Part shown: positions 1-64,000 of the stretch, one piece after another
Numbering within the stretch: position 1 is the stretch's first letter
How the letters are laid out: each line of letters begins with the position of its first letter
NCBI GenBank assembly: GCA_947591605.1
Contig: CANQDF010000010.1
Span: 1 to 64,000, forward strand
Length of the DNA stretch: 64,000 bases
Direction: 5' to 3'
Source of the DNA: an uncultured Clostridia bacterium
GTDB lineage: Bacteria > Bacillota > Clostridia > Lachnospirales > CAG-274
Made by a program: the position numbers and the translations under genes
Notes under the pieces: model-generated
What the model was told of the DNA's origin: nothing
Databases searched by the model: none
Seen by the model: the letters and a program-made list of their open reading frames with translations, nothing else

Positions 1-107
1 ATTCCCTTTTCCGTCAATCGGTTGATTACCCTATTTGTGTATTCCGATGTTCTTCCGTTACTCCTTAACAGCGTTCCGTCCAGATCCGAAACATAGAGTG
101 TACTCAT
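1..107 (-). CDS. HAD-superfamily hydrolase, Cof-like, N-terminal part (runs off the left edge)
   Basis: The minus-strand frame from an ATG at 107 begins MSTLYVSDLDGTLL and stays open to the window edge (35 codons). DLDGT is HAD motif I: the first Asp is the phosphorylated nucleophile and the second the acid/base. A Leu-Leu after DGT and an early helix (YTNRVINRLTEKG) are typical of Cof-type sugar or nucleotide phosphatases. A GGAG lies 8 nt upstream of the ATG and a consensus promoter lies at 152-180. The cap and motifs II-IV are outside the window, so the substrate cannot be inferred. Confidence 0.85.
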   Translation of the reverse strand, partial: MSTLYVSDLDGTLLRSNGRTSEYTNRVINRLTEKG

Positions 108-151
108 TCTTATATTCTCCCAAGCTTCAATTTATCACCGTTTATATTTTT

Positions 152-180
152 ATTATACAAAAACATACATTATTTTTCAA
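152..180 (-). promoter_or_regulatory. Sigma-A promoter of the HAD hydrolase gene
   Basis: On the minus strand, TTGAAA (180-175) and TATAAT (157-152) are separated by exactly 17 bp. The expected start is about 40 nt upstream of the ATG at 107. No operator-like dyad is seen. Confidence 0.75.
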
Positions 181-378
181 CACAAAACAGTTCTGTTCAA
201 CAATGACCGTTTTGTTCTCATAGTCACATTTTGTATTTTACCCTATCTGCTTGTCGGCACCTCTTATAAACAGGCAAGCGCAGCCTATACATCAAGGAAC
301 TTAAACTGCCTTTTTGCCGTTATTATGGCTTAACATCATTTTTATAGGCGTTGTATCTGCCTCCTTATTGTAAAAATG

Positions 379-570
379 TTAAACAGTGATACTTTGTTTC
401 CTATTAAACCAAACAAAGCAGAAAACGGTAATTACAATTGCAAACACCGTTGCCAGCGGCGCAGCAGGTTCGATTTGAAATAGACTTGCGCCGTCTACCT
501 TACTCATAAAATAGGAAACGGGTATCCTTACCAAAAATGATAACCGTCCTCTGTACCCGATGCTATTACC
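379..570 (-). pseudogene. C-terminal remnant of a MATE-family efflux transporter
   Basis: A 63-codon minus-strand frame ends in TAA at 379-381. It contains RGRLSFLVRIPVSYFMSK, then an A-P-L-A-T segment and a final hydrophobic helix followed by NRKQ. This is the usual last part of MATE (multi-antimicrobial extrusion) transporters, which export drugs using a Na+ or H+ gradient. There is no start codon or RBS, and the eleven or so upstream helices are missing. The frame begins where gene 566-1450 ends, so the rest was probably lost by deletion. The remaining 180 bp toward the HAD gene holds only a short AGGAGG-led reading frame of 13 codons. Confidence 0.6.
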
Positions 571-1450
571 ATTGCGAAACTTGACGCAAAAAACTCATTT
601 CCTCGATTTGACAATCATCAGACAAATTATCATTAAGATATAAATACATTTCATTAAACTTTTCTACCGAAAGAGCATAATCTGACGGTGATGCAAATAT
701 TTGAAAATAATTTCCGTCCAAACCATCGGGGCTGTTATATACAATTACACCCAAAGGGGTTATATCAATACATAAGCCCGTATATATGTTTTTATGCCGA
801 CGTTCCTCGGGATGATCGTATTCTATGTAAAATCTGATAAAGCCTCCTTTACGGAAATATTCGTCTTTATTGGTATTTAAAATATTCAGATAGTTTTCAA
901 TGCCGTCTGTTTCGGTGGTTCCTGCAGTGCCGGTGTACTCAAATGTATCCACGACATCATACAATTGTGAAAAGTAAGGAGTTTGATACATATACACAAA
1001 TTCCAATTCATTAAGCTTTTCAATACAATGTCCTATAATATCCTTATTATAACACTCAATACATATGCCGGCATTGTTTATTTCCGACATTTCATATTTG
1101 TCGTCAAGCGGAGTTTGTTCATCATGGGTAATATAGGCATCTTCACAATTGCCCGATTTTTCACTGATATTTTCCTGCCGAGTACCAATGCTTTCTTGAT
1201 CGTAATATTCAAAGTGCATATAATCTATACTGCTCAATTCGTCATCATCAATATGATACATAGCACAGACCTCCCGAAAGCTCTTTTTATCTCTAAATGA
1301 ATTGCGTTCAAAAGGTTCCAGATTAAGATAAGGATATTCTTTGTTTTTATCTCCGCCGGAATAAGCATATTTTTGTGGTATAGATCTATATATTAGCAAG
1401 GCAGTAATCAAAACAATAAACACTGTAATAAAAAAGTAGATTTTTTTCAT
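566..1450 (-). CDS. Membrane-anchored exported protein, paralogue of 3147-3974
   Basis: 294 aa. The start chosen is the ATG at 1450 (MKKIYFFITVFIVLITALL), with AGGAGG 8 nt upstream; a longer frame exists but lacks an RBS. Residues about 4-22 form one hydrophobic helix and the rest is hydrophilic and extracytoplasmic. It shares with 3147-3974 the order K-Y-x-Y, EYPxLNL, a KSFxExC block, DDELSSIDYMHFEYY, a 'KGGFIRFYI-YD' strand, a 'CIDI-PxGxxIYN' strand and a final YLNDNLSDDC. No catalytic motif or known Pfam family is recognised. It is the last gene of the co-oriented array, and its stop overlaps the MATE remnant. A lipobox is absent. Function unknown; a surface or sensor role is only a guess. 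Confidence 0.85.
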   Translation of the reverse strand: MKKIYFFITVFIVLITALLIYRSIPQKYAYSGGDKNKEYPYLNLEPFERNSFRDKKSFREVCAMYHIDDDELSSIDYMHFEYYDQESIGTRQENISEKSGNCEDAYITHDEQTPLDDKYEMSEINNAGICIECYNKDIIGHCIEKLNELEFVYMYQTPYFSQLYDVVDTFEYTGTAGTTETDGIENYLNILNTNKDEYFRKGGFIRFYIEYDHPEERRHKNIYTGLCIDITPLGVIVYNSPDGLDGNYFQIFASPSDYALSVEKFNEMYLYLNDNLSDDCQIEEMSFLRQVSQW

Positions 1451-1578
1451 ACTTCTTTGCCTCCTTTTTTCTTCTGTATATGTATAGAGCAATCTCTCCG
1501 TATACACAATCAAGTTTTTAACTCATACATATAACCGCCCCGTATGTCCTTAGTCCTACGGAACCGTTTTTTCTGTGT

Positions 1579-2052
1579 CTATACGATGACCATCATATAA
1601 AACAGAATCAAGAAAATAAATCCCAAACTTAAGGATATAATAAACCATACCGATGCAGAACTTATTTGAGAATAAAGTATACCTAAAATTTCGTTATTTT
1701 CGTCTTGAGAAGCTATTATTTTGTCCGTATGGATCAGGTAATGCAGGTTACCCAACGGTGTCTTAAAAAAAGACATTATTGAATCGGCTTCATACAGATC
1801 CATATACTCGTGTGGATAATAATTATGTAAAAATTTTTTCATTCTATGTGCCATCGAGATCCACAAAGCTATTTGTATAACAGCATATGCTGCTACTAAA
1901 CCAATGCAAAAGTCTTCACCGAAGTGCAAACCGAAAATAAATTTACAAAACGATGGTATAATTATGAAACAAATAAAATTGGTTACAATCGGTTTAGTTG
2001 AAGTGATCCTGTCTATTTTGTCCAACAAAAACAAATCGTCTTTCTTTATCAT
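1579..2052 (-). CDS. Small membrane protein of unknown function
   Basis: 157 aa from the ATG at 2052, with AAAGGAG 7 nt upstream. Two hydrophobic segments lie near residues 22-65 and one near 130-157. The middle carries NYYPHEYMDLY and a polar stretch. Layout and spacing loosely resemble the 16088-16591 product (hydrophobic start, 'Y-P-E' motif, 'PL' box, hydrophobic end), so the two may be distant relatives; this is an inference from visual alignment. Not recognised as a known family. Confidence 0.75.
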   Translation of the reverse strand: MIKKDDLFLLDKIDRITSTKPIVTNFICFIIIPSFCKFIFGLHFGEDFCIGLVAAYAVIQIALWISMAHRMKKFLHNYYPHEYMDLYEADSIMSFFKTPLGNLHYLIHTDKIIASQDENNEILGILYSQISSASVWFIISLSLGFIFLILFYMMVIV

Positions 2053-2147
2053 TATTTTTCTCCTTTACTAAAGGTATGATCACGCCATATTTGTTATTTA
2101 TCAATGTGCGATCATTGTTGTCGGCATAGGTGTATACTCCGCATCGG

Positions 2148-2615
2148 TTACGGAGAAATTTCTTCTATGACAATAATAACTTTTTCGGTGCCATCGGTGT
2201 CATCTGTTCCTTCTATATAACCTATCCTTAAATGCTGTCCATTACCTTTGATAACACCGCCATTATGAAGTGATCTGTTGTAACCCATATGAAACAGATC
2301 GTCCGAATAACCAAATTTTATACCGTTTACAGTAAAACTTTCCAGGCGGTGTCCATTTGGCGGTCTTGGAGAAAAATTTTCAACATAACCTTCTACAACA
2401 TTATAGTCTTTTGTATAAAAATGATATAATGGAACAATTGTACAAATAATGCTTAGCAATGTAACAAAAAAAGCCGAGATGCCCAAGATTATCATTCTGA
2501 AAATTAATTTTACGTTTTTTTTATCTTCTCTCCAAATAATGTATGAAATTATAAAAGCTATCACTATTATGAAAAAAAATGGATCAAAAAATATTGTAGG
2601 TCGATACAGAACCAT
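2148..2615 (-). CDS. Two-helix membrane protein with a small C-terminal beta domain
   Basis: 155 aa if started at the ATG at 2615 (MVLYRPTIFFDPFFF). An AAAGGAGG lies 11 nt upstream; an ATG at 2675 would add 20 residues but has no clear RBS. Two hydrophobic helices (about residues 8-30 and 41-66) precede a domain reading VVEGYVENF, then 'GHRLESFTVNGIKF-YSD' and 'NGGVIKGNGQHLRIGYI'. This layout recurs in many unannotated proteins of Clostridia and Bacteroidetes as I remember them, but I cannot name the family. It is probably membrane-bound with the beta domain outside. Confidence 0.75.
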   Translation of the reverse strand: MVLYRPTIFFDPFFFIIVIAFIISYIIWREDKKNVKLIFRMIILGISAFFVTLLSIICTIVPLYHFYTKDYNVVEGYVENFSPRPPNGHRLESFTVNGIKFGYSDDLFHMGYNRSLHNGGVIKGNGQHLRIGYIEGTDDTDGTEKVIIVIEEISP

Positions 2616-2827
2616 AATTACAAATACCTCCTTTAAATATGTCTTTTCATTGATCCGGTACCTTATCCCATTCATATAATAATTGTAAACATAACAGATA
2701 ATACTGCCCTCGGCATCGTTTTACGATGAGCTGCAGTCGCAGGTTAAATTGTATGTAATGCAGAAATTGTTCGGTTTGCGTCAAAGCAGGAAACTGCCCC
2801 AAGCCTTGTACTGCACGCCAGTTTTGT

Positions 2828-3125
2828 TTAGCTGCTCTCCCCTTTGCCCTTAGCCTTAATTTTAATACAAGTTTTTAATATACACAATATAAATAAAATT
2901 ACCGCAAACAGATATATCGAAACCTGCAATATATCTGTAAAAATGTTTTTCCATTTATTTTTGACATAACTGCTAAGCTCATCATAAGAATCTAACGGAT
3001 AGGGATCGTAAAAATTGATACTGTTAAAAATATCTGCTGCTGTAGCATATCTAAAATATGATACTTCTTTATGCTGTATAGGTATTTATTATTTCGGCGG
3101 CAAAAATTCATTTCTGACTCATACA
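2828..3125 (-). pseudogene. Frameshifted remnant of an array membrane protein
   Basis: The minus strand has coding-like sequence broken across all three frames. One frame reads EDDPVYESEMNF, the next AAEIINTYTA, and the third KEVSYFRYATAADIFNSI and onward to a hydrophobic helix (ILQVSIYLFAVILFILCIL) and a basic tail ending at TAA 2828-2830. Joining them needs one frameshift near the TTTTT at about 3105 and another near 3075. No start codon or RBS remains. It sits directly after gene 3147-3974. Sequencing error is possible, but two shifts in 100 bp favour decay. Confidence 0.5.
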
Positions 3126-3146
3126 CGGGGTCATCCTCTGTAATCC

Positions 3147-3974
3147 TTAGCTATCCCGTGTATCGTTATCGGCTCTGTCGGTTTCAAGTACAATACGCAA
3201 TTGTCTTCCTCCATCTCCGCTTTCATAGCAATCTGCTGACAAATTATCGGATAAAAAATTATACATATTTTCAAATTCTTCCACCGTTTTGTGATAGTCG
3301 TAGGGACTGCCAAAAATATCATGCAAATTCCTTTCATAAGGGAAGTTATATATTGTCATACCATATGGACTTACATCAATACATGCGCCAAGTGCAGCAT
3401 CAGGCAGGCTGTCGTCATTATAGGCTTCTCTTCTTTTGTCTGCCTTATCATACGGTATGTAAAAACGTACAAATCCTCCTTTGCAATTATATTCTCCCTC
3501 GTCTGTACCAATAAAGTCGAAGTACTCATCTATACTTCCGCCCATTGATGAGTTATAATCATACAATTCTCTCGGTGATGGTACAACATAATAGGGAGCC
3601 AATTCAAAATTTAACATATCAAGCCTGTTAATACATTCTTTTATGATATTCTTGTCAAAGCAATTTATAAATACAAAATTATCCGGGCTGCTATTATCCT
3701 GTCCGACAGTATCATTGTTATAATACTCAAAATACATATAACTTATATCTGCCAACTCCTCATCGGATATGTTATAGAGCCTGCATATTTCTTTAAAGCT
3801 TTTTGTATTTTCAAACTCCTTATGTATACCGTCATTTAAATTCAAAATAGGATATTCCCGTTCCCGATCCCAGCTATAATATGTATATTTCTCCGATACG
3901 GGATTGCTTTGCAAATAAATAATCATAGACGAAACCAAAATAACGGAACATATTATATATATAATTGTTTTCAT
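3147..3974 (-). CDS. Membrane-anchored exported protein, paralogue of 566-1450
   Basis: 275 aa from the ATG at 3974, with GGAGGTGA 8 nt upstream. N-terminal helix IIYIICSVILVSSMIIYL, then an exported domain. It aligns along its length with the 566-1450 product: EYPILNLND, TKSFKEICRLYNISDEELAD, YMYFEYYNND, KGGFVRFYIPYDKADKRRE, CIDVSPYGMTIYN and NLSADCYE. It is shorter mainly because the segment after FEYY lacks about 40 residues. No enzyme motif is seen. The two copies flank genes 1579 and 2148 plus the 2828 remnant, suggesting a block duplication. Confidence 0.85.
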   Translation of the reverse strand: MKTIIYIICSVILVSSMIIYLQSNPVSEKYTYYSWDREREYPILNLNDGIHKEFENTKSFKEICRLYNISDEELADISYMYFEYYNNDTVGQDNSSPDNFVFINCFDKNIIKECINRLDMLNFELAPYYVVPSPRELYDYNSSMGGSIDEYFDFIGTDEGEYNCKGGFVRFYIPYDKADKRREAYNDDSLPDAALGACIDVSPYGMTIYNFPYERNLHDIFGSPYDYHKTVEEFENMYNFLSDNLSADCYESGDGGRQLRIVLETDRADNDTRDS

Positions 3975-4191
3975 TAAACGTCACCTCCGTGTACAACAAC
4001 AAAATATCCTAAAAAACATAATACTCCTTTGCGGCTCCTGCTGATAAGGTTATTCCGCCGTCCCCGCATTAGTAAACGGTGAAGCCTAAAATTTTTACCG
4101 TAGACATACAACCAAAATTCACTGTTGACAAATATGCCGTATAGAACGATACGGCTACGGTATCCGTACATGTGTTGCCTGCCCCGTATAA

Positions 4192-4371
4192 TCAACTATA
4201 ACGGTATGTTAACGGTATTTGGTTTTGTTTGCATGCGTTAAATATAGCTATAACAGATATGAACAGTATATCTAAATTAAGTTTAAAATTTGTGTTAAAA
4301 AAAGCAAAAAGAAAAGAAATAATATAACAAATATAATTATATAAAGATAGCTTTTGCAAATTTTTTTCCAT
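4192..4371 (-). CDS. Small two-helix membrane protein (59 aa)
   Basis: ATG at 4371, stop TGA at 4192-4194. A perfect AGGAGG lies 10 nt upstream of this ATG; a nearer ATG (4376) opens only 12 codons. The product begins MEKNLQKLSLYNYICYIISF and has two hydrophobic stretches (about residues 11-26 and 33-46). It is below common length cut-offs, but RBS and composition support translation. Function unknown. The rest of the 3975-4490 interval holds nothing else I can support. Confidence 0.55.
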   Translation of the reverse strand: MEKNLQKLSLYNYICYIISFLFAFFNTNFKLNLDILFISVIAIFNACKQNQIPLTYRYS

Positions 4372-4489
4372 ACATTAAATTCCTCCTATGAAATATATTG
4401 GATCATTGCACAAATTTAAACAATAATACAGTAAATTTTCATTTTTTAAACAATCAAATTAGGGTACATTTTTTTGTGGTCTTGATTTG

Positions 4490-4996
4490 TCAGTATCCCC
4501 ATATCGGATTACCGCTAAAAGCATTTTTCTCCAAAATACTGTATATTTTAAGCATTATTGGCGCAATATAATGTTCGTCATCGTATAAGAAGTAATCGGC
4601 AGCATACATATCACCGCCATATACAAAAACATTGACCATATTATCACTGGCATCATTACATACATTTAATTCGTCACTGAATTTAAGATCCTTTGCAACG
4701 ATCAACTCGACATTATTTAATATGGCATCATATTCCTCTTGCGTTATAACAGCTTCATTCTTACCGACTATCTCTTCAAAAAAATCATTTGGGTCAAATT
4801 TTTGTTGTTTTCTTGCACCGACATATACTTCAAGCACTCGATTTTTTCTCAGAACATACTCAACGTCTGCCTGCTGATAAGTATAATGCGCATACCACTT
4901 CAAGACCACGGCATTATTTGCCGCACAGCATATCAGTAATATTATGGATATAAAAATAATTGCGGCGGCTGCGCTTATAATTATTTTTTTATTCAT
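4490..4996 (-). CDS. Membrane-anchored exported protein of the 4490/8565/13072 group
   Basis: 168 aa from the ATG at 4996 (MNKKIIISAAAAIIFIS), GGAGG 8 nt upstream; that RBS lies inside the last codons of gene 5001-5501, so the two are likely coupled. One N-terminal helix, then an exported domain with 'VEYVLRKNRVLEVYVG', 'ITQEEYDAILNNVELI' and 'NMVNVFVYGGDMYAAD'. The same order (a strand ending L-x-V-Y/T-V, an L/T-x-E-E-Y helix, and a strand ending in 'Y-ADY' or 'YAG') recurs in 13072-13635 and 8565-9695, so I place the three in one divergent paralogous group. Function unknown. Confidence 0.8.
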   Translation of the reverse strand: MNKKIIISAAAAIIFISIILLICCAANNAVVLKWYAHYTYQQADVEYVLRKNRVLEVYVGARKQQKFDPNDFFEEIVGKNEAVITQEEYDAILNNVELIVAKDLKFSDELNVCNDASDNMVNVFVYGGDMYAADYFLYDDEHYIAPIMLKIYSILEKNAFSGNPIWGY

Positions 4997-5000
4997 AATT

Positions 5001-5501
5001 TCATCCTCCGATTTTTGACTTATCACATATATCCCAACAAAGCTTTTCCAAGTTTACCGCATTACTGTCTTTTATATTTAGAATGCGATAAAAAATATAT
5101 GCTGACGGTATACAAAACAAAATAATTACAATTGATACTGTTATGCTTGTTTTAAACAAAATTATTGATAAAACCGACACCATCAAAAAAACATATAAAC
5201 CAATAATAAACAAAATAATTGCGGCAAATAAATTTTGCTTTATCCGAGCATTTACGGTAACTTTGTTTCCGTCATCAGCAAAATTTATAGTCATATTTAC
5301 TCTTCCCGAGTTAATTGCAGAATAAGATGATTTGGTTATGGTAAAACTGTATTGATTATGTTCGGTTTTACAATCAATCATTTCACATTTATACTTGGGA
5401 AGTAAATTTAATATTTCTTGTTTTATTTTGCCGATTTCTTTGCACTCTGTCTTTGGAATATCATAAGTGTAATTAATATCTCTGTAATTTTTAAACAACA
5501 T
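5001..5501 (-). CDS. Membrane protein, two central helices, unknown function
   Basis: 166 aa from the ATG at 5501; the RBS is weak (GGTG about 8 nt upstream). A soluble N-terminal part (residues 1-90: KIKQEILNLLPKYKCEM, then strands SFTITKSSYSAINSGRVNMTI) precedes two helices (about 92-114 and 119-141) and a short cytoplasmic tail ending DICDKSKIGG. The layout resembles small PH-like or SRPBCC-like proteins with a membrane hairpin, but no family is recognised. Its stop is 5 bp from the start of gene 4490-4996. Confidence 0.7.
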   Translation of the reverse strand: MLFKNYRDINYTYDIPKTECKEIGKIKQEILNLLPKYKCEMIDCKTEHNQYSFTITKSSYSAINSGRVNMTINFADDGNKVTVNARIKQNLFAAIILFIIGLYVFLMVSVLSIILFKTSITVSIVIILFCIPSAYIFYRILNIKDSNAVNLEKLCWDICDKSKIGG

Positions 5502-5629
5502 AATATCACCGCCAAAAAACTTAAAACAGCTAATTCCCTTTCACTCATTTTTTAAATTTGAACAACACCGATCGAACAGGAACCTGCACATCGCCCTCAA
5601 CCGATAAACCGCCGATCCCTACCGCATAA

Positions 5630-5645
5630 ACAGAACCGTCCCCTG
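5630..5645. repeat. REP-like 16-mer, first copy
   Basis: ACAGAACCGTCCCCTG occurs here and again, identically, at 6281-6296, flanking gene 5694-6188. The GGGGACGGTTCT core resembles REP sequences associated with Y1 (RAYT) transposases. No transposase is present here. Confidence 0.45.
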
Positions 5646-5693
5646 CATGACCGATAATTCAGCAATTAAGCGGGCTTGTGGTTAGGCAAAGCA

Positions 5694-6188
5694 TCACTGC
5701 GTATCCTCTTTGCCGTAGAAAATATAATCAAAAAGTATATTGTTTTCCGCATAACACTTCTCTATTATGTATTTCCTGTAACCTGCATGTTTTACTTGTA
5801 TTTTAAACAACATTTCGCTATAGGTCATATCGTTGGGTATATAAGCAACTATGCTTATTATATTTCTTCTATTAAAAAAATTAGCATTTTCAAAAAAACC
5901 TTCCGCACTGTATTTATTAAATTGTACATGTTTTTCTTCAAGTGATTGTATAATGTTTTTTCTTACATCATTATAGGACAGATCCACATTACCATTGCTA
6001 AAACAAACATTGTTACCGAAATATTCATCAATTTCATCAATGTTATAACCGGACATAACTTCACAAAACTTATTTGCATAAAATGTATCCATTTTTATAA
6101 AAAAACAATAATCACTGATCATAAAAAATATTATGATAATAGTTATGGCAATCAATATGTATCCGATTTTTTTTATTGTTGGGTTCAA
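5694..6188 (-). CDS. Membrane-anchored exported protein, unknown function
   Basis: 164 aa if started at the TTG at 6188, which has GGGAGGG 8-9 nt upstream; an ATG at 6206 gives 170 aa with a poorer RBS (TTGGAG, 11 nt). One hydrophobic helix (KKIGYILIAITIIIIFFMI) precedes an exported domain: NKFCEVMSGYNIDEIDEYFG, a helix 'DVRKNIIQSLEEKHVQF', strands NIISIVAYIPND and MLFKIQVKHAGYRKYIIE. The fold suggests an NTF2-like or SnoaL-like small alpha+beta domain, which is only an impression. It lies between two identical REP-like 16-mers. Confidence 0.7.
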   Translation of the reverse strand: MNPTIKKIGYILIAITIIIIFFMISDYCFFIKMDTFYANKFCEVMSGYNIDEIDEYFGNNVCFSNGNVDLSYNDVRKNIIQSLEEKHVQFNKYSAEGFFENANFFNRRNIISIVAYIPNDMTYSEMLFKIQVKHAGYRKYIIEKCYAENNILFDYIFYGKEDTQ

Positions 6189-6280
6189 ACAATTTTCCCT
6201 CCCCATAATGATTATGCTCCAATTAAAACAGACGCAAATAAACAGTCTTAGTATGCTCTTCAAGCATTTTAAAATTTTAC

Positions 6281-6296
6281 ACAGAACCGTCCCCTG
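6281..6296. repeat. REP-like 16-mer, second copy
   Basis: Identical to 5630-5645. It ends just before the stop codon of gene 6300-6842. Confidence 0.45.
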
Positions 6297-6299
6297 TCT

Positions 6300-6842
6300 T
6301 CATTCTGTATCCCGCAGATCTATGTTACCGAACAAAAACTCCTCCAGCTCTTTATAGCAGTCATATCCTTCTCCCATGACCGATGCGGACAAATCGTAAT
6401 ATTCATCGTTGTACCAAAAGCATTTGTATGTAGCGTCATAAACAGTATATCCAAAATCTTCCTCTGGGCAGGGCGTATTAGTTTCCTCAACTCTTGATAG
6501 AATATCCAGCAATTTTCTATATGACTTACTATTCAGATATATCTCTTTTTCGACTATAGGAGTTTTAATGATTTTATCCGATATTTGCATATTCCATAAA
6601 TAATCAAGTAAATTTTCACTTTTACCGATTTTATAATATAATATACCTGTATCACTCACCGATATATAATAGGAATTATCATTTCCGTACGGCGGAGCAA
6701 TACACATCTCAAATATATGTCCCCTTTCATTAACACGGGGGCGGGAAACACGCAAAATATTGAAGCAAATTATAACCAAAACAACAAATATCAGCGCAAT
6801 TAGTATATAAACCGCATATTTGAGGTACTTTCTTTTAATCAT
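6300..6842 (-). CDS. Membrane-anchored exported protein, paralogue of 9801-10469
   Basis: 180 aa from the ATG at 6842. The upstream GGGAGCAATATTAAAA gives a GGGAG at acceptable distance. One helix (residues 9-29) precedes a domain shared with 9801-10469: a hydroxyl-rich strand YYISVSDTGILYYKIG followed by LLDYL, a polar loop, a helix 'YRKLLDILSRVEE', a 'KCFWYNDEYYDL' strand pair and a closing helix ending 'LEEFLFGNI'. The pair keeps spacing but low identity. No catalytic residues recognised. Function unknown. Confidence 0.8.
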   Translation of the reverse strand: MIKRKYLKYAVYILIALIFVVLVIICFNILRVSRPRVNERGHIFEMCIAPPYGNDNSYYISVSDTGILYYKIGKSENLLDYLWNMQISDKIIKTPIVEKEIYLNSKSYRKLLDILSRVEETNTPCPEEDFGYTVYDATYKCFWYNDEYYDLSASVMGEGYDCYKELEEFLFGNIDLRDTE

Positions 6843-7069
6843 TTTTAATATTGCTCCCTCCTTGGTTATCCGTTTTAAGCACGCAAATCATTCTCGGTAA
6901 TTTTATAATTATGATTTTTTTAGTTTGACAGAAAAAATCATTCACTGCGGAAGCCCTTTTTGCATTATTGGATCCCTTTCATACGGTATTTAAAACAAAA
7001 GTTGAAATACATGTATTTTATGTTACAAAAGAAATTGAGGATGTTTTTGTCTTATCTCCCGAATAATAT

Positions 7070-7724
7070 TTATCCGTATGCCTTTTTTACAACCGTTTCT
7101 CCTATACAGCTGACCTCTAACGAAACATCTGCGGCAGATCGTATATAGTCGGGCTTAAAATAGACACCTTATCAATAGAGTAAATATAGATCTTATTTTC
7201 ATCTATATGATCCTTGTCATATTTGGCGATACCTCTATATTTGGGTTTTTCCAAATTACGGCATAGCAACGAATAATAATCCGAAAAAGAAACAATACCT
7301 CTCCCGTCGGTTTTATAGAATACATTTGCAATATAAAAACTATCAATTTTTCTTCCAAGGCTTATAATATAGTATTTTTCTTCTGACGGAAGATCGTACT
7401 TTGGGAGGTCGAGCCACGCTTTATACTGCGTATATTCCTCTTGATCTTCTATACACAGCCAATACAAGTCGGAATTAAATGGAGCTTCTTCATAACTGGA
7501 TCGCAAATCTACTGTGACCATTTGGCTCTCCTTCCATTTACAATTCAGCTCGGCCTCAAGGGTAATAGGTAACTCGCAGGTTTTTCGGCAGCATTTCTAT
7601 TGTCAATAAAATGCTCGAACATCTCAAAACAATGCAAACTGTAAGCCGAGAAAATAAACGACGCTATACTGATGACCACATAAGAAAAAATCAATATTTT
7701 TTTTGCTTTTTTTAGTAATGTCAT
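7070..7724 (-). pseudogene. Doubly frameshifted member of the 10770 family
   Basis: An intact start exists at the ATG at 7724 (AAGGAG 9 nt upstream) with a membrane helix (KKILIFSYVVISIASFIFSA), but this frame stops at 7545 after 59 codons. The next frame carries the natural continuation (ITLEAELNCKWKESQMVTVD and on to 7117). A second shift near a run of C at about 7150 restores a third frame ending DYIRSAADVSLEVSCIGE at TAA 7070-7072. The joined protein matches both internal repeats of 10770-11759: 'YxxYKxxxxLPxxDL...SLG-K' then 'K-YIYxID' and a final 'LEV-CIGE' strand. A separate 134-aa product from the ATG at 7521 (RBS AAGGAG) remains possible. Two shifts suggest decay rather than one sequencing error. 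Confidence 0.65.
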
Positions 7725-7759
7725 AGGCTTTTTCTCCTTATCTAAAATTGATCAATATT

Positions 7760-8356
7760 TTATAAAGCAATAACCGTTACCGACCCATCCTCCTCCAATG
7801 CCTTGATGTTTTGGTCCGTCATATAGTTATAACCTATTGTCAGCACTGCGCCGAATACACATTCCAATCTGCAAAATGAATCTTCAATATCATCGGAATT
7901 GCATATAGCATCTATAGCTTCCGATAATTGCTCTTTGGACAAGTTATTTTTAATATCATACTCCGCATACAAACGATCCGTATCGCTGTATACTAATGAA
8001 TTGCTGTCCTTTTGAATATTAAATATACATATATTGTTATTAAATATATTTACCTCATATGTACTGCCAAAAAAAAATGAAAATATGCAAATGCAGTTAA
8101 GCAAGCTGCTTAACCTGCAAGCCAACTCTGCGGATATTACAGCATCCTCCGCTATAATTGTTGTATAATCCAAATCTCTGCATTCATATAAATAGACGGA
8201 GCCATCCACAAACTCCATAGTCATATCCGATTTCAAAAAATCCTTGATCATTTTGTTTATACTGTCGGGATAATGAATGACGCCGGTTTCTTTCAAAGCA
8301 TATTTTATCCTGTTTATATCTTTACATTTCACATTTATACACTTGCACCTTTGCAT
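7760..8356 (-). CDS. Hypothetical cytosolic protein
   Basis: 198 aa from the ATG at 8356, AGGAGG 8 nt upstream. Unlike its neighbours it has no N-terminal membrane helix. It is rich in Cys and Ile (MQRCKCINVKCKDINRIKYA) with alternating strands and helices: 'IINKMIKDFLKSDMTMEFVD', 'TTIIAEDAVISAELACRLSS', a hydrophobic 'CICIFSFFFGSTYEVNIF' strand pair. No motif is recognised. The Cys-rich start suggests a cytoplasmic protein. The 8357-8564 gap upstream holds no supported feature. Confidence 0.7.
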   Translation of the reverse strand: MQRCKCINVKCKDINRIKYALKETGVIHYPDSINKMIKDFLKSDMTMEFVDGSVYLYECRDLDYTTIIAEDAVISAELACRLSSLLNCICIFSFFFGSTYEVNIFNNNICIFNIQKDSNSLVYSDTDRLYAEYDIKNNLSKEQLSEAIDAICNSDDIEDSFCRLECVFGAVLTIGYNYMTDQNIKALEEDGSVTVIAL

Positions 8357-8564
8357 ACAATTTCCCTCCTGCTTGTTTTGTTCATCCTTTTTCCCTCTTT
8401 AAATATAATTGTTTACATAATAATCTTATCCATATCCACTGCTTGTCCTCTTTTTTTCTGTGCTGTCCATAAGCCATGGGAATCAGGATTTATATACAGC
8501 TTTGGCAGCGGTAAATTAAAGCAATTAGGCAGCTTTTAAAATGTACAATAACATATAACCGACT

Positions 8565-9695
8565 TTAATATAAACTGCAATAGTCTGTTACATACACGTT
8601 TCCTATATCACTGTTGCCAAGATCGTCAATAACACTGTAATTCTTATAAATATAAACTTCTCCGTAATAATCATCATCAGTTTTTTCAAAGCTAATGCTG
8701 TATATCCCTCTGTCGGCTTCCCAATCAATTTCAATAACCGATTTTATGCCAAGTTTATCATATATTGCTTTGATTTTTTTTGCCTTTTTTTCATCGGGTA
8801 TTTTATCAAGTTCAATAACTCTTAGTCCTTTTTGAGGCACTTCGGAGATAAGATAATTTATACTTTCCAAATTTTCCTCAAACATACTTTTAGTCTTATA
8901 GTAGGTCTTCATTTTGTTTTTGCACAGCGCTATTTCCTCATCCCAGCAAGGAGCAAATCGGTATTGCATACGGTCAGCAATATAATTTATTAAATAAACC
9001 TCTACCGATGATAAATAAAGGTCTTTACCGCTTGTTTTTACGGTATCCGCCGTCAAGGCACCATAGGTTTTTCCGTCATAATATAAAAACTTTACACCCT
9101 TATCGGTCAGCCCTCCGTCGTCAACTACACCGGGTGTGGGATTATGTAAAAAAACATTCAGCTTTGGCGGACATTGTGTTATTCTTGTAATACAGTTGAC
9201 CAGATAATTATATTCTTCATCGGACAATTTAAAACTATCTTCCTTAAGTATTTTTATTTCATCCGGCAATCCGTATTGCTCCCGCAAAGTCTGTCCGTTT
9301 TCACGATCCAAATTGCTGTCGGAAAAATCGTATGACAGAGATTTTTTTGTTTTATTGTTGTAAAGGACAGGAAAAAATCCACCGTCCGAATCAATTGGAA
9401 TATGATATATTACAGGTTGGTATATATCCTGAATATTTGTGTATGAACTGTCAATAGTATCTGCACTTGCACATTTTAAAAGTACCGGATGCTGATTATG
9501 TATAGTTACCTTTAATGTATGATTTTTGTATAAAGCAAATGTTATTGTTTCCGGATAATTACCTTTTGGAGCAATACCTATAACATATGGTTTATTATAA
9601 ATGTTTATAATACAATATATGACCGCCAACAACATTAAACCAATGCAAAAAATTATAAATTTATAATGTTTTTTCAGATACGAGATATTTTTCAT
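8565..9695 (-). CDS. Membrane-anchored exported protein, long member of the 4490 group
   Basis: 376 aa from the ATG at 9695, GAGGTGA 7 nt upstream. Helix at about 13-33, then an exported part. Residues 37-215 carry the group signature (ITFALYKNHTLKVTI, LKEDSFKLSDEEYNYLVN, then a 'GVKFLYYDGKTYGALTAD' strand pair) seen in 4490-4996 and 13072-13635. Residues 240-376 are an additional domain: 'IPDEKKAKKIKAIYDKLGIKSVIEIDWEADRG' with a closing sheet. That part resembles SPOR- or BON-like alpha/beta units but is not identified. Function unknown. Confidence 0.8.
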   Translation of the reverse strand: MKNISYLKKHYKFIIFCIGLMLLAVIYCIINIYNKPYVIGIAPKGNYPETITFALYKNHTLKVTIHNQHPVLLKCASADTIDSSYTNIQDIYQPVIYHIPIDSDGGFFPVLYNNKTKKSLSYDFSDSNLDRENGQTLREQYGLPDEIKILKEDSFKLSDEEYNYLVNCITRITQCPPKLNVFLHNPTPGVVDDGGLTDKGVKFLYYDGKTYGALTADTVKTSGKDLYLSSVEVYLINYIADRMQYRFAPCWDEEIALCKNKMKTYYKTKSMFEENLESINYLISEVPQKGLRVIELDKIPDEKKAKKIKAIYDKLGIKSVIEIDWEADRGIYSISFEKTDDDYYGEVYIYKNYSVIDDLGNSDIGNVYVTDYCSLY

Positions 9696-9800
9696 TGTTC
9701 ACCTCAGCCTGCAATTGTTTTTATTTATGTAATGCATAGCCGTACCCTGTGTGATACCGCTCCATTATATGTATTCATGTTAAGTGCGGCTCCCTGTCTG

Positions 9801-10469
9801 TCATTCATCCTGTTTTTTAGGCGGATATTTTTCAATCCCGATATATGGAAAAATTACAGACTCCAGATCCTTGTATAATTCGGTGATTTCGGGGTTTAAA
9901 ATTTCAGCTTTTTGTACATTATAATATTTCCCCTTAAATTTATAATACTTATAATAATTAAATTCCATACCTATAGCTACAATCTCTTCTATCCCTTTTG
10001 AGCCGTCATAAATATCGGAAATTTGATTTAATATAGAAACTATTTTTTTGTACTCATTTTCCGGCAGTTTATATCCTGCCTTTGTTTCGGGTTCCGGTAT
10101 TAAATCTTCATATCCGGTGTAATATAATTTACCTGTTTCTTCATCAAACTCTGTTATATAATCCAATACAGGGATACCGTTTCCGTATCTTACATACAAG
10201 TTACTGTTTTTATCTATGCCAATATAATAACAGTAATTTTCAGGGGTTGTATAAACATGTCCGTTCTCATCAAATCTTAAGCTTCCGCCTTCCATTTTTT
10301 GCATAATAATTTCTACCGTGGCATTGTTTTCGTCATAACCATATTCCGTACCAAATATGTCCGATATTTTAAATGCAGATATAATATTGCAGTCATGATA
10401 TATATACGAGGAAATAAATAATATACCGATAGCAGCAGCGGCAAAAAAAACTATCTTAAATTTTTTCAT
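9801..10469 (-). CDS. Membrane-anchored exported protein, paralogue of 6300-6842
   Basis: 222 aa from the ATG at 10469, AGGAGG 11 nt upstream. N-terminal helix IVFFAAAAIGILFISSYIY. The exported domain keeps the family order: YYIGIDKNSNLYVRYG, then VLDYI, an inserted acidic loop, a helix 'YKKIVSILNQIS', a 'YKYYKFKGKYYNV' strand pair and 'ELYKDLESVIFPYIG'. It has about 30 more residues at the N-terminal side of the domain than 6300-6842, and a Lys/Pro-rich tail. No enzymatic motif. Function unknown. Confidence 0.8.
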   Translation of the reverse strand: MKKFKIVFFAAAAIGILFISSYIYHDCNIISAFKISDIFGTEYGYDENNATVEIIMQKMEGGSLRFDENGHVYTTPENYCYYIGIDKNSNLYVRYGNGIPVLDYITEFDEETGKLYYTGYEDLIPEPETKAGYKLPENEYKKIVSILNQISDIYDGSKGIEEIVAIGMEFNYYKYYKFKGKYYNVQKAEILNPEITELYKDLESVIFPYIGIEKYPPKKQDE

Positions 10470-10769
10470 GATTTCTGTTCCCTCCTATCGTAATTTAATT
10501 TGAATATTTATTTCATTTGTATGTAACTGTTTCGCATTAATTCAACCCATACACAGAACAGTTTTTTTATGACCTAACTATTGTCTGTAAGATTTTAAGT
10601 AAGCAAAAATCAGTACACATAGCAGTATTTTATTTTCTTTTTTCCGATCATATTTTTCCTCCTCCTAAGTGATATTTGTACTACGCTTACGCTGCGGGCT
10701 CATAGGTATCGGTATTACCGCATCGGTTTTACTGTAATGCCGTTAAATACAGTTTCTTTTCAATAACAA
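10470..10769. other. Intergenic stretch with a remnant of a tiny gene
   Basis: 300 bp without an intact gene. A strong AGGAGGAGG precedes an ATG at 10653 on the minus strand, but this opens only 13 codons (MIGKKKIKYCYVY). Another frame of the same DNA encodes a hydrophobic helix (ILLCVLIFAYLKSYRQ). This looks like a small membrane-protein gene disrupted by a frameshift. No terminator hairpin is seen. Confidence 0.35.
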
Positions 10770-11759
10770 CTAATTTTGCCATTTAATTACGTTTTCGCTG
10801 CATATAGCCTCCGTTTTTTCATCAACGTAAACCAATTCTGCATACATTTCGGTATTTAACGGTTCGGTTTCATATATAAAATATTTATCCTTTACATACT
10901 CCTTAGCCGATATAGGTTCAACCGAATCGTTTAAAACCTTTATCCCTTTAAGCTTTACACCCAGCGACACAACAAGCGATCTGCCCTTATACTTGTCCAT
11001 ATCCAGCTCCGGCAAACCAAATTCTTTTTTATATTTATCGTAATCATACTGTGAGGACACAACATAATAAAGACCTATCTGAGGCAATTTATTGTTTTTA
11101 TCTTTCAAGAACACGTATCGCCAGAGGTATCCTTTTGAAAGACTGCCCTCCTTAACAAGGCTGATTTCCTGCTCGGTATATTTTTTACTTTCATCCTCTG
11201 CGGAAACGGCATACGAGTCATATTCCTCATAACCCAGCTTTAAAAATGCAGGCGCACTGCGCTCACGATCCCCGTAAAAATTATATTTATCCATTTTGTA
11301 CACATAAACCTTGCTTGGGTCAAAATCTTTGCCGGGGCAGAGAACAGGCTGATAAACTCCCCTAAACCCCCGTAACAGGTAGTTTTTTGGCTTTGACCAA
11401 TATTCAAGCTTTTCCATTTTAACACCCACGGATATAAACAATGATTTGCTTTGGAAACATTCATATTCTACATTAATATCCAAAGCATTGTTAATTTGAT
11501 ACAGATCTCCCCCGTCCTCAGCCACAAACCACGTTGGGCACTTGACCTCATATTTGGATACATTGTCGGTTTCCTCATCCGTTGTCTTATTTGGTTCTCT
11601 ATGTATGTCGTACTCTCCCAAAAGCTGCAAAGGTATCTCCTTTGTTTCCACCCCGCAGTATTCCGGCGACGTTTCCGTTTCGGGCGTTGACGCAATACCT
11701 TGCACCGTAAATACAGCTGACATTATGACCGCCGCAATTAATAAAATTGATTTTTTCAT
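10770..11759 (-). CDS. Secreted protein with two internal repeats
   Basis: 329 aa from the ATG at 11759, AAGGAG 8 nt upstream. A signal peptide (MKKSILLIAAVIMSAVFTV, likely cleaved near GIAS) makes this secreted rather than anchored. Two repeats of about 110 residues follow: both have a 'Y-WFV/YYVV' strand, a polar segment with 'YKGRSLVVSLGVKLKGI' or 'SKSLFISVGVKMEKLEY', then 'K-YVYKMDKYNF' or 'KYFIYETEPLN' and a final 'A-L-L-Y' strand. The broken gene 7070-7724 is a one-repeat relative. About 200 bp around its start are duplicated at 15965-16170. Function unknown. Confidence 0.8.
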   Translation of the reverse strand: MKKSILLIAAVIMSAVFTVQGIASTPETETSPEYCGVETKEIPLQLLGEYDIHREPNKTTDEETDNVSKYEVKCPTWFVAEDGGDLYQINNALDINVEYECFQSKSLFISVGVKMEKLEYWSKPKNYLLRGFRGVYQPVLCPGKDFDPSKVYVYKMDKYNFYGDRERSAPAFLKLGYEEYDSYAVSAEDESKKYTEQEISLVKEGSLSKGYLWRYVFLKDKNNKLPQIGLYYVVSSQYDYDKYKKEFGLPELDMDKYKGRSLVVSLGVKLKGIKVLNDSVEPISAKEYVKDKYFIYETEPLNTEMYAELVYVDEKTEAICSENVIKWQN

Positions 11760-11917
11760 TTTTCATTCTCCTTTTTATTTTTATTTGTCACAGACATAAA
11801 AATTTATTATTTTTTTGTGATTTCAAACCAAAAACCGACAAGAACCGGAACAAAACCATATAAATCCCCGAGTAAAAAAATATACGGCGTGCATTAGCTC
11901 CTCATTCTTTGTCTGTT
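11693..11917. repeat. Duplicated segment, copy 1 (matches 15965-16170)
   Basis: About 210 bp covering the signal-peptide codons of 10770-11759, its leader and a remnant upstream are nearly identical to 15965-16170 (a few substitutions plus one small indel at the RBS). The copy at 16 kb keeps a full gene upstream, which is missing here. Confidence 0.8.
11823..11917 (-). pseudogene. 3' remnant of a deleted 16088-like gene
   Basis: The minus strand encodes HAVYFFTRGFIWFCSGSCRF followed by two residues and a stop at 11823-11825. This matches the last 22 residues of the 16088-16591 product in the same frame. Immediately upstream, 11903-11917 matches the leader and start codon of that gene. The 430 bp or so between are gone, so a paralogue was removed by internal deletion. 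Confidence 0.6.
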
Positions 11918-11927
11918 CCTACCCTCA

Positions 11928-12923
11928 CTACCGTATTTCCGTCTTATACATAAAATATTCTCCTTCGGTATTTTCAACAATTAATGCTCCGTATCCGCCA
12001 TATATTATTTTATCGACCGAATCGGAAATTTCATATAATCTTTCATCGGTATCAAAGCCGTGATACATATACAATTTATCCTTGTCCGTAAGGATATACG
12101 CAAAATACTCCGTACAAGCCATATCTTTTATATTATCAAACAAAAATGTATTTTTTGGCGCTTCCGCATACTCCTTGGGAGCAAGAGCGCCGAAAATACT
12201 TCCGTGGTAAAATACATTTCCGCTTGTATCAAAAAGCATTATATATTGCTTATTTGGGTATACCCTTTGTATATTTTTTTCGCTGCCTACCGTAACTATA
12301 TTATTTATATCCACCGATTCGGAACTGCTGTTATAAGCATAGTAATACACCGTTCCCTCTTCATCCGTAAAATACAGGGTATTGCCGTATGCGTATATAC
12401 TGCATATATTCTTTTCAAGATCCATCATATAAAAGTTTCTTTTGCTTTTGTCTTTTATCCAGACCTCTCCGGCATCGTTCAACATAGCCACAAACCTATA
12501 AGCCGAGGCTATATCTGTCCAAAAGAATTTATCGCCTCCCTCCATATCATAACATGCTTCACCGTCATATACCTTTATTACTCCGTCATTAAACAAAGCA
12601 TAGGTTGTGGATTCAACGCTTACACCCTCTGCCTTTGAAAGCTTTTTAACTCCGTCCAGGCAGTCTACTCTCTGCAATCCCGACATATCCTCCTCACATT
12701 TATAGGCAATTCCGTCATCGGTTAAAAAAAGACCGCATGAATATGAGCTTATATTACTGCCCTTGAAATTTTTTAACCTCCTTCCAAAGCATTTTTCATT
12801 ATTTGTTATTGTTGATATTTTAATTGCAGGCGTATAATTTGCAATACAGTAAACAATACCTAAAATCGCCGACAAAACAATAACCGTAAAAAAAGCAATT
12901 TTTATGTTTTTGTTTTTGATCAT
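11928..12923 (-). CDS. Membrane-anchored beta-propeller protein, RCC1-like repeats
   Basis: 331 aa from the ATG at 12923, AGGAGG 11 nt upstream. N-terminal helix (residues 9-28), then about six repeats of roughly 45 residues ending in an exposed strand pair: 'YSCGLFLTDDGIAYKC', 'TTYALFNDGVIKVYDG', 'RFVAMLNDAGEVWIKD', 'NTLYFTDEEGTVYYYA', 'QYIMLFDTSGNVFYHG', 'FAYILTDKDKLYMYHG', 'GALIVENTEGEYFMYK'. The 'A-L-x-D-G-x-V-Y/W' repeat is RCC1-like and implies a seven-bladed propeller, usually a binding surface. Partner unknown. It is the only array member with a nameable fold. Confidence 0.75.
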   Translation of the reverse strand: MIKNKNIKIAFFTVIVLSAILGIVYCIANYTPAIKISTITNNEKCFGRRLKNFKGSNISSYSCGLFLTDDGIAYKCEEDMSGLQRVDCLDGVKKLSKAEGVSVESTTYALFNDGVIKVYDGEACYDMEGGDKFFWTDIASAYRFVAMLNDAGEVWIKDKSKRNFYMMDLEKNICSIYAYGNTLYFTDEEGTVYYYAYNSSSESVDINNIVTVGSEKNIQRVYPNKQYIMLFDTSGNVFYHGSIFGALAPKEYAEAPKNTFLFDNIKDMACTEYFAYILTDKDKLYMYHGFDTDERLYEISDSVDKIIYGGYGALIVENTEGEYFMYKTEIR

Positions 12924-13071
12924 GGTTGTTAATACCTCCTTTTTGCTTTGACAAATTTATGTCCATCGGCTGCACCTAATGCAACAGCAAGTACCCTCTG
13001 CCTAACTTGTCGGTTAAATCACCTCTTTGTACTAATAACCATACCGGTTATTATGTAAACCCATGGGATCA

Positions 13072-13635
13072 TCAATATAAGTTAATCCAAAACCATCGTT
13101 TATAACTACCCTCTTTTCCCATTGTGTTTATATATACAGCATCTAATGCACTTGTGCTGCCTGCATAAACATTATTATCTGTGTAAAGAAACAAGGTCAT
13201 ATCGCTGACCCGATCGTCCTTATAGGGATATTCCTCAGCCACGATATATTGCGGCATTCTAAAGTCCAATTCCTCCATATGACAATAATGTTCGTACTCC
13301 TCTTCACTCAGTTCTCTTGTTTGTATATCGGTAATTTTTACACTGAATTTATTTGAAAAAAAATCCGAAAAATTACAATCATTCAAATTTATATTTTCTT
13401 TTATCACCTCGTTGTCACTTTTTAATTTTGCATCGGTAACGTATACCTTTAGTTTTTTGTTATCATAAATTTTAAAAAAAATCACTTGCTCCGTATCTTT
13501 ATTGGAGTAACCCAAAACCATGGCAGCGCCGCTTGTATCATAAAAATCGGTTCTGTCATGTATAACATAGCAAAACAGCACAAAAGCAAACATTACAAAT
13601 AATAACGGCAGTATCGGTTTTTTATTGCTTTTCAT
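13072..13635 (-). CDS. Membrane-anchored exported protein of the 4490/8565 group
   Basis: 187 aa from the ATG at 13635 (MKSNKKPILPLLFVMFAFVLF). The AGGAGG is 17 nt upstream, too far for efficient initiation. In the duplicated leader at 18 kb the same AGGAGG is followed after 7 nt by an ATG that is ATT here, so the original start codon seems lost. The exported domain has VIFFKIYDNKKLKVYVTD, 'RELSEEEYEHYCHMEEL' and 'MTLFLYTDNNVYAGS', the group signature. It directly follows the strong promoter at 13714-13742 and may head the transcript of the array. Confidence 0.75.
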   Translation of the reverse strand: MKSNKKPILPLLFVMFAFVLFCYVIHDRTDFYDTSGAAMVLGYSNKDTEQVIFFKIYDNKKLKVYVTDAKLKSDNEVIKENINLNDCNFSDFFSNKFSVKITDIQTRELSEEEYEHYCHMEELDFRMPQYIVAEEYPYKDDRVSDMTLFLYTDNNVYAGSTSALDAVYINTMGKEGSYKRWFWINLY

Positions 13636-13684
13636 AGTTTTAAATAATCAAACCTCCTCTTTAAAATATGTGATTATTTATACA

Positions 13685-13702
13685 GTATAAATTAATTTAT
13701 AC
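13685..13702. promoter_or_regulatory. Perfect 18-bp palindrome downstream of the promoter: operator candidate
   Basis: GTATAAATTAATTTATAC is a perfect palindrome centred about 15 bp downstream of the predicted start from the 13714-13742 promoter. An overlapping second dyad (TTTATAC, one base, GTATAAA) lies at 13678-13692, so three TTTATAC half-sites occur in 25 bp. The duplicated copy near 18072-18089 keeps both outer half-sites but not the centre. Confidence 0.55.
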
Positions 13703-13713
13703 ATTTTTATTTT

Positions 13714-13742
13714 ATTATACAACACAAAACAACTTATTTCAA
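13714..13742 (-). promoter_or_regulatory. Sigma-A promoter upstream of gene 13072-13635
   Basis: TTGAAA at 13742-13737 and TATAAT at 13719-13714 on the minus strand, 17 bp apart. It is the clearest promoter upstream of the array genes. It belongs to a cassette of about 225 bp repeated at 18010-18237. Confidence 0.75.
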
Positions 13743-13830
13743 CCAAAACTTGACGCTTCCTTTTTCGCCTTCTCCCTCCACACCGCCTGCCATTTGCCTT
13801 CATATATTTTTCCGTGCCGGCATTTAAGGT

Positions 13831-13865
13831 AAATAAAAAACCGCTTATATTTCTACAAGCGGTTT
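13831..13865 (-). terminator. Rho-independent terminator of the yefM-yoeB operon
   Basis: Minus strand: AACCGCTT, a 10-base loop, AAGCGGTT and a run of T. It begins 6 bp after the yoeB stop. Confidence 0.85.
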
Positions 13866-13870
13866 AATGT

Positions 13871-14143
13871 TCATTTGTCTTCGTAATGACCTCTGCATGA
13901 ATATATTTCTACAACATCTTCTTCAAGGATGGTGTAAACAAGTCTGTCCTTTTCGTTTATACGCCTTGAAAAGCAGTTTTTAAAGTCACCCTTCATTCGT
14001 TCCGGTTTACCTATTCCGTTCAAGGCTCCGTTCCTCATAATATCGGCAATAAGGAGATTTATCCTTTTCAGTGTTTTCTTGTCCTGACTTTGCCAATACA
14101 GATATTCTTCCCAAGCCTGCTCGGTAAACTGCGGCCTACTCAT
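13871..14143 (-). CDS. yoeB: YoeB-family toxin (ribosome-dependent mRNA endonuclease)
   Basis: 90 aa, the usual YoeB length. YoeB cleaves mRNA in the ribosomal A site when its antitoxin is degraded. Seen here: FTEQAWEEYLYWQSQDKKTL, 'RINLLIADI', then 'GIGKPERMKGD', 'FSRRINEKDRLVYTI' and the terminal SCRGHYEDK. The catalytic set in the family is Glu (E-R-M position), Arg (SRRI), His and Tyr (GHYED), all present. It overlaps the antitoxin by 8 bp, and a strong terminator follows. It has no frameshift and looks functional. Confidence 0.93.
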   Translation of the reverse strand: MSRPQFTEQAWEEYLYWQSQDKKTLKRINLLIADIMRNGALNGIGKPERMKGDFKNCFSRRINEKDRLVYTILEEDVVEIYSCRGHYEDK

Positions 14144-14408
14144 TTTCCATAGCCTCTAATTCTTCCATAGATTTGGTAACTACCTTTCCTTCTCCGGCCT
14201 GCCCGATAGAACGATTAAGTTTATAGATATATTCTGCATTATTTTTCAATCTCAAAAGTTCGTTATACTCACTTTCACTTATCATTACTACATTTTTCTG
14301 CTTTGGTCTTGTGATTATAATACTGTCCCCCGCAAGTGCCATGTCAATATAATGCTTAAGATTTGCTTTCAAATCGGTAGCTACGGTAGCTGTGATCATA
14401 TTTTCCAC
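14136..14408 (-). CDS. yefM: YefM-family antitoxin (Phd/YefM)
   Basis: 90 aa. The N-terminal fold MITATVATDLKANLKHYIDMALAGDSIIIT binds operator DNA as a dimer, and the C-terminal part (RSIGQAGEGKVVTKSMEELE) wraps and inhibits YoeB. 'NVVMISESEYNELLR' is the conserved Phd/YefM box. The start is the ATG at 14408, with AAGGAG 8 nt upstream. It sits first in the operon, as is usual, and likely represses the promoter at 14464-14492 together with YoeB. Confidence 0.93.
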   Translation of the reverse strand: MENMITATVATDLKANLKHYIDMALAGDSIIITRPKQKNVVMISESEYNELLRLKNNAEYIYKLNRSIGQAGEGKVVTKSMEELEAMENE

Positions 14409-14451
14409 ACTCCTTATTATAATATCATATCAAGTATTACTTTTAACGCCT

Positions 14452-14492
14452 TATCCTGTATTTATTATAATCTTATTTGCAGGATAATGCAA
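14452..14492 (-). promoter_or_regulatory. yefM-yoeB promoter with flanking dyad
   Basis: TTGCAT (14492-14487) and TATAAT (14469-14464) on the minus strand, 17 bp apart. An inverted repeat TATCCTG (14452-14458) and CAGGATA (14480-14486) encloses the -10 element, a plausible autoregulatory operator for YefM. A second TATAAT lies close to the RBS. Confidence 0.65.
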
Positions 14493-14570
14493 TAGCAGTT
14501 TAAGGAAAAATCGATACTGTACTTTTTAGTTTATCCTTGCAAGTATTAAACAAATATCTATCCCAAAAAA

Positions 14571-14605
14571 ATATAAAAAAGGGGAGTTGTTTTGATCCTC
14601 CCCCT
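14571..14605 (-). terminator. Terminator of the nitroreductase-family gene
   Basis: Minus strand: GGGGAG, an 11-base loop, CTCCCC and TTTTTT, starting about 10 bp after the stop codon at 14615. Confidence 0.85.
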
Positions 14606-14614
14606 AAAATTTTA

Positions 14615-15478
14615 TCAAATATTGTAATAAGCAACTATCCTGCCGTTTTCGGGCAGCTCGATCTCACCCTCGGGTGCGCCCATTACCCAGCCCTTGTAAA
14701 TGCCGCTCCTCTGTGTGAGCGTCCTGTCAAAGTTGAGCATAACTATTCCTAAGCCTATGAGCTCATCCCTGTCCTCGCTTTCGTTATCGGGCAGAGCAAC
14801 AAGTATAAATTTGCCGCCCTTTATTATAAAGCGGTATGGCTGACGGTTAAGGAACGACGGAGCACAGCAGGCTGCTATAAGTCCCTTGTAAAGATCGGTA
14901 TAGGTATCGAGTATAGCGGGGTTATCCGCAATGCCGAGGTCCTCCGAATAAAGTGCGTCGTTTATATAAAGCTTTGGAGCAACTGCGCCCGAACGCTTTT
15001 TAAGGTTGACATTTGACATATTTATAATGTCCAGTCTGCCCGAGGAACCGATACCCGGCTTTGCATAGCCAAATGCAATAAGCCCTGCGGGCACCTTGCC
15101 TCCGCCTATTTTAAACCTTTCGGCAAGCTTATCGGGCTCGTTTATCGTTACCCAGCACGAGTCAAGCTCCATATCGGTGAGCTTGAGCACAAGATCCTCA
15201 CCTATAAAGCCTGCGTTTTCAAGGTAGTTGTCTGCGGGCTCCGAAAGCAGCAGCAGATAAGCGGGTGCCTCAATAAGCAGATCCTTGTATCCCACACAGC
15301 CGTTCATCATAGGCGAAGTGTCCGGATCCACCGCTTTAAGCTCAACGTCTATAGACGGTATAAGCCTTTTGCACTGCTTGAAGTAATCCTTTATCTCGGC
15401 AATAAGCTCCGGAGCAACGTCCTTTTCACGAAACTCTCTTGTTGACTTTCTGTCTATTGCAAGCTGATAATAATCCAT
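14615..15478 (-). CDS. Nitroreductase-family protein, two-domain TM1586-like type
   Basis: 287 aa from the ATG at 15478 (AAGGAAGGTG upstream). MDYYQLAIDRKSTREFREKDV is the nitroreductase opening with the FMN-contact Arg-x-Ser-x-Arg. Residues about 60-145 give the first domain (YLLLLSEPADNYLENAGFIGEDLVLKLTDMELDSCWV), and a second, degenerate half follows (YKGLIAACCAPSFLNRQPYRFII). This double arrangement fits the TM1586 nitroreductase subfamily, which binds FMN; the substrate is unknown. The higher G+C than the neighbours marks it as core-genome sequence. It has its own terminator. Confidence 0.85.
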   Translation of the reverse strand: MDYYQLAIDRKSTREFREKDVAPELIAEIKDYFKQCKRLIPSIDVELKAVDPDTSPMMNGCVGYKDLLIEAPAYLLLLSEPADNYLENAGFIGEDLVLKLTDMELDSCWVTINEPDKLAERFKIGGGKVPAGLIAFGYAKPGIGSSGRLDIINMSNVNLKKRSGAVAPKLYINDALYSEDLGIADNPAILDTYTDLYKGLIAACCAPSFLNRQPYRFIIKGGKFILVALPDNESEDRDELIGLGIVMLNFDRTLTQRSGIYKGWVMGAPEGEIELPENGRIVAYYNI

Positions 15479-15572
15479 AAATACACCTTCCTTTTATGTA
15501 ATTGTCTATAATAAATTTTAGTACATATTTACAAAAAAGTCAATTGATTGTTGTCACAAAATAAAACTTCTG

Positions 15573-15747
15573 ACTGTCAAAAAACCTAATTTTATAAGGT
15601 AGCTTAAAGCGCCGCAGGCTAAAATCCGCAGGCGGAATTCACTTCCGCCGAGGAAAACAGTGAGTTTCAAGGCTCTTTAGAGCCGCTGGAATGAGCTGTT
15701 TATACTTCTGCTTATCCTCGAAAAAGTCCCGAAGGGACTTTTTCGAC
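15573..15747 (+). repeat. Structured intergenic repeat, copy R1
   Basis: Core GCAGGCTAAAATCCGCAG, then hairpin GGCGGAA/TTCCGCC and CGAGGAAAA as in R2, R3 and R5. It is followed by a variable hairpin GGCTC-TTTA-GAGCC inside an outer ACAG/CTGT stem. The last hairpin pairs GAAAAAGTCCC with GGGACTTTTTC. The right end abuts the yunB fragment. Confidence 0.85.
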
Positions 15748-15756
15748 GTCAAAAAC

Positions 15757-16062
15757 TTATTGCTTTCCCCCGTAAAATGCCTCTGGCACCTCTCCGCCGA
15801 ATACGGTATTTACAAGCATTAGCTTGCGCATTATGCTTATGCGTTTATCCGTAAGAGGGCTTACAATGGTCATATCGGTCTTTACAACCGGACACACCTT
15901 AAAATTTACCTGCCCTATGCCTGCGCTCTCCACGGAGGTTTCGTAATCGGCTTCGGCGCTGCCGCAATACCTTGCACCGTAAATACAGTTGACATTATGA
16001 CCGCTGCAATTAATAAAATTGATTTTTTCATTTTCCTTTTTATTTTTATTTGTCACAGACAT
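15757..16062 (-). pseudogene. Chimeric remnant: yunB 3' end joined to a 10770-like signal peptide
   Basis: The codons for 'EADYETSVESAGIGQVNFKV' to the end 'PEAFYGGKQ' are nearly identical to the last third of yunB (18252-18896). Upstream of about 15963 the DNA switches to a copy of the signal-peptide region and leader of 10770-11759. The signal peptide ATG at 16034 reads MKKSILLIAAVIMSTVFTVQ and then runs out of frame, stopping after 38 codons. The yunB frame is open through the junction only by chance. No intact protein is expected. Confidence 0.8.
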
Positions 16063-16170
16063 AAAAATTTATTATTTTTTTGTGATTTCAAACCAAAAAC
16101 TGACAAAACCCGGAACAAAACCATATAAATCCCCAAGTAAAAAAATATACAGCGTGCAGTATGCTTTCGG
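15965..16170. repeat. Duplicated segment, copy 2 (matches 11693-11905)
   Basis: Carries the 5' end and leader of a 10770-like gene, plus the 3' end of gene 16088-16591. The left boundary is the junction with the yunB fragment. Confidence 0.8.
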
Positions 16171-16591
16171 TTATTAACTCCTTTACCCTCTCGTCATTGA
16201 TAAAGGTATCCTTTAGCTCCCCGTCAATATCCATTGATCTAAGCGGGTCTTCAAAGGCAAGAGCCAAGCCTATTGGCTTAGGGTTGATCCTTTTTTCATA
16301 ATCTGTTTCAAGAAAGTAGATAAAGCTTAATTCATTTTGTTTTTTTACAGACCATTCAACATACTGCTTAAATATTTCCGGATATTCTCTTTTTACAAAA
16401 TCCTTATCTCTTTTCTCTATCATATCTGCGGCAGGATAAAAAGTTGCGGGGCCGTAAATAAAATAAACAAAAGGCATAATTCTTATAATTGGACTGCGGA
16501 TCACCGATAAAAATATAAGGATCGCCGTCAAAATAAATAATCCCGTAAAGCATTTATACATTATCTTGCTTTTTAGCTTTAAAAATTTCAT
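16088..16591 (-). CDS. Membrane protein of unknown function
   Basis: 167 aa from the ATG at 16591; an AAAGGAG lies 13 nt upstream, a long spacing. Hydrophobic helix at about 12-45 (two adjacent segments), a polar middle (FVKREYPEIFKQYVEW, PKPIGLALAFEDPLRSMDID) and a C-terminal hydrophobic helix (HAVYFFTWGFIWFCSGF). A remnant of a second copy survives at 11823-11917, showing the family was duplicated together with a 10770-like gene. Not recognised. Confidence 0.7.
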   Translation of the reverse strand: MKFLKLKSKIMYKCFTGLFILTAILIFLSVIRSPIIRIMPFVYFIYGPATFYPAADMIEKRDKDFVKREYPEIFKQYVEWSVKKQNELSFIYFLETDYEKRINPKPIGLALAFEDPLRSMDIDGELKDTFINDERVKELITESILHAVYFFTWGFIWFCSGFCQFLV

Positions 16592-16729
16592 TCTTTGTCT
16601 GTTTCTCCTTTCACGGCTTTAATTACACTCATATGCGTTAAAACCGTAATATCGGCATATAAACGACAGTTCTGTTATGGTTTGGATGACAGGGAATAAA
16701 CCCCACCTCGTCCTGTTTTATTTTCCGTG

Positions 16730-17728
16730 CTATTTATCGATGACAATTACAGACTTTTCATAATCTATACTTAGGTTAAATCCCATATCCTCCGCAATCT
16801 CTTCTGCCATACTGTATTCTATCATAACTGTACCGTTTTCGTTTTTGCAATATGCCGAGGTGTTACCGGGATAAAAATACGGAGCATCATATTTGTCCTT
16901 TTTCAGCTGTTCTACATACTTTTGTGCAACATAGTGCGGATAATCTCTTGTAGACAACACATAATCAGTATCGTTATATCCAAAATGCGCTTCTCCGCTT
17001 TTTTGATCCCATTCGACCCTGCCGCCTGCACCCTCGACCAAAGCTCTGAAAGGTATAAATGCCGTAGTATTTTGAATAATTACATCATCACATATAACCT
17101 TACCGTCTATTGTAAGATAACCGCTTTTTTCGGCAAACCTGTTACAATAGTCCCGATATGTATAAACTTTGTATGTATCCTCTGTTCTATGTGAAACATC
17201 CGGCGGGGTTTCGTCAACAGTAACAAGATAATCTTCACCTTCGGTATCTACCCATACAGTCAACGGAACGCTTCTGCTGTCCATAAGATCACGACAGTAT
17301 ATTGCCACCGATTTTTTTACATTACATTCGATGCCGTTTTCGTTTAGAAATTGTTCCATTTTCCGAGGTTCGCCCACATAATCACAGAATTTGTCATTGG
17401 CAAATACAGACAAATATCCTAAACGGTAAATAAATGAATCACTTATCCCCTTATCTTCTCTTACACCGTTTTCTATATATGATAACCTCATATAATCGGG
17501 ATTATTTGTCTTTTGTATTATAATAACTGTTTCACAATTATTTATATCACCTAAAAAACTCAGGGACGGAGCTTCAATAAATTCGTTGAATTTATCCTTA
17601 TCCATATACACCGCAACAGCACCATCCTCCCGAATATAATCGGTTATATCCGTATCATTTGCATATACGCAGTCTATCGAAACAACAGTAATAAAAACAA
17701 ATATAAATAAACATAATATTTTTTTCAT
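16730..17728 (-). CDS. Secreted protein with a copper-amine-oxidase-like stalk domain
   Basis: 332 aa from the ATG at 17728, GGAGG 7 nt upstream. A signal peptide (MKKILCLFIFVFITVVSIDCVYA) precedes an unrecognised domain (residues 25-200). Next comes a CuAO_N-like beta unit: 'GYLTIDGKVICDDVIIQNTTAFIPFRALVEGAGGRVEWD'. The tail 'MIEYSMAEEIAEDMGFNLSI-YEKSVIVID' repeats the unit in weaker form. Such stalk domains are common in Clostridia surface proteins and hold neighbouring domains away from the membrane; they have no oxidase activity. Role unknown. Confidence 0.8.
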   Translation of the reverse strand: MKKILCLFIFVFITVVSIDCVYANDTDITDYIREDGAVAVYMDKDKFNEFIEAPSLSFLGDINNCETVIIIQKTNNPDYMRLSYIENGVREDKGISDSFIYRLGYLSVFANDKFCDYVGEPRKMEQFLNENGIECNVKKSVAIYCRDLMDSRSVPLTVWVDTEGEDYLVTVDETPPDVSHRTEDTYKVYTYRDYCNRFAEKSGYLTIDGKVICDDVIIQNTTAFIPFRALVEGAGGRVEWDQKSGEAHFGYNDTDYVLSTRDYPHYVAQKYVEQLKKDKYDAPYFYPGNTSAYCKNENGTVMIEYSMAEEIAEDMGFNLSIDYEKSVIVIDK

Positions 17729-17743
17729 AATTTTGCCTCCATA

Positions 17744-17950
17744 TTATATATTGGTTATCTCAGCCCTATAGTCTACAGCACGCAGTGCATTTTCCTGTTC
17801 TGCCGCATAAATATCGGTAAATCGCAGTACCTCCGGTATACAGTCAAGGGAGATGTCATACCATACTTCCTCTCTTATAAGAAGCCCTGTGCCGCTTCCG
17901 CCTATGTCTTTAAGCCTCAGCCGGAAATTGCTTGTGCTGTAATATAACAT
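17744..17950 (-). CDS. Orphan reading frame, probably a gene fragment
   Basis: 68 codons from the ATG at 17950 with no convincing RBS; its last codons overlap the RBS of 16730-17728. The sequence (STSNFRLRLKDIGGSGTGLL, REEVWYDISLDCIPEVLRFT) is protein-like with codon use like the core genome. No family is recognised. The AGGAGG-ATG of the duplicated leader at 18034-18045 opens only seven codons, broken by the 10-bp tandem repeat. It may be the tail of a gene that once started there. Confidence 0.4.
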   Translation of the reverse strand: MLYYSTSNFRLRLKDIGGSGTGLLIREEVWYDISLDCIPEVLRFTDIYAAEQENALRAVDYRAEITNI

Positions 17951-17994
17951 TTCTTATTGTAAGATCACCATATTTAACATTTGCATTTTTCCTG

Positions 17995-18027
17995 TTTTTA
18001 TAGTTTTTTATAGTTTTTTATAGTTTT
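17995..18027. repeat. 10-bp tandem repeat, about three copies
   Basis: TTTTTTATAG repeated about three times just after a start codon on the minus strand. The unit is not a multiple of three, so copy number changes the frame. Confidence 0.7.
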
Positions 18028-18100
18028 TCATAATTAAACCTCCTCTTTAAAATATGTGATTATTTATACAGTATAAAATAATTTATACCTCTTTCATTTC

Positions 18101-18129
18101 ATTATACAATACAAGATGACTTATTTCAA
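18101..18129 (-). promoter_or_regulatory. Second copy of the promoter cassette
   Basis: TTGAAA (18129-18124) and TATAAT (18106-18101), 17 bp apart on the minus strand. Part of the cassette shared with 13640-13866, including AGGAGG and an imperfect TTTATAC/GTATAAA dyad at 18072-18089. Confidence 0.7.
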
Positions 18130-18204
18130 CAAAAACTTAGCGTTTGCCTCTTTTTTCGACTGTTATTTTCTTTCATATATTTTTCCGTGCCGGAATTTAG
18201 CATA

Positions 18205-18237
18205 AATAAAAAACCGCTCATATTTCTACAAGCGGTC
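18205..18237 (-). terminator. Terminator of yunB
   Basis: Minus strand: ACCGCT, loop, AGCGGT and a T run, with nearly the same sequence as the yoeB terminator. It lies 15 bp after the yunB stop. Confidence 0.8.
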
Positions 18238-18251
18238 AGATCGTCAAAAAC

Positions 18252-18896
18252 CTATTGCTTTCCCCCGTAAAATGCCTCGGGCACTTCTCCGCTGAATACG
18301 GTATTTACAAGCATAAGCTTGCGCATTATGCTTATGCGTTTATCCATAAGAGGGCTTACAATGGTCATATCGGTCTTTACAACCAGCCACACCTTAAAAT
18401 TTACCTGCCCTATGCCTGCGCTCTCCACGGAGGTTTCGTAATCGACTTCTGCGCTGCCTACAGGGCTTAAGTAAAGCGGCAGCTCGGGGCCGCTCTGCGC
18501 AAATATGTCAAACCCCGTCATTATCCACAGCGGCACCCTTACGGTATGCTTTTTTGCGGCATTCAGCTCCCCGGAGAGTATGCGTGCGGCATCCGAGCAT
18601 ACGGAGTTTATCATAATTGAGTTTACCTCCAAATAATTAACCTTGCCGTTTGTGTCAAAATGCAGCGTATACATATCCTCGGCTGATATACCTCTTTTCT
18701 GCACTATGCTTTCCACTGCGTCGTTTATTGCGTTGTTTATCTCGGTCACCGCATACTGCTGCATCATCTCCTCGGCTGCGGGCATCGCATGGCGTTCAAA
18801 CAAAAAAATAAATATTACACTTATTATAGCTGCAAATACGGTCAAAAATATAATAAAACACTTTATCCTGCGCTTAAGCCTTATAACAGACCACAT
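18252..18896 (-). CDS. yunB: Sporulation protein YunB
   Basis: 214 aa, close to the usual size. An N-terminal helix (FIIFLTVFAAIISVIFIFLF) anchors it, followed by 'AVTEINNAINDAVESIVQK', 'VNYLEVNSIMINSVCSDAAR', 'VRVPLWIMTGFDIFAQSGPELPLYLSPVG' and a final 'IGQVNFKVWLVVKTDMTIVSPLMDKRI' block, all typical of Spore_YunB. In Bacillus YunB is expressed in the mother cell under sigma-E and is needed for normal sporulation; the biochemical role is unknown. The RBS is poor: AAAGG touches the ATG. Its 3' third is duplicated at 15757-15962. Confidence 0.88.
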   Translation of the reverse strand: MWSVIRLKRRIKCFIIFLTVFAAIISVIFIFLFERHAMPAAEEMMQQYAVTEINNAINDAVESIVQKRGISAEDMYTLHFDTNGKVNYLEVNSIMINSVCSDAARILSGELNAAKKHTVRVPLWIMTGFDIFAQSGPELPLYLSPVGSAEVDYETSVESAGIGQVNFKVWLVVKTDMTIVSPLMDKRISIMRKLMLVNTVFSGEVPEAFYGGKQ

Positions 18897-18921
18897 CCTT
18901 TAGGCAAAATTTTAAAAATAT

Positions 18922-18981
18922 GTAAAATTTTACTTTATATATACAATTAAGTCTGTTATAATGTTATTAGTAAAATTTTAG
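18922..18981. promoter_or_regulatory. yunB/PBP divergent regulatory region with repeated palindrome
   Basis: GTAAAATTTTAC (18922-18933) is a perfect 12-bp palindrome, and GTAAAATTTTAG recurs at 18970-18981. They flank a TATAAT at 18957-18962 on the plus strand, whose -35 (TTTATA) is weak. A third, looser copy is at 18903-18914. AT-richness makes chance repeats possible. Confidence 0.4.
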
Positions 18982-19033
18982 TTTAATGTTAAAAATATAA
19001 TTTTGCATTGCACTATGACCGGAGGTATTAAAA

Positions 19034-21706
19034 ATGGGTATGACCGGAACAAATAAAAAGGTAAAACAGCAAAAAAGGCAGAGGTTTAACAAAAAACGCA
19101 AGCGGCATGTACATGCAAAGCCGTTCGGCACTCTTCTCAAGACGCTTATTGTAATAAGCATACTTCTTGTATGTGCGGTCGGCGGTGCAGGCATAGGCGC
19201 TTATACGGCAATTATCAAAAACACTCCCGATCTGGGTCTGGTAGCAATACAGCCAAGCACCTACACCTCCATAGTGTATGACTCCGGCGGCAACGAGATA
19301 GACCGCTTTCACGGGGACGAAAACCGTGAATACGCTGCGCTTGATCAGATACCCAAGTATATGCAGGATGCGGTAATTGCAATAGAGGACGAGCGCTTTT
19401 ACGAGCATGACGGTGTGGATTCCAGAGGCTTTGCCCGTGCGGTATATTCCACCCTTTCGGGGCAGCGCCTCCAGGGCGGCAGCACCATAACTCAGCAGCT
19501 CATTAAAAACAACGTTACCAAAATAACGCATAACACACCCGTTACCAAGCTTCAGGAGCAGTATCTTGCCACCAAGTACGAAAAGGAGCTTACCAAAATG
19601 CTCGGCTCCAAGGAGGCGGCAAAAAAATATATTTTGGAGCTGTATCTCAATACAATAGCTCTCGGACACGGCTATAACGGCGTGCAGGCGGCTGCGCTCG
19701 GCTACTTTGGCAAAGACGCCTCCGAGCTTGACCTTGCCGAGTGCGCCTCTCTTGCAGGCATAACAAACAATCCGTCGGTATATTCCCCACGCCTCGACCC
19801 CGAAAGCAACAAATCAAGGCAGTCCATCATACTGCGCTATATGCTCGAGCAGGGCTATATTACCCAAGAGGAAAAGGACGCTGCAGACGCCGAGGATATA
19901 TACAGCAAAATATCCGCTGTGGACGCCGCAGATATTGCAGACGATACCGAGGATACCGAAAATATACACAGCTACTTTGTAGACGCAATGTTTGAGCAAA
20001 TATCCACCGACCTGCAAAACAAGTATAATATGAGCCAAACACAGGCAGAGCAGGTTATATACAACGGCGGCTTACAGATAAACTCGACCATAGATGTAAA
20101 TATGCAGAGGATAGTAGACGAGGTTTTTCTCAATCCAAACGCATTTCCTCCTATGGTATATAATTACGATATAGACTACAGAGTATCCATAGAGGACACC
20201 TCCACGGGGCAGCAAACGCACTCTCAGTACAGCCAGTTTGCCCGCTCGATGGATACCGCTCAGCAGTGGGTAGCCGAAAAAAGGGCAGCCATAGAAGCAG
20301 GCCTTGCCCCAAACCAGAAGATAGTTGCCGACAGAGCCGCATACAATATACAGCCGCAGGCGGCAATGGTCATACTGGACTACCACACGGGTGAGGTAAA
20401 GGCGCTTGCGGGCGGCAGGGACAAAAAGCTCGTAAACAGAGGCTTTAACCGAGCCACAGATTCGGCAAGACAGCCCGGCTCAGTATTCAAGGTGCTTGCG
20501 GCATACGCTCCCGCAATAGACACCGGCAGGATAACCGCAGCTACCCTCATAAAGGACGAGCCGTACACCATAGGCGACTATTCGCCAAAAAACTGGTACA
20601 GCGGCTACAGAGGCAACTGTACGGCAAGAGTAGGTGTGCGTGATTCCATGAATATACTTGCCGTAAAGACCATGGTGGAAACAGGGCTTGACGTAAGCTA
20701 CGACTATCTTTTAAACTTTGGCTTTACCACCCTTGAGGACGACAACCATGCGGCTACCGCACTCGGAGGCCTTACAAACGGCGTTACGCAGCTTGAGGTG
20801 GCGGCAGCCTACGGTACAATAGCAAACCTTGGCGAATACAGAAGACCTATGCTTTACTCCATGGTGCTTGACCATGACGGCAATGTGCTGTTGGAGAACA
20901 ACTCCGAGCCAAGACAGGTGTTAAAAGCAACCTCGGCTTATATACTCACCCAGATGATGAGCAGCGTTGTAAACGACCCCAAAGGTACAGGCCCCGCCGC
21001 AAAATTCAGAAACACAAATATCCCTGTAGTGGGCAAAACCGGTACCACCACCAACACAAAGGATCTTACCTTTGTCGGTTACACTCCTTACTATGTGGGC
21101 AGTATATGGATGGGCTACGACCGCTACGACACTACGGTGCCCAATATGGACAGATTCCTCAGCAATCAGCATTGTCACCTTGATGTATGGCGTGACGTTA
21201 TGGAAAGAGTGCATCAGGGGCTGGAGGTCAAGCAATTCCCTCAGCCGGAGGGCATAAGCGAGGTAAAGATATGCGCAAACTCGGGTATGCTGCCCAACAA
21301 GGGCTGCGAAACCATTACCGAGTACTTTGCCGAGGGTACCGAACCTACAAAATATTGTACGGGACATTCCGGCGGTTCGTCGGGCAGCGATGACGACGAG
21401 GACGAGGACAGCGATAACAGCAGGGATAACGACAACGACAGTGATAACGAAACAAACCGCACCGACACATCGGACAACAGCGGTAACGATACCGATGCCG
21501 AGGGCGGCAGCGATACGGATACACCTCCTGCTTCGGATACATCCGAGCAGCCTGCAGAGCCGGAACAGCCCGAACAGCCTGCAGAACCCGAACAGCCTGC
21601 GGAACAGCCTGCGGAACAGCCTGTCGAGCAGCCTGCTCCAGCCGAGCCTCAACCCGAATCACCGCCCGTTGAGGAGGAAATAATTGTAGAACCTACGGTT
21701 TCGTAA
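19034..21706 (+). CDS. pbpA: Class A penicillin-binding protein 1A (glycosyltransferase and transpeptidase)
   Basis: 890 aa. It polymerises lipid II and cross-links peptidoglycan outside the membrane. ATG at 19034, GGAGG 8 nt upstream. Basic cytoplasmic start, one helix (residues 36-60), then the GT51 domain: EDERFYEHDG (118-127) with the catalytic Glu, GGSTITQQLIKN (148-159), 'KYILELYLNTIALG' (198-211). Transpeptidase domain: SVFK with nucleophile S483, SMN at 538-540, KTGT at 668-671. The tail (about 770-890) is acidic Ser/Asp/Asn-rich and then Pro/Glu/Gln-rich, probably a wall-spanning disordered region. Divergent from yunB. Bidirectional terminator hairpins follow, split by R2. The symbol names the class, not a proven orthologue. 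Confidence 0.95.
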   Translation: MGMTGTNKKVKQQKRQRFNKKRKRHVHAKPFGTLLKTLIVISILLVCAVGGAGIGAYTAIIKNTPDLGLVAIQPSTYTSIVYDSGGNEIDRFHGDENREYAALDQIPKYMQDAVIAIEDERFYEHDGVDSRGFARAVYSTLSGQRLQGGSTITQQLIKNNVTKITHNTPVTKLQEQYLATKYEKELTKMLGSKEAAKKYILELYLNTIALGHGYNGVQAAALGYFGKDASELDLAECASLAGITNNPSVYSPRLDPESNKSRQSIILRYMLEQGYITQEEKDAADAEDIYSKISAVDAADIADDTEDTENIHSYFVDAMFEQISTDLQNKYNMSQTQAEQVIYNGGLQINSTIDVNMQRIVDEVFLNPNAFPPMVYNYDIDYRVSIEDTSTGQQTHSQYSQFARSMDTAQQWVAEKRAAIEAGLAPNQKIVADRAAYNIQPQAAMVILDYHTGEVKALAGGRDKKLVNRGFNRATDSARQPGSVFKVLAAYAPAIDTGRITAATLIKDEPYTIGDYSPKNWYSGYRGNCTARVGVRDSMNILAVKTMVETGLDVSYDYLLNFGFTTLEDDNHAATALGGLTNGVTQLEVAAAYGTIANLGEYRRPMLYSMVLDHDGNVLLENNSEPRQVLKATSAYILTQMMSSVVNDPKGTGPAAKFRNTNIPVVGKTGTTTNTKDLTFVGYTPYYVGSIWMGYDRYDTTVPNMDRFLSNQHCHLDVWRDVMERVHQGLEVKQFPQPEGISEVKICANSGMLPNKGCETITEYFAEGTEPTKYCTGHSGGSSGSDDDEDEDSDNSRDNDNDSDNETNRTDTSDNSGNDTDAEGGSDTDTPPASDTSEQPAEPEQPEQPAEPEQPAEQPAEQPVEQPAPAEPQPESPPVEEEIIVEPTVS

Positions 21707-21751
21707 AAGACATACTGCCGCAGGACAAAACCTTTTTTCAGTAACCTATAC

Positions 21752-21780
21752 AAAAAATCCGGAGTTTTCAAACTCCGGAT
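21752..21780 (-). terminator. Terminator hairpin, left copy at R2
   Basis: Stem ATCCGGAGTT/AACTCCGGAT (21757-21780). On the minus strand it is followed by T6, so it can end the metallo-beta-lactamase transcript after reading through R2. The identical hairpin recurs at 22078. Confidence 0.8.
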
Positions 21781-21784
21781 TTAA

Positions 21785-22075
21785 ACTGTCAAAAAACCTA
21801 AAAATAGATCAAAAAAATGAATTTTTTAGAACCTAGACTTGCAAACACTTTAAGGTAACTTAAGCGCCGCAGGCTAAAATCCGCAGGCGGAATTCACTTC
21901 CGCCGAGGAAAAGAGGGAGTGTCGAGCGATAGCGAGGCACGAATCTCTTTATACTCTGTGAAAAAAATGCAGGCAGAGGAACTTGCGGGGGTACCCCGCA
22001 AGCAAACGAGGTACCCTCGTTTGTTCCTCGTAAATGCAAGCATTTCCTGCAAGCGTGTCGACTTTTTGACACGCT
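21785..22075 (+). repeat. Structured intergenic repeat, copy R2
   Basis: Longest form with the standard core. The AGAG/CTCT stem encloses a GAGCGATAGCGAGGC hairpin. A three-way junction follows at 21969-22063: outer stem GCAGG/CCTGC, then GAGGAA/TTCCTC, enclosing two perfect hairpins (CTTGCGGGG/CCCCGCAAG and CAAACGAGG/CCTCGTTTG). The last hairpin pairs AGCGTGTC with GACACGCT. Confidence 0.88.
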
Positions 22076-22077
22076 GG

Positions 22078-22106
22078 ATCCGGAGTTTTCAAACTCCGGA
22101 TTTTTG
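22078..22106 (+). terminator. Terminator hairpin, right copy at R2 (ends pbp transcript)
   Basis: The same 24-bp hairpin as 21757-21780, here followed by T5 on the plus strand. PBP transcripts must cross R2 before reaching it. Confidence 0.8.
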
Positions 22107-22137
22107 TTATTGTATATGAAAAATGCAAGCGTGTCGG

Positions 22138-22728
22138 TTAAATTACCGTGATCTCTCCCGGCTCCATAATAAGAGCAGACGGCGTTATAAACCTTTCGGC
22201 TCTCTCCCTGTCAAACAGCTTGCCCGGAGATATATGCACGGGTACGGTATGCTTTGCGCCTATTATCTCCGCACACTCTATAGCCTCCGGTATATCCATA
22301 TTGTAATACCCGTCGGTCGGCAAAAAAGCATAATCTATATTTCTTTCCGCAAGCTCCGACATCTGCTCCGTCTTGGAGGTATCACCCGCAAAGTAAAGCG
22401 TTTTGCCGTCAACATCAATAATATAGCCGACACACTGCCTTATATCATGATTCCTGTTGTATGCCTGCACCGCCTCAATATACATACCCATAATATCAAA
22501 TGTATTGTAGCCGTTCTTGCCTATGGCGTCGCTGCTTTGTATTATCCTGCATCCGTCCGCATGCGGCATAAGATCCGTCCTGTTGTGGTCGGGATGATTA
22601 TGAGTTACCAGTATAAGGTCGGCAGGCAGGTCATAGCCCTCTCCCGCAAACGGGTCTATATATATTATCCCGCCCGTATCCGGCATCAGACGAAAACTGC
22701 CGTGTCCCTGATATAAAAGCTTTGCCAT
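22138..22728 (-). CDS. Metallo-beta-lactamase-fold hydrolase, UlaG-like
   Basis: 196 aa from the ATG at 22728 (MAKLLYQGHGSFRL), AGGAGG 7 nt upstream; a 13-residue extension exists but lacks an RBS. The zinc motif HNHPDHNR (HxHxDH) follows 'DLILVT', 'LYFAGDTS' supplies the bridging Asp, and 'PVHISPG' the last His. The short single-domain layout and G-H-G-S-F/GDT spacing resemble the UPF0173/UlaG group, which includes lactonases and phosphodiesterases. Cytoplasmic; substrate unknown. Convergent with the PBP gene. Confidence 0.9.
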   Translation of the reverse strand: MAKLLYQGHGSFRLMPDTGGIIYIDPFAGEGYDLPADLILVTHNHPDHNRTDLMPHADGCRIIQSSDAIGKNGYNTFDIMGMYIEAVQAYNRNHDIRQCVGYIIDVDGKTLYFAGDTSKTEQMSELAERNIDYAFLPTDGYYNMDIPEAIECAEIIGAKHTVPVHISPGKLFDRERAERFITPSALIMEPGEITVI

Positions 22729-22820
22729 ATGATCTCCTCCTATTTTATAATTGTTTTGTTTATACACCGTTTATATATAATAGCATATTTACACAAAAAC
22801 CGCAAGCAACTGTAACCAAT

Positions 22821-22864
22821 ACAAAAAAGGCAATGCGGAAAACAAATATTCCGCATTGCCTTTT
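22821..22864 (-). terminator. Terminator of the rpoBC operon
   Basis: Minus strand: a 14-bp stem AAGGCAATGCGGAA/TTCCGCATTGCCTT with TTTT after it, starting 3 bp past the rpoC stop. Confidence 0.92.
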
Positions 22865-22866
22865 AT

Positions 22867-25800
22867 TTAATTTTCGTCCGTATCGGTTATCTCCTCAACA
22901 GGCATATCCATGCTTTCCACGGTCTGCTCATATGCGGCAGCCTCCTCGGCAGCCTTGAGCTCCGCCTCCTTGGCAAGCTTAAGCTCTATCTTTCTGTAGG
23001 TGTTCATACCCGTACCTGCAGGTATGAGCTTACCTATGATAACGTTTTCCTTAAGACCAATAAGAGGATCTATCTTACCCTTTATGGCAGCCTCCGTGAG
23101 CACCCTTGTAGTTTCCTGGAAGGATGCCGCCGACAGGAAGCTGTCGGTCGCAAGCGACGCCTTTGTTATACCGAGCAGCGCTCTGCTGCCCGATGCAGGC
23201 TCCTTGCCTGCCTCTATCATTTCGGCATTTTTATCCTCAAATTCAAGCCAGTCTGCATAGCCGCCCGGCAGGAAATCCGTATCGCCGTTTTCGTCTATCT
23301 TTACCCTCTTAAGCATCTGGCGTACAATGACCTCAATGTGTTTATCGTTTATATCAACACCCTGAAGCCTGTACACACGCTGTACCTCCTGTATAAGATA
23401 GTCCTGAACGCCTCTTATGCCCTTAATGCGCAGTATATCATGCGGATTGATGGGGCCCTCCGTAATAGGATCGCCGTTTTCTATAACATCTCCGTCCATG
23501 ACCTTTATTCTGGAACCGTAAGGTATAAGATATTCCTTTACGTTTCCGTCCTCTGCGGTAACAGTTACCTCACGCTTTTTCTTTGTATCGGTTACGGTGA
23601 CCTTGCCGCCGAACTCCGCAATTATTGCAACGCCCTTAGGCTTTCTTGCCTCAAAAAGCTCCTCTACTCTTGGAAGACCCTGTGTAAGGTCGTTACCGGA
23701 AACACCGCCCGTATGGAAGGTACGCATTGTAAGCTGTGTACCGGGCTCACCTATGGACTGAGCCGCAATTATACCTACTGCCTCACCTATCCTTACAAGC
23801 CTTCCGCTTGCCATGTTTGCGCCGTAGCATTTTGAGCATATGCCGTTATGCGAGCGGCATGTAAGCATTGTTCTTATATAAACACGCTCTATACCTGCAG
23901 CTACTACCTCTTCCGCCTGATCGGGCGATATAAGGGTATCTGCCTTTACAATTACCTTGCCCGTAGCGGGGTCGGTTATATCGTAAACAGAGTATCTGCC
24001 CCTTATTCTGTCGGTGAGAGGCTCTATTGTTTCCTGACCGTCCATAAATGCCGATACCCACATACCGGGTACCTCGTCACAGCCGTCCGCACAGTCGTAC
24101 TCCCTTATAATTATATCCTGGGATACATCGACCAGACGCCTTGTAAGGTAACCTGAATCGGCTGTTCTCAGCGCCGTATCGGAAAGGCCCTTTCTTGCGC
24201 CGTGTGCGGAAACAAAGTACTCCTGCACACTTAAGCCCTCACGGAAGTTAGCCTTGATAGGCAGCTCTATTGTTTCACCGCTTGGCGATGCCATAAGACC
24301 TCTCATACCCGCAAGCTGTTTTATCTGCCTGTTGCTGCCTCGTGCGCCGGAGTGCGCCATCATGTAGATGTTGTTGTACTTACCAAGGCCTGCAAGCAGC
24401 GCCTGTGTTATTTTGTCATCGGCTGCTTCCCACGTTTTTATTACCATGTCGTGACGTTCCTCGTCTGTCATAAGACCTCTTCTGAACATCTTTGTGATAC
24501 GCTCGACCTCTTTATCCGCCTCGGCAAGGTACTCCTCCTTTTCGGGAGGTATCTCCATATCCGATACGGAAACCGTAAGCGCACCCCTTGTGGAAAACTT
24601 GTAGCCAAGGCTCTTTATATCGTCAAGCACAACGGCAGTTTCGGTTGAAGGATGCTTGTTTATGCACTTTTTGATAAGTTTGCCCAGCTCCTGCTTGCGC
24701 ACAAGAAAGTCTATCTCAAACTTGAAAATATTTTCCGGTATGCTTCTGTCAACAAAGCCGAGATCCTGCGGAATTATCTCGTTAAATATTATACGTCCCG
24801 CAGTTGTATCTACAATTGCGCTTTTTTCCTCACCGTCGATAACCATTGTACGCCTTACCTTTATCCTTGCGTGCAGGCTGATAACGTGGTTATCATATGC
24901 CATAAGGGCTTCGTTTTCATCCTTGAATACCTTGCCCTCGCCCTTTTCACCCTCTTTGTCGAGTGTAAGGTAGTAGATACCCAGTACCATATCCTGTGTG
25001 GGTACGGTAACAGGCTCGCCGTCCGAAGGCTTAAGCATATTGTTTGGTGACAGCAGCAGGAAACGGCACTCTGCCTGTGCCTCTACCGACAGAGGTACAT
25101 GCACAGCCATCTGGTCGCCGTCAAAATCGGCATTGTAAGCCGTACAAACAAGGGGATGGAGCTTAATTGCACGTCCCTCTACAAGCACGGGCTCAAACGC
25201 CTGTATACCAAGCCTGTGCAGCGTAGGTGCTCGGTTAAGCATAACAGGATGCTCCTTTATTACCTCCTCCAGAACATCCCATACATCGTCCTGGAGCTTT
25301 TCCACCATACGCTTTGCGGATTTGATATTGTGAGCCTTTCCGTCCTGTACAAGCTTCTTCATAACAAACGGCTTGAAAAGCTCAATTGCCATTTCCTTTG
25401 GCAAACCGCACTGATATATTTTAAGGCTTGGGCCTACAACTATAACCGAACGGCCCGAGTAGTCAACTCTCTTGCCGAGCAGGTTCTGACGGAAACGTCC
25501 CTGCTTGCCCTTTAAAAGGTCGGAGAGGGATTTAAGGCTTCTGTTGCCCGGGCCCGTTACGGGGCGGCCTCTCCTGCCGTTGTCTATAAGTGCGTCAACG
25601 GCCTCCTGGAGCATTCTTTTTTCGTTTCTTACGATAATATCGGGGGCTCCCAGTTCAAGGAGCTTTTTTAATCTGTTGTTTCTGTTTATAACACGCCTGT
25701 AAAGGTCGTTAAGATCGGAGGTTGCAAACCTGCCGCCGTCAAGCTGTACCATAGGACGCAGATCCGGAGGGATAACGGGTACCGCATCAAGTATCATCCA

Positions 25801-26490
25801 CTCGGGCTTATTGCCTGATGTGCGGAAGGATTCAACTACCTCCAGCTTTTTGATTATCCTTACCCTCTTCTGACCGGAGCTGTCCCTGAGCTGCTCTTTA
25901 AGCTCCTCGGACTCCTTTTCAAGGTCGATCTCCTGAAGCAGCTCCTTTATAGCCTCTGCACCCATGCCCACTCTGAAGGCATTCCAGCCGTAGTCATTGC
26001 AGGCTGTCCTGTACTGCTGCTCGGTAAGCAGCTCCTTTTTGGTAAGCGGTGTATCACCTGCGTCAAGCACAACATAGCTGGCAAAGTAAAGCACCTTTTC
26101 AAGCGCACGGGGGCTCATGCCCAGTATAATGCCCATGCGGCTTGGTATGCCCTTAAAATACCATATGTGAGATACGGGCGCCGCAAGCTCTATATGCCCC
26201 ATTCTCTCACGCCTTACCTTGCTTTTTGTTACCTCAACGCCGCAGCGGTCACAAACTACGCCCTTATACCTTATGCGCTTATACTTGCCGCAGTGGCACT
26301 CCCAGTCCTTGCTGGGGCCGAATATCCTTTCACAGAAGAGGCCGTCACGCTCGGGTTTAAGTGTTCTGTAATTTATGGTTTCGGGTTTCTTTACCTCACC
26401 CCTGGACCACTCTCGTATTTTTTCGGGAGATGCAAGCCCTATTTTAATTGAATCAAAAACTATTGATTGTTCACTGTTTTGTGAAGCCAT
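22867..26490 (-). CDS. rpoC: RNA polymerase beta' subunit
   Basis: 1207 aa, the usual Firmicutes size. It forms the catalytic clamp with RpoB. The zinc-binding site is C65, C67, C80, C83 ([15 protein letters not shown]). NADFDGDQ at 453-460 supplies the three Asp that hold the catalytic Mg2+. '[20 protein letters not shown]' is the lid/rudder region, and '[20 protein letters not shown]' the bridge-trigger region. The start has AAGGGAGATATAAATT before the ATG. 21 bp separate it from rpoB. No large lineage insert is seen. Confidence 0.98.
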
Positions 26491-26511
26491 AATTTATATC
26501 TCCCTTCGCTT

Positions 26512-29500
26512 TTATTCGTCAATATCCTCGTCGTCTTCGTCATCTTCAAGGCTGAGTTCTGCCGTAAGCTTATCCAGATCTGCCAGATCTGCCATAACAT
26601 CCTTTTCAAGGGCAACATCCTCCTCGCCTATAACGATGTCCTCCATATCGTCGTCGTCAATTTCGTCAAGGTCGTCAAAATCCGAATCCGAAAGATCGTC
26701 AAGCACGTCCTCTATGGTATGCTGAGCCTGCTCGTCGTCGTCCAGCTCAACACCTTCAATATTTATATTGAGGTCGTCAACGTCATCAATGGATTCCTTG
26801 ATCTCTATTTCGGTATCGTCGTCATTCAATACCCTTACATCAAGTGCAAGCGCCTGAAGCTCCTTAAGCAGAACCTTAAATGACTCCGGCACGCCGGGTT
26901 CGGGTATATTTTCGCCCTTAACTATCGCCTCATAGGTCTTTACACGTCCCACAATATCGTCGGACTTGACCGTAAGTATCTCCTGCAGCGTGTAGGAAGC
27001 ACCGTATGCCTCCAGAGCCCAAACCTCCATCTCACCGAATCGCTGACCGCCAAACTGAGCCTTGCCGCCCAGAGGCTGCTGCGTTACCAGTGAATAAGGG
27101 CCCGTGGAACGTGCGTGTATCTTGTCGTCTACAAGGTGGTGCAGCTTGAGGTAGTGCATATAGCCTATTGTGGTGGCATTGTCAAACTCCTCGCCGGTAC
27201 GTCCGTCACGCAGCCTTACCTTGCCCGTGCGGTCGACCGGTACGCCTCTCCACTCATCCCTGTGAGCCTTGTTCTCGTCAAGATAAGCAAATACATCATC
27301 ATTTATTTTGCCCTTGTATTTGGCCTCAAAGTCCTCCCATGTACCGTTGGCATAATCATTTGCCATGGTAAGGGTATCCATAATATCCTTTTCGTTTGCG
27401 CCCTCAAAAACAGGGGTGGCTATCTTCCATCCGAGCACTTGGCTGGCAAGACCCAGATGTATCTCAAGCACCTGACCTATATTCATACGTGAAGGCACAC
27501 CCAATGGGTTAAGCACAATATCAAGCGGACGTCCGTTAGGCAAAAACGGCATATCCTCAACAGGGAGCACACGGCTTACAACACCCTTGTTGCCGTGACG
27601 GCCTGCCATCTTGTCGCCTACGGATATCTTTCTTTTTTGTGCTATATATACTCTTACAAGCTGATTTACTCCCGGTGGAAGCTCATCGCCGTTTTCCCTT
27701 GAAAACTTTTTGACATCAACTATAATGCCGCTTTCGCCGTGAGGCACTCTCAGGGATGTATCCCTTACCTCCCGTGCCTTTTCTCCGAATATTGCACGCA
27801 GGAGCCTCTCCTCTGCGGTAAGCTCGGTTTCTCCCTTGGGAGTTACCTTGCCCACAAGTATATCGTTTGTTGTAACCTCGGCACCTATCATTATTATGCC
27901 GTCCTCGTTGAGGTAGCGCAGGGCATCGTCACCCACATTGGGTATATCCCTTGTTATCTCCTCGGCGCCGAGCTTTGTATCTCTTGCCTCTGCCTCATAT
28001 TCCTCAATATGGATAGAGGTATACACATCATCCATTACAAGCTTTTCGCTTAACAGTACGGCATCCTCGTAGTTGTAGCCCTCCCATGTCATAAAACCGA
28101 TAAGAGGGTTTTTGCCCAGAGCAAGCTCTCCGTCCTTGGTGGATGGGCCGTCTGCAATAACATCGCCTGCCTCAACATGCTGGCCCTTATTGACTATAGG
28201 GCGCTGATTCATGCAGTTTGACTGGTTGGAACGCTTGAATTTTATAAGCTTGTATTCATCTCTGCCGCCCTCATCGGTCTTAATGACTATGCCTGCGGCG
28301 TCAACTCTCTCAACAACACCGCTGTTTTTGGCAACGACAACAACGCCGGAGTCCTTTGCGGTTTTATATTCTATACCTGTGCCTACCACAGCGGAATCCG
28401 TTGTAAGCAGCGGCACTGCCTGACGCTGCATGTTTGAACCCATGAGCGCCCTTGTAACGTCATCGTTCTGCAGGAAGGGTATAAGCGCCGTAGCTACCGA
28501 AACAAGCTGCCTTGGGGATACGTCCATCATATCCACCCTGTCGGGGGATACCTCAACGTTGTCCTCGCCGTCACGGGCAATTACCCTTTCATGTATAAAA
28601 TGTCCCTGCTCGTCAAGAGGCTCGTTTGCCTGTGCTATAACGTACTTTTCCTCTTCGTCTGCGGTAACATACACTACATCGTTGGTAACAACGGGTACAC
28701 CGCTGCTCTTGTCTATAAGCCTGTACGGAGCCTCTATAAAGCCGTACTCGTTTATCCTTGCATAGCTTGCAAGCGAGTTGATAAGGCCTATGTTGGGGCC
28801 TTCGGGTGTTTCTATAGGGCACATGCGTCCGTAGTGCGAGGTATGGACATCTCGCACCTCAAAGCCCGCTCTCTCCCTGGAAAGACCGCCGGGGCCAAGT
28901 GCCGAAAGACGCCTTTTGTGCGTCAGCTCACCGAGCGGATTGTTCTGATCCATAAACTGTGAAAGCTGGGAGCTGCCGAAAAACTCTCTTATAGCCGCAG
29001 TTATCGGCTTTACATTTATAAGGTTTGCAGGCGTTACCGCATCCATATCCTGTGTTGTCATTCTCTCACGCACAACTCTCTCAAGACGTGAAAGACCTAT
29101 CCTGAACTGGTTTTGCAAAAGCTCTCCCACGGACCTTATGCGGCGGTTGCCGAGGTGGTCAATATCATCTCTTTTGCCGATACCGTAATCCAGATGTATA
29201 CAATAGTTTATAGATGCCATAATATCGTCAAGGGTGATATGCTTTGGCACAAGCTCCGCTATCTGAGCCTCTATGGCAAGCCTTACAGACTGCTCATCCT
29301 CGTTTTCCGCAAGTATGGCGGCAAGGGTGGGGTAATGCACTCTCTCTTTTATGCCGAGCTCCTTTGCTGTAAGACCGTACTGAGCTATATAATCGTCAAT
29401 TTTGACAGCCATATTGGAAAGTATCTTGGTTTCCTTGCCGTCGTCTATCTCTACCCATACAAAGGGTACCGCACTGTCCTGCACGGTATCGCATATATTG

Positions 29501-30447
29501 TCGTTGAGCTTTGTGCCTGCGGCTGCAATGACCTCTCCTGTCGATGGGTCTACCGCATCTCTGGAAAGTACGCGTCCCGATATTCTGTTTTTAAACAAAA
29601 GCTTTTTGTTGAATTTGTAGCGTCCCACACGGGCAAGGTCATACCTTTTTGGGTCATAAAACATATTGTCAAAAAGAGTCTGAGCTGCCTCCTCCGTTGG
29701 GAGCTCGCCGGGGCGCACCTTTTTGTAAAGCTCTATAAGCGCTTCTCTTTTATCCGTTGTGGGATCCTTTTCAAGCGTAGCCATGATCTTGGGATCCTCG
29801 CCGAACAGCTCGGTTATCTCGCCGCTGCTGCTCACACCCAGCGCCCTTACAAGCACGGTTACGGGCACCTTTCTGGTTCTGTCCACACGAACGGAAAACA
29901 CATCGTTGCTGTCCGTTTCGTATTCGAGCCAAGCGCCCCTGTTGGGTATTACCGTACACGAGAGAAGGTTTTTGCCCACCTTGTCCTTGTCGGTTTCATA
30001 ATATATGCCGGGCGAACGTACAAGCTGGCTTACTATAACACGCTCGGCACCGTTTATAACAAAGGTACCGGTATCCGTCATAAGTGGAAAATTGCCCATA
30101 TATATTTCCTGCTCCCTGATGTCGTCAAACTCCTTGCTGCGGAGCCTTGCCTTGACTCTCAGAGGCGCCTCAAACGTGGTATCCCTCTCCTTGCATTCCT
30201 CTATGGGATACTTGTAATTATCGGTTTCAAGCCTGAAGTCCACAAACTCCAGCTCAAGATTACCGTTATAATCACATATAGGCGATACATCGTCCAGCAC
30301 TTCCTTAAGGCCTTCATTTAAAAACCATTCATAGCTGTCCTTCTGTAAAGCAAGCAGATTGGGCATTTCCAAAACTTCATCAACTCTGGAATAACTCATA
30401 CGCTGCACACTGCCGTATTTAACAGGGCGCATTGTGTTTTTATCCAT
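26512..30447 (-). CDS. rpoB: RNA polymerase beta subunit
   Basis: 1311 aa from the ATG at 30447 ([20 protein letters not shown]), AAGGAG 10 nt upstream; an upstream in-frame start would add 10 residues without an RBS. Conserved blocks are '[19 protein letters not shown]' (rifampicin pocket; the usual sensitive residues), '[20 protein letters not shown]', '[15 protein letters not shown]' and '[20 protein letters not shown]'. The C-terminal 110 residues are an unusually acidic tail (many D/E, from '[12 protein letters not shown]' on). It starts its own operon with rpoC; the ribosomal protein genes normally upstream are absent. Confidence 0.98.
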
Positions 30448-30676
30448 GGCACCTTCACTCCTTAAATAATTTTTCACCGCACAGCGGTCCCTATCGTTTT
30501 TTTCGGCTTTTAAGCCGCTTGCGCAAGCACGTCAAAGCAACAGCCCTTTTAACTGCCCTAAAGATCCATCCGGTATCTTCCCCGAAATAAGCATATGACA
30601 GTCTGCTGTATTTGCCTTTTTTCTGCCCGAAAAAAACGAAAAAAGGGCATAAAATCCCCTAGGGGTACATTTAATT

Positions 30677-30705
30677 ATTTTACCATCTTTACTAATGCCT
30701 GTCAA
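30677..30705 (-). promoter_or_regulatory. rpoBC promoter and long leader
   Basis: TTGACA (30705-30700) and TAAAAT (30682-30677), 17 bp apart on the minus strand. The start would be near 30670, giving a leader of about 220 nt with a CCCCTAGGGG palindrome at its 5' end and hairpins near 30640 (GCCC/GGGC) and 30510-30535 (GCTTGCGCAAGC, CGGCTTAAAAGCCG). No terminator-like U run is seen. Confidence 0.8.
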
Positions 30706-30776
30706 TATATTTTTCCTTAATTTTGTCTGTATTTTATTCTAATAAAAGCCGCAGTGTATACCGCAGCTTTCATTCT

Positions 30777-30947
30777 TAAAAACCTAAAATATATAAAAAA
30801 AGAATTTTTAATAACTTAAGCTTGCAATCACTTTAAGGTAACTTAAGCGCCGTCAGGCTATAATCCGCAGGCGGAATTTACTTCCGCCGAGGAAAAGAGG
30901 GAGTCGCCAGCCTTTGGCTGGCACGAAACTCTTTATTCATTGTAAAA
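30777..30947 (+). repeat. Structured intergenic repeat, copy R3
   Basis: Core as in R5, including the CCGTCAGGCTA variant. The variable hairpin is CCAGCC-TTT-GGCTGG, unrelated in sequence to that of R1 or R2 but in the same place. It ends before the SLH-gene terminator. Confidence 0.85.
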
Positions 30948-30981
30948 AAACTGAATGAAATGCCGACCGGCATTTCATTCA
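30943..30981 (-). terminator. Terminator overlapping the 3' end of the SLH gene
   Basis: Minus strand: a 14-bp stem TGAATGAAATGCCG/CGGCATTTCATTCA with G and T7 after it. The stop codon of the gene lies in the first arm. Confidence 0.88.
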
Positions 30982-32822
30982 ATAATGTAAATAAGTTCAT
31001 TTCCGCTGCCGTCAATGCCTATCCTGTATATTGCTCCTCCCTCGTTTCGGCTCCTGTAATATATCGTGCCGTTCTCTGCCTTTAAGATCTCTGCAGCGTC
31101 GTTATCCGCACCGTTTGTTATGCTTATATGATCTCCGTTTTTATCAAACTTAAGTATAGCCTTGCTGCCGTCATCCGAACAAGCTATGATGAAAATATTG
31201 CCGCCGTACAAAACAGGCTCTCCAAACGCATATCCGTCATACAGCCTTACCTCGTTATTTCCGCTGAGGTCGCTTCTTGTAAGGCAGTAATCGGGGCTCC
31301 TCATGCCGCTCGGATATGCCTTGACAAAGTATTTATACTTCTCGTCATATGTTTCTCTGGCGATATGGCTTTCCGCATAATTCATCTCGTTTGAGCTTAT
31401 CTCTGTCTTTTCCGAGCCGTCAAGCTTCATTTTATAAGATCTGCCGTCTATACCGTAATAGATAAGACCGTCCTCGGTAAAACGGAGCTCTGCACTTTCT
31501 GCACAATTGGCTTCAAGCAGCACCTGCATATCGCTTCCGTCCTTTTTTACCCTGAATATCCTATAAGCGATATTGCCGATGGATCTGTATTCGGAATCCT
31601 CACAATAAAGCCATTCTCCGTCTGCGGGCTGCTTATACTGACCGTCGCTTTCGGTCGGCGCCTGCTTGCAGGAGTAAAGCCTCAGCATTGTGGCTATTGC
31701 CTGTTCCCTTGTATAGTTCATCCAGGGCGAAAACTTATTTGGCTCCGTACCCGTCATAATACAGGTATCTCCGCTTTTTACCGAGGTTATGTTGTATATG
31801 GCTTCCCTTGCCCACTGTGCAAAGTATCCCTCGTCGATAAATTCCGCCTTATTCTCACTGCCCTTAAGCCCCAAAAGCCCGGCAATGTTGTTGAGCATTA
31901 CCGCCGCCTCCTGGCGTGTAATATTATTTTGCGGTGAAAATTTGTTTGCGCCCGTGCCCGAAACTATGCCCAGATCATAGGCGGCTGTCACATATGCGTC
32001 CGAAACATCGTCAAACGGGCTTTCGGTGCTGTCGTCAAGCCTGTAGCCTGTCCTTTTGACATAGGTCTGCACCGCAAGGCGGCAAAACTCCCGTCTGTTT
32101 ATTTTATCCGTATAATTGCCCTGCAGCTCATCGGGCACAATGCCTGCCGCAACCGCAGCATTTATGCTGTCCCTTGCCCATGCAGAGGCACTGCTGCGGT
32201 TTACAAGCTGTGCTGCATCGGCATATGTGTTTACAACGCCGTTTGTATCGGTCACCTCGATACTGCCGGATACCGCCTTTATGCTGCGGTACTGTATATC
32301 CGAGAGCCTGCCTCCGTCCGCATCACAGATATAATAGCTTATATAGCCGTCATTTATTTCCGCATCCTCGTCAATAACTCTTTCGTAATAAAAGTCCGTG
32401 CCGTCAAGGTGCCTTATGTCCTTTGGCTGAGGCACGGGATCCATATCCGTATCAAAAAATTCTATTTTGTCCGGGCCCTCTCCCCACGTAAGGCACTCAA
32501 ACGTCTTTGTGTTTTCATTATAATTTATCTGACTGAATCTCGGCTCAAGTATTATATTGAAGTCGGTATCCAGTATGCCGTAGCGCTGACCGTACGAAAG
32601 CATCCTCGCTATTATCCTTCCGCCGCCGGGCTTTATCACATCGTAGTCGCTGTCCGAGATTATATTTCCGTCCTTGTCGTAAACGGTATAGGCAACATCC
32701 ATATCCTTTTTCTCATAAAAATATGGTGTGCCGTCAAGCGGTGCTTTTCCGCTGCCCGATACCGATACCGCACATACCGCAGCCATAACCGCCGTCATCA
32801 GCGCAGCCGCTGTTTTCTTCAT
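30975..32822 (-). CDS. SLH-anchored surface protein with WG-like and DUF5050-like domains
   Basis: 615 aa from the ATG at 32822 (AAGGGGG upstream). A signal peptide (MKKTAAALMTAVMAAVCAVSVSG) precedes a WG/KWG-like region (YGILDTDFNIILEPRFSQIN). Three SLH repeats follow: 'SASAWARDSINAAVAAGIVP...INRREFCRLAV' (about 205-255), 'FDDVSDAYVTAAYDLGIVSGTGANKFSPQNNITRQEAAVML' (about 265-310) and 'FAQWAREAIYNITSV...FSPWMNYTREQAIATML' (about 325-380). SLH repeats bind secondary wall polymers. The C-terminal part (about 400-615) is a propeller-like DUF5050 repeat region. Probably a wall-bound surface protein; ligand unknown. Confidence 0.88.
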   Translation of the reverse strand: MKKTAAALMTAVMAAVCAVSVSGSGKAPLDGTPYFYEKKDMDVAYTVYDKDGNIISDSDYDVIKPGGGRIIARMLSYGQRYGILDTDFNIILEPRFSQINYNENTKTFECLTWGEGPDKIEFFDTDMDPVPQPKDIRHLDGTDFYYERVIDEDAEINDGYISYYICDADGGRLSDIQYRSIKAVSGSIEVTDTNGVVNTYADAAQLVNRSSASAWARDSINAAVAAGIVPDELQGNYTDKINRREFCRLAVQTYVKRTGYRLDDSTESPFDDVSDAYVTAAYDLGIVSGTGANKFSPQNNITRQEAAVMLNNIAGLLGLKGSENKAEFIDEGYFAQWAREAIYNITSVKSGDTCIMTGTEPNKFSPWMNYTREQAIATMLRLYSCKQAPTESDGQYKQPADGEWLYCEDSEYRSIGNIAYRIFRVKKDGSDMQVLLEANCAESAELRFTEDGLIYYGIDGRSYKMKLDGSEKTEISSNEMNYAESHIARETYDEKYKYFVKAYPSGMRSPDYCLTRSDLSGNNEVRLYDGYAFGEPVLYGGNIFIIACSDDGSKAILKFDKNGDHISITNGADNDAAEILKAENGTIYYRSRNEGGAIYRIGIDGSGNELIYIIE

Positions 32823-32910
32823 AACATATCCCCCTTATGCAAGCTTATACTATATGCAATTATATATAACATAACACAAAAAATCAAGCATACACGGTTT
32901 ATCTCCGTTT

Positions 32911-33028
32911 TTTGTAAATTGCAATATAAAATGTCACCAAAGTGAAGACTGTAAATTTGGAGAAAATGCCGCTTAATAAGAAGAAAGCCGGTTAAGTTTC
33001 TTCCTTGGATATTTATTTATCCAATTCT
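32911..33028. repeat. 118-bp direct repeat, left copy
   Basis: Starts TTTGTAAATTGCAATATAAA and ends ATTTATTTATCCAATTCT. It is colinear without indels with 35121-35238 and differs at roughly ten positions. Confidence 0.9.
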
Positions 33029-33170
33029 GAATGAATCTGATAAATTTTTTCGATTTTCTGATCATAGTTCGTCATCAGAAAGTCCGAATACGGTTCAGCG
33101 AAAATTTCAGGCTCATGATCGTATGACATCATTTCTGTCGGTTCGTGCACATCAAAACCATTAACCCGGG
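33013..33170 (-). pseudogene. C-terminal fragment of an unknown protein
   Basis: A minus-strand frame (EPTEMMSYDHEPEIFAEPYS, then DQKIEKIYQIHSELDK and TAA at 33013-33015) is strongly protein-like but has no start; its upstream end overlaps the 3' end of blaR1. The stop lies in the left direct repeat. The parent family is not recognised. It was probably captured with the cassette. Confidence 0.45.
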
Positions 33171-34642
33171 TAAACGCTATCAGGATAAATCAAATCCCCA
33201 TTTTTGTCATAAACCCTGCATATCATATGATGTCGTTTTGAATATGTACCTCCGCCCAACATATAATCCATATAATCATATGTAATATATGTCTTACCAT
33301 TTCGCAAAACAGGAACATTTCTAGTATTTGCCGCATAACTCATATAACCGTTTTCGGAATCGGGATTTACAGCAATACTGTCACTGCCAATTTTTATTTC
33401 ATAAAGAAATTCTGCCTTTGATGTACCTATAATTTCATTGTTTTGATAAATGTCAGTAGGTAAGGAAAGAGTAATGTAAATTTTTTTGTTATCCCAACTG
33501 ATATTGCTATCTATATTTAGTTTTTCAAACATTTCTCTAAGTGGCAAGTACACCTCACCATTTTCCACAAACGGCTTATTTATCAGTTCAACTTTATCGC
33601 CGTTATTTGTTATTTCAACCGTATAATCGTCCGTTGTCATATCTGACAGCACACCGCTTGCAAATACTGTTGTACCAAGCATAAATACCGCCAATACCGC
33701 TGATAATACTGACATAAGCCTACTTTTATTTCTTCTGTTTTTCATCATTTCAAACCTCTTTTTCAGAATTTTTTTATTTCCGGCCATCCCCGTTGTCAGG
33801 TGAATAGCTTTTGTTTCGCTCACCGGGAGCATGGAAAGGATGGTTTCCATATAGCTTTGTTCCTCATCGCCGTTCATTTTCGCCGTTGCCGATAAATCGC
33901 AGGAAATTTCACATTCCGTATTGATTTGCCACACCACATAATAGATAACGGGGTTAAACCAATGCACGCATTTGACTATTACCGCAAACCATTTGTAGAG
34001 AATATCTCTGCGGTGAAAATGCGTCATTTCATGGCGGAGGATATTGTGAAGCTGTTCGGGCGTAAATGTTCTTTTGGGTAGTATCAGCATAGGACGGAAT
34101 ACTCCTGTCATAAACGGCATGGATATTGTGCCGCTCTCAAACACCCGTACATTTCTGCCTGTGTATTGACGAAGCTCCGGGCATGCCGTTTCTCGTGAGG
34201 TTTTGCGGATTTTTCTTAGCAGCAGAAAGTATCCCGTCAGATACGTCAACAGCAAGCCGACTGCTCCCGTCAGCCACAAAAGGACAAGATAGCGCTGTCC
34301 GTTGCCGCGCAGCGTTTGCCGGAGCCATGCGAGGCCATCCGACAGGGCGGGCGCTATAGCTGAGATTGCCGGTGTATCTGCCTTGTTTATCACCGCAGTT
34401 TCGCTTTGCGGTACATTCTGCATTTGCACTTCTTGCTCCAAGGCAACGGAAAAAGCCGTATTTTGCGGCAACGAAATCCGTACCGGCAGCAGGAAAACGA
34501 TAAGCACCGCAAGCCAAATGTAATAGTGCCACGCATAGCCGAAAATCTTTCGGGTCACCGGCTTTGCAATGGCAAGGATCCCTGTCAGAACCGAACCCGT
34601 CAAGGAGGTTATGAAAAGTGATTTTATAATTTCACCAAACAT
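33161..34642 (-). CDS. blaR1: BlaR1/MecR1-family M56 sensor protease with a stalk-type sensor domain
   Basis: 493 aa from the ATG at 34642, AGGAGG 9 nt upstream. The family senses a signal outside and cleaves the partner repressor inside. Four membrane helices are visible (about 5-25, 36-56, 117-145, 308-328). The M56 peptidase domain has HEMTH at 204-208 (zinc ligands and catalytic Glu) and 'NTECEISCD' near 241 as third-ligand region. Instead of the penicillin-binding sensor domain of true BlaR1, the C-terminal 150 residues carry a copper-amine-oxidase-like unit ('VELINKPFVENGEVYLPLREMFEKLNIDSNISWD'). The signal is therefore unlikely to be a beta-lactam. 3 bp from the blaI-like gene. Confidence 0.88.
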   Translation of the reverse strand: MFGEIIKSLFITSLTGSVLTGILAIAKPVTRKIFGYAWHYYIWLAVLIVFLLPVRISLPQNTAFSVALEQEVQMQNVPQSETAVINKADTPAISAIAPALSDGLAWLRQTLRGNGQRYLVLLWLTGAVGLLLTYLTGYFLLLRKIRKTSRETACPELRQYTGRNVRVFESGTISMPFMTGVFRPMLILPKRTFTPEQLHNILRHEMTHFHRRDILYKWFAVIVKCVHWFNPVIYYVVWQINTECEISCDLSATAKMNGDEEQSYMETILSMLPVSETKAIHLTTGMAGNKKILKKRFEMMKNRRNKSRLMSVLSAVLAVFMLGTTVFASGVLSDMTTDDYTVEITNNGDKVELINKPFVENGEVYLPLREMFEKLNIDSNISWDNKKIYITLSLPTDIYQNNEIIGTSKAEFLYEIKIGSDSIAVNPDSENGYMSYAANTRNVPVLRNGKTYITYDYMDYMLGGGTYSKRHHMICRVYDKNGDLIYPDSVYPG

Positions 34643-34645
34643 CTT

Positions 34646-35023
34646 CTACTTCCTCCTGTCGTTAAAGTAATCTCTCAACTCGGCAATTTCCTCTTCCGAA
34701 AACGTGTCCTCTTCCGCTAAAGAAACAATCAAATCCCGCGCGGAACCTCCGAAAACATTTTGGATAAGATTTAGCGCCTGTCCTTTTTTGTATTCCTTGA
34801 AGGAAACCTTTGCCGTATAATAAAGGCTCCTGCCGCGCCGTTCGGTATTGAGCATTCCTTTCTCCACAAGTCTTGCCAAAAATGTTGCAATTGTAGTACG
34901 CTTCCAACCCTTGTTCTCTACAATATTTCCTATTTCTGTTGATGTAATCGGCTCGCCTGCCTTCCATATCACGCGCATAATTTCAAGCTCCGCTTTTGCA
35001 ATACTGATATTTTCTGTCGACAT
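34646..35023 (-). CDS. blaI: BlaI/MecI/CopY-family transcriptional repressor
   Basis: 125 aa, the normal length, from the ATG at 35023 with AGGGGG upstream. A winged helix occupies residues 8-75 (AELEIMRVIWKAGEPITSTE, 'KGWKRTTIATFLARLVEKGMLNTERRGRSLYYTAKVS'), and the rest dimerises. The family's cleavage site for the M56 partner lies in the C-terminal half (N-F in BlaI; here 'NVFGGS' is a candidate, which is inference). It likely represses its own promoter through the dyads at 35046-35085. Confidence 0.92.
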   Translation of the reverse strand: MSTENISIAKAELEIMRVIWKAGEPITSTEIGNIVENKGWKRTTIATFLARLVEKGMLNTERRGRSLYYTAKVSFKEYKKGQALNLIQNVFGGSARDLIVSLAEEDTFSEEEIAELRDYFNDRRK

Positions 35024-35045
35024 AAAAATACCCCCTTTTTTATTA

Positions 35046-35096
35046 TCTACGCTGTGTAGACAATTACAGTCTACATCATATAGACGAATATGTCAA
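35046..35096 (-). promoter_or_regulatory. blaI-blaR1 promoter with two operator dyads
   Basis: TTGACA (35096-35091) and TAGACT (35073-35068), 17 bp apart on the minus strand. GTCTA-N7-TAGAC (35069-35085) lies between and over the -10. TCTAC-N5-GTAGA (35046-35060) lies downstream of it. Both are consistent with BlaI-type binding that blocks polymerase. Confidence 0.75.
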
Positions 35097-35120
35097 CCCT
35101 TTTTTTAATTTCTTAAAAAA

Positions 35121-35238
35121 TTTGTAAATTGCAATATAAAATGTCACCAAAGTAAAGGTGGTAAATTTAGAGAAAGTGCCGATTCATAAGAAGAAAGCCG
35201 GTTCAGTTTCTTCCTTGGATATTTATTTATCCAATTCT
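35121..35238. repeat. 118-bp direct repeat, right copy
   Basis: Direct-orientation copy of 32911-33028; its last base is the first base of the outer TTATCTCCG repeat. Confidence 0.9.
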
Positions 35239-35266
35239 TATCTCCGCTTTTTTATACACAGGGTAC

Positions 35267-35295
35267 TTGCAAGAAAACGCACAAAGCGGTATAAT
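35267..35295 (+). promoter_or_regulatory. ttcA operon promoter
   Basis: TTGCAA (35267-35272) and TATAAT (35290-35295), 17 bp apart. The start would be about 25 nt before the ttcA ATG. It lies just outside the cassette. Confidence 0.75.
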
Positions 35296-35328
35296 ATAGG
35301 CAGCAGACAGATTATCGGAGGCATTAAA

Positions 35329-36051
35329 ATGAAACTGCAAAAGCTTTTAAGCTACATACGCCGTGCCGTTGACGACTACGGCATGATAAACGACGGTGAC
35401 AGGATAGCCGTAGGTGTTTCGGGCGGCAAGGACTCACTGGCACTTACAATGGCACTCAAGGCATTGCAGAGGTTTTATCCGCACAGGTTTGAGCTTGCGG
35501 CAATAAGCGTATCGCTGGGCTTTGAGGGCATGGATTTTTCACCCGTTGCCGCATTTATGTCCGATATAGGGGTTGAATACCGCATAGTAAACACAGATAT
35601 AGGCGAAATAGTTTTTGACGAGCGCAGGGAGAAAAACCCTTGCTCGCTCTGTGCCAAAATGCGCAAGGGCGCTCTGCACGACGAAATGGAAAGGATGGGC
35701 TTTAACAAGGCAGCCCTGGGGCACAACCGTGACGATGTTACGGAAACCCTGCTCATGTCACTCTTCTACGAGGGCAGGATACACACCTTCAGCCCGGTCA
35801 CCTATCTGGACAGGAAAAAGATAACCTCCGTGCGCCCTATGATATATGTGCCCGAAAAGGAAATAACAGGCTTTGCAAGGGCCGAAAATCTGCCCGTGGT
35901 AAAAAACACCTGTCCTGCGGACGGCAACACAAAGCGTGAGGATATTAAAAACCTCATCTCGGAGCTTAAACATAATTTTGACCATATTGACGAAAAACTG
36001 CTGGGGGCAATACAGAGGTCGGCAATCGACGGCTGGCAGCAAAAGGAGTGA
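35329..36051 (+). CDS. ttcA: TtcA-like tRNA 2-thiocytidine-type sulfurtransferase (PP-loop ATPase)
   Basis: 240 aa from the ATG at 35329, CGGAGG 8 nt upstream; an upstream in-frame extension crosses the promoter and is rejected. The PP-loop SGGKDS (31-36) binds ATP to adenylate the target base, and the 'NPCSLCAKMRKGAL' C-x-x-C plus a later Cys ('NTCPADGNTKRE') hold the Fe-S cluster of TtcA-type enzymes. 'LGHNRDDVTETLLMSLFYEG' is the family's middle block. Classic TtcA thiolates C32 of tRNA; related Firmicutes proteins may modify other positions. It precedes the recombinase by 4 bp. Confidence 0.85.
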   Translation: MKLQKLLSYIRRAVDDYGMINDGDRIAVGVSGGKDSLALTMALKALQRFYPHRFELAAISVSLGFEGMDFSPVAAFMSDIGVEYRIVNTDIGEIVFDERREKNPCSLCAKMRKGALHDEMERMGFNKAALGHNRDDVTETLLMSLFYEGRIHTFSPVTYLDRKKITSVRPMIYVPEKEITGFARAENLPVVKNTCPADGNTKREDIKNLISELKHNFDHIDEKLLGAIQRSAIDGWQQKE

Positions 36052-36055
36052 TCTT

Positions 36056-37117
36056 ATGAATGATTTTGAATACAGCAGGCAGCAAAGCCAAAGGGATATA
36101 GTAAGTACAAGGCATATTTTAAAGGAGCTGCCTCCGTTCTGCCGTGAATTTTTTTTGAGCCTGAACGATGTGACCTCCACAAAAACCAGACTTAACTACG
36201 CCTACGACCTGAGGCTGTTCTTCAAATATCTGACCGAGGAAGCGGATATGTTTGACGGCAAAAGCACGGAGCAGCTTACCACAGACGATCTTGCACGCAT
36301 AAGCGCAACGGATATACGTTTTTTTATGGACTATCTCACCTATTATGTAAAGGATGACGGCACCATAGACGGAGAAACCGTTACAAACGGCGAATGCGGA
36401 AAGGCACGCAAGCTTGCGTCAATACGCAAGCTGTTTGAATATTTTTATTCGACCGAAAAAATACCCGCCAATCCCGCACAGCTTGTAAAAACCCCAAAGA
36501 TGCACGAAAAGGCAATAACCAGGCTTGAGCCCGACGAGGCGGCACGCCTGCTTGACGAGATAGAAAGCGGCAGCGGCCTTACGGAGGGGCAAAAAAAATT
36601 TCATAACTTTACAAAGGCAAGGGATCTTGCTCTTGTTACACTGCTGCTCGGCACAGGTATGCGTTTATCCGAGTGCATAGGCATAGACCTCGACCACATA
36701 GATTTCAGCCTGGGTGGTATCAGGATAAGGCGCAAGGGCGGCAGCGAAACCATTATTTACTTCGGCGATGAGGTGGAGGAGGCTCTCCAGAGCTACCTTG
36801 TTGAAAGAGAAAATATGGATCCTCTGCCGGGGCACGAAAACGCTCTTTTTCTTTCGCTGCAAAATAAGCGCATAAGCAGGAGCAGCGTGCAGAATCTTGT
36901 AAAAAAATACTCCAGGCTTGTTACAAGCGCAAAAAACATTTCTCCTCACAAGCTGCGCAGCACCTTCGGCACAAACCTTTACAGGGAAACGGGTGATATA
37001 TATCTTGTTGCAGACGTGCTCGGACACAAGGATGTAAACACAACCCGAAAGCATTATGCCGAGGAAAGCGACGAAAACAGGAGGAAGGTACGAAATGTCA
37101 AAATACGCAGAACATAA
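36056..37117 (+). CDS. Xer-like tyrosine recombinase/integrase
   Basis: 353 aa from the ATG at 36056; AAGGAG 7 nt upstream lies in the ttcA stop region. N-terminal SAM-like DNA-binding domain (STKTRLNYAYDLRLFFKYLT), then the catalytic domain with R203 (GTGMRLSE), K227, H298 and R301 (HKLRSTF), H324 (VLGHKDVNTT) and Y334 (RKHYAEE), a complete set. Length and motifs fit XerC/XerD-type chromosome-dimer resolution or a Firmicutes housekeeping relative. No attachment site is visible, so a phage integrase is less likely. In an operon with ttcA and the CmpB-like gene. Confidence 0.85.
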   Translation: MNDFEYSRQQSQRDIVSTRHILKELPPFCREFFLSLNDVTSTKTRLNYAYDLRLFFKYLTEEADMFDGKSTEQLTTDDLARISATDIRFFMDYLTYYVKDDGTIDGETVTNGECGKARKLASIRKLFEYFYSTEKIPANPAQLVKTPKMHEKAITRLEPDEAARLLDEIESGSGLTEGQKKFHNFTKARDLALVTLLLGTGMRLSECIGIDLDHIDFSLGGIRIRRKGGSETIIYFGDEVEEALQSYLVERENMDPLPGHENALFLSLQNKRISRSSVQNLVKKYSRLVTSAKNISPHKLRSTFGTNLYRETGDIYLVADVLGHKDVNTTRKHYAEESDENRRKVRNVKIRRT

Positions 37118-37625
37118 TACACCCTTTAAAGCAAGGATATGGGGATACATAAACGAGTTTACGCTGTATTCGTTTGCAGGCTGGGTGTATGAAACCGTCT
37201 GCGAATCCATATTTGCAGGCAGATTGATACTTAACAGAGGATTTCTGCATCTGCCCGTATGCCCCATATACGGCGTAGGCGCATTTATCGCAATATGGAT
37301 AATGCACCGCTTCGGCAGGCTCAACAAGCTGCAGGTGTTTATAAGCGGCACCGTTATAACCACCGTTGTAGAGTACGCAGCCGCCCTTATAATAGAGGCG
37401 CTGCTGCACAAAACACTTTGGGATTACAGTAAATGGATATGCAACTTTCAGGGCAGAATATCACTTATAAGCAGTCTGATATTCGGGCTTGGCTGCGTGG
37501 GAGCCTACAGCCTAAGACCTGTGGTCGAAAAACACTGGGTAGGCAAAAAATGGCTTACCGTCACTGCAATTGCAGAGGCTGCGGCAATGGCTGTTGATTT
37601 TGTACTGGTGGTTATGGGGTTATAA
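37095..37625 (+). CDS. CmpB-type membrane protein (putative ABC transporter family IV)
   Basis: 176 aa from the ATG at 37095, AGGAGG 10 nt upstream, overlapping the recombinase by 23 bp. 'FTLYSFAGWVYETVCESIFAGRLILNRGFLHLPVCPIYGVG' is the hallmark of the PF06541 (ABC_trans_CmpB) family, followed by four more hydrophobic helices (about 56-75, 80-102, 115-140, 155-175). The family's name is historical and the function unproven. Last gene of its operon, with a shared terminator after it. Confidence 0.85.
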   Translation: MSKYAEHNTPFKARIWGYINEFTLYSFAGWVYETVCESIFAGRLILNRGFLHLPVCPIYGVGAFIAIWIMHRFGRLNKLQVFISGTVITTVVEYAAALIIEALLHKTLWDYSKWICNFQGRISLISSLIFGLGCVGAYSLRPVVEKHWVGKKWLTVTAIAEAAAMAVDFVLVVMGL

Positions 37626-37705
37626 CATTTAAGTGTTTTGCAGACATAGGTTTTGTAAATATACAGTCACATATCAAAGCATTTTATTAAAAATCTACAT
37701 AAACA

Positions 37706-37746
37706 AAAATCCGAAGTCGGCATAGCCTAAAACTCCGGATTTTTTT
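37706..37746. terminator. Bidirectional terminator
   Basis: Stem AATCCGAAGT/ACTCCGGATT (one mismatch) with A5 to the left and T7 to the right, between convergent genes. Confidence 0.75.
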
Positions 37747-37787
37747 ATTGCCTCATATTTGTTTGCAATTTGTTAATGCTGTTCCCT

Positions 37788-38984
37788 TTATAATTTAATT
37801 GTTACAGTTTTGGTCACCGTGTCAAACTCAATATCGTCAAACCCAAGCGCCTCTGCAACCGCACGCATAGGCAGATACATTCTGCCGTTTTCTATAACTG
37901 CGGGGGCGTCAAGTACAGCAGGCATATCGTTTATATACATAGTGTTTTCACCCGCACTCACTCTTATAACGGAACCCTCATAGCTGATAATTGCAGTCTT
38001 GCTGCCCGGCTCGTAGGCAACAGCATCATCGCCTATGCCCGTAACGCCTGCCATTGCCCTCAGCGGCAGCATTGTATACCCGTCCGATATAAATGCGGGG
38101 CTGTCCGTTTCAAAGCCTGCTCCGTTTATTATATAATAGGGCTTGCCTATGGGTACCTCTGCTATCGTCTTTGCTTCGGCATTGCCTTGTATCCGTTCGG
38201 CAGGCTTTGCCTCGGGTGCCTGTGTAGCTGCCTCCGTAGTCTGCTCCGTGGTTTCGGCAGGCTTGGCAGTACTTTGTGTTTTTACGGTGCTGCGCTTATT
38301 TCTGTCGCCGCCGCCCGCAACGGTAACCGTACCTATATATTCGTAATCATCCTCTCGGAACTTGGAAAGGTCGTACATATCCTCACCCGTATAAACGGAT
38401 ATGTCTATGGTGACATCACCGCCGCCCGTTGTGCGGAACAAAAGCGGATATTCACCGTCCAATATACCGCCTGTTTCCTCAAGGCTCCTGCCGTCGCTTA
38501 TAAAATATGCTGCTGCATACTGCACGGTTTCAAAATATTTTTCGTTATAGCTTACCTCGTTTATCGAAGTTATGGGGCGCACCTCATTGTTCATCCTGAT
38601 ATCCCAAAAATATTTGTCATCATTGTCCTTTGCGCCCTCGGTAACATAATCTATGTCCGTTTCGTTTGTCCTTTTCAAAAGCACGTTACGCCACTTTGCA
38701 TTGTGTATCTCAAGCTTAAAATAACACATATTGTCAAGACCTTCCACAAAGAGTGCGTTATCAAGCTTGTCTGTCGGTATATCAAACACCAGCTTAAGGT
38801 TATCCCTTGCACCGACATCATAGTTGCTGCTGTAATACGGTATTTCGTCTTTATTGATGCAGATATATTCGTCCGCATTTTCCGTATCGGTGAGATACGA
38901 CGCAAAGACGCTTGTGCCGCATATATTTGTAAATAGCACCGCCGCCGAGAAGGCAGCAAATGCGGCTTTTAATATCCTCTTCAT
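37788..38984 (-). CDS. Secreted protein with copper-amine-oxidase-like stalk domain
   Basis: 398 aa from the ATG at 38984, AGGAGG 8 nt upstream. Signal peptide (MKRILKAAFAAFSAAVLFTNICGTSVFA), a beta-rich domain (30-220), a Thr/Glu/Ala/Pro linker (about 225-265), then two CuAO_N-like units: 'GKPYYIINGAGFETDSPAFISDGYTMLPLRAMAGVTGI' and 'MYINDMPAVLDAPAVIENGRMYLPMRAVAEALGF'. The N-terminal domain is not recognised. The Thr/Ala-rich linker resembles those of the GH5 and LRR proteins nearby. Probably an extracellular binding protein. Confidence 0.85.
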   Translation of the reverse strand: MKRILKAAFAAFSAAVLFTNICGTSVFASYLTDTENADEYICINKDEIPYYSSNYDVGARDNLKLVFDIPTDKLDNALFVEGLDNMCYFKLEIHNAKWRNVLLKRTNETDIDYVTEGAKDNDDKYFWDIRMNNEVRPITSINEVSYNEKYFETVQYAAAYFISDGRSLEETGGILDGEYPLLFRTTGGGDVTIDISVYTGEDMYDLSKFREDDYEYIGTVTVAGGGDRNKRSTVKTQSTAKPAETTEQTTEAATQAPEAKPAERIQGNAEAKTIAEVPIGKPYYIINGAGFETDSPAFISDGYTMLPLRAMAGVTGIGDDAVAYEPGSKTAIISYEGSVIRVSAGENTMYINDMPAVLDAPAVIENGRMYLPMRAVAEALGFDDIEFDTVTKTVTIKL

Positions 38985-39255
38985 ATTATATGCCTCCTTT
39001 TTTTACTAAGTGTAGACCAATAAAGTCCGCATGTCAATAAACAATAAAAATAATTAAAAAAATTTTAAAAATTAATGCCGTGTCCCAAAACCGTATTCTT
39101 TAGTATGCTTTGTCCTTTGGGGCAGTCGTTTGATTATCCAATTATATACATATTTGCGCCTTGTATAAGACTGTATAATTGTTTATATTGTATTATTGCA
39201 ACAGGGCTTAATTTGTGATAGAATTAATAATATATTTTAATCCGGGAGGTCAATT
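38985..39255. promoter_or_regulatory. Divergent intergenic region (stalk protein / GH5)
   Basis: 270 bp AT-rich. No promoter of consensus quality; the plus strand has TATAAT at about 39175 with a poor -35. GGGAGGTCAATT just before the GH5 ATG is the same leader that precedes the recombinase gene at 44893. Confidence 0.35.
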
Positions 39256-40773
39256 ATGAAAAATATATCGGTAAAAACCTTTTTAATATGCGGTGCCGCA
39301 ATTTTTGTATTAGGTGCGGCAGCAGGGCTTTACATTGCAAAACACGGTGTATCGGAGCCTGCCGTAACGGCAACGGCACCCATCGTTACAACAACCGCAG
39401 CCGAAATAGTCACAGAGGATACAACGCTTGCTTCTCTTATGCCCACAGAGGCAGCCAATGTGGAGTTTAACATCTCCAAGGGTGCGCAGTGGGAGGCAGA
39501 CGGTAAAAAGGTAGCACAGTATGATGTGGTCATAAAAAACGCAGGCAGCGAAATAACCGACTGGCAGGCGGTCATTACATTTGACGCCGACTTTGAGCTG
39601 GGTCAGTCATGGAGCGGCGTATATGCCGCAGACGGCAAGGCTCTTAAGGTAACTGCCGTGGACTATAACAAGGTTATACCTGCAAGCGGCGAAATAAACT
39701 TCGGCTTTCAGATAAGCTCCGCTTACGAGCCTTCGGCAGAGCCCGATGCCAAGCTCTATTCGGGCGGCAGCCTTGTAAACACGGCAGGCAATCCGCTTCA
39801 GGCAGGCGGCAAGGTAGGCAGCGAGCTTACCGAGGTAATAACTGCACAGCCAAAGCAGCAGGCAGCACCGGAAAACGGTACGCCCGTACAGATAAACGGC
39901 AAGCTGTCGGTAAAGGGTACACAGATAGTAAACCAAAACGGTCAGCCCTTCGTCATAAAGGGCGTCAGCACACACGGCATTGCATGGTTCCCTCAATATA
40001 TCAACAAGGATACATTCCAAAGCATACGCAGCACCTTCGGCGCAAATACAATAAGGCTTGCGCTTTACTCCTCCTCGGGTGAGGGATACACAAAGGAGCT
40101 GCACAAGAAGGTAGATGAGGGAGTGCAGTATGCCTCCGAACTGGGTATGTATGTGGTCATAGACTGGCACATACTCGGCAACGGCAACCCAAACACCGAC
40201 AAAGCCGCAGCCGAAAGCTTCTTTAAGGAAATGACGGCAAAATATAAGGACTACAACAACGTTATTTACGAGATATGCAACGAGCCTAACGGAGATGTAC
40301 AGTGGGCAAGGGACATAAAGCCGTATGCAGAGAGCATGGTAAAGCTTATAAGATCCGTTGACAATGACGCCATCATTATAATAGGTACGCCTACCTGGTC
40401 ACAGGATGTGGATATTGCGGCGCAATCTCCCGTACAGGGCAGCAACCTTGTCTACGCCTTCCACTTTTATGCGGCTACTCACAAAGCGCAGTTCCGTGAT
40501 AAGGTATCTGCTGCGTTAAATGCAGGCCTGCCCGTTATTGTAAGCGAATTCGGTATATCCGACGCCTCGGGCAACGGCACTCTTGACGAGGCAGAGGGCA
40601 ACGCATGGATGCAGTTCCTTGACGAACGCAATATAGGCAGGATATGCTGGAGTATCTCCAACAAAAACGAGGCATGTGCGTTGCTTACACCCGATAACCC
40701 CAAAACCTCGGGCTGGTCTGACAGCGACCTTTCAGGACAGGGCAAGTGGCTTAAAAACGCATACAACAAATAA
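39256..40773 (+). CDS. Cell-anchored GH5 endoglucanase with CBM2-like domain
   Basis: 505 aa from the ATG at 39256, GGGAGG 7 nt upstream. N-terminal anchor helix (FLICGAAIFVLGAAAGLYIA), a Thr/Ala linker, then a CBM2-like cellulose-binding domain (about 68-158: 'NVEFNISKGAQWEADGKKVAQYDVVIKNAGS', 'DYNKVIPASGEINFGFQ'). The GH5 subfamily 2-like catalytic domain runs 215-500: 'GVSTHGIAWFP', 'VVIDWHILG' (H305), acid/base E343 in YEICNEPNG, nucleophile E431 in VIVSEFG, 'FHFYAATHK' and 'RICWSISNK'. It hydrolyses beta-1,4-glucan outside the cell. The anchor replaces the usual secretion-only signal. Confidence 0.93.
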   Translation: MKNISVKTFLICGAAIFVLGAAAGLYIAKHGVSEPAVTATAPIVTTTAAEIVTEDTTLASLMPTEAANVEFNISKGAQWEADGKKVAQYDVVIKNAGSEITDWQAVITFDADFELGQSWSGVYAADGKALKVTAVDYNKVIPASGEINFGFQISSAYEPSAEPDAKLYSGGSLVNTAGNPLQAGGKVGSELTEVITAQPKQQAAPENGTPVQINGKLSVKGTQIVNQNGQPFVIKGVSTHGIAWFPQYINKDTFQSIRSTFGANTIRLALYSSSGEGYTKELHKKVDEGVQYASELGMYVVIDWHILGNGNPNTDKAAAESFFKEMTAKYKDYNNVIYEICNEPNGDVQWARDIKPYAESMVKLIRSVDNDAIIIIGTPTWSQDVDIAAQSPVQGSNLVYAFHFYAATHKAQFRDKVSAALNAGLPVIVSEFGISDASGNGTLDEAEGNAWMQFLDERNIGRICWSISNKNEACALLTPDNPKTSGWSDSDLSGQGKWLKNAYNK

Positions 40774-40788
40774 GAAAAGGATGTTACT

Positions 40789-41514
40789 ATGGATAAAAAA
40801 ATAAAAGCATTACTGCCTGCAATTTCGGGTACTTTGCTTGTAATAGCACTTATATTGATAGCTATTGTGCTGCAAAAAGACGGCTCCTCTTCCGGCTCAT
40901 CGGGCTCGGGCGGTGCCTCCGACCACGGAAACAATGCACCGCAGTCGTCAAACATGGCGCCTCTGCAGCCCGTCACGTATTCCGAGATTGCGGATGTGGA
41001 GCCCATAGAGCTGCCCGACAAATCTCCAATTGCCGAGGCAATAGGCTTTGAGCCTCTCCAGACGGAAAAGCTCTCGGACAAATATGTGCTGAGGGATACC
41101 GAGCTTGGCGATAACAGCATTACCTATAAATACCAAATGCACATGGATTCATACAGCCGCAGGCTTTATCTTGCAATAACCAAAATGACGCAGGAGGAAT
41201 ACAATAACTCCCTTCCCGACGAGAGAGTGCGTGAGCATGTCGATATTGACGGCAGGGATGCCGTTTATGCAAACCGTATCCTTTACAGGGTACCCGAGGA
41301 CGAGGAGCTTACGGAGGATTCCGTGGAGGTAATTGATGAAAAAGCGGGCAGGGCTATTATCGACCGCAGCCAGCCATACCGTGAACTTTCGGAAATACAG
41401 ACCCTTGATTGGTATGAAAACGACTGCAAGTACGAAATTTTTGCCGATTACCTCGATCTAAGCCCCGAGCAGATAGTTGAGCTTGCGCTTTACTACTATC
41501 AAAACGGAAAATAA
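40789..41514 (+). CDS. Membrane-anchored exported protein following the cellulase
   Basis: 241 aa from the ATG at 40789 (AAGGATG upstream), 15 bp after the cellulase. Helix ALLPAISGTLLVIALILIAIVL, then a Ser/Gly linker (SSSGSSGSGGAS) and an exported domain with 'IAEAIGFEPLQTEKLSDKYVLRDTEL', 'ITYKYQMHMDSYSRRLYLAITKMTQEEY', and a C-terminal 'YEIFADYLDLSPEQIVELALYYYQNG'. This resembles DUF4367-like lipoprotein domains of Firmicutes. It may assist the cellulase, which is only suggested by the operon. Confidence 0.75.
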   Translation: MDKKIKALLPAISGTLLVIALILIAIVLQKDGSSSGSSGSGGASDHGNNAPQSSNMAPLQPVTYSEIADVEPIELPDKSPIAEAIGFEPLQTEKLSDKYVLRDTELGDNSITYKYQMHMDSYSRRLYLAITKMTQEEYNNSLPDERVREHVDIDGRDAVYANRILYRVPEDEELTEDSVEVIDEKAGRAIIDRSQPYRELSEIQTLDWYENDCKYEIFADYLDLSPEQIVELALYYYQNGK

Positions 41515-41521
41515 ACACCTT

Positions 41522-41556
41522 AAAAAACCATACTCTGATAGGGTATGGTTTTTATA
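41522..41556 (+). terminator. Terminator of the cellulase operon
   Basis: AACCATAC, loop, GTATGGTT and T5, 8 bp after the stop codon. Confidence 0.85.
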
Positions 41557-41674
41557 TACAAAAATTTTATTGTATGTTACACCGCATAACAACATAAAGC
41601 AAATGCGGCTTTAAATTATGCCGTTTGATTTACTTTTAAAATTTATACCCACTTAAAAATATGCTTATCCCCAC

Positions 41675-41703
41675 TTGACTATACGGCTGTAAAAATGTAT
41701 AAT
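41675..41703 (+). promoter_or_regulatory. Promoter of the aminotransferase-dapL operon
   Basis: TTGACT (41675-41680) and TATAAT (41698-41703), 17 bp apart. Downstream, AATTGTC-T-GACAATT (41744-41758) is a dyad in the leader that could be an operator or RNA hairpin. Confidence 0.78.
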
Positions 41704-41794
41704 CATATATATAAAATACGCAGGAAGAAATGTCAAAATATTTAATTGTCTGACAATTTAACCTTCCTATCTTAATTGAAAAGGGGCGATTATA

Positions 41795-43087
41795 ATGGCT
41801 TTATTCAGCACAATGAGCAAAACCGAGCTGCTTAATGCCCAATCGGAGCTGCTTGATAAATATAACAGATTCAAGGCGGGAAATATTCAGCTCGATATGT
41901 CCAGAGGCAAGCCCGCACCCGCACAGCTTAACATATCAAACGACATACTTAAGCTCTCTATTGACGAATACATAAATTGTGACGGTATTGACGTGCGCAA
42001 TTACGGTATACTTGACGGTATATCGGAGTGCCGCAGGCTGTTTTCCGAGCTGCTGGATATACCGGCAGACAATATAATCATAGGCGGCAATTCCAGCCTT
42101 AACCTTATTTACGATGCCTTTACAAGGCTTTATATCTTCGGTTCGCTGGGTTCAAAGCCATGGGGCAAGCTCGACAGGGTAAAAATACTTTGTCCCGTGC
42201 CGGGCTATGACAGGCATTTTGCCATATGCGAGGAGCTTGGCTTTGAGATGATAAACATACCTATGACTCCGGAGGGCCCGGATATGGATATGGTGGAAAG
42301 GCTTGCAGCCGAGGACGAAAGCGTAAAGGCAATAATATGCGTACCCCTCTACTCCAACCCCGACGGCATATGCTACAGCGACAAAACCGTTGAAAGGCTT
42401 GCAAAAATGCCTACTGCTGCGGAGGACTTTAAAATATTCTGGGACAACGCCTATGCGGTGCATCACGTATTCAAAGAGGTAAAACTGCTCAATATTTTTG
42501 ACGTCTGTAAGAAGTACGGCACCGATGACAGGATAATATATTTCTTTTCCACCTCAAAGGTCACCTTCCCGGGTTCGGGCATTGCGCTTGTAGCCTCGGG
42601 CGACAGATACATAGAGGATATACGCCGCCGCTTCGGCAAGCAGACAATAGGCTATAACAAGGTAGACCAGATGCGCACCTGCAAGTTTTTCGGTTCACCC
42701 GAGGGCATAAGGGCTCATATGCGCAAGCTAGGCGATATGCTTAAGGAAAAGTTCAATATAGTGCTTGATACTCTTAACCGAGAGTTTGAAGACGGTGAGC
42801 TGCTTAAATGGCATAAGCCCATGGGAGGATACTTTATATCGGTATTTACAATGGACGGCTGCGCAAAGGAAACCGTGCGCCTTGCAAAGGAGGCGGGTCT
42901 TGTGCTGACAAATGCGGGAGCGTCCTACCCCTACGGCAAGGACCCCAACGACAGCAATATACGCCTTGCTCCGTCCTACCCCGATACGGACGACCTTAAA
43001 AAGGCTATGGAGCTTTTCTGTATATGTGTAAAGCTTGCATCGGTAAACAAGCTTCTTAATAATATTGAAAAAGGAGATACACAATGA
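41795..43087 (+). CDS. PLP-dependent aspartate-type aminotransferase, class Ic-like
   Basis: 430 aa from the ATG at 41795, AAGGGG upstream. 'IQLDMSRGKPAPAQLNIS', 'NYGILDGISECRRLFSELL' and 'GGNSSLNLIYDAFT' open the fold. 'IICVPLYSNPDG' and 'IFWDNAYAVHH' bind PLP. K255 in FFSTSKVTFPGSG forms the Schiff base. This matches the Asp_aminotransf Ic family (PF12897), shown to act as aspartate aminotransferase in some bacteria. It overlaps dapL by 4 bp (ATGA), so it probably serves aspartate-lysine-cell wall supply. Confidence 0.85.
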   Translation: MALFSTMSKTELLNAQSELLDKYNRFKAGNIQLDMSRGKPAPAQLNISNDILKLSIDEYINCDGIDVRNYGILDGISECRRLFSELLDIPADNIIIGGNSSLNLIYDAFTRLYIFGSLGSKPWGKLDRVKILCPVPGYDRHFAICEELGFEMINIPMTPEGPDMDMVERLAAEDESVKAIICVPLYSNPDGICYSDKTVERLAKMPTAAEDFKIFWDNAYAVHHVFKEVKLLNIFDVCKKYGTDDRIIYFFSTSKVTFPGSGIALVASGDRYIEDIRRRFGKQTIGYNKVDQMRTCKFFGSPEGIRAHMRKLGDMLKEKFNIVLDTLNREFEDGELLKWHKPMGGYFISVFTMDGCAKETVRLAKEAGLVLTNAGASYPYGKDPNDSNIRLAPSYPDTDDLKKAMELFCICVKLASVNKLLNNIEKGDTQ

Positions 43088-44283
43088 CAAAATTTAACGA
43101 AAACTATCTTAACCTCAAAGAGAGCTATCTTTTCTCCGACATCGCAAAAAGGGTTGAAACCTATCAGGCAGCCAACCCGGACAAAAAGATAATACGCCTT
43201 GGCATAGGCGATGTTACCCTGCCCCTTGCGCCCTCGGTAATAAAAAGCCTCCATTCGGCTGTTGACGAGATGGCGGATGCTGCCACATTCAAGGGCTACG
43301 GTCCCGAGCAGGGCTACGATTTTCTCCGCAATGCCATAAAGGACTACTACGCACGCAACGGCGTTGAGCTTGATGCGGACGAAATTTTTGTATCCGACGG
43401 AGCAAAAAGCGACACGGGCAACATCACCGATATGTTTGCCGTTGACAACACAGTGCTTGTGCCCGACCCCGTATACCCCGTTTATGTGGATACAAACACT
43501 ATGAACGGCAGAAAGATAATATATATGGACGGCACGGCGGAAAACGGCTTTTTGCCAATGCCCGACCCCAATGTACATGCGGATATTATATATCTCTGCT
43601 CGCCAAACAACCCCACGGGCGCCGCATACAACAAGCAGCAGCTTAAGGCATGGGTGGATTATGCGCTTGAAAATAATGCCGTTATCCTTTATGACTCTGC
43701 ATATGAATGCTTTATTGAGGATCCCGAGCTTCCACGCAGTATTTTTGCCATAGAGGGAGCAAAGCAATGTGCGGTGGAGTTCTGCTCGCTTTCAAAAACG
43801 GCAGGCTTTACGGGCACACGCTGCGGCTATACCGTAGTGCCTAAGGGTATAAAGGCTGTCGCTGCGGACGGCTCCGAGCTTGTACTCAACAAAATGTGGA
43901 ACCGCCGCCAGACGACCAAGTTCAACGGTGTGCCTTACATAGTGCAGAGGGCTGCCGCTGCGGTATTTTCCGAGGCAGGCATGGCAGAGGCAAAGGCAAT
44001 GATAAACACCTACAAGGTAAATGCAAAAATAATTGCCGACACCATGGACTCCGTGGGCGTGCGCTATTACGGCGGCATAAACTCGCCTTATATATGGTTT
44101 GAGTGTCCGTTTGATATGTACTCCTGGGACTTCTTTGATTTTATGCTGGATAAGATACAGGTAGTTGGCACACCCGGCGCAGGCTTTGGCAAAAACGGAG
44201 ATAACTTCTTCCGCCTGACCTCGTTTAACAACAAAGCCAATACCGAAGAGGCTATGGAGAGATTTAAAACACTTTTTAAATAA
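43084..44283 (+). CDS. dapL: LL-diaminopimelate aminotransferase
   Basis: 399 aa, the normal length. It converts tetrahydrodipicolinate to LL-diaminopimelate in one step, bypassing succinylated or acetylated intermediates; cytoplasmic. Seen here: 'RLGIGDVTLPLAPSV', 'GYGPEQGYDFLRNAIKDYY', 'IFVSDGAKSDTGNI', 'YPVYVDTNTMNGR', 'CSPNNPTGAAYNK' and Schiff-base K238 in SLSKTAGFTGTRCGY. Start ATG overlaps the upstream stop. Termination uses the first hairpin of R4 (GCAGGAAATG/CATTTCCTGC plus T6 at 44289-44319). Confidence 0.95.
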   Translation: MTKFNENYLNLKESYLFSDIAKRVETYQAANPDKKIIRLGIGDVTLPLAPSVIKSLHSAVDEMADAATFKGYGPEQGYDFLRNAIKDYYARNGVELDADEIFVSDGAKSDTGNITDMFAVDNTVLVPDPVYPVYVDTNTMNGRKIIYMDGTAENGFLPMPDPNVHADIIYLCSPNNPTGAAYNKQQLKAWVDYALENNAVILYDSAYECFIEDPELPRSIFAIEGAKQCAVEFCSLSKTAGFTGTRCGYTVVPKGIKAVAADGSELVLNKMWNRRQTTKFNGVPYIVQRAAAAVFSEAGMAEAKAMINTYKVNAKIIADTMDSVGVRYYGGINSPYIWFECPFDMYSWDFFDFMLDKIQVVGTPGAGFGKNGDNFFRLTSFNNKANTEEAMERFKTLFK

Positions 44284-44605
44284 AGCTTGCAGGAAATGCT
44301 TGCATTTCCTGCATTTTTTCACAGAGTATAAAGAGATTCGCGCCTCGCTATCGCTCGACACTCCCTCTTTTCCTCGGACGAAAAGCACTTTTGGCTGTGC
44401 CAAAAGCCGCCCTACGGGCGTCCGCATTACTTTTTTGCGGTGCACAAGCAAAGCTCGTCCCCTTGGTCATGCTAATTTTCCTAAAGGGAAAATTACGCTG
44501 ACTGCGGATTTTAGCCTGCGGCGCTTAAGTTACCTTGAAGTGCTTTTGCAAGTTTAAACTCTTAAAAAATCATTTATTGAATCTGATTTTAGGTTTTTTG
44601 ACAGT
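44284..44605 (-). repeat. Structured intergenic repeat, copy R4 (opposite orientation)
   Basis: Same core as R2 read on the minus strand, but the GGCGGAA/TTCCGCC hairpin is replaced by about 170 nt of nested hairpins (AATTTTCC/GGAAAATT, CGCCC/GGGCG, CTTTTGGC/GCCAAAAG). The left end carries the GCAGGAAATG/CATTTCCTGC hairpin that serves as dapL terminator. Confidence 0.85.
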
Positions 44606-44609
44606 CTGA

Positions 44610-44641
44610 CACCTGCATTATAAATGTGCAGGTGTTTTTTT
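44610..44641 (+). terminator. Terminator-like hairpin right of R4
   Basis: CACCTGCA, 9-base loop, TGCAGGTG and T7 on the plus strand. Confidence 0.75.
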
Positions 44642-44644
44642 GCG

Positions 44645-44670
44645 TAAAAAAAAGACGAAAAAAACGTCTT
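44645..44670 (-). terminator. Terminator facing the invertible promoter
   Basis: Minus strand: AAGACG, T7 loop, CGTCTT and T7. A transcript from the promoter at 44786-44814 in the present orientation would end here after about 130 nt. Confidence 0.75.
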
Positions 44671-44695
44671 GTAAATAGGTTTGTCAGTTTTTGTC

Positions 44696-44724
44696 ATGTA
44701 ACACAATGTACAATTGTGTTACAT
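44696..44724 (+). promoter_or_regulatory. Left recombination-like site of the invertible segment
   Basis: 29 bp: an arm ATGTAACACAA, a 7-bp spacer TGTACAA, and the inverted arm TTGTGTTACAT. This is the arm-crossover-arm design of tyrosine recombinase core sites. Its inverted partner at 44852-44880 matches at 27 of 29 positions, spacer included. Confidence 0.75.
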
Positions 44725-44851
44725 CAAGTATGTGCAATAGTATAGTATTTATACGGCATACGGAAATATTTTGTTTTCATTTGTTATTATATAATTTAAT
44801 TGTAATTTTGTCAATATTTCGCTTAAATAAAAGCTTTGCAAAAAAATATAT
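44725..44851. other. 127-bp putatively invertible promoter segment
   Basis: AT-rich DNA between the two inverted sites; it contains no reading frame and holds the consensus promoter at 44786-44814. Inversion would place that promoter about 100 bp upstream of the recombinase ATG and pointing at it. Confidence 0.7.
44786..44814 (-). promoter_or_regulatory. Full-consensus promoter inside the invertible segment
   Basis: TTGACA (44814-44809) and TATAAT (44791-44786) with a 17-bp spacer on the minus strand: a perfect sigma-A consensus. It points away from the recombinase operon, toward the terminator at 44645-44670. Confidence 0.85.
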
Positions 44852-44880
44852 AGGTAACACAATTGTACATTGAGTTACAT
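44852..44880 (-). promoter_or_regulatory. Right recombination-like site of the invertible segment
   Basis: Read on the minus strand: arm ATGTAACTCAA, spacer TGTACAA, arm TTGTGTTACCT. The asymmetric spacer has the opposite orientation to the left site, as needed for inversion rather than deletion. The recombinase RBS (GGGAGG) starts at the next base. Confidence 0.75.
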
Positions 44881-44892
44881 GGGAGGTCAATT

Positions 44893-45453
44893 ATGAATTA
44901 CACAAAACCTATAAGATCTATTGATGATGTGCAAAAATTAAAGCAGTATTATCTGGAAAGAGGTGAATACAGGGATCATCTGCTTGTAACGGTCTGCCTT
45001 AACAGCGCCCTGCGCATAAGCGATGTTTTGCAGCTTAAGTGGGAGTATATTTACAACGGCAAAGGCTTTAAAACGCATATAGGGCTTACCGAGCAAAAAA
45101 CCGGAAAGTACACGGATATATACATCAACTCCGCAATAAAAAAAGCCGTAAAGCTTTATGTAAAAAACTGCGGCATAAAGGATAAAACGGGATATATCTT
45201 TGTAGGCACCGGCAACAAGCCCATAACAAGGGTACAGGCATACAGGATAATAAATGCAGGCGGCAAAAGCATAGGGCTTGACATAAGCCCTCACTCGCTG
45301 CGCAAGACCTTTGGCTACCACGCCTGGAAAAACGGCGTGCCGCCCGTTATACTTATGAAGATTTATAACCATTCACGCTTTGACATCACCAAACGCTACC
45401 TCGGCATAGAGCAGGAGGATAAAGACACAGTGTTTAAAAGCATTGAATTGTGA
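44893..45453 (+). CDS. Single-domain tyrosine recombinase, probable invertase of the adjacent promoter
   Basis: 186 aa from the ATG at 44893, GGGAGG 7 nt upstream; a longer frame starting at 44863 would begin inside the right site. Only the catalytic domain is present: R41 (NSALRISDVLQLKW), K69 (TEQKTGKY), H134 and R137 (SPHSLRKTFGYHAW), H160 (YNHSRFDITK) and Y169 (KRYLG). FimB/FimE-like invertases are of this size. With the site pair directly upstream and the surface gene 13 bp downstream, it likely inverts its own promoter. Autoregulation follows if the promoter faces it. Confidence 0.88.
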   Translation: MNYTKPIRSIDDVQKLKQYYLERGEYRDHLLVTVCLNSALRISDVLQLKWEYIYNGKGFKTHIGLTEQKTGKYTDIYINSAIKKAVKLYVKNCGIKDKTGYIFVGTGNKPITRVQAYRIINAGGKSIGLDISPHSLRKTFGYHAWKNGVPPVILMKIYNHSRFDITKRYLGIEQEDKDTVFKSIEL

Positions 45454-45466
45454 AGGAGGAAATCAA

Positions 45467-48400
45467 ATGAAGTTAAAAAAATTTTTAAGCCTTGCCATGG
45501 CTGCCGTAATGCTCTGCGGCAGCTGTGTAACGGCAAATGCCGATGTAACAGTCAATGATGTTGCAGATAGTATGACATCTGACAAATATACGGAAGATAC
45601 TACCGTTTTATCCGCAGTAAATGATGTATATGATGCCAAAGAAAAGAATGTTGATGTTTATGATACATCAATTCAGTATAATTTTGATGGCGGATATCTT
45701 GGTTTTGATAAAAGTACCGGTACCATCACATATGTTTATAGCTCGGAAGAAAAAATTGATATACCAAATATGATAAAAGATGTTGAGGTAACGGCTATAG
45801 GAAATGAGGCATTCAGGTATTGCAACTCACTTGTAGAAATCAATCTTCCAAGCACACTAAAAAGTATAGGCGTAAAAGCTTTTAAGGGATGCACGTCATT
45901 ACAAAAGCTCGTTTTGCCTGAAGGAGTAACCTCTATTGGCTCAAATATGTTGGGGGAAACAGCAGTAAAAAGTATTGTTATCCCAAAGAGTGTACAAGAA
46001 GTAAAAGGGGTATCCGGCAGTGAAGTACCTACCGATAATGGCAGCCCTTTTATGGGTGCAAATATGCTTACAGAAGTCATATTTGAGGATGGAATAACAA
46101 AGATTCCAAATGGATTTTTTAGTGGACATCATACAAATAATGAAGAGTGTAAAGTTAGTGTTACAAATGTTGTTATTCCTGCAAGTGTAACAGAAATAGG
46201 TTATAATGCTTTTTCTCAATGTAAAAATTTGAAAACGATAGATATTCCGTCTTCTGTTACTATTATGGGTGATTTTGCTTTTCAGGGTTGTAGCAGTCTT
46301 GAGAAAATAAATATTCCCAACGGTGTTAAATCAATAGGTGAAGATGTTTTTTATAATTGTACAAGCCTTAAAACAATAGATATTCCGCTTTCTGTTACCA
46401 TGATAGGCGACGAAGCATTCAGAGGCTGTAGTAGTCTTGAGAATATAAATATTTCGTCTTCTGTTACCGTGATAGGCAACCGGGCTTTACAAGACTGTAG
46501 TAATCTTGAGAAAATAAATATTCCTAAAGGTGTTAAATCAATAGGTGAATATGCTTTTTATAATGATGATAAACTTGCAGAAGTGGTAATACCCGGAAGT
46601 GTAGAGAAAATAGAAAATTATACATTTGAAAATTGCAAAAATTTAAGTAAAATAGTAATAGAAGACGGCGTAAAAAAAGTAGGAGAATATGCTTTTGAAA
46701 ATTGTCCTAATGTTACATATTTTTCTGTTACAAACAGTGTTGAAAAATTAAGCCAATGGAGTGGTGATACATGGCCTTACTGCTTTGAAAAATTGGAAAC
46801 TTTGATAACAGGATGCGAAAACTCTGCCAGATTCATTAATGACCATTATCCTGTATATTATAATAACACGAAAAAAGGATATAGAAGATATGACAATTTA
46901 AGAAATGTCACACTTCTTAACGGTGTAACAAATTTTAATTTTTCGGGTTGCGGCGCATTAATTAATGTTACATTTGCGGCAGATTCTGCAATAGAAGATA
47001 TACCTTTATACGCATTTGGGGGATGCTATAACATTATTGATATAAAATTACCTCAAAGTGTTAAAAAAATAAACACGGGAGCTTTTGCATATTCAAGGAT
47101 TAGAAAGATAACAATACCAAAAAATGTAGAAACAATAGAAGATGGAGCTTTTTGCGGCTGTGAATACCTGTATGAAATAAAGGTGGATAACGACAATAAA
47201 TATTACAAGGATATTGACGGAATACTTTTCGACAAAAATGTAAAAACACTTGTAAAATTTCCATCCTATTATGCGGCTTATAATAAAGTAAAAAGCTATA
47301 CCATTCCAGATACCGTAGAAAAAATAGAATATGGTGCTTTTGGTTTAGGCGGCGATCCCAATAACAACGGATTTGAACATGAATGGTATAATACTCTCTA
47401 TGAGGGGGCTTATGATTATCTTTATTTGGGATATAATGATACCTATCTGACTAATATTAAAATTCCTAAAAGTGTAAAGGAAATAGGTGATTGGGCATTT
47501 ACAGATTGCAGTGGATTGACAAGCATAGATATACCAAATGGAATATCAAAGATAGGAATAGGAGTATTTGAAAATTGCAGAAGTTTAGAAAATATAGAAC
47601 TTCCAAGCGGTGTAAGTGAAATAGGTGAACGTGCATTTAGAGGTTGTGAAAAACTAAAAAGTATAACTATACCGGCAAGTGTAAATGAAATATATTGTGA
47701 TATTTTTACAGACTGCACTAATTTGAAAGATGTTTATTACGGAGGCAGTGAGCAAGAATGGAACAATAAATATATAGTAGATGATTATTTGGATGTGCCG
47801 GACTTTGTGGTACATTTTAACAGCGGTTCATTGCCTACCACCGTTACCACCACGGAAACGACCACGGAAACCACAACAGCAACCACCACGGAAACCACAA
47901 CCGAAACCACCACGGAAACTACCACAGAGGCAACCACCGAGGCAGGCATATTGAACGACAATATCTCCTACAGCTTCGGCAGCGGCAAGCTCAACTTAAG
48001 CGGCAGCGGCGAAATGCCCGATATGAGTGAAAGCGACATATGGGGCGGCATCAAGGCTGATGTAAGATCTGCGGAAACGGGTGAGGGCATAACCAAGATA
48101 GGCGAGAGCGCCTTTGAGGACTTTACCTCCTTAAACGAGGTACTTATGACCCCCGATATAGCGGAGATAGGCGATAAGGCATTTTCGGGCTGCTCGTCAT
48201 TAAAGGAGCTTTACATACCCGATACCGTGACCACCATAGGCGCCCTTGCCTTTGAGGGCATGGACGGAGCCGTTATATACAACTACTCGGATGTCGAGAT
48301 AGACCAAACGCATTACGGCACAAGCAATGTAACGGTCATAAATGCAAGCCTTGAAAAGGGCGACCCCAACTGCGATAACAGGCTGACTGCGGACGATGCC

Positions 48401-48565
48401 GAAAATATACTCTCAAAGGTGCTTGACGAAGTATATAAACCCAAAATAGAGCGTGTTACAAGGGATATATATCCCTACACAGATATTAACAGTGACAGCG
48501 TACTGACGGCGTTTGATGCCGCCTCTGTGCTGACAAAGGTGCTTGACGACACATTTGAGCTTTAA
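45467..48565 (+). CDS. Large leucine-rich-repeat (BspA-like) surface protein with dockerin-like C-terminus
   Basis: 1032 aa from the ATG at 45467, AGGAGG 7 nt upstream; a start 24 bp earlier lacks an RBS. Signal peptide (MKLKKFLSLAMAAVMLCGSCVTANA), then about 20 LRR_5 repeats of the form 'I-I-P-SVxxIGxxAFxGCxxLxxI' (residues 100-780). A Thr/Glu linker of TTTE units (about 795-830) precedes two more LRRs and a terminal pair of dockerin-like calcium loops (DPNCDNRLTADDAE, DINSDSVLTAFDAA). BspA-like LRRs bind host or other surface ligands; dockerins dock to cohesins. The linker and C-terminal part are clearly richer in G+C than the repeat region. Confidence 0.88.
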   Translation: MKLKKFLSLAMAAVMLCGSCVTANADVTVNDVADSMTSDKYTEDTTVLSAVNDVYDAKEKNVDVYDTSIQYNFDGGYLGFDKSTGTITYVYSSEEKIDIPNMIKDVEVTAIGNEAFRYCNSLVEINLPSTLKSIGVKAFKGCTSLQKLVLPEGVTSIGSNMLGETAVKSIVIPKSVQEVKGVSGSEVPTDNGSPFMGANMLTEVIFEDGITKIPNGFFSGHHTNNEECKVSVTNVVIPASVTEIGYNAFSQCKNLKTIDIPSSVTIMGDFAFQGCSSLEKINIPNGVKSIGEDVFYNCTSLKTIDIPLSVTMIGDEAFRGCSSLENINISSSVTVIGNRALQDCSNLEKINIPKGVKSIGEYAFYNDDKLAEVVIPGSVEKIENYTFENCKNLSKIVIEDGVKKVGEYAFENCPNVTYFSVTNSVEKLSQWSGDTWPYCFEKLETLITGCENSARFINDHYPVYYNNTKKGYRRYDNLRNVTLLNGVTNFNFSGCGALINVTFAADSAIEDIPLYAFGGCYNIIDIKLPQSVKKINTGAFAYSRIRKITIPKNVETIEDGAFCGCEYLYEIKVDNDNKYYKDIDGILFDKNVKTLVKFPSYYAAYNKVKSYTIPDTVEKIEYGAFGLGGDPNNNGFEHEWYNTLYEGAYDYLYLGYNDTYLTNIKIPKSVKEIGDWAFTDCSGLTSIDIPNGISKIGIGVFENCRSLENIELPSGVSEIGERAFRGCEKLKSITIPASVNEIYCDIFTDCTNLKDVYYGGSEQEWNNKYIVDDYLDVPDFVVHFNSGSLPTTVTTTETTTETTTATTTETTTETTTETTTEATTEAGILNDNISYSFGSGKLNLSGSGEMPDMSESDIWGGIKADVRSAETGEGITKIGESAFEDFTSLNEVLMTPDIAEIGDKAFSGCSSLKELYIPDTVTTIGALAFEGMDGAVIYNYSDVEIDQTHYGTSNVTVINASLEKGDPNCDNRLTADDAENILSKVLDEVYKPKIERVTRDIYPYTDINSDSVLTAFDAASVLTKVLDDTFEL
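47837..47942. repeat. Tandem ACCACGGAAACC-type repeat coding the Thr linker
   Basis: Units of 9-12 bp encode TTTE and TTE. Their length is a multiple of three, so slippage would change linker length without breaking the frame. Confidence 0.75.
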
Positions 48566-48650
48566 CAATAAAGCTACGGCTGTACTATAATTGTTACGGC
48601 GGCGCAAACCGTTTAACGCTGCAAAAACGGCTTTCTGCTGCCATACAATA

Positions 48651-48702
48651 AAAAATTGACCGCCCGTCGGGATGAGTGCATACATCCCGGCAGGCGGTTT
48701 TA
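48651..48702. terminator. Bidirectional terminator between the LRR gene and proA
   Basis: ACCGCC/GGCGGT and inner CGGGATG/CATCCCG stems, with A5 on the left and T4 on the right. Both genes converge here. Confidence 0.8.
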
Positions 48703-48740
48703 TTGACCTTAAATCTACCCTACAAAAGTTTAAAAAACAT

Positions 48741-49988
48741 TTATTTTCTTATCTGACCGTTTCCGTATATGATATATTTTGTGGTGGTAAGCTCCCTTAA
48801 GCCCATAGGGCCCCTTGCATGCAGCTTTTGCGTGCTTATGCCTATCTCCGCACCAAAGCCGAATTCGTTGCCGTCGGTAAAGCGTGTTGACGCATTTACA
48901 TATACCGCTGCCGAATCCACCTCGTCCGTAAATCTCTTGCAGTTTGTATAATCCTCGCTTACTATCGCCTCGGAATGACCCGTGGAATACCTTGCAATGT
49001 GGTCTATTGCCTCGTCTATACCGCCTACCACCTTTACGGCAAGTATATAATCCAGATATTCCGTAGCCCAATCCTCCTCGGTTGCAGGCACGCACTCGCC
49101 CACATATGCAGCCGCCTCGCTGTCGCACCTGAGCTCGACATTTTTCTCTCTTAAAGCCTTTGCGGCGGCAGGCAGAAACTCCGCAGCAATATCCCCGTGT
49201 ACAAGCAGAGTTTCCGCCGCATTGCACACGCTTGGGCGCTGAGCCTTTGCATTTACTATTATGTTTACCGCATCCTCAAGCTTTGCGCTTTTATCCACAA
49301 ACACATGACAGTTGCCCACGCCTGTTTCAATAACGGGCACGGTGGCATTTTGCACAACCGATCGTATAAGCCCCGCACCTCCCCTTGGTATAAGCACGTC
49401 TATATATCCGTTCATCTTCATCATAGCCGTTGCGCTTTCACGGGAGGTATCCTCTATAAGCTGCACTATATCGGGGTTTACGCCCTCCCCCTTTATAACC
49501 TCTCTGAATATGGATATGGTTGTCTTGTTGGAGTTTATTGCCTCCTTGCCGCCCCTCAAAATTACGGCGCTGCCTGCCTTTATGCACAAGCCAAAGGCGT
49601 CGGAGGTGACATTGGGGCGTGCCTCGTAAATTATGCCTATAACTCCCATAGGCACACGCTTTTTACCCACAACAAGCCCGTTTGGCAGGGTCTTCATATC
49701 AAATATCTCGCCTGTGGGTTCGGGCAGAGCAGCCACCTGTTCCAGCCCCTCTGCCATAGCGTTTATGCGGCTTACGTCAAGGCGCAGCCTGTCTGTAAGA
49801 GATGGTTTTATGCCTGCCGCCTTTGCGTTTTCCGTATCGGCTGTGTTTGCGGCGATCACGGCGTCGGCGTTCTGCCTGAGCGCAGCTGCGCACTTAAGCA
49901 ATATATTGTTCTTATCTGCGGCGGAAAGCCTTGCAAGCTCACGCTTTGCGGCAAGAGCCGCCTCGCCCGTTTCCTTTATTGTCCTCAT
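48741..49988 (-). CDS. proA: Gamma-glutamyl phosphate reductase
   Basis: 415 aa, normal length. It reduces gamma-glutamyl phosphate to glutamate semialdehyde with NADPH (proline synthesis). Seen here: 'GVIGIIYEARPNVTSDAFGLCIKAGSAVILRGG', the catalytic Cys in AKAQRPSVCNAAETLL, and 'FTDGNEFGFGAEIGISTQKLHARGPMGL'. The start overlaps the stop of the cyclo-ligase by 4 bp. proB, its usual partner, is absent, so glutamate kinase must be encoded elsewhere. Confidence 0.97.
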   Translation of the reverse strand: MRTIKETGEAALAAKRELARLSAADKNNILLKCAAALRQNADAVIAANTADTENAKAAGIKPSLTDRLRLDVSRINAMAEGLEQVAALPEPTGEIFDMKTLPNGLVVGKKRVPMGVIGIIYEARPNVTSDAFGLCIKAGSAVILRGGKEAINSNKTTISIFREVIKGEGVNPDIVQLIEDTSRESATAMMKMNGYIDVLIPRGGAGLIRSVVQNATVPVIETGVGNCHVFVDKSAKLEDAVNIIVNAKAQRPSVCNAAETLLVHGDIAAEFLPAAAKALREKNVELRCDSEAAAYVGECVPATEEDWATEYLDYILAVKVVGGIDEAIDHIARYSTGHSEAIVSEDYTNCKRFTDEVDSAAVYVNASTRFTDGNEFGFGAEIGISTQKLHARGPMGLRELTTTKYIIYGNGQIRK

Positions 49989-50560
49989 ATTTTCAAGCTC
50001 CTTTTTAAAACTTTATTTTCGGTTATTATAATGTCCGTCGGTATATCGTTTTTGTCCCTCGGCAGCGGCTCGGCGGCAAGCTGTGCCTCAAAGCAGATGC
50101 CTGCCTTTATCACATAGGGATACCGTGCAAGGTACCTGTCGTAATAGCCTCCGCCGTACCCCAGCCTGTAAAAGCACATATCAAAGGCAAGCCCCGGTAA
50201 AAGCATAAAGCTGCTTTCCGTGGGCAGCGCCAATTTTCCCCTGTCATACTCGGGCTCCGGTATGCCGTAGCTGCCCTTTTTTAGCTCCTCTGCGGAGCTT
50301 ATATACATAAAGCACATATTGCTCTCCTCCGTCACCAGCGGCACGGCAACACGCTTGCCCATATCCCATGCCCGTTTTATTATATCAAGGGTTGATACCT
50401 CGCTGCCGAACGATACATAGGAGAAAAGTATATCGCATTTTATAAACTCGGGCAGAGATACTGCCCTCTCCGCTATGGCGCACTGCGCCCCGGAGCGTTC
50501 CTGTGCGGATATACCGTTTCTGACGGCTTTATACCTCTTTCTTTGTTCCCTTTTATCCAA
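49985..50560 (-). CDS. 5-formyltetrahydrofolate cyclo-ligase
   Basis: 191 aa. It makes 5,10-methenyl-THF from 5-formyl-THF with ATP. The N-terminal Arg/Lys helix (MDKREQRKRYKAVRNGIS), 'PLPRDKNDIPTD' and the ATP/folate loop 'RLGYGGGYYDRYL' are typical. The start ATG at 50560 sits 3 bp after the stop of gene 50564-51391. The RBS is inside that gene's end. Co-transcribed with proA. Confidence 0.93.
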   Translation of the reverse strand: MDKREQRKRYKAVRNGISAQERSGAQCAIAERAVSLPEFIKCDILFSYVSFGSEVSTLDIIKRAWDMGKRVAVPLVTEESNMCFMYISSAEELKKGSYGIPEPEYDRGKLALPTESSFMLLPGLAFDMCFYRLGYGGGYYDRYLARYPYVIKAGICFEAQLAAEPLPRDKNDIPTDIIITENKVLKRSLKI

Positions 50561-50563
50561 GCG

Positions 50564-51391
50564 TTACATCGCCTCCCAAATGCTTGACAATGCGCCCAGA
50601 CCTATTCCCAAAAACATAAATATAACAAATACAACAAGTATGGTTATAAACACGGTACAGAGGCGTGCCTGTCTTTCGGCGTTTTCATCGTTGGATCTAA
50701 GCATGCGTGACCTTATGAAAATCAGGAAAATAATACCCATAACAGGGCTGAAAAGACCTATTATAAAGCACACTATTGCAGCGCCAAACAGTCCCGAGGT
50801 ATTTGCAGTGCTTACAGAGCGTGTGCTCGTGCTGATATACGGCTTGACCGCTGCCCTGCCGTGTGTTTCGTCATAGCGCTTCATAAGCTCCTCTATACGT
50901 TCCCTTGATATGCCGTCTATTTTTTTGAGCATATTGAGGTATTCTATGCGCATCTTATACTGCGAGCTGCTTGGGTCGGGCTCGGTGCCTGGCACCCATT
51001 TCTTTGGCTCGTATATATCGTCATCGGGAGCATTTTCGCACTCCTCGTCATCGTGCGGCTTGCTGCCGTAAGCATCCCTTTGCGGAACATTGTTTTTTGT
51101 TACATTTCCGTAGGCGTCCGTCTGCTCGTCACCAAAGTCAAAAAACGGATCCCTGCTGCTGCCTGCTCTGTCCCTGCGTTCGTAATCGTAATCGTTGTCG
51201 TTATCCGTGTCATTGTCGCTGTCATCATCGTATGCGGACCCTGCCACACTCTTGGGAACGGTCGACACGGTAGATGTAAATGCCTCGCCACTGCCTGCGC
51301 TGCCGTACTCCTCCAGCCCCGGAGCGCCGCAGTATGGGCATACATTCACGTCCTCGCGTACATTTCTGAAACATTTTTTGCAATACTTCAT
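50564..51391 (-). CDS. Zinc-ribbon membrane protein
   Basis: 275 aa. A zinc ribbon opens the protein (MKYCKKCFRNVREDVNVCPYCGAPG: C4, C7, C18, C21). An acidic, Asp/Asn/Tyr-rich disordered stretch follows (about 50-150), then a helix (QYKMRIEYLNMLKKIDGISRERIEELMKRYDE) and two C-terminal hydrophobic segments (about 200-225, 242-268). The order is common in Firmicutes zinc-ribbon membrane proteins of unknown role. Start ATG 51391, GAGGAG upstream. Confidence 0.8.
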   Translation of the reverse strand: MKYCKKCFRNVREDVNVCPYCGAPGLEEYGSAGSGEAFTSTVSTVPKSVAGSAYDDDSDNDTDNDNDYDYERRDRAGSSRDPFFDFGDEQTDAYGNVTKNNVPQRDAYGSKPHDDEECENAPDDDIYEPKKWVPGTEPDPSSSQYKMRIEYLNMLKKIDGISRERIEELMKRYDETHGRAAVKPYISTSTRSVSTANTSGLFGAAIVCFIIGLFSPVMGIIFLIFIRSRMLRSNDENAERQARLCTVFITILVVFVIFMFLGIGLGALSSIWEAM

Positions 51392-51429
51392 AGCATAACT
51401 CCTCTCGGCACCTTATCTTAAAACCTCCG

Positions 51430-52374
51430 TCACGGCATAAATATCATCTTTACATCGTTATCTGCGTCAAATGCCTCTATACAGCCGTAATAGTCAGACA
51501 AAAGGCTGTAGGCTGCCTTGTATATCGCCTTTATACTCTCTTTGTCCTCCGTATCGGCAGGCAGCTCCTCAACACGTTTTTGCATTGTTTTAAACAAATC
51601 CTTATATATACCCGATATTTGGGTGTAATTTGCCGTGTCGTTGATAAATTCAACATCTGCAAAGCGTTCATCCGCCTTAAAATACTCCTCTTCCCATATA
51701 GCATCTACAGAGTCTGCAAAGCTCTCGTCTTTTTTTATCGTTTCCTCTATCGGTCTAAGCATATCATCGGAGTACCTATCCGATATTTTATCAAAAAAAT
51801 TATTGCACCCTTCAACAAGCCTGTCCTTATCTCCGCCACAGCTCTCAATAACGGAAACAAACTCCTGTTTTTGCTCTCCGCCGAAAATCGCATTCTCGCT
51901 TTTTATAAATTCGGCAGTCTTATCTGCATATATATTTACCCTTTCGGGGTTTTCCTCAACCGCAAAAGCAAGATTATATACAATTTGCGCCGAGAGTACC
52001 TCACCAAAATAATCCCTTAAAAGTTCATCGGCAGTTCCCTCGTCTATCCACTCTGCCCGTAGCGCCTCTGCCTCAGCTGCAAGCGAGGCAGGCACATACA
52101 TTTTTCCGCCGATAATTGAGGCAGGCGTTTTAAGCTCCCTTTGCTCACCGTTTATATAATAGACGCTTTCTCCTGCCGTTATCTTTAAAATATCGCCCAC
52201 AGAGGCTGTTTTGGTGTAAGCATCCCAGCCGACCTCATAGCCGAGCCTTTCAAACACCGCCCTCAAAGGCACTGTATCCTCGCTGTTTATATTTAAGCTC
52301 TGTTCCTGCGCAGATACGGATAGTGCCGACATTATCACCATAAACGCTGCCGTGACGGCAATTTTTCTTTTCAT
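51430..52374 (-). CDS. Secreted stalk-domain protein
   Basis: 314 aa from the ATG at 52374. Signal peptide MKRKIAVTAAFMVIMSALSVSA, then a CuAO_N-like unit ('NSEDTVPLRAVFERLGYEVGWDAYTKTASVGD', 'INGEQRELKTPASIIGGKMYVPASLAAEALRAE'-like), then a helical domain (about 115-314) not recognised. The start overlaps the stop of the nitrilase-family gene by 4 bp. Its link to the enzyme suggests shared expression, not a known joint function. Confidence 0.82.
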   Translation of the reverse strand: MKRKIAVTAAFMVIMSALSVSAQEQSLNINSEDTVPLRAVFERLGYEVGWDAYTKTASVGDILKITAGESVYYINGEQRELKTPASIIGGKMYVPASLAAEAEALRAEWIDEGTADELLRDYFGEVLSAQIVYNLAFAVEENPERVNIYADKTAEFIKSENAIFGGEQKQEFVSVIESCGGDKDRLVEGCNNFFDKISDRYSDDMLRPIEETIKKDESFADSVDAIWEEEYFKADERFADVEFINDTANYTQISGIYKDLFKTMQKRVEELPADTEDKESIKAIYKAAYSLLSDYYGCIEAFDADNDVKMIFMP

Positions 52375-53276
52375 TTTTTTATCTCCTCGTAAAGCTTTAT
52401 ATACAATTCGGGCTTAAAAGCCGTATCTCCCGTCACGGGGTTTGGCTTAAACAGCCTGGGATTGTGCATACTCAAATCAAGCTCGGCTGTAAATATGCCC
52501 TCACTCTCGTCCTCTATGCTGCCCGCATAATAAACGGGGAACGGACGCTTGAATTCCCCTCTGCCGACGCCCATAACAACACTGCCGCCGCCAAAGTGCG
52601 AGCTTTTGTCAATGCCGCAAAGATTGGAGCTTACTATAAACATACCCGTATTTATCACATCATACTCCAGAGTGCTGCGGTAGTAGCCGCAAAAGCTTGC
52701 CTTTGCGCCCTCGCTCTCGTTTTCAAGCGCCATGGCTGTGGGGTTAAGGTAAAGCCTTGCGCCCGTGCAGGCATAATACCTTAAAAGCTCGGGAAAGTTG
52801 TAAGTATCGTAGCAGATACCTATTGCGGTCCTTCCCCACGGGGTATCCGCCGTAAAGGGCTTGCTGCCCGCCGAAAAAAACAGCCCCTCCCTGTCAAACA
52901 GGTGCATTTTTCTGTAAATGCCTGTTTCGCCGTCGGATGTGATAAAGGCAGCCGAGTTGTAAAACTCCTCTCCGTATCTTTCCCCAAAGCCCAATACCGT
53001 ATATATGCCGCATTTTTTTGCCGCCTCTGTTACAGCCCTTATGCTGCGGCCCAACACCGTTTCGCACAGGTTCATCTTTTCCCACGGGGTAACGCCCTCC
53101 TCCTTGAATACGTCATAACCCGTCAGACACAGCTCCGGCAGTACAACTATGTCCGAGCCCTGCCTTGCCGCCTCTCCCATAAAATATATAATTTTCTCGA
53201 TATTGGCTTTTTTGTCGGCAAAAACGGGCTTAAAATTTACTGCCGAGGCTTTTATTTTGTCCTTCAAACCTATCAT
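52371..53276 (-). CDS. Carbon-nitrogen hydrolase (nitrilase superfamily)
   Basis: 301 aa from the ATG at 53276; GGAG touches this ATG, so the TTG at 53267 (spacing 9) is an equally good start. The catalytic triad is E48 (VVLPELCLTGYD), K123 (YRKMHLFDREG) and C155 (AIGICYDTYNFPELLRYYAC). Such enzymes cleave amides or nitriles; substrate unknown (N-carbamoyl amidase or omega-amidase-like by overall look). First gene of the operon that ends with proA. A terminator-like hairpin and R5 lie upstream. Confidence 0.9.
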   Translation of the reverse strand: MIGLKDKIKASAVNFKPVFADKKANIEKIIYFMGEAARQGSDIVVLPELCLTGYDVFKEEGVTPWEKMNLCETVLGRSIRAVTEAAKKCGIYTVLGFGERYGEEFYNSAAFITSDGETGIYRKMHLFDREGLFFSAGSKPFTADTPWGRTAIGICYDTYNFPELLRYYACTGARLYLNPTAMALENESEGAKASFCGYYRSTLEYDVINTGMFIVSSNLCGIDKSSHFGGGSVVMGVGRGEFKRPFPVYYAGSIEDESEGIFTAELDLSMHNPRLFKPNPVTGDTAFKPELYIKLYEEIKK

Positions 53277-53280
53277 CTCC

Positions 53281-53307
53281 AAAAAAGGCTGCCTTTTGGG
53301 GCAGCCC
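53281..53307 (-). terminator. Terminator hairpin, left copy at R5
   Basis: Minus strand: GGCTGCC, CCAAAA loop, GGCAGCC and T6. A transcript from mtnN would end here after crossing R5. Confidence 0.75.
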
Positions 53308-53309
53308 CT

Positions 53310-53546
53310 GACTGTCAAAAAAAAAATAAAAATAGATTAAAAAATGAATTTTTTAGAACCTAGACTCACAAACACTTTAAGGTAACTTAAGCGCCGTCAG
53401 GCTAAAATCCGCAGGCGGAATTCACTTCCGCCGAGGAAAAGAGGGAGTGTCAAGCGATAGCGAGGCACGAATCTCTTTATACTCTGTGAAAAAAATGCAG
53501 GAAATGTGTGCATTTCCTGCAAGCGTGTCGACTTTATCGACACGCT
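53310..53546 (+). repeat. Structured intergenic repeat, copy R5
   Basis: Core nearly identical to R2 and R3, then GCGATAGCG, the GCAGGAAATG/CATTTCCTGC hairpin, and the final AGCGTGTCGA/TCGACACGCT hairpin (R2 has the same without GA/TC). Confidence 0.88.
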
Positions 53547-53547
53547 G

Positions 53548-53570
53548 AGGCTGCCTTTTTTTGGCAGCCC
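53548..53570. terminator. Terminator hairpin, right copy at R5
   Basis: GGCTGCC, T7 loop, GGCAGCC: same stem as the left copy but without a T run on the minus strand, so it is likely inactive for mtnN. Confidence 0.6.
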
Positions 53571-53577
53571 TAAAAAA

Positions 53578-54270
53578 TCAATCTATGGCTTCGATCATCT
53601 TTTTCAAAATAGAGGCAGCCTTAAGCGCACTCTCCCTAAAAAACCTCTCATAATCCACATTACCGCCGTCATCGGCATTATCCGAAATTACACGCAGTAT
53701 TACAAAGGGTATCCTGTTAAGGTAGCTTGTGTGCGCAATTGCAGCGCCCTCCATCTCGCAGCATACCGCCTTAAAGAGCGACTTTATTTTTGCCTTTTCC
53801 TCTGAGGAGGCAACAAAACGGTCGCCGCTGGCAACCCTGCCTATACATACCGGGTAACCAAGTGCCTCCACCGTATCCTTGGCAAGCTTCACCAGCCCCT
53901 CGTCTGCAGGGAAAAAGCTTTCATCCATGCGGGATATAACACCCGGCTCGTCACCCAGCACTGTAGTATCAAAATCATGATATACGGTATCGGAGGATAT
54001 AACGATATCGCCTATTGTAAGGCTTCTGTCAAGAGCCCCTGCCACGCCTACATTTATAATGCAGTCGACCGCATACAGGTCTATAAGCACCTGTGCGCAT
54101 ACAGCCGCATTTACCTTGCCTATGCCGGAGCGCACAACAACAGTGTTTTTGCCGCTCAGCTTACCAAAATAAAAATCCAGACCCAGAACATTCTTTGCGG
54201 AAATGACCTCCATACTCTCCCTAAGGCTTGTCACTTCCTCCTCCATAGCTCCGATAATACCAATCGTCAT
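53578..54270 (-). CDS. mtnN: 5'-methylthioadenosine/S-adenosylhomocysteine nucleosidase
   Basis: 230 aa from the ATG at 54270 (MTIGIIGAMEEEVTSLRESM), GGAGG 9 nt upstream. It cleaves adenine from MTA and SAH in methionine recycling. Catalytic Glu12 region (AMEEEV), 'SGIGKVNAAVCAQVLI', 'NVGVAGALDRSLTIGDIVIS', 'VCCEMEGAAIAHTSYLN' and 'FVILRVISDNAD' with the catalytic Asp. It follows glmS by 40 bp on the same strand, so probably the last gene of the glmM operon. Confidence 0.95.
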   Translation of the reverse strand: MTIGIIGAMEEEVTSLRESMEVISAKNVLGLDFYFGKLSGKNTVVVRSGIGKVNAAVCAQVLIDLYAVDCIINVGVAGALDRSLTIGDIVISSDTVYHDFDTTVLGDEPGVISRMDESFFPADEGLVKLAKDTVEALGYPVCIGRVASGDRFVASSEEKAKIKSLFKAVCCEMEGAAIAHTSYLNRIPFVILRVISDNADDGGNVDYERFFRESALKAASILKKMIEAID

Positions 54271-54310
54271 ATTACCATACCTCCATATCATAAAAGAGAA
54301 TCACTGCTCT

Positions 54311-56149
54311 TTACTCAACGGTAACACTCTTTGCAAGGTTACGAGGTTTGTCTATATCCTCGCCAAGCTCCAGTGCCATATAATAAGCAAAAAGCTGCTG
54401 CGGAATGTTTGCCAGCAGTGATGTGAGCATCCAATGCGTCCTAGGTATGTAGATAACATCGTCCGCTACCTCCTCAATGCTTCGGTTGCCCTGCATTGCA
54501 ATGGCAAGCACCTTTGCACCCCTTGCCTTGACCTCCTTGATATTGCTTTTTGTTTTGTCAAAAAGCGCCTCCTGAGTAACTATGCCCACAACCAGTGTTG
54601 CCTCTTCTATAAGTGCAATAGGTCCGTGCTTAAGCTCTCCCGCAGCATACGGCTCGGAGTGGAGATATGCTATCTCCTTGAGCTTTAGCGAGCCCTCCAT
54701 ACATACCACATAGTCAAGACCCCTGCCTATGTAAAACACATTTTTGGAGCCGATATATTTGTTTACAAAGCGCCTTATCTTAGGCACAGCCTTTGTAAGT
54801 ATATCGTTTATCTGCTTTGGCAAAAGATCCATCGCCTGCTTTATCTCCTCAAAGGTGTCATTGTCTATCCTGCCAAGCTCCATGGCTATGTGCAGTGTTA
54901 TGAGGTACATTGCCACCACCTGTGCGGAGAACGCCTTTGTCGACGCAACCGCTATCTCAAAGCCCGCAAGCGTATACAGCACATCGTCTGCATCTCTTGC
55001 TATGGAGCTGCCTACGGCATTTACTATGCCCAGCACCCTTGAACCCTTGCTCTTTGCAAGCTTGAGCGCCGAATGTGTATCCGCCGTTTCACCCGACTGT
55101 GATATTACTATAACGAGTGTATGTTCGTCTATAAGCGGCTCCTTGTACCTGAACTCACTTGCCACATCGGCATTTACGGGTATGCCTACCATCCTTTCAA
55201 GCAGATATTTGCCCACAAGGCCTGCATAGTATGCAGTGCCGCAGGCTACTATATATATCAGGTTTATGTTTTCAAGCTCAGCCCTGCCAAGCTTTATGCC
55301 GTCCAGCTCAATGCTTTTGCCGTCCTCGGAGAAACGCTGTGCAAGGTTGTCCCTTACTACCTTTGGCTGCTCGTATATCTCCTTTAGCATAAAGTGATCG
55401 TAGCCGCTTTTTTGTGCCGCTTCAACATCCCATTTATAGGTATATACCTCTTTTTTTATCTCGTTGCCGTCAATATCGTATAGGCTTACGCTGTCCGCCT
55501 TTACAAGGGCAAGCTCCTTATCGTCGAGTATGTATGCTTTTTTTGTGTAGTTAAGTATTGCGGGTATATCGGAGGCAATAAAGTTTTCCCCCTTGCCAAG
55601 CCCTACAATAAGAGGGGATTCCTTTCTGGCAGCGATAAGCTGGTCGGGATAATCCGTGCAGAGCACGCCGAGCGCATACGACCCCTCTATCCTTTCAAGC
55701 GTTTTCCTTACCGATTCAAGTATATCATGCCCCTGCTTATAATAATCGTCTATAAGATGCGCTATTGTTTCGGTATCCGTTTCCGACTGAAAAACATAAC
55801 CCTTTTTTTCAAGCTCGGCCTTAAGCTCCTGATAATTTTCTATAATGCCGTTATGCACAACGGCAATTTTATCGTCATTGCTGAAATGCGGATGAGCATT
55901 CATATCGGAGGGGGCGCCGTGTGTTGCCCACCTTGTATGACCTATGCCCGCCTTGCCCGAAATAGGCTCGTTAAGCAGCAGGTTGCTGAGATTATCCACC
56001 TTGCCCTTAGTTTTTCTTATACCTATGGTATCGCCGCTGAGCACAGCAACGCCTGCCGAATCATAGCCTCTGTACTCAAGGCTTTTAAGGCCGTTAATGA
56101 GTACAGGCACACAATTCTGCTCACCTATGTAACCAACTATACCGCACAT
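54311..56149 (-). CDS. glmS: Glutamine-fructose-6-phosphate aminotransferase
   Basis: 612 aa from the ATG at 56149, GGGAGG upstream. It makes glucosamine-6-phosphate, the first step to UDP-GlcNAc. The N-terminal Cys2 (MCGIVGYIGE) hydrolyses glutamine, 'GIGHTRWATHGAPSDMNAHPH' binds it. Two SIS domains follow: 'IVACGTAYYAGLVGKYLLE' and 'FYIGRGLDYVVCMEGSLKLKEIAYLHSEPYAAGELKHGPIALI'. 18 bp after glmM, so the leader is too short for a glmS ribozyme. Confidence 0.97.
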   Translation of the reverse strand: MCGIVGYIGEQNCVPVLINGLKSLEYRGYDSAGVAVLSGDTIGIRKTKGKVDNLSNLLLNEPISGKAGIGHTRWATHGAPSDMNAHPHFSNDDKIAVVHNGIIENYQELKAELEKKGYVFQSETDTETIAHLIDDYYKQGHDILESVRKTLERIEGSYALGVLCTDYPDQLIAARKESPLIVGLGKGENFIASDIPAILNYTKKAYILDDKELALVKADSVSLYDIDGNEIKKEVYTYKWDVEAAQKSGYDHFMLKEIYEQPKVVRDNLAQRFSEDGKSIELDGIKLGRAELENINLIYIVACGTAYYAGLVGKYLLERMVGIPVNADVASEFRYKEPLIDEHTLVIVISQSGETADTHSALKLAKSKGSRVLGIVNAVGSSIARDADDVLYTLAGFEIAVASTKAFSAQVVAMYLITLHIAMELGRIDNDTFEEIKQAMDLLPKQINDILTKAVPKIRRFVNKYIGSKNVFYIGRGLDYVVCMEGSLKLKEIAYLHSEPYAAGELKHGPIALIEEATLVVGIVTQEALFDKTKSNIKEVKARGAKVLAIAMQGNRSIEEVADDVIYIPRTHWMLTSLLANIPQQLFAYYMALELGEDIDKPRNLAKSVTVE

Positions 56150-56167
56150 TTGTTTTACCTCCCGTTA

Positions 56168-57517
56168 TCAGCTTAAAAGGCCCTCTATAAGCCTTGCCAG
56201 CCTTTCAGCCTCTTTCTTTATAACGCTACGGTCCCTGCCCTCGATCATTACCCTTACAATAGGCTCTGTGCCCGATGGGCGTATAAGCACACGTCCGTCG
56301 CCTGCAAACTTTGCCTCAAGCTTTTCTATCTCGCCTCTTATGGTTTCGTTGGATAAATACTCGTTCTTTCTCTTATTGTCCACCCTTGCATTTACAAGCA
56401 CCTGAGGCAGAACCTCCATTATACCCTTTGCCTCGGCAAGGGTCCTGCCCGTCTTTTTAAGGGTAGTTATAAGCTGTATTGCCGTAAGTATGCCGTCACC
56501 CGTTGTGTTGTAATCAAAAAAGATTATATGTCCGGACTGCTCGCCGCCAAAGCAGTCGCCCTTTTCAAGCAGGCATTCAAGCACATAGCGGTCACCCACC
56601 TTTGTCCTTTCAATATTGATATGCTCTCTTTCCCCCATCTGGAAAAGACCGAGATTGCTCATTACCGTGGCAACTATCGTATCGTTTTTAAGCCTGCCGC
56701 ATTCCTTAAGATAACTGCCGCAGACAGCCATAATGACGTCGCCGTCAACAAACTCGCCGCTGCCGTCCACCGCAAGGCAGCGATCTCCGTCACCGTCAAA
56801 GGCAAGCCCTATATCCGCCCCGGATTTTTTTACATACCCCGCAAGCGAATCTATATGCGTGGAGCCGCAGTTAAGGTTTATATTAAGCCCGTCGGGCTGC
56901 GTATGTATGGCGCTTACGTCTGCGCCGAGCTTTTTAAGAGCAAGAGGCGCCGCCTTATAGGTAGCACCGTTTGCACAGTCTATCGCAATTTTTATGCCGT
57001 CCAGCTTGATATCCGTAGTTGATATGAGAAAATCCACATAGTCCTCAACCGCATTTGCACATACCTCTCTTGCTCCCACGGCATCGCCGCTGGGGCGTGG
57101 TATGTTCTCCCACTTATTTGTCATATACTCCTCTATCTCAAGCTCAATATCATCTCTCAGCTTAAAGCCCTGGGAGTTGAAAAACTTAATGCCGTTATCC
57201 TGTACGGGGTTGTGTGAGGCGCTTATAACAACGCCTGCATCCGCCTCATATTTTCTTACAAGGTGAGCTACCGCAGGGGTAGGCACAACACCAAGGCTGA
57301 CAACATGAGCGCCTACGGAGCATATGCCTGCGGTAAGCGCCGCCTCCAGCATATCTCCCGATATCCTTGTATCCATGCCCACAATTATTTTGGCTGCATG
57401 GTTAGTCTGCTTTGTAAGCACATATGCACCCGCACGTCCCACTCTGTATGCCAGCTCGGGGGTAAGCTCAACATTAGCTACACCTCTTACGCCATCGGTC
57501 CCGAAAAATTTACCCAT
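56168..57517 (-). CDS. glmM: Phosphoglucosamine mutase
   Basis: 449 aa from the ATG at 57517, TGGAGG 7 nt upstream. It converts glucosamine-6-phosphate to glucosamine-1-phosphate. MGKFFGTDGVRGVAN opening, phosphoserine loop 'VVISASHNPVQDNGIKFF', metal loop 'AFDGDGDRCL', substrate loop 'GGEQSGHIIF', phosphate loop 'IRPSGTEPIVRVMIEG'. First gene of the glmM-glmS-mtnN operon. Confidence 0.97.
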   Translation of the reverse strand: MGKFFGTDGVRGVANVELTPELAYRVGRAGAYVLTKQTNHAAKIIVGMDTRISGDMLEAALTAGICSVGAHVVSLGVVPTPAVAHLVRKYEADAGVVISASHNPVQDNGIKFFNSQGFKLRDDIELEIEEYMTNKWENIPRPSGDAVGAREVCANAVEDYVDFLISTTDIKLDGIKIAIDCANGATYKAAPLALKKLGADVSAIHTQPDGLNINLNCGSTHIDSLAGYVKKSGADIGLAFDGDGDRCLAVDGSGEFVDGDVIMAVCGSYLKECGRLKNDTIVATVMSNLGLFQMGEREHINIERTKVGDRYVLECLLEKGDCFGGEQSGHIIFFDYNTTGDGILTAIQLITTLKKTGRTLAEAKGIMEVLPQVLVNARVDNKRKNEYLSNETIRGEIEKLEAKFAGDGRVLIRPSGTEPIVRVMIEGRDRSVIKKEAERLARLIEGLLS

Positions 57518-57582
57518 AGCCTATCCTCCAAAAAACAAAATATATTGTATGATTTACATAATAAAGTATATTCTTATGCCTT

Positions 57583-57611
57583 ATTATAACACTTTACAAA
57601 GATTAATACAA
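57583..57611 (-). promoter_or_regulatory. glmM operon promoter
   Basis: TTGTAT (57611-57606) and TATAAT (57588-57583), 17 bp apart on the minus strand; start about 55 nt before the ATG. Confidence 0.75.
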
Positions 57612-57744
57612 CAGTTTTATTTTTTACGGCATTATAATCAAATAACAAAATTATCACAGCAAAAAGTTTATCTGCAAAAGCTGCCTCCTTTTATACAGCT
57701 CTTGACAAATCAACGGACAGCAATTACAATATTATGTAAATAAA

Positions 57745-57982
57745 ACAGCCTTTTCCCAAGGCTGCATTATTATCGAAAAACCTCATTAAATCAGTAACTT
57801 AAGGAAACAAATAAGCGTGGCTTATTTGCGCCTCGTAAAGCGTCGCAGACTTAAATCCGCAGGGCGAGCTTTGCCCGCCCGAGGAAAACAGCGAGTTTCA
57901 AGGGACGTTTAGTCCCGCCGGAATGAGCTGTTTATACTTCTGCTTATCCTCGTAAAAGTCCCAAAGGGACTTTTACGACAGT
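57745..57982 (+). repeat. Structured intergenic repeat, copy R6 (divergent form)
   Basis: Most diverged copy. The GGCGGAA hairpin is replaced by GGGCG/CGCCC. An extra AAATAAGC/GCTTATTT hairpin is inserted. The variable hairpin is GGGAC/GTCCC, and the last is GTAAAAGTCCC/GGGACTTTTAC (R1: GAAAAAGTCCC/GGGACTTTTTC). It starts next to a CAGCCTT/AAGGCTG hairpin (57746-57764) and ends 6 bp before a ribosome binding site. Confidence 0.8.
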
Positions 57983-57997
57983 TAAAAGGAGAATAAA

Positions 57998-59815
57998 ATG
58001 AACGGTAAATCAAAAGGCATAATCGAGTTTGTAAAGCAGCACCGGCAGGAAATGCTCTGCTCGCTTTTGTTTGCATACCTCTCGGTATCGGTCGTAAATA
58101 TTTTTATTATAGATGAATCCGCAGCCAACATAAGCTTTGTCAACAGTTACAAAACACTTATAAGCATCTTGCTTATGGCTGCCTTTTTTTCATACTCGTT
58201 TTTTTTAAGCATGCTTATGAAAATAAAAAGCATGCCGTTTTATATGCTTTTTGTATCGGTCATAATCTTTGCGTTAATGACCGTGCAGGAGGCCGATAAA
58301 AACATACACCTTGCCGTGTGCATATGTGCGGTAGCTGCGGCATTTATAATGCACCTTACGCTTAACGGGCATATTTTTTCAAAGCCGTCAAATCTTTCAC
58401 GCATAGCTGCCTTTGCACTGGCATGTGTAATATTTGCGCTGCTGACCTATCACTTTGCGGTGCAGACCATATACAGATACAAGATATTCGGAGCAAGCTG
58501 CTACGACTTTGGCATTTTTGCACAGATGTACAAATATATGGCAAAAACGGGCATACCCTACACCACCTGTGAAAGAGCAGGGCTGCTGAGCCACTTTTTT
58601 ATACATTTTTCACCTACATTTTATGTCACCCTGCCTGTGTATTTTATAGCGCAGCGGCAGGAAACACTGCTTGTGATACAGTCCATGTTTGTTTTCGGCT
58701 CTATATTTCCGGCTTATCTTATATGCCGCAAACACGGCTTTTCGCCTGCACTATCGCTGGTGCTTGCATCGGGCTTTGTAATAACTCCGGGCATGGTTGC
58801 TCCCATATTTTACGACTTTCATGAAAACAAGCTGCTTATGTTTTTCCTGCTGTGGTTCTTATATTTTATGGAGTGTGACAAATACAAGCTGTCGTTTGTA
58901 TTTTTGCTCCTTACGCTCGGTATAAAGGAGGATGCCTTTATTTATCCTCTGTTTTTGCTTATTTATAACCTTGTGTTTGTTAAACGCAATAAGCAGCGCT
59001 TTTTGCTGCTTGGCACCACTATGGTATATGCGGCTGCCGTGCTTTTGCTTATGAGGAAATTCAGCTTTGACCTCAACCTCAGCACACAGCTCAACAGCAG
59101 ATACGGCATCTATCTGCAAAGCGGGGAAAGAGGCTCCATTAAAATGGCAGCAAACATATTAAAGGACCCTGCATTCCTCGTAAAATCCGTATTTACAACG
59201 GACAAGCTCACCTATATATTCTATACCTTGGGTGCGTTTTTGTTTATACCCTGCGCAAACAAAAAGCTTAAAACGCTTTTCCTGCTTATACCGTTTTTGG
59301 CAGTAAACCTTATGTCCTCATGGACATATCAGTCCAACATAGGCTATCAGTACACCTACGGCCCTCTTGCGCTCATATTTTACTCGTTTATAATAAATAC
59401 CGAGGACTTTGGCGACAGGGTAAAAACCGCAGCGGTAATATGCGTACCCGTATTGTCTGCCATACTTACGCTTAATGTGGTAAATACGGGTCTGTACCAG
59501 TTTACCCGTCAGTATGACGAAAACCCTGCAATGTACAGATCCATGGAAGAAGCGCTTGACCGCATACCCGAGGGCACAAGTGTTGCCTCCGAAACCTTCC
59601 TGCTGCCGCATATAATAGACAATACCGACGAGATATATCTGTTTCCGTATGACAAGGAAAAAACCGATTACGTTGTGCTTGCTACCATAGCCTCCGACGA
59701 TAATACCGTCAGCTTCCGCAGAAATGCCGAAGAAAACGGCTACTCGCTTGCGGAACGCACCGACAGGGTGGAGATATACAAAAGAAACGACGCTCCGCCG
59801 CTAAAGGACAGGTAA
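57998..59815 (+). CDS. Polytopic membrane protein, DUF2079
   Basis: 605 aa from the ATG at 57998, AAAGGAG 7 nt upstream and right after R6. About 12-14 hydrophobic helices. 'YDFGIFAQMYKYMAKTGIPYTT', 'HFFIHFSPTFYVTLPVYFI', 'YDFHENKLLMFFLLWFLYF' and 'LGIKEDAFIYPLFLLIY' are characteristic of DUF2079, a GT-C-like family with D and H in outer loops. It may transfer a sugar or lipid-linked group, though no function is established. No clear promoter is seen; transcription may start in or before R6. Confidence 0.88.
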   Translation: MNGKSKGIIEFVKQHRQEMLCSLLFAYLSVSVVNIFIIDESAANISFVNSYKTLISILLMAAFFSYSFFLSMLMKIKSMPFYMLFVSVIIFALMTVQEADKNIHLAVCICAVAAAFIMHLTLNGHIFSKPSNLSRIAAFALACVIFALLTYHFAVQTIYRYKIFGASCYDFGIFAQMYKYMAKTGIPYTTCERAGLLSHFFIHFSPTFYVTLPVYFIAQRQETLLVIQSMFVFGSIFPAYLICRKHGFSPALSLVLASGFVITPGMVAPIFYDFHENKLLMFFLLWFLYFMECDKYKLSFVFLLLTLGIKEDAFIYPLFLLIYNLVFVKRNKQRFLLLGTTMVYAAAVLLLMRKFSFDLNLSTQLNSRYGIYLQSGERGSIKMAANILKDPAFLVKSVFTTDKLTYIFYTLGAFLFIPCANKKLKTLFLLIPFLAVNLMSSWTYQSNIGYQYTYGPLALIFYSFIINTEDFGDRVKTAAVICVPVLSAILTLNVVNTGLYQFTRQYDENPAMYRSMEEALDRIPEGTSVASETFLLPHIIDNTDEIYLFPYDKEKTDYVVLATIASDDNTVSFRRNAEENGYSLAERTDRVEIYKRNDAPPLKDR

Positions 59816-59822
59816 ACAAAAC

Positions 59823-59862
59823 GGGCTGCCGAAATGTCAAAGGATACGGCAGCCCTATTTTT
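59823..59862 (+). terminator. Terminator of the DUF2079 gene
   Basis: GGGCTGCCG, 15-base loop, CGGCAGCCC and TATTTTT. Confidence 0.85.
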
Positions 59863-59879
59863 AAGCCTAAAACAGGGGA

Positions 59880-61049
59880 TTAACCTTCCGCAGTATTTTC
59901 TTCGCCTTTTTCACCTGCATTTTTTATGCGTTCAAGCTCTGCTCTCAGCTCCCTGTTGCGGGATCTCAGCTCCGACTCCCTCTTCCCGCTTTCGCTGTTA
60001 TGGCTGCGCAGCGTATGCGTAAGCCGTTCTATCTCCTCCTGCTTTTTAGCAAGCTCCTCTCTTAACTCCCTAACAGTTTCGTTTATGCCGCTCTCCTCAT
60101 GCGGCAGCGATGTCCGCACGCCCTCCGACATTTGCTCCTTTACGCACTCGGGCGCATAAATATCTCCGTTTTCGCCAAGGAGCACCTCGCCTATCCCTCG
60201 GTTTTCCATGCCGATATACATTGCCTTGAAAAGCCCCGCAGCCTTGCTGCGCCTTACAAACCGACCAAAGCTTTCGCCTCCGTTGTCGGAGCGGCTTTCA
60301 AATATAACGGAACCGCTCTCCCACCATACATATACCTCACCGCCGCAGACAGCTGTACACACATTGCCGCAGCGGCTGCCCTCCCAAAGGTTTACGGGTC
60401 TGCCAAAGCCCTCCGATGTACGCTTTACATACATCACCCTTACGGCAAAGCGGCTTGCGGAGGTAAAAACAATGTGTATTGCATTATCGTCGGCGCATGC
60501 CGAGCAGTCGCCTATGTCAAATGCCGTTGTATAAATGCCCTTAAAGCCGCCCACAGCCGATGCCGTCACCTCACGCATCCCAAACAGCTTCTCGCTGCCG
60601 CACCTGTTATACATAAGCAGATAACAGCCTTTTGCGACAGGCACAAGCCTGTAGGGCTCATTGCCCGATACCTCGTCCAGACGCACCGCATCCGAGCCGC
60701 CTGCCGCATCCGTGCTTTGCGTTACAAGGCTGCCGTTGTTTACATAGATCAGACGCATCCGCTCGTCCCCCGTGATAGCACTCAAATATATATCGCCTCT
60801 GCCGCTGCCATGCTGTATAAGCCTGTTTGTGCCTCCTGCCGCAAGCATTACATCGCCTGCCGAGGTGCGGTATACAATAACCCTTTCTCCCCTCATTACC
60901 GAAACGGAAAATCTGCTGCGCACATCGCTCAATATGCACTCCGCTCTCCCCCTTGTATCCCCCGTTATGCTCCTTTTTATAACAGAATTGCCCGAATGAT
61001 AATATATATCCGTATTGCTGCCGTCATTTACAACGTAACCGTACTTCAC
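59880..61049 (-). CDS. Propeller-like protein with C-terminal coiled coil
   Basis: 389 aa if started at the GTG at 61049 (9 nt after GGGAGG); the ATG at 61058 directly touches that RBS and is less likely. No signal peptide, so cytoplasmic or peripheral. Residues 1-290 are repeated strand pairs (TDIYYHSGNSVIKRSI, DIYLSAITGDERMRLIYVNN), with one Asp-box-like 'SRSDNGGESFG', suggesting a sialidase-fold-like propeller. Residues 320-385 form a heptad-rich coiled coil (TVRELREELAKKQEEIERLT). Function unknown; no sialidase catalytic residues identified. Confidence 0.75.
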   Translation of the reverse strand: MKYGYVVNDGSNTDIYYHSGNSVIKRSITGDTRGRAECILSDVRSRFSVSVMRGERVIVYRTSAGDVMLAAGGTNRLIQHGSGRGDIYLSAITGDERMRLIYVNNGSLVTQSTDAAGGSDAVRLDEVSGNEPYRLVPVAKGCYLLMYNRCGSEKLFGMREVTASAVGGFKGIYTTAFDIGDCSACADDNAIHIVFTSASRFAVRVMYVKRTSEGFGRPVNLWEGSRCGNVCTAVCGGEVYVWWESGSVIFESRSDNGGESFGRFVRRSKAAGLFKAMYIGMENRGIGEVLLGENGDIYAPECVKEQMSEGVRTSLPHEESGINETVRELREELAKKQEEIERLTHTLRSHNSESGKRESELRSRNRELRAELERIKNAGEKGEENTAEG

Positions 61050-61141
61050 AGCAATCATCCTCCCGCAATAGCTTTACAATACAAATATGAAGCATAAGCA
61101 TAAAAAATAACAAATAAAACCTATTTTGCTTAAAAAAGCTC

Positions 61142-61170
61142 TTGACTAACAGGAAATATTTATGTATAAT
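61142..61170 (+). promoter_or_regulatory. rpsT promoter
   Basis: TTGACT (61142-61147) and TATAAT (61165-61170), 17 bp apart, about 100 bp upstream of rpsT. Confidence 0.82.
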
Positions 61171-61278
61171 AACTTTGTTGTCGGTTTAAGGATATGTTCG
61201 TTGCATATCATCAAATCCCTCTAATTTATAAACCGACCCGTTACTTATTTTTTTATTGTTTTATGGGAGGAAATTGCA

Positions 61279-61542
61279 GTGGCAAATATTAAGTCTGCTA
61301 AGAAAAGAATTTTAGTTATAAACAAGAAAACATTAAGAAATAAAATGATCAGGTCAGCAGTAAAAACAGCCATCAAAAAGGTTGTTGTCGCTTGCAGCGA
61401 GGGCGACAAGGCAGCTGCACAGACAGCTCTTGTGGCTGCTACAAAGGCTATCGATATGGCATGCAGCAAGGGTGTATATCACAAGAACAACGCTTCCCGC
61501 AAGAAGTCAAGGCTTGCAAAGCTTGTTAATAAGGTAGCTTGA
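61279..61542 (+). CDS. rpsT: 30S ribosomal protein S20
   Basis: 87 aa. It binds 16S rRNA helices and helps assemble the small subunit. GTG start at 61279 with GGAGG 8 nt upstream. [20 protein letters not shown], 'AVKTAIKKV', '[21 protein letters not shown]'-type end: all typical S20. Single-gene operon between promoter and terminator. Confidence 0.98.
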
Positions 61543-61562
61543 TCTATACCTTCGGTTACTTT

Positions 61563-61590
61563 GGCTGTCGTTTTTACGGCAGCCTTTTTT
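61563..61590 (+). terminator. rpsT terminator
   Basis: GGCTGTCGT/ACGGCAGCC stem (one G-U pair), T4-5 loop and T6. Confidence 0.9.
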
Positions 61591-61723
61591 ATGATATACA
61601 GGTCAAAGATTTTCTTGCTCTGCTTAAGCTGTATACCCATAACCGACAAAGCATTTGCATTATACTTCCGCCGAATACAACGGTAAGAATCCGCCGCCTC
61701 AGTCGATAAATTGTATTTTTGCC

Positions 61724-61752
61724 TTGACAAAGCATTAAAATAATGTTATAAA
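61724..61752 (+). promoter_or_regulatory. Promoter upstream of the DUF2325-DUF3793 genes
   Basis: TTGACA (61724-61729) and TATAAA (61747-61752), 17 bp apart. Operator 1 starts about 4 bp after the predicted start. Confidence 0.78.
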
Positions 61753-61762
61753 TATTTATATA

Positions 61763-61778
61763 GTTAGCAATAACTAAC
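61763..61778. promoter_or_regulatory. GTTAG-N6-CTAAC operator 1
   Basis: 16-bp dyad right after the transcription start. It resembles DtxR/MntR-family metal boxes. Two more copies follow at 61811-61826 and 62012-62027, all with six bases between arms. Confidence 0.65.
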
Positions 61779-61781
61779 ACA

Positions 61782-61800
61782 CGCCGTGCGGCGTTTTTTT
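61782..61800 (+). terminator. Early terminator in the DUF2325 leader
   Basis: ACGCCG, TG, CGGCGT and T7. A transcript from 61759 would stop after about 40 nt unless it reads through. Confidence 0.75.
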
Positions 61801-61809
61801 AAGACATAT

Positions 61810-61827
61810 GGTTAGTTATAGCTAACC
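61810..61827. promoter_or_regulatory. GTTAG-N6-CTAAC operator 2
   Basis: GGTTAG, TTATAG, CTAACC, with CATATG repeated outside on each side. It lies just past the early terminator. Confidence 0.65.
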
Positions 61828-62011
61828 AAGCATATGTATCTTTTTTATATTTTTGCATATAATAAGTCCGCATAAAGACAAGGGTACAAAATCAATAAAT
61901 CATCAACCGTTCTGCACCGCACATCAGCCGATACAGCCAACCTAAAGGCTCGGTGCTATCCTGCAAATAAGCGGTAAAAAAAGCAAAATAAAGGGTTTGC
62001 TGTATATATTG

Positions 62012-62027
62012 GTTAGCTGCAACTAAC
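62012..62027. promoter_or_regulatory. GTTAG-N6-CTAAC operator 3
   Basis: Same arms with CTGCAA in the centre, 29 bp before the DUF2325 ATG. A TATATT lies just upstream and may be a second -10. Confidence 0.6.
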
Positions 62028-62055
62028 TAATTTATAAAGGAGTGTATATTAAAAA

Positions 62056-62337
62056 ATGAGTGTTGTTATTATAGGCGGCAATGACTGCATGGTAAGAAAA
62101 TACAAGGAGCTTTGCAAAAGCCACAACTGCAAAGCCAAGGTATTTACACAGCCCGGCGCCAATTTAAAAAAGCAGATAGGCTCACCCGACCTGTTGGTGC
62201 TTTTTACGGGCACCGTATCGCATAAAATGATATATGCGGCTGTAAAGGAGAGCGAAAAAACCGCTGCAACCGTTGTACGTTCCCACAGCAGCAGCGCCTC
62301 CGCCCTTGACAAAATACTTAAGGAATACGCAGTTTAA
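62056..62337 (+). CDS. DUF2325 protein
   Basis: 93 aa from the ATG at 62056; AAAGGAG lies 13 nt upstream. MSVVIIGGNDCMVRKYKELC opens a small Rossmann-like fold; 'DLLVLFTGTVSHKMIYAAV', 'TVVRSHSSSASALDKIL' are typical of DUF2325. Function unknown. In Firmicutes such genes, as I recall, often lie with DUF3793 and ferrous-iron transport genes, and the three metal-box-like operators agree with metal control. Confidence 0.9.
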   Translation: MSVVIIGGNDCMVRKYKELCKSHNCKAKVFTQPGANLKKQIGSPDLLVLFTGTVSHKMIYAAVKESEKTAATVVRSHSSSASALDKILKEYAV

Positions 62338-62353
62338 GAGGAGGCAACAAAAA

Positions 62354-62920
62354 TTGACGGAGGAATTGATAGTAAAATGCTGTGCTCCCACATTGGCAGG
62401 TCTTAAGCCGGGCAGTATAGTCTGTCTTTCGCACAGCTGTATGTCGGTACCCGACGAGCTGGAAAAATGCAGGCGCATACTCAAAACAAAGGGAGTTGAG
62501 GTAAGGCTGTGCGAGGGCTGCAAAGGACAGCAGCTCATCTATCTTTACCGCCCCGAGGCACTTGACGACATGATGGCAAAAAAGTGTAATGCCTGCCTCT
62601 TACGCAGATACGGCTACAATACCGAGGATGTACAGTCTGCTGTGGACTGCCTGCTTGACAGGATACGCCACGAGGAGGAATTTCCGCACGAGATAGGTCT
62701 GTTTTTGGGTTATCCGTATGAGGACGTGGCAGGCTATATAGAAAACAAGGGCAAAAACTATGTTACAGACGGTTTGTGGAGAGTATACGGCAACAAGGAC
62801 AATGCAAAAAAGCGCTTTGATTCGTACAAAAAATGCACCAGGGTCTATATTAAGTGCTATAAAAACGGTTTTGACCTTGACAGGCTCACCGTGCAAAAGC
62901 AGCCCTCTCGGTGCCGATAA
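62354..62920 (+). CDS. DUF3793 protein
   Basis: 188 aa from the TTG at 62354 (LTEELIVKCCAPTLAGLKPG), with GAGGAGG 9 nt upstream; longer frames run into the DUF2325 gene. It has many Cys ('CCAPTLAGLKPGSIVCL', 'LCEGCKGQQLIYLYRPE', 'KKCNACLLRRYGY') and 'EFPHEIGLFLGYPYEDV', the DUF3793 signature. The Cys pairs suggest metal or Fe-S binding, unproven. Co-transcribed with DUF2325, 16 bp apart. Confidence 0.9.
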   Translation: MTEELIVKCCAPTLAGLKPGSIVCLSHSCMSVPDELEKCRRILKTKGVEVRLCEGCKGQQLIYLYRPEALDDMMAKKCNACLLRRYGYNTEDVQSAVDCLLDRIRHEEEFPHEIGLFLGYPYEDVAGYIENKGKNYVTDGLWRVYGNKDNAKKRFDSYKKCTRVYIKCYKNGFDLDRLTVQKQPSRCR

Positions 62921-62925
62921 AATCA

Positions 62926-62962
62926 TAAAAAAAGATGCGGGTGTTCGCCCACATCTTTTTTA
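62926..62962. terminator. Bidirectional terminator between DUF3793 and glgB
   Basis: AAAGATG, GGG/CCC inner pair, CATCTTT, with A6 on the left and T6 on the right. Confidence 0.88.
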
Positions 62963-62980
62963 TTTGCTTTTAAAACTCGA

Positions 62981-64000
62981 TTATCTTGCCTTAAATATGG
63001 TTACGGAAAGAGGTGCAAGCCTTAAGCCTATGCTGTCCTCTCTGCCGTTATACTCAATTTTGTCACTCCTTTTAACGCCGACGTTTGTAACACCGCTACC
63101 GCCGTATTTCAGATCGTCGCTGTTGAGTATCTCCTCATACTCGCCCTCAAAAGGCACACCCACCCTGAAGTCCTCATAGGTATTGGGCGTAAAGTTTACA
63201 AGTATAACAAGGGTATCCTCCTTGGCGTTGCCCCTTCTTATAAAGGAATAGATGCTCTTTTCATTGTCGTTGCAGTCTATCCACTCAAAGCCCTCGCCCT
63301 CAAAATCCTTGCGCCAGAGCGCTTCGTTTTCAAGGTATACGTGGTTAAGATCCTTTGCAAACTCAAGCATTGTTCTGTGGTGATCGTACTCAAGCAGGAA
63401 CCAGTCCAGAGGCCTCTTTTCATTCCATTCTATAAACTGACCGAACTCACCGCCCATAAACAAAAGCTTTTTGCCGGGGTGACCAAACATAAATCCGTAG
63501 GACGCTCTGAGGTTTGCAAACTTCTGCCACAGGTCGCCGGGCATTTTATCCAGCATGGAGTGCTTGCCGTGTACTACCTCGTCATGGCTGAGTACAAGCA
63601 CAAACTTTTCGGTATAAGCAAAAACCAAACCGAAGGTAAGGTTGTTATGATGATATTTTCTGTATATAGGGTCCTTTGCAACATATTCAAGAAAATCATT
63701 CATCCAGCCCATATTCCACTTAAGGCTGAAGCCCAAGCCGTCCTCGTCCGCAGATTTTGAAACGCCTGCCCAGGAGGTGGACTCCTCGGCTATCATATAG
63801 ACCTCGGGGTGCTGCTTTTCCATAATGGAGTTCATATGCTTCATAAACTCAACGGCGTCAATATTTTCCCTGCCGCCGTATTTGTTTGCTACCCACTGAC
63901 CATCGCTCTTTGCATAGTCAAGGTAAAGCATCGATGCAACGGCATCCACTCTCAGACCGTCTATATGGTATTTTTCCACCCAATATAACGCATTTGATAT
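62981..64000 (-). CDS. glgB: 1,4-alpha-glucan branching enzyme, C-terminal part (runs off the right edge)
   Basis: 340 codons are visible; the frame is open to 64000 and begins ISNALYWVEKYHIDGLRVDA. It adds alpha-1,6 branches to glycogen (GH13). Nucleophile Asp in GLRVDAVASMLYLDY, acid/base Glu in YMIAEESTSW, transition-state Asp in LSHDEVVHGK, plus 'FMGGEFGQFIEWNEKRPLDWFLL' and the C-terminal beta domain. The N-terminal CBM48 is beyond the window. The apparent start at 63979 is an internal GTG. Confidence 0.97.
   Translation of the reverse strand: MSNALYWVEKYHIDGLRVDAVASMLYLDYAKSDGQWVANKYGGRENIDAVEFMKHMNSIMEKQHPEVYMIAEESTSWAGVSKSADEDGLGFSLKWNMGWMNDFLEYVAKDPIYRKYHHNNLTFGLVFAYTEKFVLVLSHDEVVHGKHSMLDKMPGDLWQKFANLRASYGFMFGHPGKKLLFMGGEFGQFIEWNEKRPLDWFLLEYDHHRTMLEFAKDLNHVYLENEALWRKDFEGEGFEWIDCNDNEKSIYSFIRRGNAKEDTLVILVNFTPNTYEDFRVGVPFEGEYEEILNSDDLKYGGSGVTNVGVKRSDKIEYNGREDSIGLRLAPLSVTIFKAR

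Follow-up and report, generated by a model that had tools for sequence, protein, structure and literature searches.

Truncated ends of a promoter-associated IS30-family element on both sides of a blaI/blaR1-like operon in a Clostridia genome

The two direct repeats around a blaI/blaR1-like operon in the window (the whole 64-kb stretch of DNA analysed) are both B ends of a multicopy insertion sequence (IS) of the IS30 family with a 15-bp target duplication, and the transposase and A ends of both copies are missing. The locus is probably a fossil composite transposon of this element, IS-blaR1/blaI-IS, a reading that includes the movement of the unit and its later deletions. As transposon fossils go, the cassette is of an ordinary kind; the parent element, most of whose B ends lie at a nearly constant distance from promoters, matters more. 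The locus contains the following features, numbered from the first letter of the window.

32859–32887, minus strand: sigmaA-type promoter of the S-layer-homology/DUF5050 gene (30975–32822), -35 TTGATT at 32882–32887, 17-bp spacer, -10 TATAAT at 32859–32864
32899–32912, no strand: left copy of the target duplication, TTATCTCCG-TTTTT with one C lost, directly outside the B end
32913–33039, minus strand: IS1 remnant, ~127 bp from the B end (3' end) of the IS30-family element
33016–33186, minus strand: 57-codon orphan open reading frame (ORF), its 3' part running into the IS1 remnant
33161–34642, minus strand: BlaR1-like protein, 493 aa, M56 metallopeptidase (HEMTH) plus Cu_amine_oxidN1 domain
34646–35023, minus strand: BlaI/CopY-type repressor, 125 aa
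35039–35096, minus strand: blaI-blaR1 operon promoter/operator, -35 TTGACA at 35091–35096, 17-bp spacer, -10 TAGACT at 35068–35073
35108–35122, no strand: outer-edge 15 bp of IS2, ATTTCTTAAAAAATT, its expected own target duplication
35123–35238, minus strand: IS2 remnant, second B end, ~116 bp, truncated at CCAATTC(T), 26 bp upstream of the blaI -35 box
35238–35252, no strand: right copy of the target duplication, TTATCTCCGCTTTTT, adjoining the shortened IS2 remnant with no gap

An earlier note on this DNA had described 118-bp direct repeats and a 9-bp sequence at both outer edges of the cassette, and both are present. The repeats (32911–33028 and 35121–35238) are colinear, 92% identical and placed on both sides of the operon, and TTATCTCCG lies outside both of them, at 32899–32907 and 35238–35246. 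The first two T's of each repeat are a chance match, and the IS remnants proper start after them, at 32913 and at 35123. The duplication had to be extended from 9 bp to 15 bp with one base lost from the left copy, the length being fixed by three other sites in the genome with exact 15-bp duplications. By itself, TTATCTCCG is weak evidence, since it occurs five times on the plus strand and twice on the minus strand of the 64 kb, perhaps owing to the resemblance of CGGAGATAA to a ribosome-binding site. The aligned 15-bp pair at the repeat edges is strong evidence, because only four positions in the 64 kb, besides the left 15-mer itself, match it at 13/15 or better, and one of these is the right copy.

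The window repeats match each other at 107/117 positions and the copy on contig C30 at 109 and 107/117. Being no closer to each other than to C30, they are two separate IS copies, and private base changes along both set them apart from the collapsed copies of the genome. A local duplication of one repeat was rejected, as both copies are equally far from each other and from the other copies. On its minus strand the IS1 remnant encodes a C-terminal fragment of the transposase with its stop codon (RFIQNWINKYPRKKLNRLSSY, then stop).

The genes earlier identified as blaI and blaR1 do encode a repressor and an M56 protein, but the latter has no penicillin-binding sensor. The M56 domain of the BlaR1-like protein is clear (PF05569, E 9.5e-46) and its C-terminal part consists of a Cu_amine_oxidN1 (copper-amine-oxidase-N) domain only; no penicillin-binding sensor domain was found in it by Pfam or by NF000326 (119.5 bits versus an equivalog cut-off of 400). 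No beta-lactamase was present among the neighbouring genes tested by Pfam. Judged by its domains, the M56-Cu_amine_oxidN1 fusion might be a cell-surface sensor for something other than beta-lactams. The operon promoter is overlapped by TCTAC..GTAGA palindromes, a pattern that recurs upstream of two relatives (L021 and L022). The closest relatives of the operon, at 47–49% identity, come from three Clostridia metagenome-assembled genomes, whereas two same-genus genomes yield only ~27–30% matches to distant M56 proteins, so that the operon looks acquired. By alignment, the relatives L021–L023 have a like M56 plus Cu_amine_oxidN1 architecture. As for the 'foreign gene fragment' of the earlier note, an ORF of 57 codons does exist at 33016–33186, but it has no Pfam match and no relative in 48 genomes of the family.

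Searching the organism's own genome (2.37 Mb in 59 contigs) with the left repeat recovered 11 places. Most are at contig ends, and in every case the repeat is entered from one and the same side, the pattern that a multicopy IS would produce by interrupting a short-read assembly; at most of the other copies the assembly breaks ~75–80 bp into the IS. On contig C37 (L013) the decayed C-terminus of an IS30 transposase comes after the repeat, and contig C39 carries an intact N-terminal half of an IS30 transposase that starts at the opposite IS end, GGGAAGTTGTAAAATAAAATGACAC. We designate the GGGAAGTTGTAAAATAAAATGACAC side the A end; the window repeat, TGTAAATTGCAATATAAAATGTCAC, is called the B end and is located 3' of the transposase gene. 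A search for the repeat near transposases, as the earlier note had recommended, thus gave a match on C37, and full-length relatives exist. One of them, on contig C59 of genome G023, is complete at 1195 bp and has the exact 15-bp duplication ACATAAAAAAGCACC on both sides. The IS30 model NF033563 (cut-off 80 bits) scored 89 on the partial transposase of C39 and 228 on the full G023 protein. The terminal inverted repeats are imperfect, A and B ends agreeing at 18/24 positions in G023, and the own A and B ends align likewise.

Exact 15-bp duplications pair A and B contig ends of the own genome three times: GCTAATCAAGACATC (C7/C52), CAAATTTACATTCTC (C40/C55) and CAAAATTTTTAACGC (C45/C12). In genome G003 the flanks of C680 and C395 have ATTTTTTATTTTTTG in common. 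The 2-bp target duplication of IS30 itself was therefore not seen, the length being 15 bp in the three own pairs and in G023. Some IS30-family members, such as IS1630, make longer target duplications. Lone B-end stubs also occur elsewhere in the genome, including one of ~22 bp on C43, 26 bp from a perfect promoter. No match to the B end was found among viral contigs, nor one to the cassette among plasmids.

Some further copies deserve description. On C39 (L078) IS copies run off both contig ends with their A ends facing inward, and the left A-end flank agrees at 13/15 positions with the B-end flank on C30 (L012); the two may belong to one old insertion with a mutated duplication. That the 118-bp unit is a miniature element (MITE) was rejected for the own genome, because the C30 and C37 copies run on into transposase sequence. 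A mini-IS with B and A ends seems to be present only in G009, where contig C1 (L089, about 830–1100) has both ends with no transposase gene between them, a likely MITE near polysaccharide-type genes.

At the locus, two IS remnants surround passenger DNA and share one target duplication outside them. Functional outer ends and a transposase gene are absent: there is no A end, and only the C-terminal transposase fragment with its stop remains. IS2 was not simply inserted in place, since its own flanking 15 bp, ATTTCTTAAAAAATT, has no second copy within the window. The partner of the left stub's duplication directly follows the right stub, and a composite transposon IS1-operon-IS2 would come to look like this once the interior of IS1 and the outer portion of IS2 were gone. 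The earlier suggestion of a composite or recombination-driven insertion is supported as far as a composite-like insertion with a target duplication goes, but there is no support for the 118-bp repeats being themselves the functional ends.

We infer the movement of the unit as a composite transposon, and the order of its deletions, as follows. One IS copy would have inserted 26 bp upstream of the blaI promoter and a second, pointing the same way, past the 3' end of blaR1. With B of IS1 and A of IS2 as its outer ends, the whole unit would then have moved into this chromosome and duplicated 15 bp of target; its B end would once more have come to lie 26 bp upstream, this time of the promoter of the S-layer-domain gene. 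Deletions like those known from ISApl1/mcr-1 would later have removed most of IS1, all of it inward of the first ~127 bp, and most of IS2, the loss there running from CCAATTC through the A-end tip, with CT common to both joints. The outcome would be two direct B-end stubs with the duplication outside both, and the predicted empty site reads ...CACGGT-TTATCTCCGCTTTTT-TATACACAGG... The unit should no longer transpose, because both IS copies are without transposase and A end. RecA recombination between the repeats could still remove the operon, with one stub left behind; the 'precise' excision by unequal crossover envisaged earlier does not follow, as the product would be not the empty site but a single IS end flanked on each side by the duplication.

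Several observations count against the composite reading. Neither an intact composite copy nor an empty site was found; the two same-genus genomes have a different gene upstream of the PP-loop gene, and the flanking S-layer-domain gene was not found there as an orthologue. Two independent deletions would not be expected to end so close together in the IS, yet the stubs measure 116 and 127 bp. The duplication is imperfect on the left, and the 57-codon ORF between IS1 and blaR1 has no place in the explanation. The exact right border and the similar truncation of the stubs are together the weak point of this reading.

It is this border that the main rival addresses. In transposition, the partner of the true B end of IS1 could have been an end-like sequence, AAGAATTGGATAAATAAATATCCAA, at the inner edge of the IS2 stub, so that 32913–35237 was inserted as it stands and no deletion at the right border is needed. 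The duplication does abut the stub with no gap, and the border sequence matches the A end at 14/25 positions, tied third-best of about 4,475 positions. However, 14/25 is a modest match in A+T-rich sequence, an identical sequence in IS1 (33029) scores equally, and for similar ISApl1 structures the authors preferred deletion to cryptic-end transposition (PMC5821093); we regard such an event as unlikely. Homologous recombination offers another route, in which a single IS stood upstream of the S-layer gene promoter and DNA comprising the fragment, blaR1, blaI and an IS entered later by exchange within the IS, with an illegitimate joint at ~33040. Repeats of different ages permit such an exchange, and the joint at ~33040 is illegitimate under any model; but a further deletion ending exactly at the duplication would be required, and a mosaic repeat would be expected; we hold this course of events to be distinctly improbable. 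Finally, unrelated contigs might have been joined by the assembler at a multicopy repeat, as the assembly breaks within most other copies could suggest, but the private base changes across both window copies and the match of the duplication on both sides of the cassette leave this very little room. We retain the composite transposon as the best explanation of the locus.

The B ends are also distinguished by where they lie. When the flanks outside them are aligned, TGTCAA, the complement of a -35 box, ends 26 bp from the IS and the complement of a -10 box follows 17 bp further out. Sites were scored over the 12 bases of -35 and -10 at a 17-bp spacer, a score of at least 9 being taken as a fit. 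By this measure B ends lie 25–27 bp upstream of a sigmaA-type -35 box in 10/11 cases in the own genome, there at 25–26 bp, and in 7/13 cases in seven other genomes, 17/24 overall against a chance level of 0.4% of positions. The own fitting sites include L012, L014–L020 and the two of the window (32859–32887 and 35068–35096), and the one that does not fit is the decayed copy on C37. Over 14 sites, the own ones together with those of G003, G023 and G032, the mean score was 8.9 at the fixed offset versus at most 5.0 at any other common shift, and none of 20,000 random-shift permutations reached 8.9.

Elsewhere, the B-end sites of G003, G023 and G032 fit. Among copies found by their end pattern, those of G206, from another family of the order, fit in three of four cases (L221, L223 and L224 are multicopy-end loci in this genome) and those of G067 in one of three; remnants in G009 (two) and G001 (one) showed no promoter fit. 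It was on the own sites that the motif first came to light, and the pattern was already known when G032 and G206 were looked at. G003, G023 and G032 belong to the own family, the G206 copies being the nearest thing to an independent test. In the window, the S-layer-domain gene has its -35 box 25 bp from the left stub because of the C lost from the left duplication (26 bp with it restored), and blaI has its own 26 bp from the right stub. Both stubs are thus authentic insertion edges, each being at the element's standard promoter distance. An automatic end-finder gave no convincing duplication or promoter signal for more distant IS30 elements of the order, so that we confine the claim to this lineage and do not call the habit general for IS30.

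We put forward, with the balance of our judgement evenly poised, that an IS30-family lineage came, independently of Mutator-like elements, to prefer sites in one orientation and at a set distance, ~26 bp, on the upstream side of the -35 box. Such sites fall at about -47 to -61, the region of action of the RNA polymerase alpha-CTD and of UP elements, and the transposase may recognise promoters with polymerase bound to them. Composite forms would then deliver passenger operons beside promoters without disrupting them. If true, the choice of promoter-upstream sites by an IS30-type transposase would be a second way, unrelated to that of TnGBS and ISLre2, of solving the problem of harmless landing, and an element of about 1.2 kb would be a compact system for studying how a bacterial transposase reads a promoter, from DNA alone or via RNA polymerase.

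Compared with known systems, the passenger resembles BlaI–BlaR1 and MecI–MecR1 in that one operon encodes a BlaI-type repressor together with a membrane metallopeptidase of the BlaR1 type (M56) and has palindromic operators; it differs in having a Cu_amine_oxidN1 domain instead of the penicillin-binding sensor, and all its scores are below the NCBIfam cut-offs. The decay of the unit resembles that of ISApl1-mcr-1-ISApl1 (Tn6330) and its derivatives, in which IS30-family copies surround a passenger and one or both ISs have been deleted, with joints of 1–10 bp (PMC5821093). There too, partial IS ends are left and the passenger is immobilised. In contrast to the 2-bp duplication of ISApl1-mcr-1, that of our locus is 15 bp; here, moreover, both stubs keep the B end, the passenger is a regulator pair and the target is a promoter-upstream site. 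With IS30 of Escherichia coli the element has the transposase family and terminal inverted repeats in common, but the targets of IS30 are hot-spot sequences or its own inverted repeats, and its duplication is 2 bp long (PMC9333248).

The closest likeness in target choice is to TnGBS, ISLre2 and some ISKra4-group elements, whose Mutator-like transposases direct oriented insertion upstream of sigmaA promoters, 15–17 bp from the -35 box (PMC3942029). Like them, the element inserts at a fixed distance and in one orientation, and the end nearer the promoter is located 3' of the transposase gene (IRr in those elements, B in this one). Unlike TnGBS and ISLre2, which have a p-MULT (Mutator-like DDE) transposase, it belongs to the IS30 family, and its distance to the -35 box is 26 bp versus 15–17 bp for TnGBS. 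In the open-access literature searched, we found no report of promoter targeting by IS30-family elements. Promoter-upstream insertion is known from TnGBS, ISLre2 and ISKra4; such targeting in an IS30-family lineage would be new.
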